This document shows, one piece after another, positions 1 to 64,000 of a stretch of 64,000 nt of DNA (position 1 is the first letter of the stretch; every line of letters starts with the position of its first letter). The translations under genes and the position numbers were made by a program. The stretch is from Bhargavaea sp. CC-171006 (GTDB lineage Bacteria; Bacillota; Bacilli; Bacillales_A; Planococcaceae): contig NZ_QUZH01000033.1 of the NCBI RefSeq assembly GCF_009761675.1, positions 186,001 through 250,000 of the forward strand. Direction: 5' to 3'. A model generated the notes under the pieces. The model was not told the origin of the DNA, did not search any database, and worked only from the letters and a program-made list of their open reading frames with translations.

Positions 1-2495
1 AGGAAGAACACGGATTTAACGAATTACAGGAAGAAAAGCGCAAAAGTGCCGGCGCGGTATTTGTAGATCAATTCAAGGATTTCCTGGTCATCATCTTAAA
101 TATTGCGGCCATCATCTCCGCGTTTCTGGGAGAAGTGGAAAGTTCAATTGTCATTTTGACAGTTGTCCTGCTGAATGCGGCACTGGGAACGATCCAGCAC
201 GTCAAAGCTGAAAAATCATTGAACAGCCTAAAGGCCATGGCGGCTCCATCCGCGAATGTCATGAGAAATGGCAAGGTCGTTCAGATTCCATCGAGAGAAG
301 TCGTGACCGGGGATCTTTTGATCATCAACGCCGGAGACTATATCTGCGCAGATGCCCGCGTCTTAGAGAGCCACAGCCTTCTGATCAATGAAAGTTCGTT
401 AACCGGGGAATCCGTTCCTGTCGAAAAAAACGAGGATTTCGTTACAACAGATGCGGTTGCTCTGGGCGACAGGAAAGACATGGTGTTTTCAGGAAGCTTT
501 GTGACTGGCGGCAGGGGAAAAGCGGTCGTGACCGCGATCGGCATGGATACAGAAATCGGGAAGATTGCGGATCTGCTGGAAAACGCCAAGGAAAAAAGCA
601 CCCCGCTCCAGGAAAGGCTGGATCAATTCGGAAAAGCGCTGGCCATCGGAATCACGGTGATCTGCCTGATCGTTTTCGCATTGGATGTCATTCGCGGGCG
701 TGAACTGGCGGATTCGTTCATGTTTGCCGTTTCTCTGGCGGTTGCCGCCATTCCTGAGGCGCTGAGCTCCATTGTGACCATCGTCCTCGCCTTCGGGACA
801 CAGAAGATGGCCAAGGAAAATGCCATCATCCGTAAATTGCATGCGGTTGAAAGTCTTGGCAATATTTCGGTGATCTGCTCAGACAAAACCGGGACACTGA
901 CCCAGAACAAAATGACGGTTCAGCATTTCTACACGGACGGGAAGATTTTCGGCTCCGATCAGTTGCAGCCCGGAAATAAACAACATGAAAAGCTGCTGCG
1001 GATGGCCTTGCTATGCAATGATGCCGTAACCGCGGGGGAACAGGAAATCGGAGACCCTACAGAAATCGCTCTCGTCAACATCGGAAAGCAATATGGATTT
1101 GATGAAAGGATGGAGCGGGAGCAGAATGAACGCATCGGAGAGGTGCCTTTTGATTCCCGCAGGAAGTTCATGTCGACGATCCACCGCATCGGCCATAAGC
1201 AGGTGATGATCACCAAAGGCGCAACAGATGTCCTGATCCCCAGAATCAGCCGCATCGAGACCGCAGGCGGAGTTCAGGTAATCACTCTGCAGCAGATCGA
1301 ATCAATCAGGCAGGCTGCACATTCGTTTGCTGATGGGGGACTGCGTGTCCTTGCTCTAGCTTATAAGGAAGTCTTCCCGCTGAAAACGGGTGCCGTCCAA
1401 GAAGAGGGCCTGACTTTCCTGGGGCTGATCGCCATGATGGACCCTCCCAGGGAAGAAACCGAACAGGCAGTGGATGATTGTATCCGGGCCGGGGTCAAGC
1501 CCGTCATGATTACGGGTGACCATAAAATCACCGCCATCGCGATTGCCGGACAGATCGGGATTTTAAAAGATCCCTCCGAGGCGATAGAAGGGAAAGACAT
1601 CGAGAAGCTTTCAGATGATGAATTAAAGGACCGCATTGAACAGTTGTCCGTTTATGCGCGGGTCTCTCCGGAACACAAAATCAGGATTGTGAGAGCCTGG
1701 CAGGAAAAAGGGAACGTGGTCGCCATGACCGGTGACGGCGTGAATGATGCACCGGCACTGAAGCAGGCGGACATCGGAGTGGCCATGGGAATGGCCGGAA
1801 CGGAAGTGGCCAAGGATGCATCTTCGATGGTACTGACCGATGATAATTTTTCAACCATCGTAAAAGCCGTATCCAATGGGCGGAGCATGTACAACAATAT
1901 CAAAAATGCCATCCAGTTTTTATTGTCCGGAAATGCAGGGGCGATATTCGTCGTGATGTACGCTTCACTTCTGGCACTCCCGGTTCCCTTCCTGCCGGCC
2001 CACCTCCTGTTTATTAATCTGCTGACGGACAGTTTGCCGGCCATTGCCATCGGACTGGAGCCGCATGGCAAAAAAGTGATGAAAGAAATGCCGAGAGACA
2101 AGGACGAGGGCCTGTTCAGTAAGCGGGATGTCATCCAGATCAGCCTGGAAGGCCTGCTGATTGCCGCTGTCACGATCATTGCTTTCCGGTATGGATTAAC
2201 TGCTGGGGGCCCCGCAGATGCCACCACGATGGCGTTTGCCACGCTGTGCCTTGCCCGTCTGTTCCATGGATTCAACTGCCGCTCAAAGGACTCCATTTTC
2301 AGGATTGGTATTTTTTCCAACATCGCCTGCTGGACCGCGTTTCTGATCGGCGTCATCCTCCTGAACCTCGTTTTGACATTTGGTCTGTTTGAAGTGGCTC
2401 CACTTGGCAAGGAACAGTTATATATGGTCTACGGACTGGCATTTGTTCCTTTAATCGTTATCCAGACGGGTAAATTGATTTTCGTGAAATCGTAA
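1..2495 (+). CDS. Calcium-type P-type ATPase (5' end outside the window)
   Basis: Membrane pump of the P-type II family that uses ATP to move a cation, most likely Ca2+, out of the cytoplasm. The frame is open from base 3, before the first ATG at 135, and reads like the N-terminal cation-ATPase region, so the true start lies upstream of the window. In order it shows the actuator-domain LTGES motif (around base 400), a PEAL membrane motif (around 750), the phosphorylation loop DKTGTLT (around 880), the hinge TGDGVNDAP (around 1730) and a C-terminal bundle of membrane segments. Calcium is inferred from family resemblance. A Mn2+ role is possible. A terminator follows directly. Confidence 0.88.
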   Translation, partial: EEHGFNELQEEKRKSAGAVFVDQFKDFLVIILNIAAIISAFLGEVESSIVILTVVLLNAALGTIQHVKAEKSLNSLKAMAAPSANVMRNGKVVQIPSREVVTGDLLIINAGDYICADARVLESHSLLINESSLTGESVPVEKNEDFVTTDAVALGDRKDMVFSGSFVTGGRGKAVVTAIGMDTEIGKIADLLENAKEKSTPLQERLDQFGKALAIGITVICLIVFALDVIRGRELADSFMFAVSLAVAAIPEALSSIVTIVLAFGTQKMAKENAIIRKLHAVESLGNISVICSDKTGTLTQNKMTVQHFYTDGKIFGSDQLQPGNKQHEKLLRMALLCNDAVTAGEQEIGDPTEIALVNIGKQYGFDERMEREQNERIGEVPFDSRRKFMSTIHRIGHKQVMITKGATDVLIPRISRIETAGGVQVITLQQIESIRQAAHSFADGGLRVLALAYKEVFPLKTGAVQEEGLTFLGLIAMMDPPREETEQAVDDCIRAGVKPVMITGDHKITAIAIAGQIGILKDPSEAIEGKDIEKLSDDELKDRIEQLSVYARVSPEHKIRIVRAWQEKGNVVAMTGDGVNDAPALKQADIGVAMGMAGTEVAKDASSMVLTDDNFSTIVKAVSNGRSMYNNIKNAIQFLLSGNAGAIFVVMYASLLALPVPFLPAHLLFINLLTDSLPAIAIGLEPHGKKVMKEMPRDKDEGLFSKRDVIQISLEGLLIAAVTIIAFRYGLTAGGPADATTMAFATLCLARLFHGFNCRSKDSIFRIGIFSNIACWTAFLIGVILLNLVLTFGLFEVAPLGKEQLYMVYGLAFVPLIVIQTGKLIFVKS

Positions 2496-2513
2496 AGAAT
2501 AACAACAACCTTT

Positions 2514-2552
2514 CCGAATTCGACCCGCTTTCAGGGAGAATTCGGTTTTTTA
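2514..2552 (+). terminator. Rho-independent terminator after the P-type ATPase
   Basis: The arms CCGAATTC and GAATTCGG are followed by a run of six T. It ends the ATPase transcript just before the promoter of the MerR-type gene. Confidence 0.75.
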
Positions 2553-2566
2553 TTTGTTTAGATGTA

Positions 2567-2597
2567 TTGACCCTGACGCAACGTCAGACTCTATACT
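2567..2597 (+). promoter_or_regulatory. MerR-type promoter and operator with 19-bp spacer
   Basis: A TTGACC -35 box (2567-2572) and a TATACT -10 box (2592-2597) are separated by 19 bp. Within the spacer lies a perfect dyad, CTGACG-CAA-CGTCAG (2573-2587). An over-long spacer holding a dyad is the hallmark of promoters that MerR-family activators untwist. It lies 30 bp before a MerR-family gene, so autoregulation is the simplest reading. Confidence 0.85.
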
Positions 2598-2626
2598 GGA
2601 TTCATGAGATAAAGGAGGGGGTTGGG

Positions 2627-3376
2627 ATTCTCCGAAAAGTAAAGGAAGTTGCAGATCTGACCGGTGTCAGTATCCGGACACTTCATCATTACGACCGGAT
2701 CGGACTTTTGTCACCGGAACACGTGACCGAGGCGGGGTACCGCCAATATTCTGACCGTGACCTGGAAACGCTCCAGCAAATCCTGTTTTTCAGGGAACTG
2801 GGCTTTCAGCTGAAGCGAATCGGCGAGATCTTGAAGAGCCCGGACTTTGATCGGGAAGATGCGCTTTTACTGCAGCGAGAAGCCCTCCTTGAAAAAAGGG
2901 CGAGGCTTGACCGGATGATCCGGACTTTGGATAAAACGATACAAGATGCGAAGGGAGAAATTGAAATGACCGATAAGGAGAAGTTCGAGGGGTTCGACTT
3001 CACGAATAATCCATACGAGGATGAAGCCCGGCAGCGGTGGGGGGATGAGGCGGTCGACCGTTCCAACCAGGCACTGGCAAACGTGGGGCCGGAAGGGCAG
3101 AAGCAGATTGGCGTACAGATGGAGGCACTGTTCCGGAAACTTGCGGCAATGAGGCATCAGAACGCGGCCTCCGATGAGGTCCAGCAGGCAATCGGCGAAT
3201 GGCATGCATTCCTGAACAGCATGGGACATACTTATTCGCCGCAAGCCTTCAAGGGGCTTGGACAGCTGTATATCCAAGATGAGCGGTTCACCAAAAATAT
3301 GGACAAATTCGGAGATGGATTCGCCCGGTTCATGGCGGAAGCGATGGCGATTCGTGCTAACCGACTTCAGAGCTGA
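2627..3376 (+). CDS. MerR-family multidrug-type activator, Mta/TipA-like
   Basis: Transcription activator with an N-terminal MerR helix-turn-helix (residues 1-70, with the typical VSIRTLHHYDRIGLL), a coiled coil near residues 75-110 and a C-terminal TipAS antibiotic-recognition domain (about 125-249). It resembles Bacillus subtilis Mta along its length. The start is odd. The only ordinary in-frame start codon upstream, a TTG at 2567, lies inside the -35 box. A strong AAAGGAGGGG ribosome site at 2611-2620 is spaced for an ATT codon at 2627, and that codon aligns with the first Met of Mta, so I choose ATT. It probably controls its own gene and perhaps a distant efflux pump. The inducing ligand is unknown. 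Confidence 0.85.
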   Translation: MLRKVKEVADLTGVSIRTLHHYDRIGLLSPEHVTEAGYRQYSDRDLETLQQILFFRELGFQLKRIGEILKSPDFDREDALLLQREALLEKRARLDRMIRTLDKTIQDAKGEIEMTDKEKFEGFDFTNNPYEDEARQRWGDEAVDRSNQALANVGPEGQKQIGVQMEALFRKLAAMRHQNAASDEVQQAIGEWHAFLNSMGHTYSPQAFKGLGQLYIQDERFTKNMDKFGDGFARFMAEAMAIRANRLQS

Positions 3377-3390
3377 TTCGCTCCAATATA

Positions 3391-3426
3391 AAAGGCTTTC
3401 CGGAACAGAATTCCGGAAAGCCTTTT
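3391..3426. terminator. Bidirectional terminator between convergent genes
   Basis: A long near-perfect stem with arms of about 14 bp (AAGGCTTTCCGGAA and its complement) is flanked by A and T runs on both sides. It serves the Mta-like gene on the + strand and the purine permease on the - strand. Confidence 0.85.
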
Positions 3427-3440
3427 TCTATGGCGGCATC

Positions 3441-4724
3441 TTATACGAGATAAACCGCGAAATTCAGGATGAAAAGGACCGCAATCACGTAGAGCGGGGT
3501 TGCGACCTCCCGGGCCCGTCCGCTTGCCAGCTTCAATAGCGGATAAAGGATGAACCCGACGGCTACGCCGTCCGCAATGCTCTGGGTAAATGGAATCATC
3601 GCGATCAGGAAGATCGCAGGGAACGCCTCAGTCAGATCGGATGTATCCAGGTCGGTAATATTCTGGACCATCAGTCCGCCGATGATCAGAAGAATCGGAG
3701 CGATCGCATTGTCCGGAATATACTGGATGACCGGGATAAAGAAGACTGACAGCAGGAACAGGATGCCTGCCGTAACTGCGCTGAGTCCGGTCCGGCCGCC
3801 AGCTGCGATGACGGCACCCGTTTCCGCGGTGGCCACGGGAGTGCTGGAGCCGAACAGTCCTGACAGCATGGCGGACAGCGAAGTCGCCTGCAGAGCCCGT
3901 TCCGCCTTTTCGGGGCGGCCCGCTGCGGCTGTGTGTGACTGCACGAGTCCGATGTTCTCAAAGACGGTCACCATCGTCAGGGAAAACGTGCCGACGATAA
4001 ACGCCATGGAAAGCACACTGTCAAACGACCATGCAGCAAACACATCGCCGTAAGAAGCAAGGGAGATGTCATCGTTCCCGGATCCATCAGGCAAAGTGCC
4101 GAACAGGGCTGCAATGGCGGTACCCGCGATCATCGCCCAGAGAAAGTGCCCCGTGATGTTCCTCAGAAACAGGACAAGCGCGATGAGGAGCGTCAGGACC
4201 GTAGCGATCAGTTTCGGATCTGACAGGTCGCCCAGTGCGATCATCGAACTTGTGCCGCGGTCGATGATGCCGCCTTTCTCCAGGCCGATAAAGATCAGGA
4301 ACAATCCGATTCCGACTGTAATGGCCACTTTTAGCGATTGCGGTATCACCCGGTTCAGGATGGCCCCGAGCTTCGTGAAGGCGACTGCCACGAAGATGAC
4401 GCCGGAGATGAACACAAGTGTCAGCGCGGTCCGATAATCCATTCCCATTGAATGGACAAACGTGTAGGTGAACATGACGTTTATGCCCATTCCGGGAACG
4501 AGGAGGATCGGCGCATTTGCCCAGAGTCCCATCAGGAGGCACCCTACGAACGAAATCAGGATCGTAGCGATCATGGCGCCTTCCAGCGGAATCCCGGATT
4601 CGGCAAGGATGAACGAGTTGACGGCAATGATGTAGGCGATCGTAAAGAAGCCGACCAGACCGGCCATCACTTCCGTCCGTACGTTCGTCCCGTGCCCCTT
4701 CAAATCAAAAAGATCTTTTTTCAA
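3441..4724 (-). CDS. NCS2 family purine permease (PbuG/PbuO/AzgA type)
   Basis: Polytopic membrane protein of 427 residues in the nucleobase-cation symporter 2 family, AzgA branch. Members import guanine, hypoxanthine or adenine with protons. About twelve hydrophobic segments are visible, with the conserved N-terminal TEVMAGLVGFFTIAYI region and the GMGINVMFTYT motif of the family. The start is a TTG preceded by a GCAGG site. A clear promoter lies 75 bp upstream, but I found no purine riboswitch in the short leader. The exact purine cannot be told from sequence. Confidence 0.85.
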   Translation of the reverse strand: MKKDLFDLKGHGTNVRTEVMAGLVGFFTIAYIIAVNSFILAESGIPLEGAMIATILISFVGCLLMGLWANAPILLVPGMGINVMFTYTFVHSMGMDYRTALTLVFISGVIFVAVAFTKLGAILNRVIPQSLKVAITVGIGLFLIFIGLEKGGIIDRGTSSMIALGDLSDPKLIATVLTLLIALVLFLRNITGHFLWAMIAGTAIAALFGTLPDGSGNDDISLASYGDVFAAWSFDSVLSMAFIVGTFSLTMVTVFENIGLVQSHTAAAGRPEKAERALQATSLSAMLSGLFGSSTPVATAETGAVIAAGGRTGLSAVTAGILFLLSVFFIPVIQYIPDNAIAPILLIIGGLMVQNITDLDTSDLTEAFPAIFLIAMIPFTQSIADGVAVGFILYPLLKLASGRAREVATPLYVIAVLFILNFAVYLV

Positions 4725-4798
4725 TGGTAAAACCTGCTATTCAATTATCCCTCTCCCAACCCGCTTCGCTCTAAAAAAAGAGGAAGCCACAAGTCCTT

Positions 4799-4827
4799 AT
4801 TATACTCCGGAATCACCGGGCCATCAA
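4799..4827 (-). promoter_or_regulatory. Sigma-A promoter of the purine permease
   Basis: Read on the - strand, TTGATG (4827-4822) and a perfect TATAAT (4804-4799) are 17 bp apart, upstream of the permease start at 4724. Confidence 0.7.
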
Positions 4828-4833
4828 AGGAAA

Positions 4834-4858
4834 CCCCTTCCACGACATGTGGAAGGGG
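4834..4858 (-). terminator. Terminator after pepF
   Basis: A perfect 10-bp stem (CCCCTTCCAC and its complement) with a 5-nt loop lies just after the pepF stop codon, followed on the - strand by a T-rich tract. Confidence 0.65.
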
Positions 4859-4866
4859 AAAGGAAA

Positions 4867-6681
4867 TTATGCTTCGGTATTGGCGGAAATCTCTTCTGTC
4901 AGCTTTTCAAGCTGGTCGATCAGGTTGCCGATGTAGGCGATGGTGTCGCGGAGCGGAGCATCCGTCGTGATGTCGACGCCTGCCATTTGGGCGAGTTCAA
5001 CCGGAGACTTCGTGCCTCCAGAGCGAAGAACTTCCAGCCAGTCGTTCACAGCCGGCTCGCCTTCGTCCAGGATCCGCTTGGACACCTGTGTGGAGATCGT
5101 AAGGCCCGCACTGTAAGTATACGGATAGAGTCCCATGTAGTAATGCGGCTGTCGCATCCAGGTGAGTTCCGCACCTTCTTCGATCGTGACATCGCTGCCC
5201 CAGAACTCCTCGAGCACGCTGCGCTTCAGTTCATTCAGCACACCGGCATTGACGCTCTGGCCGGCATCGATCCGCTCGTAGACTTTGCGCTGGTAGGCAG
5301 CTTCGAGAAGGTGGGTGACGAAGTTGTGGTAGTACGTCCGTGCCACGATGGAAGCGATCACCCAGCGCTTGAACCGCGGATCATCCGAGTTCTTAAGCAG
5401 GTGATTGGCCATCAGCATTTCGTTCATCGTAGAAGGCGCCTCGATAAAGTAGAGGGAAGGCCTTGCGTTAAAGACACCCTGCTCTCTGTTGGCGTTGTAG
5501 AAGTGCCCGGCGTGGCCCAGTTCATGAGCAAGCACGAAAACATCTTCCATGCTTCCCGACCAGGAGATCAGGATATAAGGATGAACGCCGTACGGGCTGG
5601 AACAGAATGCGCCGGTCGACTTTCCTTTGTTTTGTGCGAAGTCGGTCCAGCGTTCATCATAGGATCGTTTCAGCATTTCGGAATAGTCTTCGCCCATGAC
5701 CGAAAGGGCGTCGAAGATATACTTCTTCGATTCTTCGATGGTGATCTTCGGCTCATACGAAGGGTCAAGCGGCACTTTCAGATCGGCGAAGGTCATTTGG
5801 TCAATGCCGTGCACATCCTTAAGCAGCTTCGCATACCTGCGCATATGCGGCGCCAATTCATTCATGATCAGATCGATCTGGCGGTCGTACAGTTCACGGT
5901 CGACTTCCTGGTTGAACAGCAGGTAATCGAAGACCGTGTCAAAACCGCGAAGATCGGAAGTTGTTTTCTCCGTCTGGAGATGGGTGTCATAGGTTTTGGC
6001 GGTCGTGTGCTGATAGTCGGCAAGTTTCTTGTAGAACGCTTTGTAGGCAGCACGGCGCTTTTCTGTGTCAGGATCGGTTTCCCAGGTGCCTTCAAACAGG
6101 TTATAGCTGTTCGGGAACTGCTCGCCGCCGGCCTCAAAGTCCGGGAAGTCCATATCCACAAGCTTTGTCGTGTTGTAGAGCTCGTACGGCGCATCAAATA
6201 CGGAAGAGAATGCTGCAAGAACTTTCTCCACTTCGGGATGGAGCTTGTGAGGTTTGAAGCGGAGGATGTCCCTCAGATAGATCCGGAAATCTTCAGATTG
6301 CTCCATCGCCTGTTTCAGCTCTTCTTCAGGAAGTTGGGAAAGCTCGCTTTCAAAGAAGCTCATCTCGGCTGAACTTTTCGCCATGAGCGAACCGAAAGCC
6401 GCCCCTCTCATCTGGTGGTCGCTGTTTGTCTGATCTTCGCTCTGAAGAAGGTTGACATAGGTGCCGGCAGGGATGATCTTTTCATAGATAGCTGCGTAGT
6501 CCTTGAGTGCTGCTAGAGCCGATGCAGCATCAGTGACTTTGCCCTTGTATTGTTCGGAAAATTTGTTCACGGCATCGCGAATCTCATCCAGTCTTGCTTC
6601 GTAATCGGATTCCGAAGCAAACAGGTCCTTCAGGTTCCAGGTTTCTTCAAGCTTCACTTCTGAACGCGGAATTGCGGACAT
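4867..6681 (-). CDS. pepF: Oligoendopeptidase F
   Basis: Cytoplasmic zinc metallopeptidase of family M3B that cleaves short peptides. The protein has 604 residues, the usual family length. The zinc motif HELGH is at residues 386-390 within an M3 signature, and the N-terminal helical M3 domain is complete. The ATG start has an AAGGGGGAT ribosome site. The gene stands alone between the purine permease and the divergent P450 gene. The name follows the family. Physiological substrates are not evident from sequence. Confidence 0.93.
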   Translation of the reverse strand: MSAIPRSEVKLEETWNLKDLFASESDYEARLDEIRDAVNKFSEQYKGKVTDAASALAALKDYAAIYEKIIPAGTYVNLLQSEDQTNSDHQMRGAAFGSLMAKSSAEMSFFESELSQLPEEELKQAMEQSEDFRIYLRDILRFKPHKLHPEVEKVLAAFSSVFDAPYELYNTTKLVDMDFPDFEAGGEQFPNSYNLFEGTWETDPDTEKRRAAYKAFYKKLADYQHTTAKTYDTHLQTEKTTSDLRGFDTVFDYLLFNQEVDRELYDRQIDLIMNELAPHMRRYAKLLKDVHGIDQMTFADLKVPLDPSYEPKITIEESKKYIFDALSVMGEDYSEMLKRSYDERWTDFAQNKGKSTGAFCSSPYGVHPYILISWSGSMEDVFVLAHELGHAGHFYNANREQGVFNARPSLYFIEAPSTMNEMLMANHLLKNSDDPRFKRWVIASIVARTYYHNFVTHLLEAAYQRKVYERIDAGQSVNAGVLNELKRSVLEEFWGSDVTIEEGAELTWMRQPHYYMGLYPYTYSAGLTISTQVSKRILDEGEPAVNDWLEVLRSGGTKSPVELAQMAGVDITTDAPLRDTIAYIGNLIDQLEKLTEEISANTEA

Positions 6682-6838
6682 TGGTGTATCCCCCTTATTC
6701 TTACGGTAGTCGAACTAATTGTATAACATCCGGGCCATCATTGAAAGCAGATTCTGAGCTTTCTGACTTGCCGCAACGCGTTATTCTATGCAGGAATCAG
6801 GGAATACATAAAACACTATCGACAGAAGAGGTGTGCTG

Positions 6839-8086
6839 ATGACGAAACAGATTCCAGAGGTCAAGATGTTCGACAGTACGGTAAACGTGGTCACAGAAGG
6901 ATACAACTTTGTCGGCAAGCGGATGTCCCAAATGGATACCGACGTGTTCGAGGCGAGGATCCTGGGTAAGAAAATGATCGTCATGACCGGACGTGACGCA
7001 GCGGAATTGTTTTATGACGAATCCAAGATCAAGCGGGAAGGCGCGATGCCGAAACGCATCCAAAAAACGCTCTTCGGCGTAAATGGAATCCATACGAAGG
7101 ATGGGCAAAAGCACAAAATCCGGAAAGCGATGTTCATGTCGATGATGACCGACGAGAGGCTGGCACATCTCCGGACGATCCTTCAGGAAGAGTGGAAGCG
7201 CAAGGGCCTGGAAATGGAGCAGAAAAAGCGGGCCGTCCTGTTTGATGAGTCAGAGGAACTGATCTTGAGGGCCATGTGCCGATGGACAGGCGTCCCGCTG
7301 ACGGACGCTGAATCCTGGCGGCGTGCCTATGAAGTAGGTGTAATGATTGACGCAGCAGGCGGTGTCGGCAAACGGTACCGCGAAGGGGAAAAGGTTCGGA
7401 CAGAGACAGAAGGATGGATCCAGGAAGTGATCGAAGCTGTCCGGGACGGCAGGATGAAGACTGAAGAAGGTACTCCGGTCCATACGGTCGCTTTCCACGA
7501 AGAAGAAGGGGAACTGCTGGATGCCCACATGGCAGCCATCGAACTCCTCAATGTCATCCGTCCTGCCGTCGCGGTTGCACGTTTTGTCGCGTTTGCGGCT
7601 CTTGCACTTAATGATTTCCCTGAATGGAAGGGAAAACTGTCCACGACAAAAGAGCTGAACAACTTTGCCAACGAAGTCCGGCGATTTTACCCATTCACGC
7701 CTTTCCTTCCGGCAGTAGTCAAGGAGGACTTTGAATGGAAGGGCTATCTGTTCAAAGAGGACCGTCATGTGATCTTGGATGTGCATGGCATCAACCGGGA
7801 TCCGAGAATCTGGGAAGAGCCGGAACAATTTAATCCCGACAGGTTCAATGACTTTGTCGATGACCGCTTCAACTTCATCCCGCAGGGTGGCGGAGATCCG
7901 GATACCGGCCACCGGTGCCCGGGTGAACCGATTGCGGTCATGATTATAGAAGAAAGCGTGCGGTATCTGACAGAAAGCCTGTCCTACGAAGTTCCTGAGC
8001 AGGACCTCACCATCAACATGGTCCGCATGCCGACCCTTCCGAAAGACCGCTTCGTCATGGAAAATATCAGGGTGACGGGCAAGTAA
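6839..8086 (+). CDS. cypC: CYP152 fatty-acid peroxygenase P450
   Basis: Haem-thiolate enzyme that uses H2O2, not a reductase chain, on long-chain fatty acids, giving alpha- or beta-hydroxy acids or, in the OleT branch, terminal alkenes. The 415-residue protein closely resembles B. subtilis P450-BSbeta. The haem-binding GHRCPGE gives the ligand Cys360. The carboxylate-binding Arg-Pro pair is at 241-242 and Phe79 is present. Residue 85 is His, as in the decarboxylase OleT, where P450-BSbeta has Gln. I chose ATG 6839 over GTG 6833 because of the AGAGG spacing. No redox partner gene is adjacent, which fits a peroxygenase. Confidence 0.92.
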   Translation: MTKQIPEVKMFDSTVNVVTEGYNFVGKRMSQMDTDVFEARILGKKMIVMTGRDAAELFYDESKIKREGAMPKRIQKTLFGVNGIHTKDGQKHKIRKAMFMSMMTDERLAHLRTILQEEWKRKGLEMEQKKRAVLFDESEELILRAMCRWTGVPLTDAESWRRAYEVGVMIDAAGGVGKRYREGEKVRTETEGWIQEVIEAVRDGRMKTEEGTPVHTVAFHEEEGELLDAHMAAIELLNVIRPAVAVARFVAFAALALNDFPEWKGKLSTTKELNNFANEVRRFYPFTPFLPAVVKEDFEWKGYLFKEDRHVILDVHGINRDPRIWEEPEQFNPDRFNDFVDDRFNFIPQGGGDPDTGHRCPGEPIAVMIIEESVRYLTESLSYEVPEQDLTINMVRMPTLPKDRFVMENIRVTGK

Positions 8087-8199
8087 TCCGGCAATAAAAA
8101 TATATTTCAGACCTGCAGACGAAGGAGCGATTTTCTCTTTTGCTGCAGCTTTTTATTGGGAACCCTTTCAAGCGGCTCAGGCATGCAGGTGGCAGACGA

Positions 8200-8350
8200 G
8201 GTTTGCGTGCGAATCCAGAAAGCTCGCGTAGGAAATTGGGACGAATCGAAAGTATGCGCATGAACACATGAAATTATCTTGCGAAAAGTGGGACGCCCCA
8301 AAGGTTTACCTGCGAATCTAAAAAATTGCGTGCGAAAATTGCTGTCCCCG
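8200..8350. repeat. Three degenerate ~51-nt intergenic repeats
   Basis: Between the P450 gene and the thioesterase gene (8087-8458, no gene seen) three diverged units begin near 8200, 8250 and 8302. Each has a head like AGGTTTGCGTGCGAATC and a tail rich in TTGCG, AAAATTG and GGGACG. Function is unknown. They look like decayed intergenic repeats and carry no open frame. Confidence 0.5.
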
Positions 8351-8458
8351 CTGAATTGCACCTATGCGCCATTAAATCAAATATTATATTGCTTGCAGGA
8401 ACTCCGGAAAATCTGTCGAAAAGAGGAAGAAGATAAAGGGGAAATAGGAGGGATTTAG

Positions 8459-8950
8459 ATGGTGCAGGAAGCAAAAGAAATCATCCATGCCATCCAGGAT
8501 GAGTACCCGGACGATTACGCCTGGTGCTACGGGTGCGGAAGGCGTAATGCCAAGGGGCATCATTTCCGGACTGGCTGGGACGGGGACGTAACCGTCACAT
8601 ACTACGACCCGGCGGGTGATGAGCTGGCTCTTCCGGGGTTTGTCTACGGCGGTGTGATCGCCTCAATGATCGACTGTCACGGAACCGGTTCGGCATCGTT
8701 GGCGCTCCACAGGAAAAACGGCTACGAGCCGGGGGACGGAGAGGACCCGCCAAGATTCGTCACCGCTTCTCTCCATGTGGACTTCAAGAAGCCGACACCT
8801 CACGGAAAGCTCCTGAAGGCTATTGGACGAGTTGAGGAGATCCACCCGAAAAAGTTTAAGGTGAATATTGAAGTTGAAGCAGAAGGGGAGGTTTGCGTGA
8901 CAGGTGAAGTGGTCGCTGTGGTCATGCCTGAAAACTTCCTTCAGAGATAA
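8459..8950 (+). CDS. PaaI-type hotdog thioesterase
   Basis: Predicted acyl-CoA thioesterase of 163 residues with a single hotdog fold. The GFVYGGVIASMIDCHGTGSA helix and the VDFKKPTPHGKLL strand are typical of the PaaI/YbgC superfamily. An N-terminal CYGCG segment, common in this subgroup, precedes the fold. The ATG has an AGGAGGGATTTAG ribosome site. It sits alone, with a strong terminator after it and a repeat-bearing gap before it. The substrate is unknown, and nearness to the fatty-acid P450 may be coincidence. Confidence 0.8.
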   Translation: MVQEAKEIIHAIQDEYPDDYAWCYGCGRRNAKGHHFRTGWDGDVTVTYYDPAGDELALPGFVYGGVIASMIDCHGTGSASLALHRKNGYEPGDGEDPPRFVTASLHVDFKKPTPHGKLLKAIGRVEEIHPKKFKVNIEVEAEGEVCVTGEVVAVVMPENFLQR

Positions 8951-8958
8951 ATAAAAAG

Positions 8959-8994
8959 GAGAAACCGCCCGATCGCCGGATCGGGCGGTTTCTC
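8959..8994 (+). terminator. Terminator after the hotdog thioesterase gene
   Basis: A perfect 16-bp stem (GAGAAACCGCCCGATC and its complement) with a 4-nt loop starts nine bases after the stop codon. The T run is short. Confidence 0.75.
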
Positions 8995-9191
8995 TGAAAA
9001 CGGAAAATTTGCTGATTCAGGTACTGCTCTGACGAAGAAGAAAATCCATCCCGTCGGTTGCAGGTGATCGGCCAAACTGCCGTCGCCTTTCCGGCAAAGG
9101 TGTCAAATCGAGATTGACCACCAAATTTGCAGTCAGGCTGTCAAATGCACTTTCACAAAAAACTTACTGTTCGCCGCTGCCCATGTCGGAC

Positions 9192-9303
9192 GTCCTCCGG
9201 GTTTCCATTGGCACCATCTCCTGAGTCACATGCAAGGATTGTACGGAAAAGCGATCCGTTCGTTCTCTGCTGAAAACCTAAGCCTGTTGAGGCGGGTTTT
9301 CTT
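9192..9303 (+). ncRNA. Candidate small RNA, tandem unit 1
   Basis: First of two full units in the gap 8995-9714. It begins with a C-rich head (GTCCTCC, then TTTCCAT and ACCATCTCCTGAGTC), has a hairpin ACGGA...TCCGT at 9243-9259 and ends in a terminator-like stem with AAAACC and GGTTTT outer arms at 9273-9300. Unit 2 keeps the same order of elements with different stem bases. No convincing promoter was found. It could instead be an attenuator. Confidence 0.4.
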
Positions 9304-9305
9304 GT

Positions 9306-9411
9306 GTCCTCCCGGTGTCCATCTTCTACCATCCCCTGAGTCCATTGCATAAGCTGTCCGGATTCACTCCGGTCAATTGGCAGAGATCTACTTCAATCTG
9401 CCTATTTTTTT
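9306..9411 (+). ncRNA. Candidate small RNA, tandem unit 2
   Basis: Second unit, 114 bp after the first by the GTCCTCC head. It repeats the head (GTCCTCCCGGTGTCCAT, then ACCATCCCCTGAGTC), has a hairpin CCGGA...TCCGG at 9358-9372, and ends with a clear terminator: GGCAGA and TCTGCC arms (9379-9402) followed by TATTTTTTT. The stem bases differ from unit 1 but still pair, which favours a structured RNA. Confidence 0.45.
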
Positions 9412-9445
9412 GTCCTCCTGGTTTCCATGATCCATCATCCTTTTT
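9412..9445 (+). repeat. Partial third copy of the tandem unit
   Basis: A third GTCCTCC-GG-TTTCCAT head starts 106 bp after the second and then diverges into a small ATCATC...GATGAT hairpin. From here to 9714 I see no gene, only a TTTACCC...GGGTAAA stem near 9610-9633 followed by an AT-rich tract. Confidence 0.4.
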
Positions 9446-9714
9446 GATGATTCGTCCTGCGGATTATCGGTCCGGCCGACTCGGATCATGCGGCGCTGAC
9501 GAGAAAGAACTCCGTCACGTAATGCAAATTTTCCGCCAAGGCTGTGCAGTTCTCCGCCTTCGGCATCTTATACCGATGCATTCAGCGGTGTTCGCCTTGT
9601 ACTATTACTTTACCCGGCAGGAATTGGGGTAAACATTTTGTGTATTATTTTTTATGAATTTTATTATGGGAAAAAGACAACTCTCTTTTCATGCCGAATG
9701 AAACCTGTTACCAT

Positions 9715-9732
9715 TATCTTTAATTCGAGATA
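9715..9732 (+). promoter_or_regulatory. MhqR-type operator
   Basis: The inverted repeat TATCT-n8-AGATA with TTCG in its right half, followed by A residues, matches the MhqR operator known from B. subtilis (tATCTcgaAtTCgAGATa) except at two central positions. It lies 18 bp before the esterase start, where a repressor would block expression until quinones or electrophiles appear. Confidence 0.7.
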
Positions 9733-9750
9733 AAGAAAGTAGGGAACCAA

Positions 9751-10353
9751 TTGAAGCACATCTATAAAGAAGGCAAAGAAGGCAAACCGACGCTGTTGCT
9801 CCTGCATGGAACCGGAGGAACAGAAAATGATCTCCTCCCGATCGGCAATTTCCTCGATCCGGATGCCGGTATCCTGAGTGTCCGGGGAGAAGTGCTGGAA
9901 AATGGCATGCCCCGATTTTTCAGGCGCCTGGCAGAAGGCGTGTTTGACCTGGAAGACCTGGTCAAGCGTACCGAAGACCTGAATGCCTTCATCGACAAGG
10001 CTGCAGCAGATTATGGGTTTGACCGAAAAAATGTGATTGCCGTCGGCTACTCAAACGGGGCCAACATAGCGGCCAGCCTAATGTTCCATTACGACGATGC
10101 ATTGAAGGGTGCAATCCTCCACCATCCGATGGTCCCGATACGTGATAAAGAACTTCCGTCACTGGATGGAACAGCTGTATTCATCGGTGCGGGTACCAAT
10201 GATCCCATCTGTCCGATGGATGAAGCGAAGGATCTGCAAAGTCTGTTGGAAGGAGCGGGTGCAGATGTCCAAATCCACTGGGAGAACTTTGGCCACTCAC
10301 TGACCCAGACAGAAATTCAGGCGGCTGCGGCATGGTATCAAAATAAATACTGA
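9751..10353 (+). CDS. mhqD: MhqD-like carboxylesterase/hydrolase
   Basis: Alpha/beta hydrolase of 200 residues in the phospholipase/carboxylesterase group. The catalytic triad reads Ser101 (GYSNG), Asp151 (GTNDP) and His182 (GHS). The nearby LHGTGG forms the oxyanion loop. The TTG start is preceded by AGTAGGGAAC. The MhqR-type operator directly in front supports the MhqD assignment, a hydrolase induced by methyl-hydroquinone and related electrophiles in Bacillus. No mhqR gene is in the window, so control would be in trans. The natural substrate is not settled. Confidence 0.82.
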   Translation: MKHIYKEGKEGKPTLLLLHGTGGTENDLLPIGNFLDPDAGILSVRGEVLENGMPRFFRRLAEGVFDLEDLVKRTEDLNAFIDKAAADYGFDRKNVIAVGYSNGANIAASLMFHYDDALKGAILHHPMVPIRDKELPSLDGTAVFIGAGTNDPICPMDEAKDLQSLLEGAGADVQIHWENFGHSLTQTEIQAAAAWYQNKY

Positions 10354-10390
10354 AAAAAGCTCCAGTTCCCGTTGGGGAACGGAGCTTTTT
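10354..10390. terminator. Bidirectional terminator between convergent genes
   Basis: The stem AAAAAGCTCC-GTTCCC...GGGAAC-GGAGCTTTTT has A and T runs on both sides. It overlaps the stop codon of the DUF3298 gene. Confidence 0.85.
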
Positions 10391-11060
10391 AAAATGGGAG
10401 CAGTGTCGCTGCCGGACTTGGATCCGCAATGATGGACTCCAGTGATTTGAGAGGAATCGGAAAATAGGGAAAGCCGTAGACGTACGGCGTGAGCTCATAT
10501 AACTGGAAAAACACAGTGAGGGAATGGTCGGCGAGATAGAAATCCTGATCAGGTGAGATCGACTCAAACGGTTCAAGAACAGGGACTTCCCACTGTTTAA
10601 TCTTTTCACTGATGATTCCAGACAGTATTTTGGTATATTCGCTGTCCGGTTTGAATAGGTCTCCAAGGCGATATCGCTTTCCGGTACCCACGTCAAAGGT
10701 CAATCCTTTGGCCAGCGTCAGCCCATGTGCCCCGCCCGTAAAGGAATAAACAACGAGAAGTAGGCTGAGCACGCCCCTTTCGTTCGTCTTCACTTCATAG
10801 TAGCCAACCATTTCGACGAGGTTCGGATTTCCATAGCCAAGTTCTGTGGCCAGCCTGGTGAACTCGGTAATGATCTGCAAATTGATCGCCGACTGGGCAG
10901 TCGGATTGGCAAGGCCCGTTACCTGCGGATAAATCAAGTCGACTTTGGGAGTAGCCATGCGGATGGGGTGGGACACAATTTGGACAGGAAGAGCAAACGG
11001 AATCGGAACCATCCTTTCTGTTTTCTTCAGTTCATGCGGGCAGATAGGTTTGGGTGTCAC
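10389..11060 (-). CDS. DUF3298/RsiV-like domain protein
   Basis: Protein of 223 residues whose C-terminal half, with FTGGAHGLTLAKGLTFDVGTGK and a DLFKPDSEY segment, matches the DUF3298 domain. That domain is found in RsiV anti-sigma factors and in secreted or cytoplasmic proteins of Firmicutes. No signal peptide or membrane segment is visible, so it is not an RsiV orthologue, which would carry one. The start is uncertain: GTG at 11060 has a weak AAAAGAG site, and a Met at residue 17 is the alternative. Function unknown. Confidence 0.65.
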   Translation of the reverse strand: MTPKPICPHELKKTERMVPIPFALPVQIVSHPIRMATPKVDLIYPQVTGLANPTAQSAINLQIITEFTRLATELGYGNPNLVEMVGYYEVKTNERGVLSLLLVVYSFTGGAHGLTLAKGLTFDVGTGKRYRLGDLFKPDSEYTKILSGIISEKIKQWEVPVLEPFESISPDQDFYLADHSLTVFFQLYELTPYVYGFPYFPIPLKSLESIIADPSPAATLLPF

Positions 11061-11141
11061 TCTTTTGTAAGAAGTCTGAAGATGGCGGGTGTTTTCGGGG
11101 CATTATAATAAGAATAACAAAAGCACGGAGGGGGAGATTTG

Positions 11142-12818
11142 ATGAAGACAACGACACCACTGACAGACCTGGAGATCGCAACCCGCGCCAAGATGAAGCC
11201 GATTGGTGAGATTGCAGCAACAGCCGGGATTCCGGAAGAGGCACTGGAACCATACGGCCGCTATAAAGGAAAGATCGATGTGACCAAGCTCACTCCTGCG
11301 GATACTGACGGCAAGGTTGTGCTTGTGACTGCGATCAGCCCGACCCCTGCCGGTGAAGGAAAGTCGACGGTGACTGTCGGGCTTGCCGACGCATTCTCCA
11401 TTTTGGGCGAAAAAACGATGGTCGCCCTGCGCGAACCGTCACTTGGGCCGGTCATGGGGATCAAGGGCGGAGCTGCCGGCGGCGGCTATTCACAAGTACT
11501 GCCAATGGAGGACATCAACCTTCATTTCACCGGGGACATCCATGCGATCACGACGGCGAACAACGCGTTGTCCGCACTGATCGACAACCACCTCCACCAG
11601 GGCAATTCACTCGGCATTGACCCCCGAAGGATCACCTGGAAACGGGTCCTGGATATGAATGACCGGGCGCTCCGACATGTGACGGTCGGATTGGGCGGAC
11701 CGTCAGGCGGCATTCCAAGAGAAGATGGATTCGACATCACCGTCGCATCTGAAATCATGGCTGTCTTCTGCCTGGCGAAATCATTGGATGACCTGAAGGA
11801 GCGGCTTGCACGCATCGTGATCGGCTTTACGTATGGAAAAGAACCGGTGACTGTCCGTGATCTGGGTGCGGAGGGTGCACTGACTCTTCTGCTCAAAGAG
11901 GCATTCAAACCAAACCTGGTGCAGACAATCGGCGGTACGCCTGCGCTGATCCACGGCGGTCCGTTTGCCAACATTGCACACGGCTGCAACTCGCTCGCGG
12001 CAACAATGACAGCGAAACGGCTTGCGGATATCGTCGTCACTGAAGCCGGTTTCGGCTCCGATCTGGGTGCTGAAAAGTTCATGGACATTAAAGCACGCCA
12101 AGGAGACTTCAAGCCGGATGCAGTAGTCATCGTCGCAACTGTCCGGGCACTGAAAATGCATGGCGGTGTTCCGAAAACAGACCTTTCCGGCTCAAATGCG
12201 CTTGCGGTCACAGAAGGACTCCCGAACCTGGCAAAGCATATCGACACGATCCGCTCGTTTGGCATCGAACCGGTCGTTGCTCTGAACCGATTCATCACCG
12301 ATACGGAGGATGAAATCGAAACGGTTCTCGACTATTGCCGGGAACATGGTGTCCGGGCAGCGCTGGCCGATGTGTGGTCTAAAGGCGGAGAGGGCGGTAC
12401 CGATGTCGCCCGTCTTGTTCTGGAGCAGATCGGGGATGGCAACCGGTTTGCCCCGGTGTATGACGAACTCGATGCTTTCGAGGATAAAGTGGCTGCCGTT
12501 GTCACAAAAGTTTACGGTGGGGCAGGGGTTAACTTCACAGACCGTGCACAAAAGCAGCTGGCCGACATCAGGAAGCGGGGCTGGGACATCCTGCCGGTCT
12601 GCATGGCGAAGACCCAGTACTCGTTCACTGACGATCCTTCTGTACTCGGCCGTCCGGAAGGCTTTACGATTACCATCCGTGAGCTCATCCCGAAGCTTGG
12701 GGCGGGGTTCATCGTCTGTCTGACCGGTGATATCATGACGATGCCAGGCCTTCCGAAAGAACCTGCCGCCATGCGCATGGACGTCGACCATGATGGTAAT
12801 GCGGTCGGCCTGATGTAA
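11142..12818 (+). CDS. fhs: Formate-tetrahydrofolate ligase
   Basis: ATP-dependent enzyme that joins formate to tetrahydrofolate, giving 10-formyl-THF for one-carbon metabolism. The 558-residue chain is the normal length. It shows the P-loop region [33 protein letters not shown], and the C-terminal [10 protein letters not shown] motif of the family. The ATG at 11142 follows GGAGGGGGAG. The gene is monocistronic, ended by a bidirectional terminator. Confidence 0.96.
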
Positions 12819-12826
12819 ATACGCAT

Positions 12827-12862
12827 AAAACGGACCTCCCAAAAAATGAGAGGTCCGTTTTT
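12827..12862. terminator. Bidirectional terminator after fhs
   Basis: The stem CGGACCTC...GAGGTCCG is flanked by AAAA and TTTTT. It lies between convergent fhs and the P-loop kinase gene. Confidence 0.85.
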
Positions 12863-13459
12863 CTATGCTTGCTGTTTGGAAGCATCGTCAATCCACCGTT
12901 TGATGGCGGCTGCTGTTTCTGCTGCTGTTAGTAACGTACTGTCAATCCTCAGATAATGGATGTCCGGGAGGAGCCGCTCTACTTCGCCGGTTTTCGAATT
13001 CAGCCGATGTTTCCTATGAGTATCCAGCAACTCATTTTTGGAGAATCCAAGATCACGTTTGGACGGTTTGGCCAGCAGCCGGTCCTCTCCGACATTCCTT
13101 TCAAGACGTATGTCCAGAGAAGCCTCCAGCTCAACATAAAAGACACTGCCGCCCGCCTGAATGAACAGATCACAAACCTCTTTGAGAAAAGCACGGTCGC
13201 TTTCCAGGTTATAAGCGACCACTACGGTAAAAATGATACCTGAGACGACATTCCTGTCACTTTTTACAAAAGCACGAAACAGGTTCTTCCTTGTTTCATC
13301 TGACAGGCAAAACGCTTCTTTTGTGTACCCGAGAAACCGTGCGAACAAATCGATTGTCTGGTGATTATAGAGAAGCTGCGCATCCATATGTTTTTCCAGT
13401 TCTCTGCCAACCGTCATTTTACCGACGGCTTGGGGACCGGTGACCAGAATCAGCTCCAT
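12863..13459 (-). CDS. P-loop kinase-like ATPase (shikimate/adenylate kinase fold)
   Basis: Soluble protein of 198 residues. It opens with LILVTGPQAVGKMTVGREL, a Walker A (GPQAVGK) seen in small nucleotide and metabolite kinases. A later YVELEASLDIRLERNVGEDR resembles the lid arginine region. The true start is ATG 13459 with GGAGGTACAGAT before it. The frame stays open further upstream but runs into the preceding gene. It starts 13 bp after the UvrA-like gene and so likely shares its transcript. Substrate unknown. Confidence 0.72.
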   Translation of the reverse strand: MELILVTGPQAVGKMTVGRELEKHMDAQLLYNHQTIDLFARFLGYTKEAFCLSDETRKNLFRAFVKSDRNVVSGIIFTVVVAYNLESDRAFLKEVCDLFIQAGGSVFYVELEASLDIRLERNVGEDRLLAKPSKRDLGFSKNELLDTHRKHRLNSKTGEVERLLPDIHYLRIDSTLLTAAETAAAIKRWIDDASKQQA

Positions 13460-13472
13460 ATCTGTACCTCCT

Positions 13473-15737
13473 TCAGGATCGCAGGCTTTCCTCCACATAC
13501 GGTCTTGTGATCGACTTGTCACTTTTAAGAAGCTCTTCGGGTGTTCCGGTGAAGAGAATGTTGCCGCCCGCACTGCCTCCTCCGGGGCCCAGTTCGATCA
13601 GGTAATCTGCCCGCTTCATGACATCCAGGCGATGCTCGACCAAAAACAGGCTGTTTCCTTCATCGACAAGCTGATGAAACAGGTCCATCAGCTTTAGCGT
13701 ATCATCGGGATGGAGCCCTTCGGTCGGCTCGTCCATGATGAAAACGGCACCTTTCTCATTCAGATGACTCGCCAGTTTCACCCGCTGCAGCTCACCGCCT
13801 GAGAGGGTGGACATCGATTGGTTCAGACGGATATAGCCGAGTCCTACCCGATCAAGCGAGATGAGCTGTTCCTTGAACGGTTCGCTCTCGAAGAAAACGA
13901 TGGCTTCCTGTACTGACATGCCCATCACATCGGCAATTGACTTTCCGTCCACCCGGTACTGAAGTACTTCGGGTGCATACCGGGTGCCGTCACACACTTC
14001 ACAGACTGTTTCGATCGGGTCCATAAAATGCATGCCGGTCACGATGATGCCTTTTCCGCCGCAGGCAGGGCAGGCCCCTTTGGAATTAAAGCTGAACAGG
14101 GAGGCTGGCGCACCGGTTTCTTTGGCAAACCGTTTCCGGATGTCATCGGAGATGTCCAGATAGGTTGCCGGTGTCGAGCGGGATGTGGCTCCGATGGCTT
14201 TCTGGCTGATGGAGACGATCGGGCCTGTCCAATCCTGCTGAAACAGCTGCATCAGTGAACTTTTTCCGGATCCGGCCACGCCGGCGATCACTGTCAGCAC
14301 GCCAAGGGGAAGATCAACCGTTACACGATTCAGATTGTGCAGTGAAGCTTGTTCGAGCCGGTGCCATCCTGCAGGCGTCCGTGGCCTGTTATTCAGAGGA
14401 ACAGACTGCCGAAGAGACCGGCCGGTCAGCGTGCCGGATGCCAGGAGGTCCGTGTAGCTCCCGGTAAAAACTACCTCACCGCCATGTTCGCCGGCATGCG
14501 GTCCCATCTCGATGACGTGATCCGCCAGCCTGATGATTTCGGGATGATGCTCGACAATCAGTACGGTATTTCCATGGTCCCGCAGCTTCAACAGTGATTT
14601 GATCAGGCGTCTGATGTCAGAGTGATGAAGTCCGGCACTTGGCTCGTCAAATACGTACACCATATCAGTAAGCGAAGAATTAATGTATTTTGCAATTTTC
14701 GTCCGCTGTGCTTCTCCTCCGGACAATGTGCTGACGCCGCGGCTGAGCGTCAGGTAACCGAGGCCGATGTCGACAAGAGCTCGTAGCCGGAGTTCCAATT
14801 CCTTTTGGAGATCTCTTGCAATCGGATTGGAGATGGACCGGATAAATGGGACGGTCTCATCTATAGGCAACGCTACGACATCAGCAATGCTCTTGCCGTC
14901 GATTTTGCAGCTCCGCACTTTTTCATTGACCCGTGTGCCGCCGCATTCGGGGCACTCGTATGTCGTCACCATCTGGTCAAGCACTTTCTGGTGGCGCTTG
15001 CCCTCTTTCTGGGTGATAACGCTCCTGTACATACGGGGGACGATGCCTTCGAACTTCGCGGATTTGGGCCAGTTATCCGGCGGATTCTTGAGCTTGATCT
15101 GCGGGGAGTAAAGGAACAGCTCCAATTCTTCCGGAGAGTAGTCGCGGATTTTCTTGTCCAGATCAAACAGCCCGCTGTAGGCATACCGTTTCCATCGCCA
15201 GGCGCCCGTAGTGAAGGCGGGGAAATGGATGACTCCCTCATCATTCAGGGATTTATCGAAGTCGATCAGCCGGTGAACATCCAGATCCGTCACTTCACCG
15301 ATGCCCTCGCAACGCGGACACATGCCCGACGGGTGATTAAAGGAAAAGGCATCGGAGTAGCCGATGAATGGCCGGCCAATGCGGGAATAGAGCAGACGGA
15401 GCTGGGCGTAGATATCCGTATAAGTCCCCACGGTCGACCGGGAATTTTGGGCGGGTTTCTTCTGATCAAGAATGATCGTCACCGGAAGGTTCTCGATCCT
15501 GCCGACCCGTGGCCTTCCGTACTTCGGAAGGTATTGTTGGACGAAGCTCGGAAAGGTTTCGTTCAGTTCCCTTCTGGATTCGGCGGCAATCGTATCCAGG
15601 CAGAGGGAAGACTTGCCGGAACCGGAGACCCCGGTGAAAACGGTGATTTTCTTTTTTGGCAGATCCACTGATACGTCTTTCAGGTTATTTTCATTTGCAT
15701 GGATGATACGGATGACTTCTTGGCTGACGGATGGCAT
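13473..15737 (-). CDS. Short UvrA-like ABC ATPase
   Basis: Tandem ABC ATPase of 754 residues related to UvrA but about 200 residues shorter than true UvrA. It has two Walker A motifs (GVSGSGKS and GVAGSGKS) and two signatures (LSGGEAQR and LSGGELQR). The zinc-finger cysteine pairs CPRC, CPEC and the CPAC/CEVC set remain. This fits the UvrA-like class (UvrA2/DrrC type) linked to drug or DNA-damage tolerance; such proteins lack the UvrB-binding region. It is followed closely by a P-loop kinase gene. It is not the housekeeping uvrA, which usually sits next to uvrB. Confidence 0.85.
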   Translation of the reverse strand: MPSVSQEVIRIIHANENNLKDVSVDLPKKKITVFTGVSGSGKSSLCLDTIAAESRRELNETFPSFVQQYLPKYGRPRVGRIENLPVTIILDQKKPAQNSRSTVGTYTDIYAQLRLLYSRIGRPFIGYSDAFSFNHPSGMCPRCEGIGEVTDLDVHRLIDFDKSLNDEGVIHFPAFTTGAWRWKRYAYSGLFDLDKKIRDYSPEELELFLYSPQIKLKNPPDNWPKSAKFEGIVPRMYRSVITQKEGKRHQKVLDQMVTTYECPECGGTRVNEKVRSCKIDGKSIADVVALPIDETVPFIRSISNPIARDLQKELELRLRALVDIGLGYLTLSRGVSTLSGGEAQRTKIAKYINSSLTDMVYVFDEPSAGLHHSDIRRLIKSLLKLRDHGNTVLIVEHHPEIIRLADHVIEMGPHAGEHGGEVVFTGSYTDLLASGTLTGRSLRQSVPLNNRPRTPAGWHRLEQASLHNLNRVTVDLPLGVLTVIAGVAGSGKSSLMQLFQQDWTGPIVSISQKAIGATSRSTPATYLDISDDIRKRFAKETGAPASLFSFNSKGACPACGGKGIIVTGMHFMDPIETVCEVCDGTRYAPEVLQYRVDGKSIADVMGMSVQEAIVFFESEPFKEQLISLDRVGLGYIRLNQSMSTLSGGELQRVKLASHLNEKGAVFIMDEPTEGLHPDDTLKLMDLFHQLVDEGNSLFLVEHRLDVMKRADYLIELGPGGGSAGGNILFTGTPEELLKSDKSITRPYVEESLRS

Positions 15738-15814
15738 GATGACACTCCTTCAAGGCAATCATTATATAAATGTACGTTATAGGATACTTTACACGATTCG
15801 GAAGGTGATGAAAA

Positions 15815-16386
15815 TTGACGTTGTTTTGCCCGGAAATCTGGCCGGAAGATCCGACGCCTGCAAATGAACGGGATTGCAGGGAATGCGGGCTTTATCTGCA
15901 GGGGACGAGGATGGTATGGGGCGAAGGGAACCCCGAAGCACCTGTTATGGTCATCCTTGATAACCCCGGGGCACGGGAGGACAGGGAGGGAAATCCGATC
16001 CTATGCGGAACCCGGCAAACCTTCCAGCAGGCCATTCATGAAACCGGATTGGAGAACAAGCTGTTTTATGTGACATATATTCTGAAGAGAAGACCGATCC
16101 GTAAATATAACAAGGAACAAACAAGAGACATCTGCATGCACCGCCATTTGGATGAGCAACTGCGAAAGCACCGGCCGACACTCATCCTCTGTCTCGGAAA
16201 TGTTGCCGTACAATCATTCTTCGGGGATCCTGAAGCGTTGTAAAGGGACTGAGGGGCAGTTGGCATGAAATAAACGGCTACGAAACAACCGCAGCCTATC
16301 ACCCCTTGGCGGTCAGGCGCCGTCCCAATCTCTATAAGCTTTTCCTTGAGGACATGGCGCTCGTTAAACACAGATTGATGAAATGA
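15815..16386 (+). pseudogene. Uracil-DNA glycosylase-family gene with a frameshift
   Basis: The first 142 codons from TTG 15815 read like a uracil-DNA glycosylase superfamily protein, with RDCRECGL cysteines, a GEGNPEAPVMVILDNPG active-site-like segment and LCLGNVAVQSFFGDPEA. A TAA at 16241 stops this frame. The expected continuation KGLRGSWHEINGYE...AYHPLAVRRRPNLYKLFLEDM is present in another frame and runs to a TGA at 16384-16386. One base lost or two gained near 16237-16243 explains this. It is either a true pseudogene or an assembly error. Without the shift it would make about 190 residues. Confidence 0.75.
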
Positions 16387-16388
16387 AA

Positions 16389-16413
16389 AACTGTCCGGCA
16401 ACGCCGGACAGTT
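16389..16413. terminator. Bidirectional terminator before the end of ilvA
   Basis: A perfect 11-bp stem (AACTGTCCGGC and its complement) with a 3-nt loop lies between the convergent glycosylase remnant and ilvA. Confidence 0.7.
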
Positions 16414-16419
16414 ATTAAA

Positions 16420-17688
16420 TCAGATCAGCAGGCCGAAAAGGTAGCTGTCTTTATTCAGTTCTTTGTAAGGGAAGCCTAAGATGTTCATGCGTTCGATCAG
16501 GCCGTTGTAATCTTCGGGATGCTTGATCTCAATACCGACAATCGCCGGTCCGCTTTCTTTGTTGTTTTTCTTTGTGTACTCGAACGTCGTAATATCGTCA
16601 TCCGGACCAAGCACATTGTCCAGGAACTGGCGGAGTGCACCCGCACGCTGAGGGAAGTCGAGAATGAAGTAGTGGAGGAGACCTTCATGGATCAGGGACT
16701 TTTCCCTGATTTCCTGCATGCGGCTGATGTCATTGTTGCCGCCGCTGATCACACAGACGACGGTTTTCCCCTTGATTTCATCCTTGTATTCATCGAGTGC
16801 CGCGATCGGCAAGGCTCCGGCGGGCTCGGCGACGATGGCATGCTCATTGTACAGATCAAGGATTGCGGTACACACCTTTCCTTCAGGGATAGGGAGGATG
16901 TCGTCCACGTATTCGCTGCAGATTTCATAGGTGAGCGTTCCTGGGGTCTGAACGGCAGCTCCGTCAACGAACTTGTCGATGGAATCAAGCGGGGTGACCT
17001 TTCCTCTCTCTATCGAGGCTTTCATGCTGGCTGCGCCAGCAGGCTCTACACCGATCATTTTTGTCTGCGGCGAGACGTTTTTAATATAGGTGGAGAGCCC
17101 GGACATCAGGCCGCCTCCGCCGATGGAAGCAAAGACGAAATCAGCAGGCTCTCCGATGTCATTCAGGATCTCGACTGCGACAGTTCCCTGGCCGGCCATC
17201 AGGACCGGATCATCAAAAGGATGGATGAACAGCTGGCCGTGCTCCTTCTTATAGGCCATTGCCTGGGCAGATGATTCGTCGAACGTATCACCGGTCAGGA
17301 TAATCTCGACCTGGTCGCGGCCGAACATTTTCACTTGGCTGATCTTCTGTTTCGGAGTGGTCTGAGGCATGAAGATTTTCCCTTCGATGCCGAGTTCGGC
17401 ACATGCAAAGGCGACACCCTGGGCATGGTTTCCGGCACTGGCGCAGACGACGCCTTTTTCACGGGCTTCGTTTTCGACTGATTTGATTTTGTAATAGGCG
17501 CCCCGAAGCTTGAATGACCGGACGTGCTGAAGGTCTTCGCGCTTAACGTACAGCCGGCAGTCATATTTTTCGGAGAGCCGTTTGTTCAGCTGAAGGGGAG
17601 TGTGCTCGACGACTTCTTTCAGCTTCTGGTAGGCGATGAGGATATCCTCCACGTGAAGCAGTTTTGTCCGTTCATTTGTAGCTGGCAT
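16420..17688 (-). CDS. ilvA: Threonine dehydratase (threonine ammonia-lyase), biosynthetic
   Basis: PLP enzyme that converts threonine to 2-oxobutanoate and ammonia, the first step of isoleucine synthesis. The PLP lysine lies in SFKLRGAYYKI, with the SAGNHAQG phosphate loop and the glycine-rich SGGNND segment. A C-terminal ACT-like regulatory domain (about residues 325-422) is the site of isoleucine feedback in the family. ATG 17688 is chosen; a GTG nine bases upstream is the alternative. The gene is divergent from the kynurenine operon. No T-box leader was seen. Confidence 0.93.
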   Translation of the reverse strand: MPATNERTKLLHVEDILIAYQKLKEVVEHTPLQLNKRLSEKYDCRLYVKREDLQHVRSFKLRGAYYKIKSVENEAREKGVVCASAGNHAQGVAFACAELGIEGKIFMPQTTPKQKISQVKMFGRDQVEIILTGDTFDESSAQAMAYKKEHGQLFIHPFDDPVLMAGQGTVAVEILNDIGEPADFVFASIGGGGLMSGLSTYIKNVSPQTKMIGVEPAGAASMKASIERGKVTPLDSIDKFVDGAAVQTPGTLTYEICSEYVDDILPIPEGKVCTAILDLYNEHAIVAEPAGALPIAALDEYKDEIKGKTVVCVISGGNNDISRMQEIREKSLIHEGLLHYFILDFPQRAGALRQFLDNVLGPDDDITTFEYTKKNNKESGPAIVGIEIKHPEDYNGLIERMNILGFPYKELNKDSYLFGLLI

Positions 17689-17808
17689 CCATAACACGAC
17701 CTTTTTTTGAAATTGAATGGTTTTATTCTATCATGTATAAACCTAAATCTCACTGTAATTTTCAAAAGATTCGAGTACAATTATATCCCGGAAAACTAGC
17801 CATAAAAT

Positions 17809-17822
17809 AGAAAGCGCTTGCA
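17809..17822 (+). promoter_or_regulatory. Likely cre (CcpA) site before kynU
   Basis: AGAAAGCGCTTGCA matches the catabolite-responsive element consensus TGNAARCGNWWWCA at all but two positions. It lies about 50 bp before the kynU start and downstream of a TACAAT box at 17776, where CcpA binding would repress. A role in sugar repression of tryptophan breakdown is inferred. Confidence 0.55.
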
Positions 17823-17874
17823 AGGTTCATGGCATTGCCGTACAGTCGGAGTAAATAGCAAAGGGGGACACGGA

Positions 17875-19149
17875 ATGGCGAAAAGGACTTTGGAAGAGGC
17901 AAGGGAACTTGACCTGCAGGACAGCCTCAAGGATTTCCGGGAGGAATTCTACATACAGCCGGAAACGATTTACATGGACGGAAATTCGCTTGGACTGATG
18001 TCCCGCCGGGCGGAGCGTGCACTGCTCGATCTGATGGATTCCTGGAAAGCGCATGGCATCAACGGCTGGACAGGAGGAGAGCGTCCCTGGTTTTATCTTC
18101 CGGAGGAACTCTCCGCTAAAATGGCGCCCTTTGTCGGGGCCAAACCAGAAGAGGTGATGGTGACCGGATCGACCACCTCCAACCTGCACCAGATCCTGGC
18201 CACATTCTTCAGGCCGGAGGGGAAAAGGACAAAGATCCTGGCAGACGAACTCAATTTTCCGAGTGATATTTACGCGATCAAAAGCCAGCTGGAGCTCCGC
18301 GGCCTGGATCCCGCCGAACATCTGATCAGTGTGAAGAGCCGGGACGGCCATCTGATCGAGGAAGAGGACATCATCAGCGCCATGTCGGATGAAATCGCCG
18401 TTGCGATCCTGCCGTCGGTGCTATATCGGAGCGGTCAGGTCCTGGATATTTCTACACTGACAGAAGCGGCACGCCGCAACGGCATCCTGATCGGATTCGA
18501 CCTCTGCCACTCGGTCGGTGCGATGGAGCATGCCCTTCATGATTGGGACGCCGACTTCGCCTTCTGGTGCACCTACAAATACCTGAACGGCGGTCCGGGC
18601 TCGACAGGAGGGCTTTTCATCCATGAACGCCACTTCGGTACCGCTCCAGGTCTTGCCGGCTGGTTTGGCTCAGATAAGAAAAAACAGTTTGATATGGAAC
18701 ATGATATGACTGCCGCTGCACATGCAGGTGCTTATCAGGTTGGGACTCCGAACCTTTTCAGCATGGCACCGCTTGCCGGTTCGCTGGAACTGTTCGAAGA
18801 AGCGGGGCTCAGTGCCCTGCGGGAAAAGTCACTCAGGCTGACGCGTTTTATGATGGATCTGGCAGACCAAGAATTGGGCGGCTATGGTTTCAATATGGTA
18901 AATCCCAAGGAAGATGCGCGGCGGGGAGGCCATGTCTATCTGGAACATGAAGAGGCTGCACGTATCTGCAGTGCGTTGAAGGCGGAAGGCGTCATTCCTG
19001 ATTTTAGAGCACCAAAGGGGATCCGGCTGGCGCCGGCCGCACTTTATAACTCATTTGAGGAAGTCTATGAAACGATCCAGATCCTGAAGAAGATCATGGA
19101 TGAGGAAGCCTACAAGAAGTTTGAGAACAAGCGCGGCATCGTCGCCTGA
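17875..19149 (+). CDS. kynU: Kynureninase
   Basis: PLP enzyme that splits kynurenine into anthranilate and alanine. The protein has 424 residues, normal for the family. It contains the [10 protein letters not shown] phosphate-binding region, the FDLCHSVGA Asp region and the PLP lysine in [14 protein letters not shown] start at ATG 17875, which has AAAGGGGGAC before it, not at an upstream in-frame codon that lacks a site. It is the first gene of kynU-kynA-kynB, with 17- and 15-bp gaps between the genes, so the three are one operon. Confidence 0.95.
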
Positions 19150-19166
19150 CAAAGGAGGGGCGGGCA

Positions 19167-20021
19167 ATGCCCAAGAAAATTTCCGATCTGAAAAAAGCGC
19201 TCGAACAGGAAAAAGACATCCATACGGATTTCAGGGACTCGATGACCTACGGAGAGTACCTGTCACTCGACAAAGTGCTTTCTTCACAAAACCGGCTGTC
19301 CGGACATCATGACGAAATGCTGTTCATCATCATCCATCAGGTGAGCGAGCTCTGGATGAAACTGATTCTGCATGAGCTCCTGTCCGCCATTGAAGACATC
19401 GGAAAAGACGATATGCAGCCCGCATTCAAAAAGCTGGCTAGGGTATCAAAAATTCAGTCCCAGATCATCCAGGCCTGGGATGTGCTGTCGACGATGACCC
19501 CGGCGGAATACCTGGAATTCCGGGACAGCCTCGGCAGGGCCTCCGGTTTTCAGTCGTACCAATACCGGCTGATCGAGTTTGCGCTCGGCTACAAGTCGGA
19601 GGCCATACTAAAAATCTATGAAAAAGCTCCTGCCGTGCATCAGGAGCTTCAGGAAGCCTACCGGGCGCCGGGCCTCTACGATGCGGCGATCGGAGCGCTG
19701 GCGAGGGCAGGTTTCCCGATTAATCCCGAACTGATCGGCCGGGACTATACGGTCGTCTATGCCGGAGATCCCACAGTGGCGGATGCCTGGGAAGAGGTAT
19801 ATCGGGATGTCGGCCGTTACTGGGATTTGTACCAGCTGGCGGAGAAAATGGTTGATGTAGAAGACTGGCTCCAGCAGTGGCGTTTCCGCCATATGAAAAC
19901 AGTGGAGCGTATCATCGGGTTCAAGAAAGGCACGGGCGGATCTTCAGGTGTCGGCTACTTGAGGCAAGTGCTGGACCACCGGTTCTTCCCGGAATTGTGG
20001 GATCTGAGGACCACACTCTAG
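19167..20021 (+). CDS. kynA: Tryptophan 2,3-dioxygenase
   Basis: Haem enzyme that opens the indole ring of tryptophan to N-formylkynurenine, the committed step. The 284-residue chain shows the family motifs [30 protein letters not shown] and [19 protein letters not shown] precedes the ATG. It is the middle gene of the kyn operon, although it acts first in the pathway. Confidence 0.96.
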
Positions 20022-20036
20022 AAGGAGGGGGATAGG

Positions 20037-20666
20037 ATGGAAAAAAGACGTTGGATTGATATTACCCAGCCCCTTACGAACGGCATGGCGCACTGGCCGG
20101 GAGACACGCCATTCCGCTTTGAGCTCGGTGTCACGAAAGAGCAGAGCGGATCGGTCAACATCGGGGAAATCCGCACGAGCCTCCATATGGGTACTCATGC
20201 TGACGCACCATTCCATTTTGATGAGAATGGAAAGAGACTTCATGAACTGGACGTGAACACTTACATCGGCAAGGCGAAAATCATCGATGTGACAATTCAC
20301 CCCTCACTCGGACGAAGCGAACTGGAAGGCTACAACCTGGATGGCGTGGAGCGATTACTCCTTAAAACATCAGGAACGAACAATCCATTTGTGTTCCCGG
20401 AGTCGTTTATCGAACTCCGGCCGGATATCGGTCCTTATCTCAAGGAAAAAGGAATCTTCCTTCTCGGCATTGATGTGCCTTCTGTAGACCGCACAGACAG
20501 CAAGAATCTGCCGACCCACCATTCACTTGGCGACAACGGCATCCATATTGTAGAGAATCTGATGCTCGCTGATGTGGAACCGGGCGATTATGAATTTATT
20601 GCATTGCCGCTTGCCATCCAAGATGCTGATGGAAGTCCTGTAAGGGCAGTCATCAGAAGAATTTAA
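20037..20666 (+). CDS. kynB: Kynurenine formamidase
   Basis: Metal-dependent hydrolase of the cyclase family that removes formate from N-formylkynurenine. The 209-residue protein has the DITQPLTNGMAHWPGD opening and the metal motif HMGTHADAPFH. AAGGAGGGGG precedes the ATG. Being with kynA and kynU, it completes tryptophan to anthranilate. The formate released could feed Fhs, encoded about 7 kb away, but that link is only inference. Confidence 0.95.
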   Translation: MEKRRWIDITQPLTNGMAHWPGDTPFRFELGVTKEQSGSVNIGEIRTSLHMGTHADAPFHFDENGKRLHELDVNTYIGKAKIIDVTIHPSLGRSELEGYNLDGVERLLLKTSGTNNPFVFPESFIELRPDIGPYLKEKGIFLLGIDVPSVDRTDSKNLPTHHSLGDNGIHIVENLMLADVEPGDYEFIALPLAIQDADGSPVRAVIRRI

Positions 20667-20674
20667 AACATAAC

Positions 20675-20718
20675 CGGCTGAAGAGGGGTTCAAGCCCGTA
20701 GCTCCAGCCGATTTTTTT
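20675..20718 (+). terminator. Terminator of the kyn operon
   Basis: The arms CGGCTG and CAGCCG, with an inner GGG/CCC pairing, are followed by ATTTTTTT. Confidence 0.75.
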
Positions 20719-20743
20719 GTCGTTGCTCACAAAAAAACTTTTT

Positions 20744-20758
20744 GTCAACCCGGTTGAC
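20744..20758. promoter_or_regulatory. Unassigned 15-bp palindrome
   Basis: GTCAACC-C-GGTTGAC is a perfect inverted repeat with 7-bp arms that overlaps a TTGACG -35-like box. There is no + strand gene until glmS, and the neighbours downstream are on the - strand. It may be an operator for a short transcript. The rest of 20719-20888 shows no gene. Confidence 0.35.
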
Positions 20759-20888
20759 GATGGTGAAAAATAATTGGTAAGGTTAGAGAATCGGCGTTTC
20801 CAAAGGGAAGGAGTTCTTCTGCGGGGGCTTCACGTCAAAGAACTGCTCCGGTAGAGGCCGCAACTTCAAGAAACTGATTGATGACAAA

Positions 20889-20924
20889 GGCTGCAGGCCG
20901 GATTCCGCTCCGCCCTGCAGTCTT
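20889..20924. terminator. Hairpin between the kyn operon and a - strand membrane gene
   Basis: Arms GGCTGCAGG and CCTGCAGTC. On the - strand it follows the stop of the 97-residue membrane protein gene. On the + strand it is followed by TTTCTGATTTT, so it could work both ways. Confidence 0.55.
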
Positions 20925-20939
20925 TCTGATTTTATGGGA

Positions 20940-21233
20940 TCAAGGGAACGGGACGATCGCCCATCCGAGGAAGAAGATTACGCCTGTGAAAAGTATCAGG
21001 AACAGTGCAATTCCGATTCCCCACAGGCCAAGCGGCCGGCTATTTTTGCCGACCAGTGAAACGAGTCCCGAAATAATGATCACGGAAATCCACAATGACA
21101 TCTGATTCGTGAATGATGAATCATATCCGGATAACAGGGTGATGTTCAGAAGTGCTAATGCAAGGATTCCTATGATGACACTGAACCATCCGAATACCTG
21201 AAATGATATATGCTTTACTCTGTCCAATTCCAC
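20940..21233 (-). CDS. Small membrane protein, unknown
   Basis: 97 residues with three predicted membrane segments (about 10-33, 45-62 and 68-92) and a short charged loop KNSRPLG. It overlaps the end of the upstream anti-sigma-like gene by 19 bp on the same strand, so the two are probably co-translated. I do not recognise a family. It may be an accessory partner of that protein. Confidence 0.6.
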   Translation of the reverse strand: MELDRVKHISFQVFGWFSVIIGILALALLNITLLSGYDSSFTNQMSLWISVIIISGLVSLVGKNSRPLGLWGIGIALFLILFTGVIFFLGWAIVPFP

Positions 21234-22174
21234 AGTTTCACCTCACCCAATTTCATATACCGGATCAGCTCCAAATCTTTCAGTGCCCCGACCTCTTGCT
21301 TAGGTCCGGAGATCACCGCACCATATGCAGCAAAGCCATTTTCCTCGATAAAAGCTATCCGTTCCTTGAGTTCCAGGTTTTTATGGGAAGAAACTTCAAC
21401 TGAAAGGTCCTCATACGGCTCAATTTCCTTAAGCAGCTGAAGGAACGTCTCTTCGTGTGACATTGAATCCCGGAAAGGTGACCAGTATGTCTGGTCAGGC
21501 TGTACCGGGTAACCGATCGGGGAAACGACATCACCATCCGTGCTAAGCATCTCATCTTCGGTTCCGGTGTAGATCGCCGCCCAGAGAACATCGGTGCCCT
21601 GCAACTCTTTTCTTATATCGGTCACCTTATAGAGATCATTGAATGATACGTAGGCTTCGACAACGGTTTCGTCAGGCAGTCCTTCAAGTACCTGCCACTC
21701 CTGTTCACTGTTGAATTCCGGCACCCCCTGTGCCGGATGGACGAGCCACTGATTGGTCTGTGTGGGGTACTTCGGCGGCGTCCTTTCCAGATCCGAGGAC
21801 ACATCCATGTCCACAAGATCATCAAAGACAAAATGAAGATCATAATGGCGTACCGGATATTGCTCGCTGCCGACTTGTTTATACTGATCAAATGACAGAT
21901 CCATGGAGAACAGGGAGAAATCCATGTCAAATTCCAATTCTTCCAGAGCGGTGTTCGGTTCGGTGAGATAGAGCACTTTGCTGGCCGTATCCATCAATGT
22001 GGTTGATTTTGTTCCGAATGCATAAAAGACAAAGGTCAGTATATAGCTTGTCGGCACGATGAGAAGAGCTAAACTGAGTGTCGCCAGAAGCAGTTTAAGC
22101 CTGGATGCAGTCACTGTTTTCCCGGTTGGTGCAGCTTTTTTTGCAAAGCCGTTTCGTTCATTGCCCAGGTTCAT
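21215..22174 (-). CDS. Anti-sigma-factor-like membrane protein (Sigma_reg type)
   Basis: 319 residues with a short cytoplasmic N-terminus, one membrane span (about 28-52) and a long extracellular domain. The whole looks like proteins with the sigma-factor regulator N- and C-terminal domains that Bacillus places beside ECF sigma genes. The ATG at 22174 has AGGAGG nine bases upstream. Unusually, no sigma-70 gene lies next to it on either side, only a weak small open frame upstream. Domain calls rest on recognition, not a search. Confidence 0.6.
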   Translation of the reverse strand: MNLGNERNGFAKKAAPTGKTVTASRLKLLLATLSLALLIVPTSYILTFVFYAFGTKSTTLMDTASKVLYLTEPNTALEELEFDMDFSLFSMDLSFDQYKQVGSEQYPVRHYDLHFVFDDLVDMDVSSDLERTPPKYPTQTNQWLVHPAQGVPEFNSEQEWQVLEGLPDETVVEAYVSFNDLYKVTDIRKELQGTDVLWAAIYTGTEDEMLSTDGDVVSPIGYPVQPDQTYWSPFRDSMSHEETFLQLLKEIEPYEDLSVEVSSHKNLELKERIAFIEENGFAAYGAVISGPKQEVGALKDLELIRYMKLGEVKLWNWTE

Positions 22175-22485
22175 TCCATCTGGCCTCCTGCCAATTTCGG
22201 ATTCAGAATATCGTTTTTGTGGTATAGGTCTTTGAACTCCATCTGCAGATTTATCTGCTTACCATTAACGTGCCGAGCTTCCAAAAGGTTTCGTAAATGT
22301 GTTATCTGACCAAATCTTGTTTTCAACAACCCTTTGCATTTAGTACTAAACAGCGCAGAATCTGCAATAAAAATTATGATTTTGAAGTAAAAGGTAATTG
22401 ACAATGTCGCTTTCCATATAATACATTACAAAAGCAGTGAAAAATGGTGAAGGAGGGCCGGCGTCACGCCAAAATCGGAAAACAA
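22175..22485. other. Intergenic stretch before the glmS ribozyme
   Basis: About 310 bases with no supported gene. It holds promoter-like elements for the glmS transcript: TTGACA at 22398-22403 and an AT-rich TATAATACATT block at 22417-22427, although the spacing to TATAAT itself is too short. Confidence 0.4.
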
Positions 22486-22645
22486 TCAAAAGCGCCTGAG
22501 CTGGGGAAATTAGAACACAGCCCCAGCAGACGAGGTGGAGGTTCATCGACAATTCGGCGGATGCCTCCCGACCGCGATGCCCGGTTGTCATGCTTTTCAG
22601 CAAAACACACAAGCGATTGTGTGACACAGAAGGGAAAGCCGGCAT
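22486..22645 (+). ncRNA. glmS ribozyme-riboswitch
   Basis: Self-cleaving RNA that uses glucosamine-6-phosphate as cofactor to cut and lower its own mRNA. The cleavage site is the A-GCGCC step at 22491/22492. The core follows in the right order: a P2 stem with GCTGGGG and CCCCAGC arms, then GACGAGGTGGAGGTTCATCG, ATTCGGCGGATGCCTCCCG, a variable stem and the closing GTGACACAGAAGGGAAAGCC. It lies 130 bp before glmS, whose product makes the ligand. A strong GAGCAGG...CCTGCTC hairpin follows at about 22651-22686. Confidence 0.93.
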
Positions 22646-22781
22646 CAATAGCCGCATACGGGAGCAGGAACTGCCTGCTCGTGCGGAATACCCCAACTTG
22701 CATGAACAGCGCCCACTGTCCGTTTTAAAAACGGAAAACCGGACGCTTATTTGACATTGACTGAAATCGGAGGAATTGAAT

Positions 22782-24584
22782 ATGTGCGGAATTGTAGGCT
22801 ATATCGGTGAAACAGATGCCAAGGAAATCTTGTTGAGAGGGCTGGAAAAGTTGGAATACCGCGGATACGATTCGGCGGGAATTGCTGTGGTAAACCAGGA
22901 AGGAGTGTCGCTCTTCAAATCAAAGGGGCGGATTGCAGACCTGCGCAGCATTGTGGATGAATCGACTGAAGCCCAAACCGGAATCGGTCACACACGATGG
23001 GCGACGCATGGCGTGCCAAACGTGAAAAATGCGCATCCGCATCAGGATGTTTCCGGCCGCTTTACGCTCGTACACAACGGAGTTATTGAGAACTATGAAA
23101 AGCTCCGCCGCGAGGAACTTGCTGATGTGCAGCTGGTCTCGGATACCGATACGGAAATCATCGTCCAGCTGATTGCCAAATTTGTCTTTCAAGGAATGAC
23201 AACGGAGGAGGCGTTCGCCGAAACGCTGGATATGCTTCACGGTTCGTATGCCATCGCCCTGCTTGATGAAGAAGATCCGGATACGATCTTCGTTGCCAAA
23301 AACAAGTCGCCGCTTCTCGTCGGCCTCGGAAAAGGATTTAATGTGGTCGCTTCCGATGCGATGGCGATGCTTCAGGTCACCGACCAATTCGTAGAGCTGC
23401 ATGACGGGGAAATGGTGATTGTTACGAAGGAAGATGTCCGGATTCGGACTGTTTCCGGAATAGCAGTCAGCCGTGATCCGTACACAGCCGAGCTGGATGC
23501 TTCGGATATCGAGAAAGGCACCTATCCGCACTATATGCTGAAGGAAATCGATGAACAGCCGGCTGTATTAAGGAAGATCATCCAAGCCTATCAGGATGAA
23601 GACGGGAAGTTCAGCCTGGAGCGGGAAACCCTTGAAGCTATCAATCGTGCCGACAGGATCTATGTCATCGCTGCGGGAACAAGCTACCATGCGGGTCTTG
23701 TAGGGAAGGAATTCTTTGAAAAGCTGGCGGGTGTGCCGACCGAAGTTCATATCTCCAGTGAATTCGGCTACAACATGCCGCTTCTTTCCGAAAGGCCGCT
23801 GTTCGTCTTTATCTCTCAATCGGGTGAGACGGCAGACAGCCGCCAGGTGCTCGTCAAGATCAAGGAACTTGGCCATCCTTCCCTGACTGTGACGAATGTG
23901 CCGGGCTCTACCCTGTCACGCGAAGCGGATCACACGGTCCTGCTTCATGCCGGTCCTGAAATCGCTGTGGCCTCGACTAAAGCCTATACCGCCCAGGTTG
24001 CGGTGCTCGCCATCCTTGCAGCCCTTGCTGCCGAAGCGAAAGGCAGAGAAATCGGATTCGACCTGATCCGGGAGCTTGGTATCGCCGCGAATGCCGTCCA
24101 GACAATGATTGTCAGGAAAGAGGAAATGGAAGGCCTCTCCTTCGACTTCCTTGAACTGAGCCGGAACGCATTCTTTATCGGACGTGGCCTTGATTATCAC
24201 GTCAGCCTGGAAGGAGCGCTCAAGCTCAAAGAGATTTCTTATATCCAAGCGGAAGGATTCGCCGGCGGGGAATTAAAGCACGGGACCATCGCCCTCATCG
24301 AGGAAGGTACGCCTGTGTTTGCGCTGGCCACTCAGGAAGCCGTCAGCCCAAATATCCGGGGCAATGTCAAAGAAGTCGGTGCCCGCGGGGCCAAGTCGTG
24401 CATCATTTCGATGGAAGGCATTGAAGAGGAAGGCGACCGGATCGTCATCCCTTCCGTCCACCCGATGCTGACACCACTTGTTTCGGTCATCCCGCTCCAG
24501 CTGATCAGCTACTACGCGGCTCTTCACCGCGGATGTGACGTGGATAAGCCGCGCAATCTGGCGAAGTCTGTCACTGTAGAATGA
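22782..24584 (+). CDS. glmS: Glutamine-fructose-6-phosphate aminotransferase (isomerizing)
   Basis: Makes glucosamine-6-phosphate from fructose-6-phosphate and glutamine for cell-wall amino sugars. The 600-residue chain starts MCGIVGYIG, so Cys becomes the N-terminal nucleophile after Met removal. The glutaminase domain covers about 1-240. Two SIS sugar-isomerase domains follow (SQSGETADS and similar), and the C-terminus ends KSVTVE as in the family. ATG 22782 has GGAGG. Expression is governed by the ribozyme just upstream. Confidence 0.97.
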
Positions 24585-24602
24585 TTTTCAGAAAAACGAT
24601 TC

Positions 24603-24634
24603 AAGGCTCCGGTATATATTCCGGAGCCTTTCTT
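24603..24634 (+). terminator. Terminator after glmS
   Basis: A perfect 10-bp stem (AAGGCTCCGG and its complement) with an 8-nt AT loop is followed by TCTTTA. Confidence 0.75.
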
Positions 24635-24684
24635 TATCAATCCCCCATATGTCTGATCAGCTTTTCGGAAAAGGGAGGGACGGG

Positions 24685-25476
24685 ATGCTTGAAATGAATC
24701 CGGAAGACTTTGTACTGAAGCCGGCACTCGCAACGGTCCATTGCGAGCCGGATTGGAGATGGAAGAGAAGGAATCATCCCATGCCGAATTATGATCTGTT
24801 CTACGTATGGAACGGAGAAGGAACCGTCGTGTTGAACAAACGGACTTATGATGTGGGGAAGGGGCATTGTTTCTTGTTCCGGCCCGGTGATGAGATAGAG
24901 GCCCATCATAATCCCCAGAATCCTTTTGTCCTTACTTATATTCATTTCGACCTGGAGAGTGTCCCAAGAGAGACTCCGCGCCCGCACAGATTGCTGGCTG
25001 AATCGATTAGCTTCGAGTCGTTGCTGAGCCGGTATATCCGGCTGTTTCTGTTTGATACCTATGGCGCCGAAACTGAAGGGAAACTGATCCTCAAACAACT
25101 CATGATCCATCTGCTGAGAGAAGACCACGGATCGATGTCCAAGGAAGCGGACAGCACCAGCAGAAGGCTGGAGGAAACCATCCATGAAATCGCCAACTAT
25201 ATCCAGCGACATCCGGCAGAGCGGCATACTGTAGTGAGCCTGGCGGATAGGGCCCTTCTGTCCGAACGATACTTCTCCAAAATATTTAAACAGATGATTG
25301 GACACACCGTAAAGTCCTATGTGATCCACTGCCGGATCAAACGAGCCGAACATCTTCTGCACTTTACCGGGATGAACGTAACGGAAACTGCACATGCGCT
25401 CGGTTACAGTGACCTGCATTATTTCAGCCGTCAATTCAAGCAGTACACTGGCAAGAACCCGTCGGAAATCAGATGA
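24685..25476 (+). CDS. AraC-family transcription regulator with cupin sensor
   Basis: 263 residues. The N-terminal half is an AraC-type cupin (YDLFYVWNGEGTVVLNKRTYDV, then FLFRPGDEIEAHH), the sugar- or ligand-sensing part. The C-terminal 100 residues hold two helix-turn-helix units ending in the signature LGYSDLHYFSRQFKQYTGKNPSEIR. ATG 24685 is picked because AGGGAGGGACGGG precedes it. A strong terminator separates it from dapL, so any control of the dapL cluster would be in trans. Ligand and targets unknown. Confidence 0.88.
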   Translation: MLEMNPEDFVLKPALATVHCEPDWRWKRRNHPMPNYDLFYVWNGEGTVVLNKRTYDVGKGHCFLFRPGDEIEAHHNPQNPFVLTYIHFDLESVPRETPRPHRLLAESISFESLLSRYIRLFLFDTYGAETEGKLILKQLMIHLLREDHGSMSKEADSTSRRLEETIHEIANYIQRHPAERHTVVSLADRALLSERYFSKIFKQMIGHTVKSYVIHCRIKRAEHLLHFTGMNVTETAHALGYSDLHYFSRQFKQYTGKNPSEIR

Positions 25477-25495
25477 CATGCGAATAACGATTGAA

Positions 25496-25536
25496 GGCTG
25501 CGTGGAGTCCTAAAAGGGCTTCGCGCAGTCTTTTAT
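25496..25536 (+). terminator. Terminator after the AraC gene
   Basis: A 15-bp stem with some G-U pairs (GGCTGCGTGGAGTCC against GGGCTTCGCGCAGTC) is followed by TTTTATG. Confidence 0.7.
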
Positions 25537-25714
25537 GTTGATCGGGATATTCGGCTTATTTTTTTGAACCGGGCTATAAAAGTGCAAATCTTTATTCAAA
25601 ACCTCTAACGACTTTTACTTTTCATAGCAATAAAATAAGACCAATGAATGGTTCATGAAAAATAGGCTTTTAAATCAGAGAGCCACAGGAGTTTGAGCGG
25701 AGGAGGATGATAAT

Positions 25715-26947
25715 TTGGACTTTATCCAGAAACAGTTTGCCGAACGGATCGGGGGTTCCCGTTTCGGGATGGACAATGAAGTATACAAGTTCGAGAAGAT
25801 CAAGCGGGCCAAGCGGGAAACGCTTCAGAAAAGTCCGGACAAAGCATTGATCGACCTGGGTGTCGGAGAGCCGGATGCCATGGCGGATGACGGTGTGCTC
25901 AGGGAACTGATGATCGAGAGCAGAAAGCCGGAAAACCGGTTTTATGCCGACAACGGGATACCGGAATTCAGACGGGCAGCAGCTGCTTACATGCAAGAAG
26001 TGTTCGGAGTGGCCGGCCTCGATCCCGAAACGGAGATCAATCATGTGATCGGGACAAAATCTGCCCTGGCCATGCTGCCCCAGGTGCTGATCAATCCCGG
26101 AGATGTATCGATCGTCACGACGCCCGGATATCCGGTTCTTGCAACCCATACCCGGTATCTGGGAGGTGAAGTCGTCAAGCTGCCGCTGAAGGAGGAAAAT
26201 GGATTCTTGCCGGATCTGCGGGCTATCCCCGAAGAGACATTGGAAAAAGCGAAGCTGCTGTACCTGAACTACCCGAATAACCCGACCGGGGCGGTGGCCG
26301 GCATTAAATTCTTTGAAGAGGTCGTTCGTTTCGCCAAAGAACACGAACTGATCGTCGTCCATGATGCCGCATATGCGGCCTTGGTGTTCGACGGAAACAA
26401 GCCGCTCAGTTTCTTGTCGGTCCCCGGGGCAAAAGAAGTTGGGGTGGAATTGCACTCACTGTCCAAGTCGTTCAATATGACCGGTTGGCGGATCGGGTTT
26501 ATCGCGGGAAATGCCATACTGATCGCTGCCTTGGCGGCAGTGAAAGACAACAGTGATTCCGGCCAGTTCATTCCGATCCAGAAAGCGGCCACCTATGCAC
26601 TGGCCCATCCGGAAATCACGATAGAAACGGCTGAAAAGTACTCGAGAAGGCATGACGAACTATCATCCATATTGCGTGAAAGCGGATTGGACGCCATTAA
26701 ACCAAAAGGGTCCTTCTTCCTCTATGTAAAAGTGCCTGCCGGAGTCGAAAACGGTCCAGCATTTGTAGATGCCGAAGCATTCAGCCACTATCTGATTCAA
26801 GAGCACTCGATTTCAACTGTCCCCTGGAATGATGCCGGTTCTTACGTCCGCTTCTCAGTGACCTTTGAGGCAGTAGGGCCGATCGAAGAGCAAATGGTTC
26901 TTGACGAAATCAGAAACAGGCTCCGGTCATGCAAGTTCTTCTTTTGA
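25715..26947 (+). CDS. dapL: LL-diaminopimelate aminotransferase
   Basis: PLP aminotransferase, class I fold, that converts tetrahydrodipicolinate directly to LL-diaminopimelate with glutamate. It would bypass the acetylase route usual in Bacillus. The 410-residue protein opens like DapL (GSRFGMDNEVYKFEKIK). It contains YNPNNPTG-type NYPNNPTGA and the PLP lysine in HSLSKSFNMTGWRIGF. The start is TTG with GGAGGAGGA. dapF follows after 12 bp, which strongly supports the DapL reading over a general aminotransferase. Confidence 0.85.
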   Translation: MDFIQKQFAERIGGSRFGMDNEVYKFEKIKRAKRETLQKSPDKALIDLGVGEPDAMADDGVLRELMIESRKPENRFYADNGIPEFRRAAAAYMQEVFGVAGLDPETEINHVIGTKSALAMLPQVLINPGDVSIVTTPGYPVLATHTRYLGGEVVKLPLKEENGFLPDLRAIPEETLEKAKLLYLNYPNNPTGAVAGIKFFEEVVRFAKEHELIVVHDAAYAALVFDGNKPLSFLSVPGAKEVGVELHSLSKSFNMTGWRIGFIAGNAILIAALAAVKDNSDSGQFIPIQKAATYALAHPEITIETAEKYSRRHDELSSILRESGLDAIKPKGSFFLYVKVPAGVENGPAFVDAEAFSHYLIQEHSISTVPWNDAGSYVRFSVTFEAVGPIEEQMVLDEIRNRLRSCKFFF

Positions 26948-26959
26948 GGAGGTGAGGAA

Positions 26960-27823
26960 TTGAAGTTCACGAAGATGCACGGACTTGGCAACACTTATGT
27001 GATATTCAACCAGCTGGATGATCCGGGCAACGTCCTGGAAGAAGATCGGTATCCCGAACTGTCCAGGAAAGTATCAGAAATCAAATTTGGAATCGGTTCT
27101 GACGGAATCATCCTGATCGGCAACTCGCAGAAGGCAGATTTCAAGATGAGGATTTTCAATGAGGATGGTTCGGAAGCGAAAAACTGCGGCAACGGCCTAC
27201 GTTGCGTGGCGAAATATGTTTTCGACCATGGATATGCCAGCCGTAGGAACTTCACGATCGAGACACTGGGCGGGATTGTCAGTGTGGAAATGGAAGAAGG
27301 CCGGACAGGTGAGGACCATTTCAGCTTCGTATCAGTGGACATGGGGAAGCCGGGGCTGCAGAAGGGGTCGATTCCGATGCAGGGAGATCCGGACACCCGG
27401 ACCATCGATGAACTCCACACCTTTGACGATCAATCACTGCGCATCACCTGTATTTCAATAGGAAATCCGCATGCAATCATTTTCACCGAGGATGTGCAAG
27501 CCGTCGAAGTGGAGCGGCTCGGCCCCCTCATTGAGTATTCCAGCCTGTTCCCGGAACGGGTGAATGTCGGCTGGGTCCAGGTGAAGGGTTCCCGGGAAAT
27601 CGAGTATCGGGTCTGGGAAAGGGGATCCGGCATCACGATGGCATGCGGCACAGGCGCCTGTGCGGCCGTGGTCGCAGCGTCGCTCAATGGACTGGTTGAT
27701 CTTCATCAACCCATCACCGTTCATTTGCCGGGAGGAGATCTGGAAATCATCTGGGATGGGGAGGGGCACGTCAGGAAAAGGGGAGAAGCCGTCTATATCT
27801 GCTCAGGGGAACTCATTGTCTGA
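26960..27823 (+). CDS. dapF: Diaminopimelate epimerase
   Basis: Cofactor-free epimerase that turns LL-diaminopimelate into the meso form used in lysine and peptidoglycan synthesis. The two catalytic cysteines are visible: Cys76 in NCGNGLRC and Cys229 in ITMACGTGAC. The 287-residue length is normal. The start is TTG behind GAGGAGGTGAGG that overlaps the end of dapL. It is the second gene of the dapL-dapF-glnA-asnO run. Confidence 0.95.
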   Translation: MKFTKMHGLGNTYVIFNQLDDPGNVLEEDRYPELSRKVSEIKFGIGSDGIILIGNSQKADFKMRIFNEDGSEAKNCGNGLRCVAKYVFDHGYASRRNFTIETLGGIVSVEMEEGRTGEDHFSFVSVDMGKPGLQKGSIPMQGDPDTRTIDELHTFDDQSLRITCISIGNPHAIIFTEDVQAVEVERLGPLIEYSSLFPERVNVGWVQVKGSREIEYRVWERGSGITMACGTGACAAVVAASLNGLVDLHQPITVHLPGGDLEIIWDGEGHVRKRGEAVYICSGELIV

Positions 27824-27854
27824 ACTTACCTAAATAGAAAAGGAGCTGGGGGAA

Positions 27855-29180
27855 ATGGATAAACAGCGAGTGATGGAATTGGTGAAAGAAGAGAACGTGC
27901 GGTTTATCCGCCTGCAGTTCACTGACCTGTTCGGGACGATCAAAAATGTGGAGATCCCGGTCAGCCAGCTCCCGAAAGCGCTGGACAACAAGATGATGTT
28001 TGATGGCTCTTCTATTGAAGGGTTTGTACGAATCGAAGAATCCGACATGTATCTGTGCCCGGACCTTGATACGTTCGTCATCTTCCCGTGGACATCCGAA
28101 AAAGGAAAGGTAGCCCGTCTGATTTGCGACATTGCCCATCCGGACGGAACGCCATTTGAAGGGGATCCGCGTGCCAACCTGAAGCGGGTGCTGATAGAGA
28201 TGGAAGAACTGGGTTTTACCCATTTCAATCTGGGTCCTGAACCGGAATTTTTCCTCTTCAAGCTGGACGTAAACGGGAATCCGACGCTTGAACTCAGTGA
28301 CAGCGGAGGCTATTTCGACCTGGCGCCGACAGACCTGGGGGAAAACTGCCGGCGTGATATCGTACTTGAACTCGAAGAAATGGGCTTTGAGGTGGAAGCT
28401 TCCCACCATGAAGTGGCACCCGGCCAGCATGAGATCGACTTTAAATATCAGTCCGCCCTGAAGGCCTGTGATGATATCCAGACGTTTAAACTGGTCGTCA
28501 AAACGATTGCCAGGAAACACGGACTCCTGGCGACTTTCATGCCAAAGCCGCTGTTCGGCATCAATGGCTCCGGCATGCACTGCAACCTGAGTCTCTTCAA
28601 AGGGGAAGCAAATGCTTTCTATGACCCGGACGGCCCAATGGAAATGAGCGATACCGCCAGGCACTTCCTCGCCGGAATCCTGAAGCATGCCCCAGGTTTC
28701 ACAGCTATCACGAATCCGACAGTGAATTCCTATAAGCGGCTCGTTCCGGGCTACGAGGCACCTTGCTATGTGGCATGGTCATGCAGAAACCGGAGCCCGC
28801 TCATCCGTATTCCGGCATCAAGGGGGTTAAGCACCCGTGTTGAGGTCCGGAGCGTCGACCCGTCCGCAAATCCGTATCTGGCAATGGCTGTGCTCCTGTC
28901 TGCCGGGCTGGATGGCGTCAAAAATCAACTAAAGGCGCCGGAGCCGATCGATCAAAACATCTACGACATGTCCCGGAAGGAGAGAAGCGAAAACGGGATA
29001 ATTGACCTTCCGTCCACACTGGCCCATGCCCTGGAATTGCTGAAAGAAGATGAAGTGATCATCAAGGGCTTGGGGGACCACTTGTTTGAACACTTTGTGG
29101 AGTCCAAGGAAATTGAATGGGATATGTTCCGTATTCAGATCCATCCTTGGGAGCGGGAACAATATCTGACTCAATATTAA
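27855..29180 (+). CDS. glnA: Glutamine synthetase, type I
   Basis: Makes glutamine from glutamate, ammonia and ATP. The protein has 441 residues and is very close to B. subtilis Gln[10 protein letters not shown], the ATP/metal segment [23 protein letters not shown], and [13 protein letters not shown] all appear. It lacks the glnR gene that normally precedes glnA in Bacillales. It lies 31 bp after dapF and 44 bp before asnO. It may be the only copy or a second, cluster-linked one; the window cannot tell. Confidence 0.93.
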
Positions 29181-29224
29181 GCCGCCGCAGCCTGTGAAAA
29201 ACTTAATAGAAAGAGTGAGCATGA

Positions 29225-31072
29225 ATGTGCGGAATAACCGGTTGGGCAGATTGGCAGCGGGATCTCAGTCAGCAAGCGCCGGTGATACAGTCAATGGCCA
29301 CCACACTTTCAAGACGCGGGCCGGATGCGTTGAACATATGGTGTTCCCGGCATCTGGCCCTCGGCCACACACGTCTGACCGTCGTCGACCCTGCCGGAGG
29401 ATCACAGCCAATGACCAAAGAGTCACAGGGCCGAACCTATCGGATTGTCTACAACGGAGAGCTTTACAATACAGAGGAAATCAGAAAAGAACTGATCGGC
29501 AAGGGTTATCCGTTCCACTCACGTTCCGATACGGAAGTGCTGCTGACCGCCTATATCGAATGGGGAGAACGTTGCCTGGAGCGGCTGAACGGAATTTTTG
29601 CCTTCGGAATATGGGATGAGTCTCTGGACCGGCTTTTCCTTGCGAGAGACCGGTTGGGTGTGAAGCCGCTATTCTATCATGCTGATCCCGATTCCCTGAT
29701 GTTTGCTTCAGAGATCAAAGCGATTTTGGTGCACCCGGAGATGAGAGCCGAAGTCGACAGAGACGGGTTAAGAGAGGTTTTCGGATTGGGTCCCTCACGC
29801 AGTCCGGGAAACGGTGTCCTTCGTGGAATCGAAGAGCTTCGGCCGGCGCACGCCATGGTTTTTGACAGAAGCGGCCTCCGAAAATGGCGTTACTGGAATG
29901 TGGAAAGCAGGAAGCATAACGAAGACCTGACTGAAACATTGGAAAAGGTTTCATTCCTCTTGAAAGATTCAATCAGGCGGCAGCTCATCGCAGATGTTCC
30001 GGTCTGTACCTTCCTGTCGGGAGGGTTGGATTCCAGCATCATCACTGCGGTTGCTGCAGAACGGTTCAGAGAAGAGGGAAGAGGGCAGCTGAACACGTAT
30101 TCGATCGACTATGAACAGAATCGGCACTATTTCAAATCAAGTGCCTTCCAGCCGGATCAGGATGCGCCATGGATCGATAAAGTCTCGGACTACATCGGTA
30201 CGGCACATCATGCCAAGGTGATTGATCATCAGACACTGGTCAATGGGCTGGACAGGGCGGTACAAGTTCGTGATCTCCCCGGGATGGCCGACGTGGACGC
30301 TTCTCTCCTATGGTTCTGTGAGCAGATCCGGCAGGACCATGTAGTGGCCTTGTCGGGGGAATGCGCGGACGAGATTTTCGGGGGATACCCGTGGTTTCAC
30401 AGGTCTGATCTCCTAAAGGATAGCCGGTTTCCGTGGATGACATCACAGGAAGAAAGAGCAGGATTGCTGCTTGAGAGGTGGCAGAAGAAACTTTCACTCC
30501 AGGAGTATGTAAAGGAATGCTATGAACGGACAATTGCCGAGGTCCCGGGGCTTGATGGAGAGGATTTGATAGAAGCCAGGCGAAGAGAGATGTTTTACCT
30601 GAACATGACATGGTTCATGCAGACGTTGCTGGAGCGGAAAGACCGGATGAGCATGGGAGCCGGCCTGGAGGTTCGTGTTCCGTTTGCCGATCATCGACTC
30701 GTCGAATATGCCTGGAATATTCCATGGGAAATGAAAATGTTGGAGGGCCGTGAAAAGGGGCTTCTGAGAAAAGCGATGGAAGGGGTTCTCCCTAATGAAA
30801 TACTCAATCGCAAAAAGAGCCCGTATCCGAAAACCCACCACCCTGCATACATGAAGCTGGTAAAGGAAAAGCTGCAGGGCATTCTTGAGAAACCTTCACC
30901 GCTTTGGGAGATTGTTTCAAAGGAAAAAGTCAAAGAGATCCTCGACTCCGACGGTTCCTCTTTCAAGGCGCCTTGGTTCGGCCAACTGATGACCGCACCC
31001 CAACTGATCTCACATCTGTCACAGATCCACACATGGTTCGATCATTACAGCATTGATATTATCGAAAGCTGA
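29225..31072 (+). CDS. asnO: Asparagine synthase (glutamine-hydrolysing), AsnO type
   Basis: Amidotransferase of 615 residues. MCGITGW gives the N-terminal Cys nucleophile of the class II glutaminase domain (1-190). The synthetase domain has the SGGLDSS ATP motif at about residue 265, and EVRVPFADHRLVEYAWNIP lies near 500. It matches B. subtilis AsnO end to end. The family usually makes asparagine, but some AsnB-type members amidate meso-diaminopimelate in peptidoglycan precursors. The dapL-dapF-glnA context makes that alternative worth keeping. A terminator follows. Confidence 0.9.
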   Translation: MCGITGWADWQRDLSQQAPVIQSMATTLSRRGPDALNIWCSRHLALGHTRLTVVDPAGGSQPMTKESQGRTYRIVYNGELYNTEEIRKELIGKGYPFHSRSDTEVLLTAYIEWGERCLERLNGIFAFGIWDESLDRLFLARDRLGVKPLFYHADPDSLMFASEIKAILVHPEMRAEVDRDGLREVFGLGPSRSPGNGVLRGIEELRPAHAMVFDRSGLRKWRYWNVESRKHNEDLTETLEKVSFLLKDSIRRQLIADVPVCTFLSGGLDSSIITAVAAERFREEGRGQLNTYSIDYEQNRHYFKSSAFQPDQDAPWIDKVSDYIGTAHHAKVIDHQTLVNGLDRAVQVRDLPGMADVDASLLWFCEQIRQDHVVALSGECADEIFGGYPWFHRSDLLKDSRFPWMTSQEERAGLLLERWQKKLSLQEYVKECYERTIAEVPGLDGEDLIEARRREMFYLNMTWFMQTLLERKDRMSMGAGLEVRVPFADHRLVEYAWNIPWEMKMLEGREKGLLRKAMEGVLPNEILNRKKSPYPKTHHPAYMKLVKEKLQGILEKPSPLWEIVSKEKVKEILDSDGSSFKAPWFGQLMTAPQLISHLSQIHTWFDHYSIDIIES

Positions 31073-31078
31073 AGAGAG

Positions 31079-31106
31079 CAGCAGGACACATTCCTGCTGT
31101 TTTTTG
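31079..31106 (+). terminator. Terminator of the dapL-asnO cluster
   Basis: The arms AGCAGGA and TCCTGCT with a 5-nt loop are followed by GTTTTTT. Confidence 0.8.
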
Positions 31107-31169
31107 CCGTCACCAGAACTGCCCTTGATGTTTTTTTGGTGTAAAGTGAATCTATAGGAGATGAACGGC

Positions 31170-31331
31170 TTGAAAGGATGAACGGTCAACGTTACCAACG
31201 AGGATTTAGAACCGCTCGGGGTCAGGACTGGAGACCAGTTGGTGGTGCCCGTGATGACAGCTCAATGCCAAACCTGCAACGATGTAAATCTGTCTGAGAT
31301 TGAGCAGGGGGTTCAATCGGGAATACAGTAA
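31170..31331 (+). pseudogene. Small frame interrupted by an in-frame TGA
   Basis: From TTG 31170 (GGAG nine bases before) the frame reads MKG, then TGA at 31179-31181, then fifty sense codons with normal-looking composition (VNVTNEDLEPLGVRTGDQLV, a CQTC pair, SEIEQGVQSGIQ) to TAA at 31331. No start codon with a ribosome site lies after the TGA. It may be a broken small protein gene or chance. I do not recognise the family. Confidence 0.3.
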
Positions 31332-31367
31332 TCAGGGAATTCACTATGGAAAGAGGTAGAAGCATAC

Positions 31368-31913
31368 ATGAAACTAGTCGGTGTTTCCGGGACACTTGCC
31401 GGTGAGAAAACATCTTCCGCTGTAGGCAGCGTTCTGGCAGCTGCCCGTCGTCTGGATCCAAGTATAGAAACGGAATTAATAGACCTGAGGGACTATGAAA
31501 TTGATTTTGCAGCTGGGCTTCCCTTGGCGGCCTACAATGAAGACACTTGGAATGTCGTTCAAAAAATAGTATCTGCAGACTTTCTGGTGTTTGGAACGCC
31601 AATCTATCAGGCATCTCTTACAGGTGCCTTGAAAAATCTTTTCGATCATTTGCCGGAACATGCATTTAGGAACAAGGTGACAGGTATGGTCGCAACAGGG
31701 CAGACAGAGAAACATTTCTTGGTGCTGGAATATCATCTCGGGTCGATCCTATCGTATTTCAAGGGTCTGATCCCCACAGACAATGTCTTCATCCTGAATG
31801 ACTCCTTTGACCTCGAAACTGATGAAATTATGGACAAACGAATTTTAGAGAGAATCCGTAAACTGGCCGGAGAGATGATCGAATTACAACGCGGTATCAT
31901 GAACAGAGGCTGA
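31368..31913 (+). CDS. NADPH-dependent FMN reductase-family flavoprotein
   Basis: 181 residues with a flavodoxin-like fold. VGVSGTLAGEKTSSAVGSVL is the FMN phosphate loop and FGTPIYQASLTGALKNLFDHLP is the second FMN-binding loop, as in SsuE and related quinone/FMN reductases. The start is ATG behind AAAGAGG. It is followed by an N-acetyltransferase and a PhzF protein on the same strand, so a small detoxification or redox operon is possible. Electron acceptor unknown. Confidence 0.82.
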   Translation: MKLVGVSGTLAGEKTSSAVGSVLAAARRLDPSIETELIDLRDYEIDFAAGLPLAAYNEDTWNVVQKIVSADFLVFGTPIYQASLTGALKNLFDHLPEHAFRNKVTGMVATGQTEKHFLVLEYHLGSILSYFKGLIPTDNVFILNDSFDLETDEIMDKRILERIRKLAGEMIELQRGIMNRG

Positions 31914-31963
31914 CACGTTTCATATGCCTGACACGACAATGTAATCGGTTGGAGGGATTGGAT

Positions 31964-32722
31964 ATGGAAATAGAGCAGTACTTGCAGCGAATCAATTGGA
32001 GTGGCCCGGTCAGAGTGAATATGGAGACGCTCCTTCGGCTTCAGGAGCATCATATGCTGAATATCCCGTTTGAAAATCTGGATGTGATCCGAAAAGTCCC
32101 GATTCCGCTTGATGTGGAGACTTACTTCAGAAAGATTGTCGTAAATCATCGGGGCGGGTTTTGCTATGAGCTGAACGGATTATTTAACTGGCTGCTTCTA
32201 AATTTAGGGTTCAATAGCCGGTTGGCATCTGCAACGGTCAAACGGCCGGATGGCGGCTGGACGCTGTCGGGAAGTCATGCCTGTCTGATTATTGAAATGG
32301 AAAAGCCCTATCTTGTCGATGTCGGCTTCGGCGATTCAGTCAGGGTGCCGCTCCCATTATCAGGGGAGGAAAGGGAAGACGTCAGCGGCACTTACCGGCT
32401 GTCGAAATTAGCGGATATCGGCTTTGATCTCCAGAAATATCGGAAGCAAGACGGATGGGAGACACTCTATCGTCTCGATACGAGTGTGAGAACACTAAAT
32501 GACTTTGAAGAGGTCTGCCAATTCAACCAGACTTCTCCCCGGTCCCCTTTTACAAAACAGCCACTTGTCTCTTTGGCGACACCTGACGGAAGGCTGACAC
32601 TGTCAGAAAACACCTTTACTGCGACACGCCAAGATGAAAAGCATAAAACCGTCATTGAAGACAAGGAAGTGACGACCGTTCTGAAACAGTATTTTGGAAT
32701 TGATCTGGACCGAAACCATTAA
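31964..32722 (+). CDS. nat: Arylamine N-acetyltransferase
   Basis: Transfers acetyl from acetyl-CoA to aromatic amines and hydrazines. The 252-residue protein has the Cys-His-Asp triad: Cys67 in RGGFCYELN, His105 in SGSHACL and Asp119 in LVDVGFGD. I start at ATG 31964, eight bases after GGAGG. A PhzF-like gene begins 33 bp downstream. Anthranilate-type aromatic amines made by the kyn operon could be substrates, but this is only a guess. Confidence 0.92.
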   Translation: MEIEQYLQRINWSGPVRVNMETLLRLQEHHMLNIPFENLDVIRKVPIPLDVETYFRKIVVNHRGGFCYELNGLFNWLLLNLGFNSRLASATVKRPDGGWTLSGSHACLIIEMEKPYLVDVGFGDSVRVPLPLSGEEREDVSGTYRLSKLADIGFDLQKYRKQDGWETLYRLDTSVRTLNDFEEVCQFNQTSPRSPFTKQPLVSLATPDGRLTLSENTFTATRQDEKHKTVIEDKEVTTVLKQYFGIDLDRNH

Positions 32723-32755
32723 TAGATATTCGGGAATGAAGCGAGGGGACAGACA

Positions 32756-33652
32756 TTGAAAACAATCACGGTTTATCAATACGATGCATTCAGCACAGAG
32801 CCAGGCAAGGGAAACCCCGCAGGTGTGGTGTTGAGAAGTGAAGGTTTGACGGACTCCGATATGAAGGAGATCGCCGCTAAAGCTGGATACAATGAAACAG
32901 CGTTTTTACTCGATTCGAATCAAGCGGACCTGAGGATACGTTTTTTCACGCCTGGTTACGAGACAGATCTATGCGGACATGCCACCATGGCCACTATTTT
33001 CGCATTGGCCAGCAGAGGTGCGCTGGATGGCAAAGAGCTACTGACGATAGAAACGAAAGCTGGCATTCTTCCTATAAAAGTCACCTGGACCGAAGATGAT
33101 GAATGGTCCATTACGATGAAACAGGCAACTCCGAAGTTCATCGATTTTGAGGGATCAAAAGAAGAGCTGATGCATTTAATTGGACTAAAGGAATCAGATC
33201 TTGATCCAACATTACCGATCCAATATGGAAGTACTGGAAGTTGGACATTACTCGTCCCGGTAAAACATCTTTCAAAGTTTCAGGAAATGAAGCCGGATAA
33301 TCATCGGTTTCCTGAAGTGTTAAAGGAAGTTCCGAAAGCTTCTGTACATCCGTTCTGCCTGGAGACCCACGACCCGGCCGCAGACATGCACGGCCGGCAT
33401 TTCAGCTCCCCTTATTCCGGAACGGTTGAAGATGCCGTCACAGGCACAGCCTCCGCAGTGATGGGCGCTTACTATGCCAAGTACATAAATCCCGGATCAT
33501 CAGATCAGGACCTTCTGGTGGAGCAGGGACAGGAAATCGGAAAAGATGGACGTGTTGCTGTCCATGTCTTGAAAGATCAGCGGTCTTTTGATGTACAAAT
33601 AACAGGTAAAGCTGTGTATGTGAAAGAGCTGCAAATTTCATTTCCTGATTAA
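32756..33652 (+). CDS. PhzF-family isomerase/epimerase-like protein
   Basis: 298 residues with the two-domain diaminopimelate-epimerase-like fold of the PhzF family. YDAFSTEPGKGNPAGVV opens it, AGYNETAF carries the catalytic Glu47, and FTPGYETDLCGHATMA and TGTASAVMGAY follow. The start is TTG behind GAGGGGACAG. There are no other phenazine genes nearby, so it is a stand-alone PhzF homologue of unknown substrate, as is common in Bacillales. Confidence 0.87.
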   Translation: MKTITVYQYDAFSTEPGKGNPAGVVLRSEGLTDSDMKEIAAKAGYNETAFLLDSNQADLRIRFFTPGYETDLCGHATMATIFALASRGALDGKELLTIETKAGILPIKVTWTEDDEWSITMKQATPKFIDFEGSKEELMHLIGLKESDLDPTLPIQYGSTGSWTLLVPVKHLSKFQEMKPDNHRFPEVLKEVPKASVHPFCLETHDPAADMHGRHFSSPYSGTVEDAVTGTASAVMGAYYAKYINPGSSDQDLLVEQGQEIGKDGRVAVHVLKDQRSFDVQITGKAVYVKELQISFPD

Positions 33653-33696
33653 AAAAAGATGATCGTTGGAAAGAATCTCAACGATCATCTTTTTAT
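33653..33696. terminator. Bidirectional terminator
   Basis: A 16-bp stem with AAAAAGATGATCGTTG and its exact complement and a 10-nt loop lies between the convergent PhzF and trans-sulfuration genes. Confidence 0.85.
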
Positions 33697-33714
33697 TTAG
33701 CATGGATTTCGCCT

Positions 33715-34842
33715 TTACTCCAGTGCCTGCAATAAATCTTCCTTAAGGTCTTCCACGTGCTCGAGACCGACTGATACACGCAGCAGATTGACAGGAGCAA
33801 CAGCATGGACCCCTTCAATGGAAGCCCTGTGCTCGATCAGGCTGTGTGTTCCGCCAAGGCTTGTGGCACGGATAAACAGCCGGCATTTTGCAGCGACAGC
33901 CATTGCCTCAGCTTGTCCGCCTTTTACCTGGAAGGATAGCATACCGCCAAAGGAACTCATCTGCTTTGCTGCAATTTCATGTCCCGGATGTTCAGGGAGT
34001 CCCGGATAATGGACGGCTTCCACATTCGGGTGCTGTTTCAGGAAATCCGAAATTTCCGAGGCGTTTGAGCAGTGGGTGGCCATGCGCTGGGGGAGCGTCT
34101 GAACGCCACGCAGGGCAAGCCAGCATTCGAACGGGGAAGGGACAGCTCCTTTTGACTGTTGGGTTGCCCTCAATCTCGCCAACATCGCATTATCGGACTT
34201 GGCGATGACCGCCCCGAGGAGCAGATCACTGTGTCCGCCGATATACTTGGTCACGGAATGTAGTGAAAAATCCACGCCGAGACTGAGGGGTTTCTGAAGA
34301 ACCGGTGTTCCCCATGTGTTGTCGACCACGGAATAGGCGCCGGCCGCGCCGGCCAGCTTTGCCACTGCCTCGATATCCGTCACTTTAAGCTGAGGGTTGG
34401 AAGGGGTCTCCAGCCAGACGAGTCCGGTCGGTGCCGCATTGATGGCCTCCTCCACTTGAGTGAGATCGGTCATGTCCACAAACACAACTTCGAAGTTTGT
34501 CCCGATATCTGTGTCTGTAAGCAGTGAACGGATTCCATGGTACATATCATCAGGCATCACCACGCGACGGGGTTTATCGGCAGGCAGTGATTCGATCAAA
34601 GAAGAAATTGCCGCCATTCCGGAACCGAACGTGACCGTATCGAATCCGTCTTCGAGCGATGTGAGGCAATCTTCCAAAGCTTTGCGGTTTGGGTTATCAA
34701 TTCGGCTGTAAATATATTCATTCGGATAAGATCCGTCTCCTGCCCGTTCGTATGTTGAAGAGAGGTGGATCGGCATGGTGACCGCACTTGTCGATGGATC
34801 AATCGAACGTCCGGCGTGGATGGCTTTTGTTTCAAAACGCAT
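33715..34842 (-). CDS. Trans-sulfuration PLP enzyme (MetI/MccB family)
   Basis: Cys/Met-metabolism PLP enzyme of 375 residues: cystathionine gamma-synthase, beta-lyase or gamma-lyase. It begins MRFETKAIHAGRSIDPSTSAV. YSRIDNPNR, FGSGMAAISS and the PLP lysine in SVTKYIGGHSD are all present. The frame stays open far upstream, but family alignment and a GCGGGG stretch favour ATG 34842. metA lies about 14 kb away and would supply O-acetylhomoserine, so a methionine role is plausible. The exact reaction cannot be settled by sequence. Confidence 0.85.
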   Translation of the reverse strand: MRFETKAIHAGRSIDPSTSAVTMPIHLSSTYERAGDGSYPNEYIYSRIDNPNRKALEDCLTSLEDGFDTVTFGSGMAAISSLIESLPADKPRRVVMPDDMYHGIRSLLTDTDIGTNFEVVFVDMTDLTQVEEAINAAPTGLVWLETPSNPQLKVTDIEAVAKLAGAAGAYSVVDNTWGTPVLQKPLSLGVDFSLHSVTKYIGGHSDLLLGAVIAKSDNAMLARLRATQQSKGAVPSPFECWLALRGVQTLPQRMATHCSNASEISDFLKQHPNVEAVHYPGLPEHPGHEIAAKQMSSFGGMLSFQVKGGQAEAMAVAAKCRLFIRATSLGGTHSLIEHRASIEGVHAVAPVNLLRVSVGLEHVEDLKEDLLQALE

Positions 34843-35061
34843 ATGAATGCCCCGCTTTCCATGGTTATGTATGAAGGTTTTTGTGTTGACCCAAAAACCT
34901 ACCCAGTTCCATTTTACACGAATTTCATGCAAGTCCGACTTTATAATAAATGATTCCTTCCGTATGAGCACCGTTATGGTCATAGGAAGCCGACAATGGT
35001 AAATTCGTCTATAGAAAGAATTTAAGTGAGCAGTTTTGATGAAGGGATTTAATCCGAGACT

Positions 35062-35880
35062 ATGGATATTCTGCGCGTCGCACGAAAAATCCGGCAGTTT
35101 TTTGTAGACTGGCCAATCCGGGAAAACACGATTCTTAATGGACGGTATAAAGTCTCTGACGTCATTGGAACAGGCAGTTACGGCATCATTTATGATTGCA
35201 CCGACCTGCATACCGAACAGAAGACAGCTGTAAAGCAACTGCGGCCGAGCAAACGGCATAGCAGTAAAGAGGTCGGCATGTTTCTAAATGAGATGGAAAT
35301 CATGAAACAGCTCTCACACCCGAATATGCCGGCCTTCATCGAAGACTTCTCTAATGACAATCAGCACCTGTACTATGCGATGACGTTCATCGGAGCAGAA
35401 AATATGGAAGAGCAAATCTTCACCCGGCAACAATCGTTTAGCGAAGAAGCATCATTGCTAGTTGTGGAACAACTGCTGCAGATGGTTCAATACCTTCACG
35501 CAAAGGGAATTTATCATCAGGACCTGCGCATCCCAAACATCCTGATTAACAAGGGAGAACTTCATTTAATCGATTTCGGGCTTTCGATATGTGAAAGTGA
35601 AGTTTCACAGGCAACCAGTCAAAGCGGATCATGCAAAAGGATCGAGCAGCTGAGGCGTCAGGATTATTATGACATGGGTGAAATCTTGTTATATCTGCTC
35701 TACACCGCTTACACACCCAAAAATAAAAAAGCTCTTCCTTGGACGGAAGAGCTGACCTTAAATCATGAAACCGTCCATCTGCTGAAACGGTTGTTGGGTG
35801 TTACGGATTCTTATACGAAAATCAGCGAAATCGCCGCTGATCTCCAGAATGCAGTTTCAAGTACCAGGATCGGAAGTTAG
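35062..35880 (+). CDS. Compact serine/threonine protein kinase-like protein
   Basis: 272 residues with a eukaryotic-type kinase N-lobe: the glycine loop GTGSYG at 36-41 and Lys58 in AVKQL. The catalytic loop is HQDLRIPN at 152-159, so the usual Arg before Asp154 is Gln and the loop Lys is Arg. DFG is at 171-173. I see no APE motif and the C-lobe is short. It resembles small Bacillus kinases such as YrzF/YbdM, but activity needs proof. No ribosome site is well spaced from the ATG. Its 3' end overlaps a small opposite-strand gene. Confidence 0.78.
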   Translation: MDILRVARKIRQFFVDWPIRENTILNGRYKVSDVIGTGSYGIIYDCTDLHTEQKTAVKQLRPSKRHSSKEVGMFLNEMEIMKQLSHPNMPAFIEDFSNDNQHLYYAMTFIGAENMEEQIFTRQQSFSEEASLLVVEQLLQMVQYLHAKGIYHQDLRIPNILINKGELHLIDFGLSICESEVSQATSQSGSCKRIEQLRRQDYYDMGEILLYLLYTAYTPKNKKALPWTEELTLNHETVHLLKRLLGVTDSYTKISEIAADLQNAVSSTRIGS

Positions 35881-36038
35881 CTGCTGCTGCGGCCGCGCCT
35901 CTTGTAATATTTGCTTCCGCTCATAGGGGAACGGTTGTACCTCCGGCTGCTTGAGCTTCCCCGGCGATAATGGTTATGTCTTCGGGAGCTGCTTCCGCGT
36001 GACAGGTTTTTCAGCTGTTTCAAGATTTTCTTAAACAT
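35877..36038 (-). CDS. Small Arg/Ser/Tyr-rich basic protein
   Basis: A 53-residue frame that starts MFKKILKQLKNLSRGSSS and continues with alternating Arg, Ser, His and Tyr to a C-terminal KRRGRSSS. AAAGAGGTCGCGC before the ATG is a good ribosome site. The overall look (amphipathic basic N-terminus, RRYN/YYKRR tail) matches small basic proteins I recall from Bacillales, without a named function. Its stop codon overlaps the kinase stop by three bases, tail to tail. Confidence 0.6.
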   Translation of the reverse strand: MFKKILKQLKNLSRGSSSRRHNHYRRGSSSSRRYNRSPMSGSKYYKRRGRSSS

Positions 36039-36186
36039 GCGCGACCTCTTTCCTTTTTAAATTGTTTTTCAGTATAACACGGTGATGACAACAAAGCTTT
36101 CCCGGCCCTTGGCTGGCAACATATTTGATGAAACAGGTGAAGGCTGTTTCATTGATATGAGCAATCAATTATGGAGGAGTAATCCG

Positions 36187-36282
36187 GTGAAATCTCTTTT
36201 GTTGGCCGTAGTTGCCTATTTGACTGCGGGCATGGTGCTTACCATACCTTATTCAGGGATGCCAGCTTTAATGGGATATTGA
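36187..36282 (+). CDS. Possible 31-residue hydrophobic peptide
   Basis: GTG 36187 has GGAGGAG eight bases upstream. The product is MKSLLLAVVAYLTAGMVLTI followed by a short tail ending ALMGY, one membrane-spanning helix or a bare signal peptide. It is the only frame in this 420-bp stretch on the + strand. It may be a small membrane peptide. There is no family evidence. Confidence 0.4.
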   Translation: MKSLLLAVVAYLTAGMVLTIPYSGMPALMGY

Positions 36283-36330
36283 TTCGGGCATGGGTGTAAC
36301 GGCATTTTAAATGATGTTATTAAAGAGTAA

Positions 36331-36371
36331 AAGCCTTCCGGGACAGCTATGAACCTGTCCCCGGAAGGCTT
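36331..36371 (-). terminator. Terminator, probably for the TerC gene
   Basis: A 16-bp stem with one bulge (AAGCCTTCCGGGACAG and complement) is followed on the - strand by TTTTACTCTTT. It lies about 90 bp beyond the TerC stop. The stretch 36372-36461 holds no gene. Confidence 0.65.
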
Positions 36372-36461
36372 CCCATTTACCCTTGTTTCTGATACCTGGT
36401 GCTTCCGCCAACATTGCAATACTGCGCAATGTATTCCTGATTTCGGCAATCGCATTCGAAC

Positions 36462-37175
36462 TTATCCGATTTTATGGATTTTATTCGCCTCAACTTTTTT
36501 ATTGTGTGCATAGCCGAGGAACAACACCAAGATAGTTAAAATTGCCGAAATCAGGTAGGTGACGGGTCCATGTTCGATATGAAGGAATTCAGTGAATCCT
36601 TTATCCTTCAGGATCATTTCTCCCGCAGTCCACGCAAGTATTCCTGCACCGATGTATGCGATCCAGGCATATTTGTGCATCGCTTTTACGATGAATTTCG
36701 AACCGAAGATCATAATTGGGATACTTACTGCAACACCCAATGCAATCAGCCCGAGATGCCCGTCAGCTGCACCCGCTACGGCCACGACATTATCAAGGCT
36801 CATGACGGCATCCGCCATAATGATGGTGCCGACTGCGGCAATCAGGCCTGTCGAAGCCTTCACATGTGCTTCCTCTTCCTCTTCGGCGAGTACTTTGTAT
36901 GCAATAAGAAGAAGCAAGGCACCTCCAATCACATTCACATAGGGGATTTTCAGCAGGTAAACAATGATAGTTGCAAACAAGATGCGCAAAATAACGGCTC
37001 CTGCCGTTCCGATGAAAATGGCTTTGTTTTGCTGTTGTTTAGGAAGGTTTCTGGTTGCCATTGCGATGACTACAGCGTTATCTCCCGATAATACAATATC
37101 AATCGCAATGATTTTTAATAGCATCAGTACTGCTCCGGAAGTGATGGCAAGTCCGGTCAATGATTGGATGTCCAC
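36462..37175 (-). CDS. TerC-family membrane protein (YjbE/YkoY type)
   Basis: 237 residues with about seven membrane helices and the family motifs IDIVLSGDNAVVIAMA and ADAVMSLDNVVAVAG. The Asp/Asn residues in these motifs suggest metal handling. Relatives in Bacillus are linked to manganese export or metalation of secreted enzymes. The start is GTG 37175 with AGGAGG nine bases before; an upstream ATG in frame precedes the ribosome site. No yybP-ykoY riboswitch is visible in the short leader. Confidence 0.87.
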   Translation of the reverse strand: MDIQSLTGLAITSGAVLMLLKIIAIDIVLSGDNAVVIAMATRNLPKQQQNKAIFIGTAGAVILRILFATIIVYLLKIPYVNVIGGALLLLIAYKVLAEEEEEAHVKASTGLIAAVGTIIMADAVMSLDNVVAVAGAADGHLGLIALGVAVSIPIMIFGSKFIVKAMHKYAWIAYIGAGILAWTAGEMILKDKGFTEFLHIEHGPVTYLISAILTILVLFLGYAHNKKVEANKIHKIG

Positions 37176-37310
37176 AGGACAATTCCTCCTAATAATCATA
37201 GGTATAATCTACAACTATTCATCTTACTCCTATTTTTTGTCACATTCAACGATGCGGTTCAGCATCGTGCGCAGCCCTAATAAGCCCGCAAATGATCAGA
37301 CAATCATAAG

Positions 37311-37356
37311 AAAAGCCTTCCAGAGCAGCGTTTTGCCTGCCCGAAAAGGCTTTTTT
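37311..37356 (-). terminator. Terminator after the LLM oxidoreductase gene
   Basis: Arms AAAAGCCTT and AAGGCTTTT with a partly paired middle. It overlaps the stop codon of the gene read on the - strand. Confidence 0.6.
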
Positions 37357-38341
37357 AATTTCTGATATCAAGTGCTTCCGCAAGGAGTGCAATAACGTTC
37401 ATGCGGTTTTTCGATCCAAATACATTGGGGACGATGGTCACTTCGTCAGCCTGATACTCTTCGGCTGTCTTTTGAATATCTTTTGAAACTTGTTCAGAGG
37501 TGCCGATGAACATGCGTTTTCTGTTGTTTTTGATCTTCTCCTTCTCCAGCGTGCTGAACCCACGCTTCAAAGCAGTGTCAACAGACGGATAATAAGGCGG
37601 AGGACTGGAAGATTCCACGCTAAGGAGCCACAGGTCCAATGCCTTGGCCAGTGCCTCCGATTCCTCAGGAGTCTCTGCCACAACCGCGAAAACGGAAATC
37701 ATGACTTTGGGACGGCTGAGCAGGGAAGTGGGGCGGAAGTGATCCCTGTAATGTCGGACAATGTCATGTCCTCCTCCGGGTTTGGCAAGATGGGCGTAGG
37801 CATAAGACAAACCATGCTCTGCAGCGATTGCCGCGCTGCCCACGCCGGTTCCTAGAAGCCAGATTTCCGGAGCGGTGTCGATGACCGGCATGGCAGCCAG
37901 GTCCCGGAAGCGGTGATTATTGGCCGGCTCTGATAGGAAATGACGAATATCTTCTATCTGCTGTTCATAAGATAAGCGTTTTCCTTTTGTTTCATTCAGT
38001 GCGCGGTTGACAAGCTGATAGCTTGGAGAGCGGTCGATGCGGTTCGGATGCAACGCTTCGAGGACCCGGAAATTTTCGGCGACTTTATAAGGGCTGTAAT
38101 GGGGAAGCATGACGCCGCCAGAACCGATCCGGATTCGTTCCGTCGATCCGGCGAGGTGCATCATCAGCATTTCAGGGCTGCTGCCGGCAACGGAGCGCAC
38201 ATGATGATGCTCGGATACCCAGAACCGCCGGTAGCCCAGCTTTTCCGCCAGCCGGGCCATTTCCGTTGTATGCATGAGGGCATTGCGTGCATCTGACCCT
38301 TCGTCGATGGGGGAATAGTCGAGGATATTATAGGTGACCAT
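37355..38341 (-). CDS. LLM-class (luciferase-like) flavin oxidoreductase
   Basis: 328 residues of the bacterial-luciferase-like monooxygenase fold, group with FWVSEHHHVRSVAGSSPE and SGGVMLPHYSPYKVAENFRVLEALHPNRID. In relatives this last stretch continues LGxGRxPG. Here it goes straight from HPNRID to RSP, so about four residues of the flavin-site loop are missing. ATG has AAAGGAG upstream. Stand-alone gene, substrate unknown. The loop deletion might lower flavin binding. Confidence 0.82.
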   Translation of the reverse strand: MVTYNILDYSPIDEGSDARNALMHTTEMARLAEKLGYRRFWVSEHHHVRSVAGSSPEMLMMHLAGSTERIRIGSGGVMLPHYSPYKVAENFRVLEALHPNRIDRSPSYQLVNRALNETKGKRLSYEQQIEDIRHFLSEPANNHRFRDLAAMPVIDTAPEIWLLGTGVGSAAIAAEHGLSYAYAHLAKPGGGHDIVRHYRDHFRPTSLLSRPKVMISVFAVVAETPEESEALAKALDLWLLSVESSSPPPYYPSVDTALKRGFSTLEKEKIKNNRKRMFIGTSEQVSKDIQKTAEEYQADEVTIVPNVFGSKNRMNVIALLAEALDIRN

Positions 38342-38502
38342 CCGTCATTTCTCCTTTTGCATTTCGTCGCTTGATTCCCACTCTATCACAGCGAATGGGC
38401 ATCCGACAGGCTCACGGATTTGGGTGAAACGGGGAAAAGGAGACAGAAGGCCGCACAGCGAAATATATAGTGGAAGTTTGGAAAGACCAGGAGGGAAATA
38501 AT

Positions 38503-39456
38503 ATGTACAATGAGGCGCTGGTGACGATTGAATCGGCATTTCCGCTAAGCGGGACATTGACCATACCGGAAGAAAAACAGGACAACTATCCGGCTGTGCT
38601 CATCATCGCGGGATCGGGCAAAGGTGACCGTGACGGAAACCTTAAGAATCTGCAGATGAACATCTATAAAGACCTCGCGGAATTTCTGACATCCCAAGGA
38701 TACATGACGCTCCGTTATGACAAACGCGGAACCTATAAAAGCGGAGGGAACTTCAATGAAGCCGGGCTTTCCGACCTTATTGATGATGCAGTAGAGGGAG
38801 TCCGTTTTCTGAAAAGCCACCCCAACGCTGATCCGGATCGGATACTGATTCTCGGTCATAGCGAAGGGGCACTGATCGGGCCTGCCGTCCACAACCGGGA
38901 GCCGGTGGATGGTCTGATCCTCCTGGCCGGGGCAGCCGAACGATCCGCCGACCTTATCCCGAGGCAAAGTGAAATGGCCTACGCGGAGATGAATGTAGCG
39001 GGTGGACTGAAGGGATGGTTATTCAGGACGTTCAAGGTAGCGGACCGGGCAAGGAAACAGAACACACAGATCTTTAGAAAAGTGTCCGACTCTGAAAAAA
39101 CGGTTATGAGAGTCAAGGGCATCAAGGTAAATGCAAAATGGGTCAGGGAGACACTGGCTTATAATGTCCTCGAGTATCTGGAACGGGCTGACTGTCCGGT
39201 CCTTGCCGTAACGGGGGAAAAGGATGTCCAGGTTCCTCCTGGACATGCTCGGCTGACCGCGGAAACCGTACCGGGCAAGTCCGAGTGGCACATCATTCCG
39301 GACATGAACCATATGCTGAAAGATTATGAGGGCGAGCACACCATGCTTGGAATCATGAAAGAGTACAAATCCGTTGCCGACAGACCGTTGTCCCCTCGAT
39401 TATTAGAAGTCATCGGTGAATGGCTAGTCGCTCAGGAATTGATGCACTCCAAATGA
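38503..39456 (+). CDS. Alpha/beta hydrolase
   Basis: 317 residues. Fold markers are IIAGSGKGDRDGN (oxyanion loop), LRYDKRGTYKSGG, the nucleophile elbow LGHSEGALIG, the acid in TGEKDVQVPP and the final His in DMNHMLKDYEGE. This matches esterase/dienelactone-hydrolase-like proteins common in Bacillales. Start ATG 38503 follows AGGAGGG. No obvious partner genes; a terminator follows. Substrate unknown. Confidence 0.8.
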   Translation: MYNEALVTIESAFPLSGTLTIPEEKQDNYPAVLIIAGSGKGDRDGNLKNLQMNIYKDLAEFLTSQGYMTLRYDKRGTYKSGGNFNEAGLSDLIDDAVEGVRFLKSHPNADPDRILILGHSEGALIGPAVHNREPVDGLILLAGAAERSADLIPRQSEMAYAEMNVAGGLKGWLFRTFKVADRARKQNTQIFRKVSDSEKTVMRVKGIKVNAKWVRETLAYNVLEYLERADCPVLAVTGEKDVQVPPGHARLTAETVPGKSEWHIIPDMNHMLKDYEGEHTMLGIMKEYKSVADRPLSPRLLEVIGEWLVAQELMHSK

Positions 39457-39458
39457 AA

Positions 39459-39495
39459 AACGGCGGTCCGGAGGATATCCGGCCCGCCGTTCTTT
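39459..39495 (+). terminator. Terminator after the alpha/beta hydrolase gene
   Basis: The stem ACGGCGG-CCGGA...TCCGG-CCGCCGT is followed by TCTTTG. Confidence 0.7.
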
Positions 39496-39542
39496 GATCT
39501 AAATGGTAAAATGGGTACAACTACGGAAGGGGTTGAGAAACG

Positions 39543-40511
39543 ATCGCATCCATCATCGAATTCCAAAACGTGACAAAACAATACGGGGACGGTACGAAAG
39601 CCGTTGATTGCCTCGACATGGAAATCAAACGCGGAGAGTTCATCGTCCTGGTCGGACCGAGCGGGTGCGGGAAGACAACCACCCTCAAAATGATCAACCG
39701 GCTGATCGAACCGACCAAAGGCTCTGTTCTGATCAACGGAAGGGAAGCCGAAAAATACGATATTCACCGGCTGCGCTGGGATATCGGATATGTCCTGCAA
39801 CAGATTGCGCTTTTTCCGCACATGACCGTGGAAGAAAACATCATGGTCGTCCCCGAAATGAAGCAAATGGATAAAATGGTGATGAAGCGGCGTGCGCATG
39901 AGCTCATGGAACAGGTCGGTCTGCCTCCGGCCGTCTTCGCTCAGAGGAAACCATCAGAACTATCCGGCGGACAGCAACAGCGGATCGGAGTCATCCGGGC
40001 ATTGGCTGCAGATCCGGAAATCCTTCTGATGGACGAGCCGTTCAGTGCGCTTGACCCGGTAGCAAGAGAGAAACTTCAGGATGATCTGCTCCGTCTGAAA
40101 CGATCATTCAATAAGACCACGGTATTTGTAACCCATGACATGAACGAGGCGCTGAAACTGGCTGACCGGATCTGCGTGATGCGGGATGGCAGCATCGTTC
40201 AGACTGGCACGCCGGATGAACTAAGGCGAAATCCATCCGGAGCATTTGTCCGGGATTTCATCGGCAGGGGAGAAAGCCGCCTCTGTGAAGTCCTGGATCT
40301 GAGGCAATCGGTTTCCTCTGTCCCTGCCGGAACTCCTCCCCCACAGGCATCCCTTCCTGCAAAGGTCCGTACAGATCAACTGCTCCGTATAATGGCCGAC
40401 CATGAAACCGCCGGGGTGGAAGACGGAGGAGAAATGATCGGACTGATCACACGTGCATCGGCGTTCCGTCTTCTTGCAGAATCAGGGAAGGTGGCTGACC
40501 GCGATGAGTGA
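39543..40511 (+). CDS. ABC importer ATPase, OpuCA/EgtV type
   Basis: ATPase subunit of an osmoprotectant/quaternary-amine-type importer. It has the A-loop Tyr in TKQYGDG, Walker A GPSGCGKTT, signature LSGGQQQR, Walker B ILLMDEP and a C-terminal extension with a short CBS-like part. The family N-terminus (IIEFQNVTK) is encoded, but no ATG, GTG or TTG precedes it in frame after the TGA at 39534-39536. The ribosome site GGAAGGGG (39525-39532) points to ATC 39543 (reading M/I-ASIIEF) or ACG 39540. A GTG at 39570 has no ribosome site and would lose the first beta strand. It overlaps the next gene by 8 bp. Confidence 0.85.
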   Translation: MASIIEFQNVTKQYGDGTKAVDCLDMEIKRGEFIVLVGPSGCGKTTTLKMINRLIEPTKGSVLINGREAEKYDIHRLRWDIGYVLQQIALFPHMTVEENIMVVPEMKQMDKMVMKRRAHELMEQVGLPPAVFAQRKPSELSGGQQQRIGVIRALAADPEILLMDEPFSALDPVAREKLQDDLLRLKRSFNKTTVFVTHDMNEALKLADRICVMRDGSIVQTGTPDELRRNPSGAFVRDFIGRGESRLCEVLDLRQSVSSVPAGTPPPQASLPAKVRTDQLLRIMADHETAGVEDGGEMIGLITRASAFRLLAESGKVADRDE

Positions 40512-42024
40512 TTTTCTGGCAGTCTTTAAAGAGCGGAGAGGTGAATTGTGGACAGCGCTCTTTGAACATATCGAGATTTCTTTTATTGCACTGCTGTTTG
40601 CAGTTCTGATCGCAGTGCCGGTTGGCATCTGGCTGTCCCGGCGGGGGAAACTGGCTGACGGAATCATCGGGGTGGCCTCCGTCATCCAGACGATCCCGTC
40701 ACTTGCCCTGCTCGGACTGTTGATTCCTGTAGTAGGAATCGGGCGGGTGCCGGCCATCATAGCTTTGACGGCCTATGCGCTGCTCCCCATTCTGAGGAAT
40801 ACATATACCGGCATCCGGGAAATCGATCCGGCTCTGATCGAAGCTGCCGAGGCGATGGGCATGAATACTCGCAGACGACTTCTGAAAGTCGAGCTTCCCC
40901 TCGCCATGCCGGTCATCATGGCCGGCATCAGAACATCGACCGTCCTGATCATCGGGACAGCGACGCTGGCAGCACTGATTGGCGCAGGGGGGCTCGGCGA
41001 CCTGATCCTCCTCGGTATCGACCGAAACAACACTGCCCTGATCGTACTCGGTGCCATTCCGGCTGCCATGCTTGCCATCGTCTTTGATCTGATCCTGAAG
41101 AAATTCGAGGAAATGCCTTTCAAGAAAAGTCTCGTCGCCATCGGGGGGATTATCGCGGTGGCAATGATTGTACTGATTGCCCCTCTTCTTTCAAATGAAG
41201 ATAGCAAGCTGGTCATTGCGGGTAAGCTCGGTTCGGAACCTGAGATTCTCATCAATATGTACAAGATCCTGATAGAAGAGGAGACTGATCTTGAGGTTGA
41301 ACTGAAGCCCGGGCTGGGAAAGACAAGTTTTGTTTTCAATGCGCTCCGCACGGGCGAGATCGAGATTTATCCTGAATTCACCGGGACGGCAATCTCTGAA
41401 TTCCTGAAGGAGACCGCGGAAAGCACGGATAGCCGGGAAGTCTACGAGCAGGCTCGCATCGGGCTGACGGAACAATTCGGAATGACGATGCTGGATCCAA
41501 TGCAATATAACAATACCTACACGCTGGCCGTACCGAAAACATTTGCGGAAGAACATGGTCTTGAAACAATTTCCGACCTGAAAAAAATCCAGGACCGTAT
41601 CCGCGCCGGCATCACATTGGAATTTTCGGATCGTGAAGACGGTTACCAGGGCATCCAATCCTTATACGGCATTGAATTTCCCAATGTTGTCACCATGGAG
41701 CCGAAGCTGAGGTACACAGCGGTCGAATCAGGGGAAATCAATCTGGTCGATGCGTATTCGACGGACAGTGAAATCGAGCGTTACGGGCTGAAAGTGCTTG
41801 AAGATGACCGGAATCTGTTTCCGCCTTATCAGGGAGCCCCGCTTATGCTTGAGGAAACTGCTGAAGACTACCCTGAAATTGTGCAGGCACTGAATGTACT
41901 GTCCGGTAAAATTTCAGATGATGAAATGCGTGAAATGAATTTTCGGGTCAATGTTGACGGTATTTCTGCTGAAGATGTTGCCAGGGACTTTCTAGAATCA
42001 GCAAATCTGATCGATCGCCACTGA
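40504..42024 (+). CDS. Fused ABC permease and substrate-binding protein (OpuC/EgtU type)
   Basis: 506 residues. The first 215 form a ProW/OpuCB-type permease (the EAA-like loop is IEAAEAMGMNTRRRLLKVELPLAMPVI). A final membrane helix leads into a C-terminal binding domain (about 235-506) with PGLGKTSFVFNALRTGEIEIYPEFTGTA and a LVDAYSTDSEIERYGLKVL segment. Such fusions include EgtU (ergothioneine), BilE of Listeria and betaine/choline importers. The ligand cannot be chosen from sequence. ATG 40504 overlaps the ATPase stop. Confidence 0.87.
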   Translation: MSDFLAVFKERRGELWTALFEHIEISFIALLFAVLIAVPVGIWLSRRGKLADGIIGVASVIQTIPSLALLGLLIPVVGIGRVPAIIALTAYALLPILRNTYTGIREIDPALIEAAEAMGMNTRRRLLKVELPLAMPVIMAGIRTSTVLIIGTATLAALIGAGGLGDLILLGIDRNNTALIVLGAIPAAMLAIVFDLILKKFEEMPFKKSLVAIGGIIAVAMIVLIAPLLSNEDSKLVIAGKLGSEPEILINMYKILIEEETDLEVELKPGLGKTSFVFNALRTGEIEIYPEFTGTAISEFLKETAESTDSREVYEQARIGLTEQFGMTMLDPMQYNNTYTLAVPKTFAEEHGLETISDLKKIQDRIRAGITLEFSDREDGYQGIQSLYGIEFPNVVTMEPKLRYTAVESGEINLVDAYSTDSEIERYGLKVLEDDRNLFPPYQGAPLMLEETAEDYPEIVQALNVLSGKISDDEMREMNFRVNVDGISAEDVARDFLESANLIDRH

Positions 42025-42025
42025 A

Positions 42026-42067
42026 CCTTACCCTGTGTACGCTTTGCGTTACAGGGTAAGGCTTTTC
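42026..42067 (+). terminator. Terminator of the ABC importer operon
   Basis: An 11-bp stem CCTTACCCTGT with its exact complement is followed by CTTTTC. Confidence 0.75.
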
Positions 42068-42141
42068 ATATTTGAAACCATTCACGGATCCCTTCGTATA
42101 GTCAATGAAGGAACATCAAATCGGATAAGGAGTGGGCATCG

Positions 42142-42462
42142 TTGAAAAGAGCTGAGGAGATCGTATTGGAAACAGTCCCGGAGGGCTCAACAGTCTATGA
42201 ACTGATCAGGACGGGGTTTGCAGAGAAAAAGACCCGGATTTTGGACATGCTGTTTGATGAACTCCTGACATTGAATCGGACGGTCAGCCAGATCAAGGGA
42301 AAAGAGGCTTACTTTCTGGTGGTTGGAGGCAACCGTGCTGAACTTGTCAAAGTCAGCGGAGATTCCATTTCAGAACGAAAAGACGCACCGGCTGAAGCTG
42401 CCGGCAATAAGGCTTTCAATCTTGATGGCTATCGGTATAAGCGATATCGGAAAATCCTGTGA
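42142..42462 (+). CDS. Hypothetical small soluble protein
   Basis: 106 residues from TTG 42142, with AAGGAGTGGGC before it. The first 40 residues are helical and charged (TVYELIRTGFAEKKTRILDMLFDELLTL). A beta-rich stretch with YFLVVGGNRAELVKVSG follows, then a basic Tyr-rich tail YRYKRYRKIL. No signal peptide or membrane segment. I do not recognise a family. It stands alone between the ABC importer and the MOSC gene; 42463-42677 shows no gene. Confidence 0.6.
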   Translation: MKRAEEIVLETVPEGSTVYELIRTGFAEKKTRILDMLFDELLTLNRTVSQIKGKEAYFLVVGGNRAELVKVSGDSISERKDAPAEAAGNKAFNLDGYRYKRYRKIL

Positions 42463-42677
42463 ACCATTCACTGATTATGAGGTTCACGATTGTTCAGGAC
42501 GGATGAAGCGCGACAGAACTATAAAAAACGACCCCTTGCAGAGTTCGCTGGATTCTCAGGGATCAATGAATACATACAGATGACAAGGTAAGGCCGGACA
42601 TCGATTGAGGGTTATCCGGGAAAGATGAAATTGCGCTATACTGGTCTCTATAAAATGTTGCGGACGGAGGCTGAGGG

Positions 42678-43328
42678 ATGATTAAAATGGTTTACTTTTC
42701 GACGGGCAAGCCGAAAACCATCAAGTTGGACGGCGGCAAGGAAATGGTGTCCGGAATTGCCAAGGAAAGAACGGAAGAGGCCTATTTGTCCCGGGACGGT
42801 TTTAAAGGGGACGGAGTGGCAGACACGAGGCACCACGGCGGACGGGACCGGGCCGTCTGCATTTATCCTCATGAACACTATGCATTCTGGGAGAGGGAAT
42901 TCGGTGTCACACTTCCGGCATCCGCCTTCGGTGAGAATCTGACGGTCACCGGCATGACGGAGGGGGATGTTCATATCGGCGATATATACCGGGTCGGCGA
43001 AGCGCTGATCCAGGTCACACAGAGCCGGGTACCGTGCAGCACCATTTCCCGCAGGCTCGGTATCCCCAAGATTCTTCCAAGAATAATCGATACAGGTTTT
43101 ACCGGCTATCTGTGCAGGGTGATCGAGGAAGGAATGGTCAGGCATGACTCCGATGTTAGGCGGATCCATATCCATCCCGCCGGCATTACGGTACAGGAAG
43201 CAAACGATGCCTATTTCAGAAAGTATTCAGACCGGACAGCGGTGGAGCGTGTGCTGTCTGTCAGAGAGCTTGCCTTAAAATGGCGGGAAGGTCTGGAAAA
43301 GCGGGCAGGATTGCTGAAGGGACAATAA
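42678..43328 (+). CDS. MOSC-domain protein (YiiM/YflK type)
   Basis: 216 residues. The MOSC core has GFKGDGVADTRHHGGRDRAVCIYPHEHYAFWE, SAFGENLTVTGM and the conserved cysteine in QSRVPCSTISRRLG. A small C-terminal helical 3-alpha domain ends it. Relatives act on molybdenum-cofactor-linked reduction, for example of N-hydroxylated compounds, with the Cys as the cofactor site. ATG 42678 with GGAGG. No molybdopterin gene is nearby. Confidence 0.88.
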   Translation: MIKMVYFSTGKPKTIKLDGGKEMVSGIAKERTEEAYLSRDGFKGDGVADTRHHGGRDRAVCIYPHEHYAFWEREFGVTLPASAFGENLTVTGMTEGDVHIGDIYRVGEALIQVTQSRVPCSTISRRLGIPKILPRIIDTGFTGYLCRVIEEGMVRHDSDVRRIHIHPAGITVQEANDAYFRKYSDRTAVERVLSVRELALKWREGLEKRAGLLKGQ

Positions 43329-43333
43329 TGAGT

Positions 43334-43361
43334 GGGCAGCCATGGGGGCTGCTCTTTTTTT
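43334..43361 (+). terminator. Terminator after the MOSC gene
   Basis: A GCAGCC...GGCTGC stem with a short loop is followed by TCTTTTTTT. Confidence 0.75.
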
Positions 43362-43402
43362 GTATGGACTGTCAGGAAAACGGGTAAACGAAATGAAGAC
43401 GG

Positions 43403-43431
43403 TTGCACATTTATTATTACACTGACATAAT
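43403..43431 (+). promoter_or_regulatory. Promoter of czcD
   Basis: TTGCAC (43403-43408) and CATAAT (43426-43431) are spaced by 17 bp, 48 bp before the czcD start. Confidence 0.65.
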
Positions 43432-43434
43432 GTA

Positions 43435-43456
43435 TATATGAACATATAATCATATA
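43435..43456 (+). promoter_or_regulatory. CzrA/ArsR-type operator before czcD
   Basis: A perfect inverted repeat TATATGA-n8-TCATATA sits right behind the czcD -10 box. AT-rich 12-2-12-like palindromes with TGAA/TTCA-type halves are typical targets of SmtB/ArsR zinc sensors. A czrA-like gene lies at 47127-47453. Confidence 0.72.
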
Positions 43457-43478
43457 ACGGAATAAGGGAGTTGATTTC

Positions 43479-44387
43479 ATGGGCCACGACCACGGCCATT
43501 CTCACAGTCATGCCACTTCAAATAAAAAAGCGTTGTTCTGGGCGTTCATCCTCATAACTGCGTTTATGGCTGTTGAATTTATCGGCGGGTTCATGACAAA
43601 CAGTCTTGCACTGTTATCGGATGCCGGCCATATGCTGAGTGATTCAGCGGCACTGGGACTCAGTTTTTTAGCTATTCTGCTTGGGGCCAGAAAGCCGACA
43701 GGGGAGAAGTCGTTTGGTTACCGCCGTTTTGAGATTCTTGCAGCTGCGATCAATGGCATCGCACTCATCGTCATCGCGGCGGTGATCATGTTTGAAGCGG
43801 TGCGCCGTTTTATGGCTCCGCCGGAAGTCCAGAGCACCGGCATGCTGGTCATTGCGGTGATCGGGCTGCTGGTCAACATTGCAGCTGCGTTCATTCTCAT
43901 GCGGGGTGAGAAGGATGACAATCTCAACGTGCGAAGCGCGTTCCTGCATGTAATCGGTGATATGCTCGGCTCTGTAGGGGCAATTACAGCAGCAATCCTG
44001 ATGATTCTGTTCGGTTGGTGGATTGCTGACCCGATTGCCAGCATCATTGTCTCGATTCTTGTGCTGGTGAGCGGCTGGAGGGTGACAAAGGATGCTGCAA
44101 ATGTTCTGATGGAATCGACTCCAGACGGAATCAACCCTGAAGAAGTTCGGAAATCGCTCGAAGAACTTGATGCAGTGACCGATGTCCATGATCTTCACGT
44201 CTGGTCGATTACACCGGAAGAGCCTCTCCTCAGCTGCCATATGACGATCGATGGACAGGGAGATCCGGACCGGATTCTCCGCGACGCACACCGGATCCTG
44301 CATGACCGGTACTCCATCGAACACAGCACCATCCAGTTAGAGACGGACGGGGGCGGCTGTCCAAGTCCCCATGGAACGTGTAACTGA
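43479..44387 (+). CDS. czcD: Zinc/cobalt/cadmium cation-diffusion-facilitator exporter
   Basis: 302-residue CDF transporter that exports Zn2+ (also Co2+ or Cd2+ in relatives) in exchange for protons. His-rich N-terminus (HDHGHSHSH), six membrane helices and the metal-site motifs LLSDAGHMLSD (helix 2) and HVIGDMLGSVG (helix 5) are present. A cytoplasmic C-terminal domain with VHDLHVWSI follows. A zinc-sensor-type operator lies in its promoter. It ends with a terminator that is duplicated 2.7 kb downstream. Confidence 0.95.
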   Translation: MGHDHGHSHSHATSNKKALFWAFILITAFMAVEFIGGFMTNSLALLSDAGHMLSDSAALGLSFLAILLGARKPTGEKSFGYRRFEILAAAINGIALIVIAAVIMFEAVRRFMAPPEVQSTGMLVIAVIGLLVNIAAAFILMRGEKDDNLNVRSAFLHVIGDMLGSVGAITAAILMILFGWWIADPIASIIVSILVLVSGWRVTKDAANVLMESTPDGINPEEVRKSLEELDAVTDVHDLHVWSITPEEPLLSCHMTIDGQGDPDRILRDAHRILHDRYSIEHSTIQLETDGGGCPSPHGTCN

Positions 44388-44388
44388 T

Positions 44389-44424
44389 AAAAGGTGATCC
44401 GCGGATTTGCGGGTCACCTTTTTT
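44389..44424 (+). repeat. Terminator, copy A of a duplicated element
   Basis: Terminator stem GGTGATCCGC...GCGGGTCACC with A and T runs directly after czcD. The same element, differing by one G/A and in the T run, recurs in the same orientation at 47093-47126. Together they flank the sulfatase/FGE pair. Confidence 0.8.
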
Positions 44425-44429
44425 GAATG

Positions 44430-46034
44430 TCATTCATGAAATTGTTCAATATAGTCCTCGTATCCGTCCATCCACTCCAATTGCCGCCACTCACCGGTCG
44501 GGTTGTTGCGCTCATTCCGCTGGCACTCACCGGGTGTGGATCGGCCCTTCTTTACATAGTCCTCAAGATCGTTCATCAGAGATTCAATGATGTCGGGATG
44601 CCGGTCGATGACATTATGAAGTTCCTTGACATCACGGCTGAGATCGAACAGTTCGGAAGGCTGGAATGAAACATCTGTGCCGACATCATCCATGCTTCCT
44701 CCGTCTGTAACAAGGTTCAGTTTCCAGCGGCCTCTCCTGATGGAAAGTCCGCCGTTGCCTGAGGAATGGACGATATAGCTGCGGACAGTATGTTCTTGGC
44801 CTTCCCAGAGCGGAAGGTTGGATATCGAGTCTTCTGCTTCATTGTCCCCAAGTTCCGCACCGGTCAGCTCGGCAAGTGTTCGGTAAAGATCCGACAGGCT
44901 CACCATATGGTTGGAGGAAGAGCCACTTTTGATTACTGGCGAATACGAAATGATGGTCGGTTCCCGGTGGCCGCCCTCCCAGATATCTGACTTCTTCCCC
45001 CGGAAATGGTAGCTCGGGTTGTGTCCCTGTTTGAGAAGGTGGGAAAAGTTCGCAACCCCGGATGCCCCGTTGTCGCTCGTGAAAATAAAGATGGTATCGT
45101 CAAATATCCCTTTCTGCTTCAATTTGTCCATAATCTGCCCGACGTAGGCATCAAGCTGGAGAACCCAATCCCCGTAATCTCCGATGCCCGACTTCCCATG
45201 GAATTCCGGAAGCGGAAGAATCGGCCCATGGACCAGGTGGACAGGATAGTAGAGGAAGAACGGTTGGTCTCCATCTGCAAATCGGCCGATCAGCTCCAGT
45301 ACCTTATTTTGCATGTTCGCCGGTACCTCTTCATGAACAAAATGGGGCGCCTTCACCCCTACTTGCCAAGCTTTCTGCTGGCTGGCGCCAAGCCGGTCAA
45401 GTCCCGGCACACCTGTAATTTCTGTTGGTTCTTCGAGCACCCTGTCGTTTTCGATATAGACAAACGGAGGCTGATCAAGCGAAGCCGGTGTTCCATAGAA
45501 ATAGTCGAAGCCCATTTGGAGAGGCCCATAGGTAATGGGTTTTGAATAGTCGATATCAAGGCCTTCCAGCTGGATCATCCCTACACCCGGATCAAAGTTT
45601 CCATCCCGTCCCATTCGGGTTTCAGGCACTTCAAATTTCTCTTCATCCAAGCCGAATTGATCAAAGTCATATCCATCCTTCAGTTGCCATCCAAGTCCCA
45701 GATGCCATTTGCCGACTGCTGCCGTCTGATAGCCCTGGTCCTTCAGCATCTGTGCCATCGTTCTTCTGTTCTTTTCGATCAGCGGTTCGGAATCACCCGG
45801 GCAGACAAAACTTTTCAGCCGTGACCGCCAATTGTACCTTCCGGTCAGCAGTCCATACCTCGATGGGGTGCAAAGAGCGGAAGTTGCATGGGAGTCCGTA
45901 AAGCGCATGCCGGATTGCGCCAGTGCATCGATGTTTGCTGTATGGATTTTGGAATCAGGGTTAAAGGATGAAACATCCCCATATCCCAGATCGTCCGCGA
46001 GGATCAGCACCACATTCGGTTTTTTCTGTTCCAA
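44430..46034 (-). CDS. Type I (formylglycine) sulfatase
   Basis: 534-residue sulfatase of the alkaline-phosphatase superfamily that hydrolyses sulfate esters. The opening NVVLILADDLGYGD holds metal ligands Asp14-Asp15. LCTPSRYGLLTGR carries Cys55 of the C-x-P-x-R motif that is oxidised to formylglycine. TSDNGA and similar metal segments follow. No signal peptide is seen from the chosen TTG 46034 (GAGGTG eight bases before), so it is predicted cytoplasmic. The divergent gene beside it encodes the maturation enzyme. Substrate unknown; the arylsulfatase group is the closest guess. Confidence 0.88.
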   Translation of the reverse strand: MEQKKPNVVLILADDLGYGDVSSFNPDSKIHTANIDALAQSGMRFTDSHATSALCTPSRYGLLTGRYNWRSRLKSFVCPGDSEPLIEKNRRTMAQMLKDQGYQTAAVGKWHLGLGWQLKDGYDFDQFGLDEEKFEVPETRMGRDGNFDPGVGMIQLEGLDIDYSKPITYGPLQMGFDYFYGTPASLDQPPFVYIENDRVLEEPTEITGVPGLDRLGASQQKAWQVGVKAPHFVHEEVPANMQNKVLELIGRFADGDQPFFLYYPVHLVHGPILPLPEFHGKSGIGDYGDWVLQLDAYVGQIMDKLKQKGIFDDTIFIFTSDNGASGVANFSHLLKQGHNPSYHFRGKKSDIWEGGHREPTIISYSPVIKSGSSSNHMVSLSDLYRTLAELTGAELGDNEAEDSISNLPLWEGQEHTVRSYIVHSSGNGGLSIRRGRWKLNLVTDGGSMDDVGTDVSFQPSELFDLSRDVKELHNVIDRHPDIIESLMNDLEDYVKKGRSTPGECQRNERNNPTGEWRQLEWMDGYEDYIEQFHE

Positions 46035-46133
46035 ATGAATCACCTCAATTGTGTTATCTAGGTATTCTTCCCTGTTTGTCCTGAGGGGTAAACAGGGAAG
46101 GATAGGACAATAACGGGAGAAGGAGTGAACGAG

Positions 46134-47102
46134 ATGAAAGAGCCGGATGCCAGTTGCTGTACACCTGGACAAAATCACATCATACGGACAGAAGAAATCT
46201 ATATTACTGAATGTAAGAAACCATGTGATCGGGAACATATGGTTTACATACCGGGCGGCTCATTCCTGATGGGCAGCGAGGATGCGGAAAGTTTTCCGCA
46301 AGACGGGGAAGGGCCAATCCGTGAAGTCACGGTGAATTCATTTTATATCGATCCTGCCGCCGTTACCAATGCGTCATTCGATGAATTTGTTGCACAGACC
46401 GGCTACACGACAGATGCTGAACGGTTCGGATGGTCATTTGTCTTTCATCTGCTGATCAGTGACAGGACGGCGGAAACGGTGGTGGGCAGTGTCCCGCAAG
46501 CGCCGTGGTGGCTTGCGGTGCCTGGAGCTGATTGGCGGCACCCTGATGGCCCGGACTCGGGGATCAGTGAGCGATTGGATCATCCGGTCGTCCATGTCTC
46601 ATACCGCGATGCACAGGCCTATTGCAGTTGGGCGGGCAAGCGCCTGCCGACCGAGGCGGAATGGGAGTATGCAGCAAGAGGGGGGCTTCAGTCCAAAAAG
46701 TATCCGTGGGGAGATGAGATCATGCCGGATGGAGAACATAGATGCAATATCTGGCAGGGAGAATTCCCGATGCAAAATACAGCATCTGACGGATATGTCG
46801 GAACAGCTCCCGTGCAATCCTATTCACCAAACGGATATGGTCTTTATAACATGTCCGGAAATGTGTGGGAGTGGTGTTCGGACTGGTTCACAGAACGGCG
46901 GAGAGGCAAATATCAACCAAAAGGTCCTGAAAAAGGGATGGCGAAGGTGATGAAGGGGGGATCTTATTTGTGTCATCAATCCTACTGCAACCGATATCGA
47001 GTTGCCGCCCGTTCATCGAATACCCCGGATAGTTCAACCGGAAATATCGGTTTTCGCTGTGTCGCTGATGCCGAACCGCTCCGAACAAACAGAAAAAGGT
47101 GA
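46134..47102 (+). CDS. Formylglycine-generating enzyme (sulfatase-modifying factor)
   Basis: Copper-dependent oxidase that turns the sulfatase Cys into formylglycine. 322 residues with the N-terminal SCCTPG, FMGSEDAESFPQDGEGP, the central KRLPTEAEWEYAARGG, NVWEWCSDWF and the redox pair Cys280/Cys285 in GGSYLCHQSYCNRYRVAAR, with the spacing of human SUMF1 C336/C341. ATG 46134 follows GGAGAAGGAG. It is transcribed away from the sulfatase. Its last codons and stop fall inside copy B of the flanking terminator repeat. Confidence 0.92.
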   Translation: MKEPDASCCTPGQNHIIRTEEIYITECKKPCDREHMVYIPGGSFLMGSEDAESFPQDGEGPIREVTVNSFYIDPAAVTNASFDEFVAQTGYTTDAERFGWSFVFHLLISDRTAETVVGSVPQAPWWLAVPGADWRHPDGPDSGISERLDHPVVHVSYRDAQAYCSWAGKRLPTEAEWEYAARGGLQSKKYPWGDEIMPDGEHRCNIWQGEFPMQNTASDGYVGTAPVQSYSPNGYGLYNMSGNVWEWCSDWFTERRRGKYQPKGPEKGMAKVMKGGSYLCHQSYCNRYRVAARSSNTPDSSTGNIGFRCVADAEPLRTNRKR

Positions 47103-47126
47103 TCCGCAGATTTGCGGGTCACCTTT
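47093..47126 (+). repeat. Terminator, copy B of a duplicated element
   Basis: Near-identical to 44389-44424 (GGTGATCCGC-AGATTT-GCGGGTCACC). It contains the FGE stop codon (47100-47102) and abuts the czrA stop codon at 47127. It acts for both convergent genes. Confidence 0.8.
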
Positions 47127-47453
47127 CTAATGGTGTCTGGCGTGATCAATTGCATCCCGAAGCAGGTCCACGACATGTTCATCATCGATGGAATAATGCA
47201 GGGATGTACCTTCTCTTCGGTATTTGACGAGCCGCAGATTCTTCAGAAAGCGCAGCTGATGGGAGACCGTGCTCTGAAGCAGGGAAAGCCGAGCGGCGAT
47301 TTCGTTGACCGGATACTCGTGTTCCGAAAGAAGATTCAGGATCCGTAGCCGTGTCGGATCTGACAGTGCCTTAAACGTCTGGGAGACGATAAACAGCGTC
47401 TCTTCATCAAGTTCACTTTCGCCGTCGGGCATGGAATTCATCTCGTCCTGCAT
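47127..47453 (-). CDS. czrA: ArsR-family zinc-sensing repressor
   Basis: 108-residue winged-helix repressor that leaves DNA when Zn2+ or Co2+ binds. [27 protein letters not shown] and the recognition helix [14 protein letters not shown] match CzrA. The alpha-5 metal site is complete: Asp91, His93, His104 and His107, with the same spacing as Staphylococcus aureus CzrA D84/H86/H97/H100. ATG has AAGGAGG. It is the likely repressor of czcD, although a sulfatase cassette now lies between them. Confidence 0.92.
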
Positions 47454-47532
47454 GTCGCTGCCTCCTTGTAGCCGATATTTCCATTATACCAAAAGAAAAA
47501 GGCGGACCTGCAAAGCAGACCCGTCCAAGTCA

Positions 47533-47784
47533 TCAATATTCAATCTGATCTTCGATTTTCCCCTCATCATCATGGATAATGGCCATGCTGCCGTATTCCT
47601 CCGCCAATTCTTTGGCGCGTGCTACGACGCGGGACTTGTCATTCTCCTGCATCATCTGCTCTTCTTCGCCTTCTTTTTTCAACGCCCAATTCCCATCATC
47701 CGGAACGACGTGATAATTGGCTTTGTCGGTACCTGCCCGGTCATCAAAGTACTTGTCGGGGCCATTGTCATTTCTTCCCGGCAT
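47533..47784 (-). CDS. DUF2188-like small protein
   Basis: 83 residues. The core NYHVVPDDGNWALKKEGEEE...VVARAKELAEEYGSMAIIHDDEGKIEDQI follows the DUF2188 pattern (HVVP, dG-W-vk, then A+e+A, v-vH--dGki). Very acidic with a polar N-terminus. Function unknown in the family. 47785-47986 upstream shows no gene. Confidence 0.75.
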   Translation of the reverse strand: MPGRNDNGPDKYFDDRAGTDKANYHVVPDDGNWALKKEGEEEQMMQENDKSRVVARAKELAEEYGSMAIIHDDEGKIEDQIEY

Positions 47785-47986
47785 TCAGAACCCTCCCTAT
47801 CTGTGATAGTTTGTGTTTTCCCTGTTTGTCTATTATGAAACGGCTGTCGAAATAGGTGATAACGCATCTTGTTTTGACTTTCTTTCTGAACGGGAAGGAA
47901 TCAGGATCGGCGGTGTGGAAAAACCGGCATAGTCAATCGTTCCAACGGGCTCATGAAAGAGATGATACGGGGGAGGTATACAGGAG

Positions 47987-49075
47987 TTGGTGAAGCGAAT
48001 TTATTTCTTTACCGGATTTCCGGGGTTTCTCGCGACCCGGTTGATCGGCAGGCTTGCCGAGGAGGAGCCGGAGTCCGAGTTTGAGCTGCTTGTCCATGAA
48101 TCTGCCATTCCGGAGGCGGAGCGCATTGTCCAGAGACTCAGGGGAAACAAACGCACCAAACGTTTCAGAATCCATGCCGGCGATATCACGAAGACCAATC
48201 TTAAATTAGAAAAGGCAGTTTCAGAACGGCTGAAAGAAACCGTGACGCACGTTTTCCATCTGGCGGCCATCTACGACCTTGCCGTCCATGATCGCATCGC
48301 ACAATCGGTGAATGTTACGGGGACGAGGAATGTGAATCTCTGGGTTCTGGAATGCAAAGCGTTGGAACGATACGTCTATTTCAGCACCGCGTACGTATCC
48401 GGCGACCGGAAAGGCACCATTTATGAAAACGAGCTGGCACTTGGGCAGACATTTAAAAATCACTATGAAAAAACGAAACATGATGCGGAAGTGCTGGTCC
48501 AGTACATGAGAGACCGCATACCGACCACCATCATCCGTCCGGGCATCGTCCTCGGAGATTCGAAAACCGGTGAAACCGCCAAGTTCGATGGCCCGTATTT
48601 CATGATGCGCTATCTGGACAAGTTTTCACGGATGCCGATCCCCTATGTGGGTAAAGGGCAGGCGCTGATCAATCTGGTTCCGGTTGACTACATTGTAGAA
48701 GCTACCGTTTATCTGTCCCGTCATCCTGTCGGTGCGGACAAAGTGTATCATCTGACTGATCCCAATCCCTATCAGGCAAAAGAAGCTTTCCGGCTGATTT
48801 CCCAGGCGCTCACCGGGAAAGCGCCTTCATTCACGATGCCCCATTCGACAATTCGGATCATGCTGTCATTCCCTCCGTTGCGGAGATGGGTGAAGGTGGA
48901 GAAGGAGACGCTCGATTACTTCCGGCTCGAAGCGGTGTATGATTGCACGGAAGCACAGAGAGACCTCGAACCGGCCGGCATCAAATGCCCGGATTTTGCC
49001 GACTACATCCCCGCCGCCGTTGAATATTATCGTCTGCACAGGAATGATCCTGCCAAACTAATCGAAGTCGTCTGA
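47987..49075 (+). CDS. Extended short-chain dehydrogenase/thioester-reductase-like protein
   Basis: 362 residues with an N-terminal Rossmann fold. [17 protein letters not shown] is the nucleotide loop, FHLAAIYDL the following strand, and [10 protein letters not shown] gives the Tyr-x-x-x-Lys active site. The rest resembles the NAD-binding-4 domain of fatty acyl-CoA/thioester reductases (male-sterility type). There is no carrier or adenylation domain. TTG 47987 is used; GTG 47990 is equally possible. Substrate unknown. Confidence 0.78.
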
Positions 49076-49179
49076 AACTTTCTCCTACCATTCGGCGTCG
49101 GAATCGTCTATCATTTGGGTATTGCGGTTTATTCATATGCCTTCATATAGACAACCTGCCAAGAAGGGGGAAATCGGAC

Positions 49180-50088
49180 ATGCCGATCAACATACCGAAA
49201 GACCTTCCTGCCGCAATAAAGCTTCAGGAAGAGAAGATATTTGTCATGGACTCGGACCGGGCAGTTTCTCAGGACATCCGTCCTCTGAATATCCTGATCC
49301 TGAATCTTATGCCTGAGAAAGAGCGTACTGAACTCCAGTTGCTTCGGCTTCTCGGCAATACGCCGCTCCAGGTGAATGTCACATTCATGACGATGGCGAG
49401 CCATCAGTCGAAAAATACAAGCAGGTCGCATCTGGATGCATTCTATGTCACGTTCGAAGAGATCAGGCATCGAAGGTTCGATGGGATGATCATCACTGGC
49501 GCGCCGATCGAACATCTGGATTTTGAAGAAGTGAACTACTGGAGCGAGTTAGAAGAGATCTTTGAATGGTCTGAGCAAAATGTCACATCGCTTCTCAATA
49601 TTTGCTGGGGTGCACAGGCGGCTCTTTACCATTTCTACGGAATCGGAAAGCGGCCGCTTCCGGAAAAATGTTTTGGGGTATACCGGCATACCATCTCAGA
49701 TCCGACTGTGCGGCTGGCAAGAGGATTCAATGACCTCTTCGTCGCTCCGCATTCCCGCTATACCGAAGTGGATTCGGAAGACATCCGGAACCATCCAAAG
49801 CTTCATCTTCTGTCCGAGTCGGACGAGGCGGGCGCCTTCATCATCGTATCCAAAGACGAAAGGCATATTATGATCACCGGACATTTGGAGTACGATGCAG
49901 ATACGCTTGCGATCGAGTATCAGCGGGATCAGGACAAGGGTCTTGGCACAGCCATTCCCGAGCACTATTTCCCGGACGACGATCCGGAGAACATTCCACT
50001 CAATACGTGGCGTTCCCATACGTTCCTGCTTTTCTCGAACTGGCTGAATTATTATGTGTACCAGGAAACGCCTTACGTCTGGGAATAA
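49180..50088 (+). CDS. metA: Homoserine O-acetyltransferase, MetA type
   Basis: First step of methionine synthesis: transfers an acyl group to homoserine. 302 residues with the class I glutaminase-like fold, nucleophile Cys142 (NICWGAQ), and His235/Glu237 (GHLEY). Residue 111 is Glu (GAPIE). In Bacillus MetA this residue selects acetyl-CoA, while Gly in Escherichia coli selects succinyl-CoA. So acetyltransferase is favoured. It pairs with the trans-sulfuration enzyme at 33715-34842. No SAM riboswitch is seen in the 104-bp leader. Confidence 0.94.
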
Positions 50089-50106
50089 CCCGGGGAGGGA
50101 TTTCGG

Positions 50107-50535
50107 TTGTACAAACAGAAGACCCAACCGTCGGACAACAGCGTCATCGAATTCATCGAGCAGGTCGATCACCCGCGGAAAAAAGAGGACGCCTACCGTC
50201 TTCTTGATCTGTTTTCAGAGACGACCGGCAAGGAACCGATAATGTGGGGGCCGAGTATCATCGGATTCGGCAAGTATCACTATCGATATGCAACGGGCCA
50301 TGAAGGGGACGCGCCGCTTGTCGGGTTCTCACCCAGAAAATCCAAAATCAGCCTTTATGTCACGGCCGATGATACGGAGCGTCAAGAGCAGCTTTCGCGC
50401 CTTGGCAAGCACTCATCCGGGAAGGCTTGTGTCTATATCAACAAGCTGGATGATATCAACCAGGAAGTCCTTAAAGAAATGATCCAGAGTACCATCAGAT
50501 TTCTTGAGAAGAGGTATCCGGATGGAATTGAATAA
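50107..50535 (+). CDS. DUF1801-domain protein
   Basis: 142 residues. VIEFIEQVDHPRKKEDAYRLLDLFSETTGKEPIMWGPSIIGFGKYHY and FSPRKSKISLYV match DUF1801 (YdhG-like). TTG 50107 behind GGGGAGGG, 19 bp after metA, so it is probably on the same transcript. Soluble; function unknown. Confidence 0.8.
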   Translation: MYKQKTQPSDNSVIEFIEQVDHPRKKEDAYRLLDLFSETTGKEPIMWGPSIIGFGKYHYRYATGHEGDAPLVGFSPRKSKISLYVTADDTERQEQLSRLGKHSSGKACVYINKLDDINQEVLKEMIQSTIRFLEKRYPDGIE

Positions 50536-50544
50536 AACAGAAGG

Positions 50545-50572
50545 GAACCTGCCTCTGGGCAGGTTCTTTTTT
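50545..50572 (+). terminator. Terminator after metA and the DUF1801 gene
   Basis: GAACCTGCC...GGCAGGTTC stem with a 4-nt loop and six T. Confidence 0.85.
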
Positions 50573-50615
50573 CGTCCGGCGGGTAAAGTAAGAGCGAACA
50601 GCCGGAGGGATACAG

Positions 50616-51368
50616 ATGAAAAAACTAGTGTTTCTATTAATATTCCCCCTCTTCCTGTTTGGATGCGGAAGTGAAGAGGAGGAAGGGAAAGAAAGCGGAA
50701 AATCAGGTAAGGAACTGATAGGTGAACTGCTTGGCACCATTTCAGAAGTGGACTCCTACGAAATGGAAGTGGAAATCACGTCGGAAAACAGAGGCGGCAA
50801 GCAGGAAACAACAACCGGGAAAATCAGGGTCGCAGATTTCGATATGCCGGAGATGCACGCCGTCTACGAGAAGATGCCTGAAGTCGTCTCCCGGGAAAAT
50901 ACATCCAAACTGGAATACTACCAGGCAGGAGAACGCCTTGTGATCAACTTGGGAGACGGATGGACAAACAGGAGTACTGAAGACATCACCGCTGATGATC
51001 TCCCGTCGGTCCGCTATATGGACATCGTCCAGCTGTTGAGGGAAGTGGAAGGGGAGCTGAAGACAGATCAGACCGGAAACCGGATTATATATGAAGGGGA
51101 CAGCCAAAAGTTGTTTGATTCATTCAAGAAAACATTGTCCATCTCATTTCGGTCGATCAGTCCGGAAGCAACCAGCAGCCGGCTCGAGGTACGGCTGGAT
51201 GGAAAAACATCGATGATGAAGGAGTTCCGCTATACCGTCACCGGAAAGGAAATGGATCAGTCAGAGACCATCGGCTACCGTCTGCGATATCTCCGGATGA
51301 ATGAGGTAAAAGGCATTGATATTCCTGACGAGGTCCTTGATGAGATGAGCGGTACGACAACTCACTAG
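50616..51368 (+). CDS. Lipoprotein with DUF6612/LolA-like body
   Basis: 250 residues. Signal peptide MKKLVFLLIFPLFLFGC with the lipobox Cys17, then a Glu/Lys/Ser-rich linker. The beta-rich domain that follows (SYEMEVEITSENRGGKQETTTGKIRV and similar strands) looks like DUF6612-type Bacillus lipoproteins. It would be anchored to the outer face of the membrane. Good AGCCGGAGGG ribosome site. No functional partner is evident. Confidence 0.75.
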   Translation: MKKLVFLLIFPLFLFGCGSEEEEGKESGKSGKELIGELLGTISEVDSYEMEVEITSENRGGKQETTTGKIRVADFDMPEMHAVYEKMPEVVSRENTSKLEYYQAGERLVINLGDGWTNRSTEDITADDLPSVRYMDIVQLLREVEGELKTDQTGNRIIYEGDSQKLFDSFKKTLSISFRSISPEATSSRLEVRLDGKTSMMKEFRYTVTGKEMDQSETIGYRLRYLRMNEVKGIDIPDEVLDEMSGTTTH

Positions 51369-51466
51369 GGGCACTGGTGAGCTGTGTGATTTCCGGGTGA
51401 ATATACTTCAAAAGACGCACGTGGCACCAGTTGCCGCGAGGCTTCTTTTGTGTCCAAATAATAAAA

Positions 51467-51491
51467 GCCTGTCCGGTCTGCCGGACAGGCT
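51467..51491 (-). terminator. Terminator after the glycosyltransferase gene
   Basis: AGCCTGTCCGG...CCGGACAGGCT stem. On the - strand a TTTTATT tract follows, nine bases from the stop codon. Confidence 0.75.
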
Positions 51492-51499
51492 GGTTTGAA

Positions 51500-52243
51500 T
51501 TAAGTTTCTTCGGCAAACTCCCGTTCTGCGGAACTGACGTACAATGAGCGTCCATTGAAGTAGCCTGAGATGATTTTCAGGAAGATTCGGACCGAGTCCT
51601 GTACAGGGCGATAATGGGAACTGGCATTGTCGTCGAGATAAATGGTTCTTATTCCCACTTCCCGGATTTCTACATCTTCCCGCACGGCATGGATCAGCGA
51701 ATTCATTTCATAATCATATCTTTCTCCCCTGATCGTCATGAGCCAGCGGATTTCCCTGCGGGGAATTCCCCGCAGGCCGGTTTGGGTATCATTAAGCCGT
51801 GTGCCAAAGAGCATCTTGAACAGCCGGGAAGTCAGCCGATTACCGAACAGGCTTCTTCCCGGGATGTCAGGGTGTATAAAATCCCTGACTCCCAATACCA
51901 GCCCCCTGGCCGATTTGACGGTTTCCCGGGTTACCCTGATAACATCATCAGCGGTATGTTGTCCGTCGGCGTCGGCAGTTATGACATGGGTGACTTCTTC
52001 ACACTGTTCCCAAACGTGGCGGAATGCCGTTTTAAGCGCGGCTCCCTTGCCCATATTTCGTCCATGAGTGAGTACCGTGCATCCTTCTATTCCCCGGATG
52101 GAATCAAAGATCGGTTTCAGCGGAAAGGCGCTTCCGTCGTCGACAATGATGATCCGTAAATTTCCTTGTTGCCTGAGTTGGCGGATATACGCCGGCAGGC
52201 TGTGATCCGGGTTATAGGCAGGAATAATGATTGCAGGGTTCAT
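51500..52243 (-). CDS. Family 2 glycosyltransferase
   Basis: 247 residues with the GT2 fold. IIIPAYNPDHSL and IIVDDGS bind the nucleotide sugar, and the DxD-type ADADGQH binds the metal. RDFIHPDIPGRSLFGNRL...LFGTRLNDTQTGLRGIPR matches dolichyl/polyprenyl-phosphate sugar transferases. No C-terminal membrane helices, so it is peripheral. GGAGGCACGATC precedes the ATG. Acceptor unknown. Confidence 0.85.
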   Translation of the reverse strand: MNPAIIIPAYNPDHSLPAYIRQLRQQGNLRIIIVDDGSAFPLKPIFDSIRGIEGCTVLTHGRNMGKGAALKTAFRHVWEQCEEVTHVITADADGQHTADDVIRVTRETVKSARGLVLGVRDFIHPDIPGRSLFGNRLTSRLFKMLFGTRLNDTQTGLRGIPRREIRWLMTIRGERYDYEMNSLIHAVREDVEIREVGIRTIYLDDNASSHYRPVQDSVRIFLKIISGYFNGRSLYVSSAEREFAEET

Positions 52244-52393
52244 GATCGTGCCTCCTTCCGGTCGCGTGGTTACTGTCCTATACCCGTTTCAGCAGTTGTA
52301 TGCAATGCGAAACCGGAATTTCCGGCGTGATGGGTACAGAAACGTGAAACCTGGCGTGGAGGTGGGCCGTATATAAAGTTAGAGGTGATGGTC

Positions 52394-52897
52394 GTGAAAT
52401 CCTATGATCGTCCAAAATTGGACATACCGAAGACAGGGTTGGAACGAATTATGGACTGGGCTGCCATTCTGTTATTCGCCGCGGGCACAGGTTATCTGAT
52501 CTGGATATGGGGAGACCTGCCGGCAGAAGTTCCGGCCCATTTTAATGGGGCAGGAGAAGTGGACCGCTGGGGATCCAAATGGGAACTTGTGATGCTGCCC
52601 ATCATCGCGGGCTTACTCTGGATCGGGATGACCGTCCTTGAGAAATACCCGGAAAAGCATAATTACATGGCGGAATTGAATGAACGCAACATCGAGTTTC
52701 AGTACCGCAATTCCAGGATGATGCTGAATGTCCTCAAGAACCTGGTGGTCCTCGTCTTCATTTATCTGAGCTACCTTTCAACTCAAGTGGCACTCGGCGA
52801 GGAAGATTCTCTAGGCATCGGATTTCTTCCGTTTTTCCTAGTCCTCATGTTTGCTCCAATGATCATTTTCATGATCCGGTCGCTGAGGCACCGGTAA
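52394..52897 (+). CDS. DUF1648-domain membrane protein
   Basis: 167 residues with four membrane segments. LPAEVPAHFNGAGEVDRWGSK is the DUF1648 signature found in SdpI-type immunity and related proteins. GTG 52394 suits the AGAGGTGAT ribosome site better than the ATG six bases earlier. First of three closely spaced genes with the zinc-ribbon and M50 genes. Function unknown. Confidence 0.8.
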   Translation: MKSYDRPKLDIPKTGLERIMDWAAILLFAAGTGYLIWIWGDLPAEVPAHFNGAGEVDRWGSKWELVMLPIIAGLLWIGMTVLEKYPEKHNYMAELNERNIEFQYRNSRMMLNVLKNLVVLVFIYLSYLSTQVALGEEDSLGIGFLPFFLVLMFAPMIIFMIRSLRHR

Positions 52898-52914
52898 CGA
52901 AAGGAGGGATCGGC

Positions 52915-53214
52915 ATGCCGATCTGTGCAAATTGCCGTCATCGTTGGTCCTTCAGGGAGACATTGCGCGCGATGTATACCCTGAAGCCGACGATGACCTG
53001 TCCAAACTGCAAACAGGAACAGCATCTGACTTCCGCTTCAAGAAAACGGGGAGCCTTCATGCCTTTTCTGATACTGATTCCTATGCTGCTCAATGTGTTT
53101 TTTGAAATGAACTGGCTGACCTTGATCGGGGGCATGTTGCTGGTTGCGGTTGTCTTCAATCTGGTTTATCCGCGCCTCATTGAAGTCACGAATGAAGAGG
53201 AACCGATTTGGTGA
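52915..53214 (+). CDS. TIGR04104-type zinc-ribbon membrane protein
   Basis: 99 residues. A four-Cys zinc ribbon (Cys4, Cys7, Cys29, Cys32; CANC...CPNC) is followed by two membrane helices. The CxxC-about 20-CxxC spacing matches the TIGR04104 family of Bacillales. AAAGGAGGG precedes the ATG. Its stop codon overlaps the start of the next gene (GTGA), so translation is coupled. Confidence 0.82.
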   Translation: MPICANCRHRWSFRETLRAMYTLKPTMTCPNCKQEQHLTSASRKRGAFMPFLILIPMLLNVFFEMNWLTLIGGMLLVAVVFNLVYPRLIEVTNEEEPIW

Positions 53215-54353
53215 CAGCATCCCGGGATAAGGGGACGGGACAAAAAAAGAAAAGTCTCGGACAGACATTGGCCGGGCTTGCCATCGGCGTTGTCCTGTGG
53301 CCTGTGTTCCTTCCCTATCTGTTTATCCACGAACCTGTAATAGACTTGAAAAATACTCTGGTCATCCTCACGGCCATAGTCGTCAGTGCTGTTTTGGCAC
53401 TGATTATCCATGAATTCGGACATGCCATCGCCGGTGCCGTATCGGGCATGAAGTTCATGAATATGAGCATCGGCCCTTTAGTCGTCATCCGTTCTGGTGA
53501 AAAAAACCGGATCATTTTCCAAAAGCCTGCGCTCGGATACCTGGGCCGTGCCATGTTGCGCTTTCCTGCAGAAATCACTGCAGAACAGATGGAAAATGTG
53601 CTGAAACGGTATGTGGCCGGGGGGCCGGCAGCCAATATCATCGCTGCAACCATTTCAGTTGCACTTGTATATACGATCCTGCCATCCGGTGTCCTGCTGA
53701 CATTTGCCATCGTCAATCTCCTGTTGGGAGCAGCAAACCTGATCCCTTCCGACAGCAAGGGAATGATGACGGACGGAAAACATCTGTCCATGCTGGCGGG
53801 AAAAACGCCGGGCAAGGAGCTGGTGCTGATCAGCTACCGTCTCATGCAGGAAGATACGGAAGGGACGGACTGGTCCCCCGAAACGGTGAGAACTGCCGAA
53901 GAGCTGGTCAGGAGAAACCCTGATCACCCTCTGACGCCGGCTTTGTATGCTTCATTGTCACCTTATTACATATCTAAGAATCCGTTGTTATCCGAGGAGC
54001 TCGGGCGCGAAATCGCATTCCGGGAGAGGCCGCTGAAAATCGACCCGCTTCAGGATATGGCGGACATCGCCATGATTCATACGCTTCATGCAGCAGGCCT
54101 ACTTTCCTCCGAGCCGGAAATCCGTACGAAGCTCAGCCGGATCGGAGAAACAGAAAAAGTCACCAGGCTGTTTCGGGATGCCTATTCAGCCATCCTTGAC
54201 CGGCAGGCTGACAAGCTCAACGATTATCTGGATGAATTGGAGCATGTGCTGGGGGAGTGGCACTCGCTGTATCTGGAAGGCATCTATGAGAAAGAGAGGG
54301 TCCTCGTGTTGAGGAATGCTCTCAGAGATTGCGAGACTCAGTGTAATCGTTAA
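53211..54353 (+). CDS. M50/site-2-protease-like membrane protein
   Basis: About 380 residues. Two N-terminal helices are followed by a membrane zinc motif HEFGH (about 67-71), a GGPAAN turn and a second-site Asp in MTDGKH, the layout of M50 proteases. The C-terminal 170 residues are soluble and helical. A TTG three bases upstream is an alternative start. Coupled to the zinc-ribbon gene. Substrate unknown. It may act in regulated intramembrane cleavage or only in peptide handling. Confidence 0.8.
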   Translation: MTASRDKGTGQKKKSLGQTLAGLAIGVVLWPVFLPYLFIHEPVIDLKNTLVILTAIVVSAVLALIIHEFGHAIAGAVSGMKFMNMSIGPLVVIRSGEKNRIIFQKPALGYLGRAMLRFPAEITAEQMENVLKRYVAGGPAANIIAATISVALVYTILPSGVLLTFAIVNLLLGAANLIPSDSKGMMTDGKHLSMLAGKTPGKELVLISYRLMQEDTEGTDWSPETVRTAEELVRRNPDHPLTPALYASLSPYYISKNPLLSEELGREIAFRERPLKIDPLQDMADIAMIHTLHAAGLLSSEPEIRTKLSRIGETEKVTRLFRDAYSAILDRQADKLNDYLDELEHVLGEWHSLYLEGIYEKERVLVLRNALRDCETQCNR

Positions 54354-54357
54354 TACG

Positions 54358-54409
54358 AGCCGGATGGTCCCGACAAGCAACAGCATTTTGTCGGGATCCA
54401 TCCGGCTTT
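54358..54409 (+). terminator. Terminator after the M50 gene
   Basis: AGCCGGATGG and CCATCCGGCT arms with an inner CCCGACA/TGTCGGG pairing, then TTTC. Confidence 0.75.
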
Positions 54410-54482
54410 CTGCTATGTACGGAAAGAGTGGGGCGCTTTATACTGAGGAGGACACGGAATAACCCATAAATGGAGACTACCT

Positions 54483-55079
54483 ATGATACTTGTTATTGAT
54501 AACTTTGATTCGTTCACTTTTAATCTTGTCCAATACCTTCGCCGCATCGGATTGGAAGTTTCAGTGCGCAGAAATAACGAAATGACTGCCGAGGAAATCC
54601 TGGAGATGGCACCTGAAGCGATCCTGATTTCTCCCGGCCCGGGCAATCCCGATACTTCCGGCATCTGTCTGGAGGTTGTCCGCCGGTTCCACAATGAAAT
54701 ACCGATTCTCGGCGTCTGTCTTGGACAGCAAGTAATATCCAGGGCATTCGGCGGAAGGGTCATCAAAGGCAGCCGGCCGGTCCACGGCAAGACTTCACAG
54801 ATCACACACGACGGCCGTGGCGTATTCGCGGGACTCCCTTCACCGCTCACTGTGGCCAGGTACCACTCCCTGGTAGTTGAGGAAGCAACGCTTCCGGACT
54901 GTCTGGAAGTTTCCGCCAGAACTAAAGATGGAGAAATCATGGGAATCCGACACAAAATGTATCCGGTAGAGGGCGTCCAGTTTCATCCGGAAGCCATCAT
55001 GACTGAATGCGGATTGGACATGCTCCGGAATTTCTTTTTGGCTTCAGAAAGGCGGGAGGTGATGGCCAATGCTGAATAA
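54483..55079 (+). CDS. pabA: Aminodeoxychorismate/anthranilate synthase glutaminase
   Basis: 198-residue class I glutamine amidotransferase that supplies ammonia to PabB (and, in Bacillus, often also to TrpE). LVIDNFDSFTFNLVQYL opens it. The triad is Cys79 (GVCLGQQ), His168 and Glu170 (VQFHPEA). GGAGACTACCT precedes the ATG. It overlaps pabBC by 11 bp, which points to p-aminobenzoate and folate synthesis. Confidence 0.93.
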   Translation: MILVIDNFDSFTFNLVQYLRRIGLEVSVRRNNEMTAEEILEMAPEAILISPGPGNPDTSGICLEVVRRFHNEIPILGVCLGQQVISRAFGGRVIKGSRPVHGKTSQITHDGRGVFAGLPSPLTVARYHSLVVEEATLPDCLEVSARTKDGEIMGIRHKMYPVEGVQFHPEAIMTECGLDMLRNFFLASERREVMANAE

Positions 55080-56826
55080 TGGCAAGCCAGAACCTGTCCT
55101 GTCGTTTGAATACGCATCCCATGACGGGAAAATCATCCCCAGAACATTCCGTAACCCTGTGCGGGTGATCAAGGCTGAGCATGTCGGGGAAGTGATTCCC
55201 GCACTGCGGAACATCCAGAAAGCAGTGGAAGATGGCTGGTATGCCGCAGGATATCTTTCCTATGAAGCAGCACCTGCCTTTGATCCGGCATACAGGGTCA
55301 AAGAGGGAAACAAGATGCCGCTCCTGTGGTTCGGGATTTTCGGGGAGCCTGAATACAGCGAACTTATCGCATCAGGCCAGTGCGAGGTCTCTGATTGGAA
55401 GCCGGATACCGGGGAGCAGGCGTACAGGGAGGCGATCCGTTCCATCAGGCAGGCCATCGAATACGGGGAAACCTACCAGACGAATTACACCATCCGGCTG
55501 AACAGCCGGTTCAGGGGAGACGAAGTCGCACTGTTTGAACGGATGAAGCGGGCACAATCCTGCAACTACAGTGCGTATATCAACACCGGTGAACACTCCG
55601 TGCTGTCGGCTTCTCCTGAGTTGTTCTTCAGGGTGACAGGCAACCGGATTACGGCAAAGCCGATGAAGGGTACGGTAAAGAGAGGGAAGACATCAGAAGA
55701 AGATCAGGCGCTCTCCGAGTGGCTGGCCCATTCTGAGAAAAACCAGGCTGAAAATGTGATGATCGTCGATCTTTTAAGGAACGATCTTGGCAGAATTGCC
55801 AAGCCGGGAAGTGTGGACGTTCCGAAGCTTTTTGAAATCGAACGCTATCCGACCGTGCATCAGATGACTTCCACTGTGGAGGCGGAACTGGAGGAAGGAA
55901 CAGATCTGATCGATGTATTTGGAGCGCTATTTCCCTGCGGGTCCATCACTGGCGCACCCAAGGTCAGTACGATGAATCTGATCTCACATCTTGAGCAGTC
56001 TCCGCGGGAAGTATATTGCGGAGCAATCGGATTCATCACACCGGAACGTGAAGCCGTGTTTAACGTCCCGATCCGAACGGTGATGATCGAACAGGCAAGC
56101 GGAAATGCAACTTACGGTGTGGGGGGCGGCATCACGTGGGATTCGACCAGTGAAGAGGAGTATGGAGAAATCCTTGCCAAGTCTAGCTTTCTGAAGCTTG
56201 ACCGCCCGGAGTTCAACCTTTTGGAAAGTTTTCTGCTTGAGGATGGCCGTTATTTCCTGAAAGAGGCGCATCTGCACCGGATGTTGCGCTCTGCACACTA
56301 TTTCGGTTTTTCTTTTGACCTTGGAGCTATCTCGGAAAAGCTGAATCAGCTCGCAGAAGAACTGCCCGAAGGCGCTTATAAAGTCCGCTTCGTGCTCGGC
56401 CCGGATGGCAACATGTCCGTGGAAGGTCAAAAGATCACCCAGAGCCCCAGGCTCCCAAAAGTGATTCTTGCAAATGACCCGGTCGACAGGGAAAATCCGT
56501 TCCTTTACCATAAAACGACCCATCGGACCGTCTATGATCAGCATGCAGTTACCGGCTGCCATGATGTCCTTTTATGGAATAAGGAAGGACAGCTGACGGA
56601 ATTCATCAATGGCAATCTGGTGCTGGAAATCGGCGGCAAGCTCTGGACACCTCCGGTATCCACCGGACTGCTTGCAGGCACTTACCGCGGCTTTCTGCTG
56701 GAGGAAGGCACCATCAATGAAAAAGAGCTGCACCTGACCGACCTGGAATCTGCCACAAGAATCTGGCTGATCAACAGTGTGAGGAAATGGGTGGAGGTCC
56801 GGCTGGAGAATAAACAAAAAGAATAG
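55069..56826 (+). CDS. pabB: Bifunctional aminodeoxychorismate synthase I / aminodeoxychorismate lyase
   Basis: 585 residues, PabB-PabC fusion. Residues 1-370 are the chorismate-binding domain (YQTNYTIRL, ASPELFFR, KPMKGTVKRG, SITGAPKVSTM, YCGAIG). Residues about 385-585 are a class IV aminotransferase (PabC) with HRTVYDQ, ELTEFINGNLVLE and STGLLAGTYRGFLLEEG. With PabA it would make p-aminobenzoate from chorismate and glutamine without a separate lyase. Such fusions are known in several Firmicutes. Confidence 0.92.
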   Translation: MLNNGKPEPVLSFEYASHDGKIIPRTFRNPVRVIKAEHVGEVIPALRNIQKAVEDGWYAAGYLSYEAAPAFDPAYRVKEGNKMPLLWFGIFGEPEYSELIASGQCEVSDWKPDTGEQAYREAIRSIRQAIEYGETYQTNYTIRLNSRFRGDEVALFERMKRAQSCNYSAYINTGEHSVLSASPELFFRVTGNRITAKPMKGTVKRGKTSEEDQALSEWLAHSEKNQAENVMIVDLLRNDLGRIAKPGSVDVPKLFEIERYPTVHQMTSTVEAELEEGTDLIDVFGALFPCGSITGAPKVSTMNLISHLEQSPREVYCGAIGFITPEREAVFNVPIRTVMIEQASGNATYGVGGGITWDSTSEEEYGEILAKSSFLKLDRPEFNLLESFLLEDGRYFLKEAHLHRMLRSAHYFGFSFDLGAISEKLNQLAEELPEGAYKVRFVLGPDGNMSVEGQKITQSPRLPKVILANDPVDRENPFLYHKTTHRTVYDQHAVTGCHDVLLWNKEGQLTEFINGNLVLEIGGKLWTPPVSTGLLAGTYRGFLLEEGTINEKELHLTDLESATRIWLINSVRKWVEVRLENKQKE

Positions 56827-56955
56827 ATGCAGAAAAGGCTGTGCAGTCGCACGGCCTTCTTTGTATTGGACGTAAAACAGTAATTTCCATAAAAAAAAGG
56901 AATCCGGGCGAAAGTTGTGGAAGGGAGGGGAAAGATATCGGAATGGGGGGAACTC

Positions 56956-58377
56956 ATGAATACTTCAGTTTGGATATGGGGAATGACAATAGTGCTATGC
57001 GCACTATTTATTGCGGTCGCATTCATGTTCAGAAAAAAGTCGGCTGAAAGTTTTGTGCAGTATGCGATTGCCGGCGGAACACTTCCCTTTTTTCTGATTC
57101 TCTTCACAGACATCGCAACCATCATGGGAGTCGGAAATTTTGTCGGACACTCCGCCAAAGGTTATGAGATCGGGGTGGCGAATATCCCGTTTGTTTTTGG
57201 GGAGCAGGGAGCCAAGGTTTTATTTGCCCTCGTATTTGCCGGCTTTGCAGCACGATTTACATATGTCACGATTGCGGAGATGATGGATGACCTGATATTG
57301 CGCGACCGGATTGCCCGGGCGCTGATCGCCATCCTGACTTCTGCAATCATGATCGCTTGGACAAGCGGCCAGGCTATCGGGATGGGTGCGCTTTTCTCCA
57401 CATTCACAGGAACCGAACCGCTGCCGATGATCCTTCTCTTCTCCGGGGTGTTCATCGTCTATACGACAGTTGGCGGCATGTATTCTGTTGTGTGGACGGA
57501 TTTCATTCAGGGTTCGCTCCTCATCGTGATTGCGCTTTGGTTTTACTACCGGATATTCAGTGAGGTTGATTTCAGTTATTCGGCACTGCAGAGCCAGCTT
57601 GCCGATGTCGGCGGGCTCCATCTGGCAGCACTGAACCTCTCTGCTATGGAAGTGTTGAGTCTGTTTGTGACCGGCGTATTCGGAATCCTGGCAGCGCAGG
57701 TCTACTGGCAGCGATGTTTTGCGGCGGAGAGTCCGAAGGTGGCGAGCCGGGCGATGCTGATCGGCGGTATCGTCGCCATTGTATTCACTTCACTCACGAC
57801 GCTTGCGGGGATTGTCGTCTATACAAAGAATCAGTCCCTTGATCCGAATCAGGCCATCTCATACTTTATACTGGAGGAACTGACACCGGTCGCGGTTCTG
57901 GCTTTTTTCCTCCTCGTCTTTTTGGCAGCTATCTCAAGCGCATCTTCCCTTCTTCACGCGGCTTCCGTTGTCATCGTGAATGACCTGGTCATTCCGAATA
58001 TGAAGAAAAGGGAAGAGTCTTTTTACGTGAACCTGACCCGATGGTGCGTCCTTCTGGTCGGAGTATTTTCGATCGGGGCAGCCCTGCTGTTCGAGTCGAT
58101 CATCGACTTGTTTTCTCTGGCCTATACAATGGCGGGCGGCGGCGTTGTTCCTGTGCTGATTGTAGGGCTCCTGTGGAAGCAAAGGAAGTCGGAGAAATTT
58201 GAAATGGGGGAACGGAACAGCCGTGTCAGCGTATGGGGAGCAAGGGCCGGTATTCTTGCGGGCGCTGTCGTGTCGGTGACAGCGGGAATCCTCTGGGGAG
58301 TCCTCGTTTCGGCAGTTCTCACTGTTCTTGTCTCGCTGATGCTGCCAAACGGAAAGCTTCCGGTAACAGAGGCGTAA
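56956..58377 (+). CDS. Sodium:solute symporter family transporter
   Basis: 473 residues with about 13 membrane helices in the SSS/PutP (LeuT-like) fold. FFLILFTDIATIMGVGNFVGHSAKGYEIG, GGMYSVVWTDFIQG and the late FLAAISSASSLLHAASVVIVNDLV are family features. ATG 56956 follows GGGGGGAACTC. An in-frame TTG 39 bases earlier also has a site. Monocistronic. The solute is unknown. Confidence 0.87.
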   Translation: MNTSVWIWGMTIVLCALFIAVAFMFRKKSAESFVQYAIAGGTLPFFLILFTDIATIMGVGNFVGHSAKGYEIGVANIPFVFGEQGAKVLFALVFAGFAARFTYVTIAEMMDDLILRDRIARALIAILTSAIMIAWTSGQAIGMGALFSTFTGTEPLPMILLFSGVFIVYTTVGGMYSVVWTDFIQGSLLIVIALWFYYRIFSEVDFSYSALQSQLADVGGLHLAALNLSAMEVLSLFVTGVFGILAAQVYWQRCFAAESPKVASRAMLIGGIVAIVFTSLTTLAGIVVYTKNQSLDPNQAISYFILEELTPVAVLAFFLLVFLAAISSASSLLHAASVVIVNDLVIPNMKKREESFYVNLTRWCVLLVGVFSIGAALLFESIIDLFSLAYTMAGGGVVPVLIVGLLWKQRKSEKFEMGERNSRVSVWGARAGILAGAVVSVTAGILWGVLVSAVLTVLVSLMLPNGKLPVTEA

Positions 58378-58396
58378 AGATCCATAGAGAAACCAA

Positions 58397-58428
58397 AAAG
58401 GAGACTCCGCGGGGGAGTCTCCTTTTTT
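58397..58428. terminator. Bidirectional terminator before the end of luxS
   Basis: AAAAGGAGACTCC...GGGAGTCTCCTTTTTT, between convergent SSS and luxS genes. Confidence 0.85.
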
Positions 58429-58904
58429 CAGTTTACAGGTTCCGCAAATTTGCGTTCGAATGCATCAATGCTGATTCCGGCATCCAGAACTTGCTTGGAA
58501 TATTCTTTTGCTGCAAACAGGGAGTGGTCCCTGTAGTTGCCGCATTCCAGTGCGGATACGGCCGGGACAGTTTCGGTTTCAATCACTTTTTCAAGTGTCG
58601 CCTTCAGTGCTCGTGCAATATCTGCAGGGTCATGCTCATCCCAGATGATCATATAGAAACCGGTGCGGCATCCCATCGGGGAGATATCGACAATTCCCTC
58701 GATTTCATCTCTCATATACGTGGCGAGCAGGTGCTCAAGTGTATGAACCGCAGAAGTCGGCATGGCATCTTTGTTTGGCTGAAGGAAGCGAAGGTCATAT
58801 TTTTGAAGCGATGCGCCTTTTGTATGCTGCTCTGTGCCTGCAAGCCGGACATACGGGGCAATCACCTTGTTATGGTCCAGAAGGAAGCTTTCGACTTGTG
58901 CCAT
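58428..58904 (-). CDS. luxS: S-ribosylhomocysteine lyase
   Basis: Iron/zinc enzyme that splits S-ribosylhomocysteine into homocysteine and the autoinducer-2 precursor, recycling SAM by-products. 158 residues. Metal ligands are His54 and His58 (HTLEH) and Cys121 (LECGNYRDHS). Cys79 in SPMGCRTGFY is the catalytic cysteine. The operon neighbours are unrelated. It supplies homocysteine alongside metA. Confidence 0.97.
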   Translation of the reverse strand: MAQVESFLLDHNKVIAPYVRLAGTEQHTKGASLQKYDLRFLQPNKDAMPTSAVHTLEHLLATYMRDEIEGIVDISPMGCRTGFYMIIWDEHDPADIARALKATLEKVIETETVPAVSALECGNYRDHSLFAAKEYSKQVLDAGISIDAFERKFAEPVN

Positions 58905-59076
58905 TGGGCCATCATCCTTTCATATTTGAATTCCTACTTATCATATCAGATTTAAAATACAAAATAAACCATCTAATCTTTCATCGAAAAACCCGAGTTA
59001 AAGTGGTTCCCAACACGGAGTCGGCATGGTATGATATTTCCTGTTTTGATTCTAAAAAAAGGAAGAAGGAAATGCG

Positions 59077-60459
59077 ATGTCTGCGACTGCAGTTGGCGGC
59101 CAGGAAAACAAACTGAGCCTGTATCATCTGACGTGGCCGATTTTTCTTGAGTTGTTTTTGTTCATGCTGATGGGGTTGACCGATACCTTCATGTTGAGTT
59201 CGCTGTCGGATGATGCCGTCTCCGGAGTCGGGGCTGCCAACCAGTATATTCATATCGCAATCCTTGTGCTTGAGGTCGTCGGGAACGGAGCGGCGATCGT
59301 CGTCTCCCAGTACCTTGGTTCCAGGCGATATATAGAAGCCGCGAAAATTTCCGGTCTGGCGGTTTCATTGAACCTTCTTGTCGGCCTGGGTCTCAGTGTC
59401 ATGTTTATGCTGTTCACGAACCGGCTGATGACTGCCATGAATCTGCAGGGCGAAGTGCTTGCTCATGCCGAAGCGTACTTGTCCATTGTTGGCGGTGCGA
59501 TTTTCCTGCAGGCCATTATTAATTCCCTTGCTGCCGTGATCCGGGTGCATGGATTCACGAAACAGACGATGTTCGTATCCCTCGGCATGAACATCATTCA
59601 CGTGGTCGGGAACTATGCCCTCATCTTCGGCAAGTTCGGCCTACCGGAACTCGGCGTGCAGGGGGCTGCGATTTCGTCGGTCGGCAGCCGGATCATCGCC
59701 GTGTTCGTCTTTTTCTGGTTGCTGTACCGGGTGATGGAATATAAGATTGAATTCAGATACTACATCACGTGGACGAAATCCTACATTGTAAAGATACTGA
59801 ACATCGGGCTTCCGAGTGCGTTTGAGCAGATTCTGTATCAGGGATGCCAGCTTGTTTTCCTTTACTATGTGACGCATCTCGGAATAGAAGCGCTTGCCGC
59901 CCGTCAGTATGCGGTGAACATTTCGATGTTCAGCTATCTGTTCGCATTGGCGATCGGTCTCGGGACTTCCATCATCACCGGCCGTCTTGTCGGAGCCGGG
60001 AATAAGGAAGAAGCCTATAGCGGGCTTTGGAAAAGCCTGAAATGGGCGTTCCTGTTTACCATCATCATGGTCGCACTCGTCATGACGTTCCGCTATCCGC
60101 TGATGCGGCTCTTTACGGACAACGAGGCGATCATTGAACTCGGTGCGTCCGTTCTCCTGCTTGCGTTTCTTTTGGAAACCGGAAGAACGTTCAATATCGT
60201 CATCATCAACTCTCTGCGTGCATCCGGGGATGCCAGATTCCCTGTGCTGATGGCTGCACTCTCGATGGTCATGATGAGTCTTCCGCTTGGCTACTTCTTC
60301 GTATTTGTCCTGGATCTAGGTCTTGTCGGCGTCTGGCTCGCCATTGCAGCTGACGAATGGACCAGAGGGATTATCATGGCCCTTCGCTGGAAGAGCCGCG
60401 CCTGGCAAAGGCACTCTCTTGTTGATGACGAAGTGCAGGCGGCTCCTGAGATTGCATGA
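59077..60459 (+). CDS. MATE-family efflux transporter
   Basis: 460 residues with twelve predicted membrane helices in two repeats. Family features include LGLTDTFMLSSLSDDAVSGVGAANQ, FLQAIINSLAAVIRVHGFTKQTM and LINSLRASGDARFPVL. Such pumps use Na+ or H+ to expel drugs or cationic metabolites. AAGGAAATGCG precedes the ATG. Stand-alone gene; no regulator next to it. Confidence 0.9.
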   Translation: MSATAVGGQENKLSLYHLTWPIFLELFLFMLMGLTDTFMLSSLSDDAVSGVGAANQYIHIAILVLEVVGNGAAIVVSQYLGSRRYIEAAKISGLAVSLNLLVGLGLSVMFMLFTNRLMTAMNLQGEVLAHAEAYLSIVGGAIFLQAIINSLAAVIRVHGFTKQTMFVSLGMNIIHVVGNYALIFGKFGLPELGVQGAAISSVGSRIIAVFVFFWLLYRVMEYKIEFRYYITWTKSYIVKILNIGLPSAFEQILYQGCQLVFLYYVTHLGIEALAARQYAVNISMFSYLFALAIGLGTSIITGRLVGAGNKEEAYSGLWKSLKWAFLFTIIMVALVMTFRYPLMRLFTDNEAIIELGASVLLLAFLLETGRTFNIVIINSLRASGDARFPVLMAALSMVMMSLPLGYFFVFVLDLGLVGVWLAIAADEWTRGIIMALRWKSRAWQRHSLVDDEVQAAPEIA

Positions 60460-60484
60460 CGACAGAATGAATTTGTTCATATAC

Positions 60485-60518
60485 CGCACAAGGCGATTTG
60501 CTGCCTTGTGCGTTTTTT
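60485..60518 (+). terminator. Terminator after the MATE gene
   Basis: CGCACAAGGC...GCCTTGTGCG with an 8-nt loop and TTTTTTATG. Confidence 0.85.
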
Positions 60519-60527
60519 ATGATGAAA

Positions 60528-60564
60528 CAACAGCCGGTTCCTATGAAGGAGGAACCGGCTGTTG
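60528..60564 (-). terminator. Terminator after the aldo/keto reductase gene
   Basis: A perfect 14-bp stem (CAACAGCCGGTTCC and complement). On the - strand it follows the stop codon by 11 bases and leads into TTTCATC. Confidence 0.75.
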
Positions 60565-60575
60565 CATCATTCAGA

Positions 60576-61508
60576 TCATGAGAAGATGGATTCGATTTCA
60601 TTTCGTTCTTGTTCGGAGAGGTTCACATCAAGTGCCTTCAGGTTGTCGAGTATCTGCTCAGGACGCTTGGCACCCGGAATGATGGAATCAATCGGTCCTT
60701 TTCCGAGGTAGTAGGCGAGGACAATATGTGCAATTTCTGCGTTGTGGGTTTCGGCGATGGGCCGAAGCTTGTCTACGCGCCGTACATTTTGTCTGAACGT
60801 ATCACCCTGGAAACGAGCCTGGTTTTTCCGGAGATCGTCGAATGTCTCATTGCCGCTGTATTTCCCGGCGAGAAGACCTGCAGCAAGCGGGTAGTAGGGG
60901 ACGAAAGAAATTCCATGCTCGGAAGTGTACGGAAAGTAGCTTTTCTCTGCTCCGCGCTCGAGAAGATTATACTCTCCCTGGAATACATCCACATAGCCGT
61001 CCCGGTTGGCTTCCTGCAGCTGCTCAGTGGTAAAGTTCGAGACACCGATTGCACGGATCTTGCCTTCATCCTTTAGTTCTTTCAACGCACCGACAGCTTC
61101 TGCTTTTGGTGTGTCCTCATCAGGATAGTGGATGTAGTAAAGGTCGATATAGTCGGTCTGTAGCCGCTTCAGGCTTTTTTCCACTTCCTCGCGGAGGAAG
61201 GCAGGAGAGTTATCGACGACGATGCCGTCCCCGGACTGTCGGTGTGCCCCTTTTGTGGCAATCACCAGTTCCTGTCGCCTGCCGGATTCATGTACCACCT
61301 CACCAACGAGCTCTTCAGAACGGCCCATTCCGTAAATAAATGCAGTATCCAGAAAATTAATGCCGTGGCTGATCGCCGTGCGCACAAGTTCCCGGCCTGT
61401 CTCTTCACTCAGATTCGGGTACAGATTGTGGCCGCCGACCGCGTTCGTACCAAGACCGATCGGGTTTACGTTAAGTCCTGATTTTCCCAAATTCACCTGT
61501 TTGCTCAT
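60576..61508 (-). CDS. Aldo/keto reductase
   Basis: 310 residues, TIM-barrel oxidoreductase using [24 protein letters not shown] carries the catalytic Asp and Tyr, VIATKGAH the Lys, and [11 protein letters not shown] the His region. [10 protein letters not shown] and the cofactor loop [13 protein letters not shown] follow. Start ATG 61508 has AAAGGGG eight bases before. A Met six codons upstream lacks a site. Substrate unknown; YccK/IolS-like group. Confidence 0.9.
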
Positions 61509-61562
61509 ACACGCAGCCCCTTTCATTCGTTGCGGTGTTCCTACTACAGTGTAGGGGAGCCA

Positions 61563-62357
61563 TTAAGATGATTCAATTTTTTGATAGGAATGTCGGGGAG
61601 CGGTTGACCGATACCAGCTGCGGAACAGCAGGATGATGATGACCAGGTCGACCAGGTCACCTCCGTAATACATGAGCATGGCGCCTTCCCGGACTTCATC
61701 AGCCGGAAACCCGGTAAGAGGTTTCGCGTAAATGTACTTGCTCAGTATACCGTGTGCGGCAAGCGTGAAGATGAAAACGACCGTCCGGAACAGATGGCTG
61801 CACGGATGCGGGGCAGGGTCGATGTAGATCATCGAGATGGTGAACAGATAGCCTGCAGCGAATACATGCAGGTGGACGAGCAGGTAGAGCCACAGATGTT
61901 GATGCATCAGCTGGAACAGGGGTGTGGCGTAAAGAAGCCACAGTCCGCCGATGTTCAGCACGGATGCCGTTACGGGGTTCCGGTAAAATTGCGCGATCGG
62001 ATGGCGCAGCACATTTGTCACACGCCTGGCCGCCAGTACCGGAAGTGCACGGAGCAGAAGGGTGACAGGGGCAGAGAGGGCGATCAGGAGCGGCGCAAGC
62101 ATCCCAAGCAACAGGTGGCCGGCCATGTGGAGGCGAAAATCATAATGGGCAGCCTCGGCAAACGGTCCTGCAAAAACAAGCGAGACCATTACTGTCCCTG
62201 ATAGCCATAGGATAAACCTCCATGCAGGCCAACGTCTTAGCCGCTTGACCCTGTTTGTCCGGAGCGTCAGGATCAAGTATCCAACTGCACCTGAAATCGC
62301 AAACAGCATGACGAGAATCTGTAGGACAGCGGGCAGGAACGGCTGTTCATGATGCAA
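61563..62357 (-). CDS. ctaG: CtaG-family (caa3-type cytochrome oxidase assembly) membrane protein
   Basis: 264 residues with about seven membrane helices and the family pattern AHYDFRLHMAGHLLLGMLAPLLIALSAPVTLLLRALP. His residues such as HLHVFAAGYLFTISM follow. CtaG in B. subtilis is needed for caa3 oxidase activity, probably copper insertion. No cytochrome oxidase genes are adjacent. The start overlaps the end of the upstream DUF2243 gene, so the pair is coupled. The family is broad, so the ctaG name is tentative. Confidence 0.78.
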   Translation of the reverse strand: MHHEQPFLPAVLQILVMLFAISGAVGYLILTLRTNRVKRLRRWPAWRFILWLSGTVMVSLVFAGPFAEAAHYDFRLHMAGHLLLGMLAPLLIALSAPVTLLLRALPVLAARRVTNVLRHPIAQFYRNPVTASVLNIGGLWLLYATPLFQLMHQHLWLYLLVHLHVFAAGYLFTISMIYIDPAPHPCSHLFRTVVFIFTLAAHGILSKYIYAKPLTGFPADEVREGAMLMYYGGDLVDLVIIILLFRSWYRSTAPRHSYQKIESS

Positions 62358-62832
62358 GTGTCTCGCCTCCGCTTGTCCGTCTGCTTTCCTTTTTGGCGCT
62401 GCGTATCAGGAGCAGCCCCGCAATGATCATGATGACTGCAGTGATGTTCCAAATGAGGTCGTATGGCAGAATGTCAACATGGTAGCGGATCTGGTGAATC
62501 CTCATCAGCTTATGCTGGATGATCCCGTCATACAGCTGGAATCCGCCTCCGCCAAGCAACTTGCCTCCCCAAAACATCTTGTGCCAAAACACATGGCGGC
62601 GCATCAGGTCTGCGACCAAATATAGGCCGCCCACTGTGGCGAACCAGCTGAATGCGTGGAACAGACCATCGGAGATCAGGCCGATGGAAGTCGTTGACCG
62701 GTCGTAGAACTTATGCCAGTGAAGCAGCTGGTGGAAGATGGTCTCATCAATAAATGCGACAAATCCGAGTCCGAACAAAATGCCTGCCCATAAGTTCTTT
62801 TTCCAATGGCTATATTTGTGTTCTGGTGACAT
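62347..62832 (-). CDS. DUF2243 membrane protein
   Basis: 161 residues with four membrane segments. GFVAFIDETIFHQLLHWHKFYD and WGGKLLGGGGFQLYDGIIQHKLMRIHQIR are DUF2243 hallmarks, rich in conserved His. ATG 62832 is used; GTG 62841 is an alternative close to the AGGAGG. It forms a two-gene unit with the CtaG-like gene, an arrangement that suggests copper or oxidase assembly, but this is inferred. Confidence 0.85.
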   Translation of the reverse strand: MSPEHKYSHWKKNLWAGILFGLGFVAFIDETIFHQLLHWHKFYDRSTTSIGLISDGLFHAFSWFATVGGLYLVADLMRRHVFWHKMFWGGKLLGGGGFQLYDGIIQHKLMRIHQIRYHVDILPYDLIWNITAVIMIIAGLLLIRSAKKESRRTSGGETLAS

Positions 62833-62919
62833 GGTTTCCACTTCCTCCTTTATGTTGGAAACAGGGGAATATACGACAAGTATTGCCTTGCATGAAAGCC
62901 GGTAAACCGGACTGCAAGA

Positions 62920-62948
62920 TTGACAGTTTTAAATGGTCAATATAAAAT
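62920..62948 (+). promoter_or_regulatory. Promoter of the TetR gene
   Basis: TTGACA (62920-62925) and TAAAAT (62943-62948) with a 17-bp spacer. The operator below begins at the end of the -10 box. Confidence 0.75.
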
Positions 62949-62965
62949 GAATGAAAGTCAGTCAT
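62947..62965 (+). promoter_or_regulatory. TetR operator 1
   Basis: ATGA-n-TGA-AAG-TCA-n-TCAT palindrome (19 bp) overlapping the tetR start region. The same pattern occurs at 63574-63592. Confidence 0.75.
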
Positions 62966-62984
62966 GAAACTGTGAGGTGATTGG

Positions 62985-63551
62985 GTGGATAAGCGTGAGC
63001 GAATCATTCATGCCGCAATTGAGGTATTTCGGGAAAACGGAATTGAAAAAACCAAAATCTCCGATATCGTGAAAAAAGCCCAGATTGCACAAGGGACATT
63101 TTATCTGTACTTTCCATCCAAGCTTTCTGTCATGCCGGCCATTGCCGAGAAAATGGCGGCCCGCATGGAAGAGGCCATCCGCCAAAGTGTTAACACTGAA
63201 AATATTTGGACCGGCCAATTGCGGGAAATGATCGGTGCCGTATTTACCGTTACTGATGAATACCGTGATGTATCCACTCTTGTTTATGCCGGTCTCTCCG
63301 CCACAGAGCATGTCAGGGAATGGGAAGAGATTTACCGGCCGCTTTACATGACAGTATCTTCGATGATTGAGGAGTGGGAGTTACAAGGTGAAATCCGAGA
63401 GACCGACCCGCACCGGACGGCAAGACTGATCATCGGACTTGCCGAATCCGCAGCCGAACAGATCTACCTGTTTGATTCCTTTGATGCAGCTGAAGAACGC
63501 AAACAACAGGAAGCAGTTAATGAGTTTGTCATTCACGCTTTACGGAAGTAA
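62985..63551 (+). CDS. TetR-family repressor
   Basis: 188 residues. The N-terminal helix-turn-helix ISDIVKKAQIAQGTFYLYFPSKLSVM is typical of TetR; the rest is a helical ligand domain. GTG 62985 has GAGGTGATTGG. One palindrome lies in its own promoter and a matching one before the SMR pair downstream, so it very likely represses itself and that pump. The inducer is probably a cationic drug or guanidinium-like compound. Confidence 0.88.
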   Translation: MDKRERIIHAAIEVFRENGIEKTKISDIVKKAQIAQGTFYLYFPSKLSVMPAIAEKMAARMEEAIRQSVNTENIWTGQLREMIGAVFTVTDEYRDVSTLVYAGLSATEHVREWEEIYRPLYMTVSSMIEEWELQGEIRETDPHRTARLIIGLAESAAEQIYLFDSFDAAEERKQQEAVNEFVIHALRK

Positions 63552-63573
63552 GGCGTTGTTTTTTCAAGTAAAA

Positions 63574-63592
63574 ATGACTGAAAGTCATTCAT
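63574..63592 (+). promoter_or_regulatory. TetR operator 2
   Basis: Second 19-bp copy of the ATGA-n-TGA-AAG-TCA-n-TCAT palindrome, 16 bp before the SMR gene start. Confidence 0.75.
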
Positions 63593-63608
63593 ATGTGGAG
63601 GGATGAAT

Positions 63609-63947
63609 ATGAAAAATGCATGGTTCTACGTGATTCTCACCTGTATATTTGAACTGCTATGGGTTTATGGATTCAGTATGGCGGACAGGTGGTGGCACTG
63701 GGCATTGATTCTCGGAATCATTATTACGGATTTTCATTTTCTGGCGAAGGCTTGTGAAAAGTTGCCTACCGGAACGGTTTATGCGGTCTTCGCTGCGGCA
63801 GGGGCGGTCGGAACAGTGGTGATGGATGTGTATCTGTTCGGAGGAACGATGAACGAAGCGAAGCTGTTCTTTATCCTTTTGCTCGTGGCAGGAGTGATCT
63901 CCCTTAAAATGGCTGATAAAAAAGAAGAAAAGGGAGTGAATGCGTGA
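63609..63947 (+). CDS. SMR-family transporter, first subunit
   Basis: 112 residues, four membrane helices. FELLWVYGFSMAD carries the essential membrane Glu, and KLPTGTVYAVFAAAGAVGTV is the family's helix-3 motif. ATG 63609 is correctly spaced from GGAGGG; an ATG six bases earlier touches it. Paired SMR genes (YkkCD/YvdRS type) form heterodimers that expel guanidinium or cationic compounds. Confidence 0.9.
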   Translation: MKNAWFYVILTCIFELLWVYGFSMADRWWHWALILGIIITDFHFLAKACEKLPTGTVYAVFAAAGAVGTVVMDVYLFGGTMNEAKLFFILLLVAGVISLKMADKKEEKGVNA

Positions 63948-64000
63948 TGGGCTGGATGTTTGTCGGGGCTGCCGCACTGTTTGAAGTGATCGGGGCAGTC
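63947..64000 (+). CDS. SMR-family transporter, second subunit (cut by window end)
   Basis: ATG 63947 overlaps the previous stop (ATGA). The visible start MGWMFVGAAALFEVIGAV is a typical SMR first helix with the conserved Glu. The rest lies beyond the window. Confidence 0.8.
   Translation, partial: MGWMFVGAAALFEVIGAV

Follow-up and report, generated by a model that had tools for sequence, protein, structure and literature searches.

A large structured RNA, apparently under the control of SigB, in Bhargavaea and other Bacilli

A repeat-bearing region in the genome of Bhargavaea sp. CC-171006 is very probably best explained, as a whole, by one SigB-controlled, structured and mainly non-coding RNA that would be transcribed from the minus strand, act in trans and belong to an apparently undescribed family. 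In the prediction of the RNA itself and of its SigB-type promoter we have close to full confidence. The window analysed is a stretch of 64,000 nt (contig NZ_QUZH01000033.1, positions 186,001–250,000), to which all coordinates refer. The locus was compared with its counterparts in the other members of a set of eight genomes (Bhargavaea, including Edaphobacillus), and the eight loci were aligned in one orientation and read on the minus strand. The features of the RNA are listed in Table 1. Both of its ends (9602 and 8952) are predicted from sequence, the 5' end from the promoter distance and the onset of conservation.

Table 1. Predicted features of the RNA locus, in minus-strand 5' to 3' order
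Feature	Position	Strand	Evidence and remarks
SigB-type promoter GTTTAC-N13-GGGTAA	9610–9634	minus	−35 and −10 boxes invariant in 8/8 congeners, spacer diverged
Whole structured RNA, ~650 nt	8952–9602	minus	5' end GUACAAGGC, 3' end in terminator U tract; conserved 8/8; ends predicted
5' domain (R3): P1 CAAGGC/GCCUUG, then core UGCACAGCCUUGGCGGAAAAUUUGC	9524–9602	minus	R3 matches in host family and second family
P2 long-range closing helix, 5' strand	9523–9536	minus	Inverted repeat and compensatory changes
Hairpin P3 (UGACG..CGUCA)	9498–9516	minus	RNAalifold consensus, genus and family
Expanded variable domain, closed by CGCCGC/GCGGCG	9172–9495	minus	~360 nt, against 47–192 nt elsewhere
Module C: SD AAAGGA 9443–9438, mini-ORF 9428–9402 METRRTKK, stop	9402–9443	minus	SD, ATG and M(D/E)TRRT kept 8/8
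Stem after module C, formerly read as a plus-strand terminator	9379–9402	minus	Compensatory GGCAGA/TCTGCC to GACGGA/TCCGTC
Module B: SD AGGGG 9337–9333, mini-ORF 9322–9278 MDTGRTQENPPQQA, stop	9278–9337	minus	Kept 8/8; convincing R1 matches in this genus only
Module A: SD AGGAG 9222–9218, mini-ORF 9208–9164 METRRTSDMGSGEQ, stop	9164–9222	minus	SD and ATG kept 8/8
3' domain (R2): CAGUAAGUUUUUUGUG.AAGUGCA, then helices CUGAC/GUCAG and GCC/GGC	9069–9169	minus	R2 matches in 65/261 genomes
3' terminal hairpin CUGC(GACGA..UCGUC)GCAG	9024–9063	minus	Family consensus helices D2 and D3
P2 long-range closing helix, 3' strand	9000–9013	minus	Inverted repeat and compensatory changes
Terminator, 16-bp stem then CTTTTTATTT	8959–8994	minus	Stem conserved 8/8

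The original prediction for this region was of likely duplicated small RNAs. The three GTCCTCC-led units on which it was based (at 9192, 9306 and 9412) are present and are conserved in all eight genomes; the 17-nt copies at 9192–9208, 9306–9322 and 9412–9428 are 88–94% identical to the reference copy. A 278-nt query found the region at 75–92% identity in each of the seven other genomes of the genus, and since it is kept there, the repeat region is not a product of chance. The same genome holds no second copy. Its own blast match (L002) lies, by reading, inside an aldehyde-dehydrogenase-like coding sequence, as another blast match (L016) lies inside a membrane-protein-like one. Both hairpins described within the units (ACGGA/TCCGT at 9243–9247/9255–9259 and CCGGA/TCCGG at 9358–9362/9368–9372) are present, with pairing conserved in the genus. 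The terminator-like stems fared unequally: that of unit 2 is kept, whereas that of unit 1 (9280–9299) is lost in the divergent congeners L013, L014 and L015. What remains of the prediction is an RNA feature with duplicated units; its strand, boundaries and number give way to three modules inside a single minus-strand RNA.

On the plus strand, the repeats would represent two or three tandem small RNAs, each with its own terminator and with a C-rich head able to pair with ribosome binding sites. Three C-rich heads are indeed present, and the stem at 9379–9384/9397–9402 is followed on the plus strand by TATTTTTTT and is maintained by a compensatory change in L014; however, any stem reads alike on both strands. 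The heads are the reverse complement of a Shine-Dalgarno (SD) sequence, an AUG and the first codons. Therefore, the analogy with the LhrC RNAs of Listeria, which are C-rich and pair with SD sequences, falls, the repeats carrying SDs on the other strand. Repeated units are common to LhrC and the present RNA, but the former are separate genes with their own promoters and terminators and C-rich anti-SD loops, whereas here one promoter and one terminator are shared and the transcribed strand is G-rich and SD-bearing. No sigma-70-like promoter was found on the plus strand between 8500 and 10500, all three matches being on the minus strand, and the isolated plus-strand units have unremarkable folding energies (z of −0.7 and −1.7). 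Given also that the unit 1 terminator is not kept, that helix variation is of the G-U rather than the A-C kind, and that promoter, terminator and family members all lie on the minus strand, we consider the plus-strand arrangement highly improbable.

The promoter has the form GTTTAC-N13-GGGTA(A/T) in the genus, and its site at 9634–9610 is the sole match to GTTT-N13..17-GGGTAW in the 64-kb window. Conservation resumes 8 nt past GGGTA at GTACAAGGC, where transcription should start, and stops at the 16-bp terminator stem (8994–8959), which a U tract follows on the minus strand. The promoter expected of a SigB regulon member, GTTT-N13..17-GGGTA correctly spaced from the 5' end, was found in all eight congeners and in 74 of the 76 distinct family loci extracted for the scan, lying 8–10 nt before TACAAGG; the other two loci are off by one base. 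In the sigB loci of the three congeners that were checked, one matching promoter was present in each, at a fixed upstream place. SigB is encoded in all eight genomes of the genus, although its co-occurrence with the RNA is uninformative, because the factor is nearly universal in the host family (252 of 261 genomes). The RNA is apparently under the control of the general-stress factor SigB, from which we infer its stress control. Judged by the conserved promoter, 5' end and terminator and by G-U rather than A-C variation, the transcribed strand is the minus strand.

Covariance models were built from the repeat unit (R1), the 3' domain (R2) and the 5' domain (R3; E-values from a short calibration). 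Within the 261 genomes of the host family, R1 gave convincing matches in the genus only. R3 matched 130 of these genomes at E≤0.05 (123 at E<1e-6), and R2 matched 65, as a rule 70–130 nt downstream of the R3 match. A search of 398 genomes of the class returned R3 matches almost entirely from the host family. One match, however, pointed to a second family, where R3 was found at E≤0.01 in 26 of 159 genomes. The 12 second-family loci that were read contain the same core, 11 of them with a clear SigB-type promoter. The RNA family is present in well over a hundred species of Bacilli; outside the genus its members are 240–480 nt long and lack the modules. Ten weak R1 matches outside the genus (L043–L052, E of 0.003–0.04) were set aside, nine of the ten sequences having been read and judged unrelated, as were weak R3 matches in G095, G204 and G498 (L129, L130 and L128), in which the pattern used did not find the core. 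In some genomes of genus g4, two copies of the RNA lie 0.4–3.7 kb apart, each with its own SigB promoter (L094, L102, L113 and L140).

In the 19 loci whose surroundings were inspected, the RNA is a solitary element, flanked by a wide range of genes in varied orientations. As the neighbours vary, the RNA is not a cis element; no constant downstream gene on the same strand, as for a cis-regulatory leader, was seen in these loci, and the RNA has its own terminator. In Bhargavaea and two other genera, an oligoendopeptidase-F-like gene (identified by eye), often together with a 4HBT thioesterase gene, recurs near the RNA, which supports vertical descent. A mobile-element origin was considered and rejected, there being no match in plasmid or phage records or in viral contigs. 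Elsewhere in the window, the palindrome TATCTTTAATTCGAGATA (9716–9733), which we take to resemble an MhqR-type operator, lies just upstream of an mhqD-like gene (9751–10353), and a gene for a CYP152-type, CypC-like fatty-acid peroxygenase occupies 6833–8086 (557 of 600 bits, just under the NCBIfam cut-off).

Across the family, CACAGCCTTGGCGGAAAATTTGC is almost invariant, as is the core CACAGCCUUGGCGGAAAAUUUGC. Downstream of the core come a U6 element, which has an AAGUGCA segment, and, at the end of the RNA, CAAATTTTCCG. In the long-range helix P2, some 11 pairs are formed between CGGAAAAUUUG, close to the 5' end, and CAAAUUUUCCG, close to the 3' end; in the window it is an exact inverted repeat (9001–9012/9524–9535). 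Over the 72 RNAs used for helix statistics, one of its pairs is G-C in 48, U-A in 6, A-U in 4 and G-U in 6, and the whole helix contains 31 G-U cells and no A-C cell, which settles the minus strand. For all consensus helices the counts are 253 G-U against 68 A-C cells, in a structure that was itself predicted on the minus strand. Compared with shuffles, pairing was higher than in any of them for hairpin C4 (GGAACC/GGTTCC), helix D1 and P2, and higher than in nearly all of them for D2 and D3. Pairing in hairpin P3 (C1) did not exceed the shuffles and P1 hardly varies, so that for these two helices the argument is one of conservation. In almost all sequences, a GCAC ahead of the 3' strand of P1 is complementary to a GUGC that follows the U6 element; the two may pair as a pseudoknot. 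In the Bhargavaea consensus structure, 17 pairs have changed on both sides; the closing helix of the variable domain is likewise changed on both sides in distant congeners and reads GGACAATG/CATTGTC in L014. Four shortened members (L087, L088, L155 and L157) have either a very small 5' hairpin, the segment being 38 nt long in L088 and L157, or a strongly reduced 3' domain, of 64 nt in L088; the smallest form of the RNA may be represented by these.

What sets the Bhargavaea RNA apart is the stretch from the core to the U6 element, mostly about 80 nt elsewhere. SD-AUG modules are found there in every Bhargavaea sequence; in other genera only one SD-like match was seen, in a two-copy locus. On the minus strand each module reads SD, 9–11 nt, ATG and GA(A/C) ACC (A/C/G)GG AGG. 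The AUG and the preceding SD are kept in all 24 modules of the eight genomes, and nearly all modules begin M(D/E)TRRT, the exceptions being MDTGRT in module B of L001, METRRS in module A of L009 and L010, and MLARRT in module A of L013. Variation among AGG, CGG and AGA and between ACA and ACG preserves arginine and threonine. Predicted openness is higher at the SDs than on average over the transcript (0.57–0.99 against 0.36–0.40), but is not notably raised at the AUGs.

These features invite the reading of the transcript as a SigB-controlled mRNA that serves to produce three very small peptides related to one another, M(D/E)TRRT..., with the structure only modulating translation; the unbroken conservation of AUG and SD, the near-constant peptide start and the synonymous arginine and threonine variation all speak for it. 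However, the peptides have only 8–23 residues; about the first six codons are kept and the remainder diverges, leaving them unrelated past about residue 6, and the 3' parts of the ORFs form covarying RNA helices, the C-terminal codons of module A being one side of the helix that closes the variable domain. Because the divergent parts of the peptides lie largely in such helices, we conclude that the RNA structure and the initiation signals appear to be better conserved than the peptides. Moreover, other members of the RNA family are without such ORFs, and therefore the peptides cannot be the function of the family. A peptide mRNA is, in our opinion, unlikely.

Two further rivals would make the RNA a sponge. 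GGA triplets are over-represented (22–36 per Bhargavaea transcript against 16–21 in shuffles), most strongly in the distant congeners L014 and L015, and together with the purine-rich, SD-like segments this would suit an RNA whose GGGGA and AGGAGG segments titrate C-rich regulatory sRNAs of the RoxS/RsaE or FsrA type. A sponge, however, would need neither the AUG that is present each time nor its spacing from the SD, and no partner was identified, which leaves titration of this kind improbable. The same GGA enrichment could indicate a CsrB-like decoy for CsrA. Matches to the CsrA model TIGR00202 were absent from all eight genomes of the genus, while the controls (B. subtilis, E. coli and T. maritima) were positive; barring a divergent CsrA, such a sponge is excluded for the genus, and we give the idea practically no weight.

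Returning to the structured, mainly non-coding RNA, we propose that general stress would lead SigB to produce many copies of a stable molecule, which would act in trans by means of its invariant core; the probable binding partner is a protein or the translation machinery. That it acts in trans we find moderately likely. In Bhargavaea alone, the variable domain between P3 and the U6 element has grown about fourfold and contains three modules, each consisting of a hairpin, an SD, an AUG and (D/E)-T-R-R; our favoured guess is that these would serve as docking sites for 30S subunits or for initiating ribosomes, with at most very short peptides being made. Such engagement of ribosomes by the three modules is putative, and we put it forward with some doubt. 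More tentative still is the broader idea of a widespread class of SigB-controlled non-coding RNAs acting on the translation machinery in stress, to which Bhargavaea would have added three ribosome-docking minigenes (SD-AUG-Asp/Glu-Thr-Arg-Arg), giving a ribosome-capturing or dual-function RNA.

Searches of Rfam 15 at the gathering thresholds retrieved no family for this RNA from the window or from the eight related loci; the only match in the window was a glmS ribozyme riboswitch elsewhere (22480–22649, plus strand), well above its gathering score. Sub-threshold matches from permissive searches were judged to be due to chance. No description of the RNA was found in a literature search with most subscription papers outside its reach, and an earlier description is possible; the main text of the discovery paper PMC11109978 does not contain the genera looked for. 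The original statement that no described family matches the region agrees with these results. A SigB-type promoter is common to this RNA and to Listeria Rli47/SbrE, S. aureus RsaA and SbrA–C and the B. subtilis antisense RNAs, though stress control is deduced here; the present RNA has no gathering match to those of them that are in Rfam, a far larger conserved architecture and different host genera. The dual-function RNAs RNAIII/hld and SR1/SR1P are likewise structured RNAs holding short SD-bearing ORFs, but here there are three repeated mini-ORFs, confined to one genus, with a peptide conserved over about six residues. OLE, GOLLD, ROOL and raiA RNAs are hundreds of nucleotides long, have a complex conserved structure, their own transcription unit and variable neighbours, and a function that is not evident from sequence. 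The present RNA resembles them in size, conserved structure, separate transcription, varied neighbours and a function that cannot be read from the sequence, yet differs from them in matching nothing in Rfam 15 at gathering and in the SigB promoter that nearly all of its loci carry. As far as we have found, what is new is the RNA family, for which no known relative was retrieved, whereas SigB control and large structured RNAs without evident function are kinds already known.

In Gram-positive bacteria the general stress response is governed by SigB, and what has been described of the SigB regulon is mostly proteins. If the present interpretation is true, a major RNA output of the SigB response, in two bacterial families, is missing from the databases. 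The Bhargavaea version would then be a natural case of RNA growth by repeated initiation modules and would offer a direct handle on whether the RNA has a role at the ribosome.
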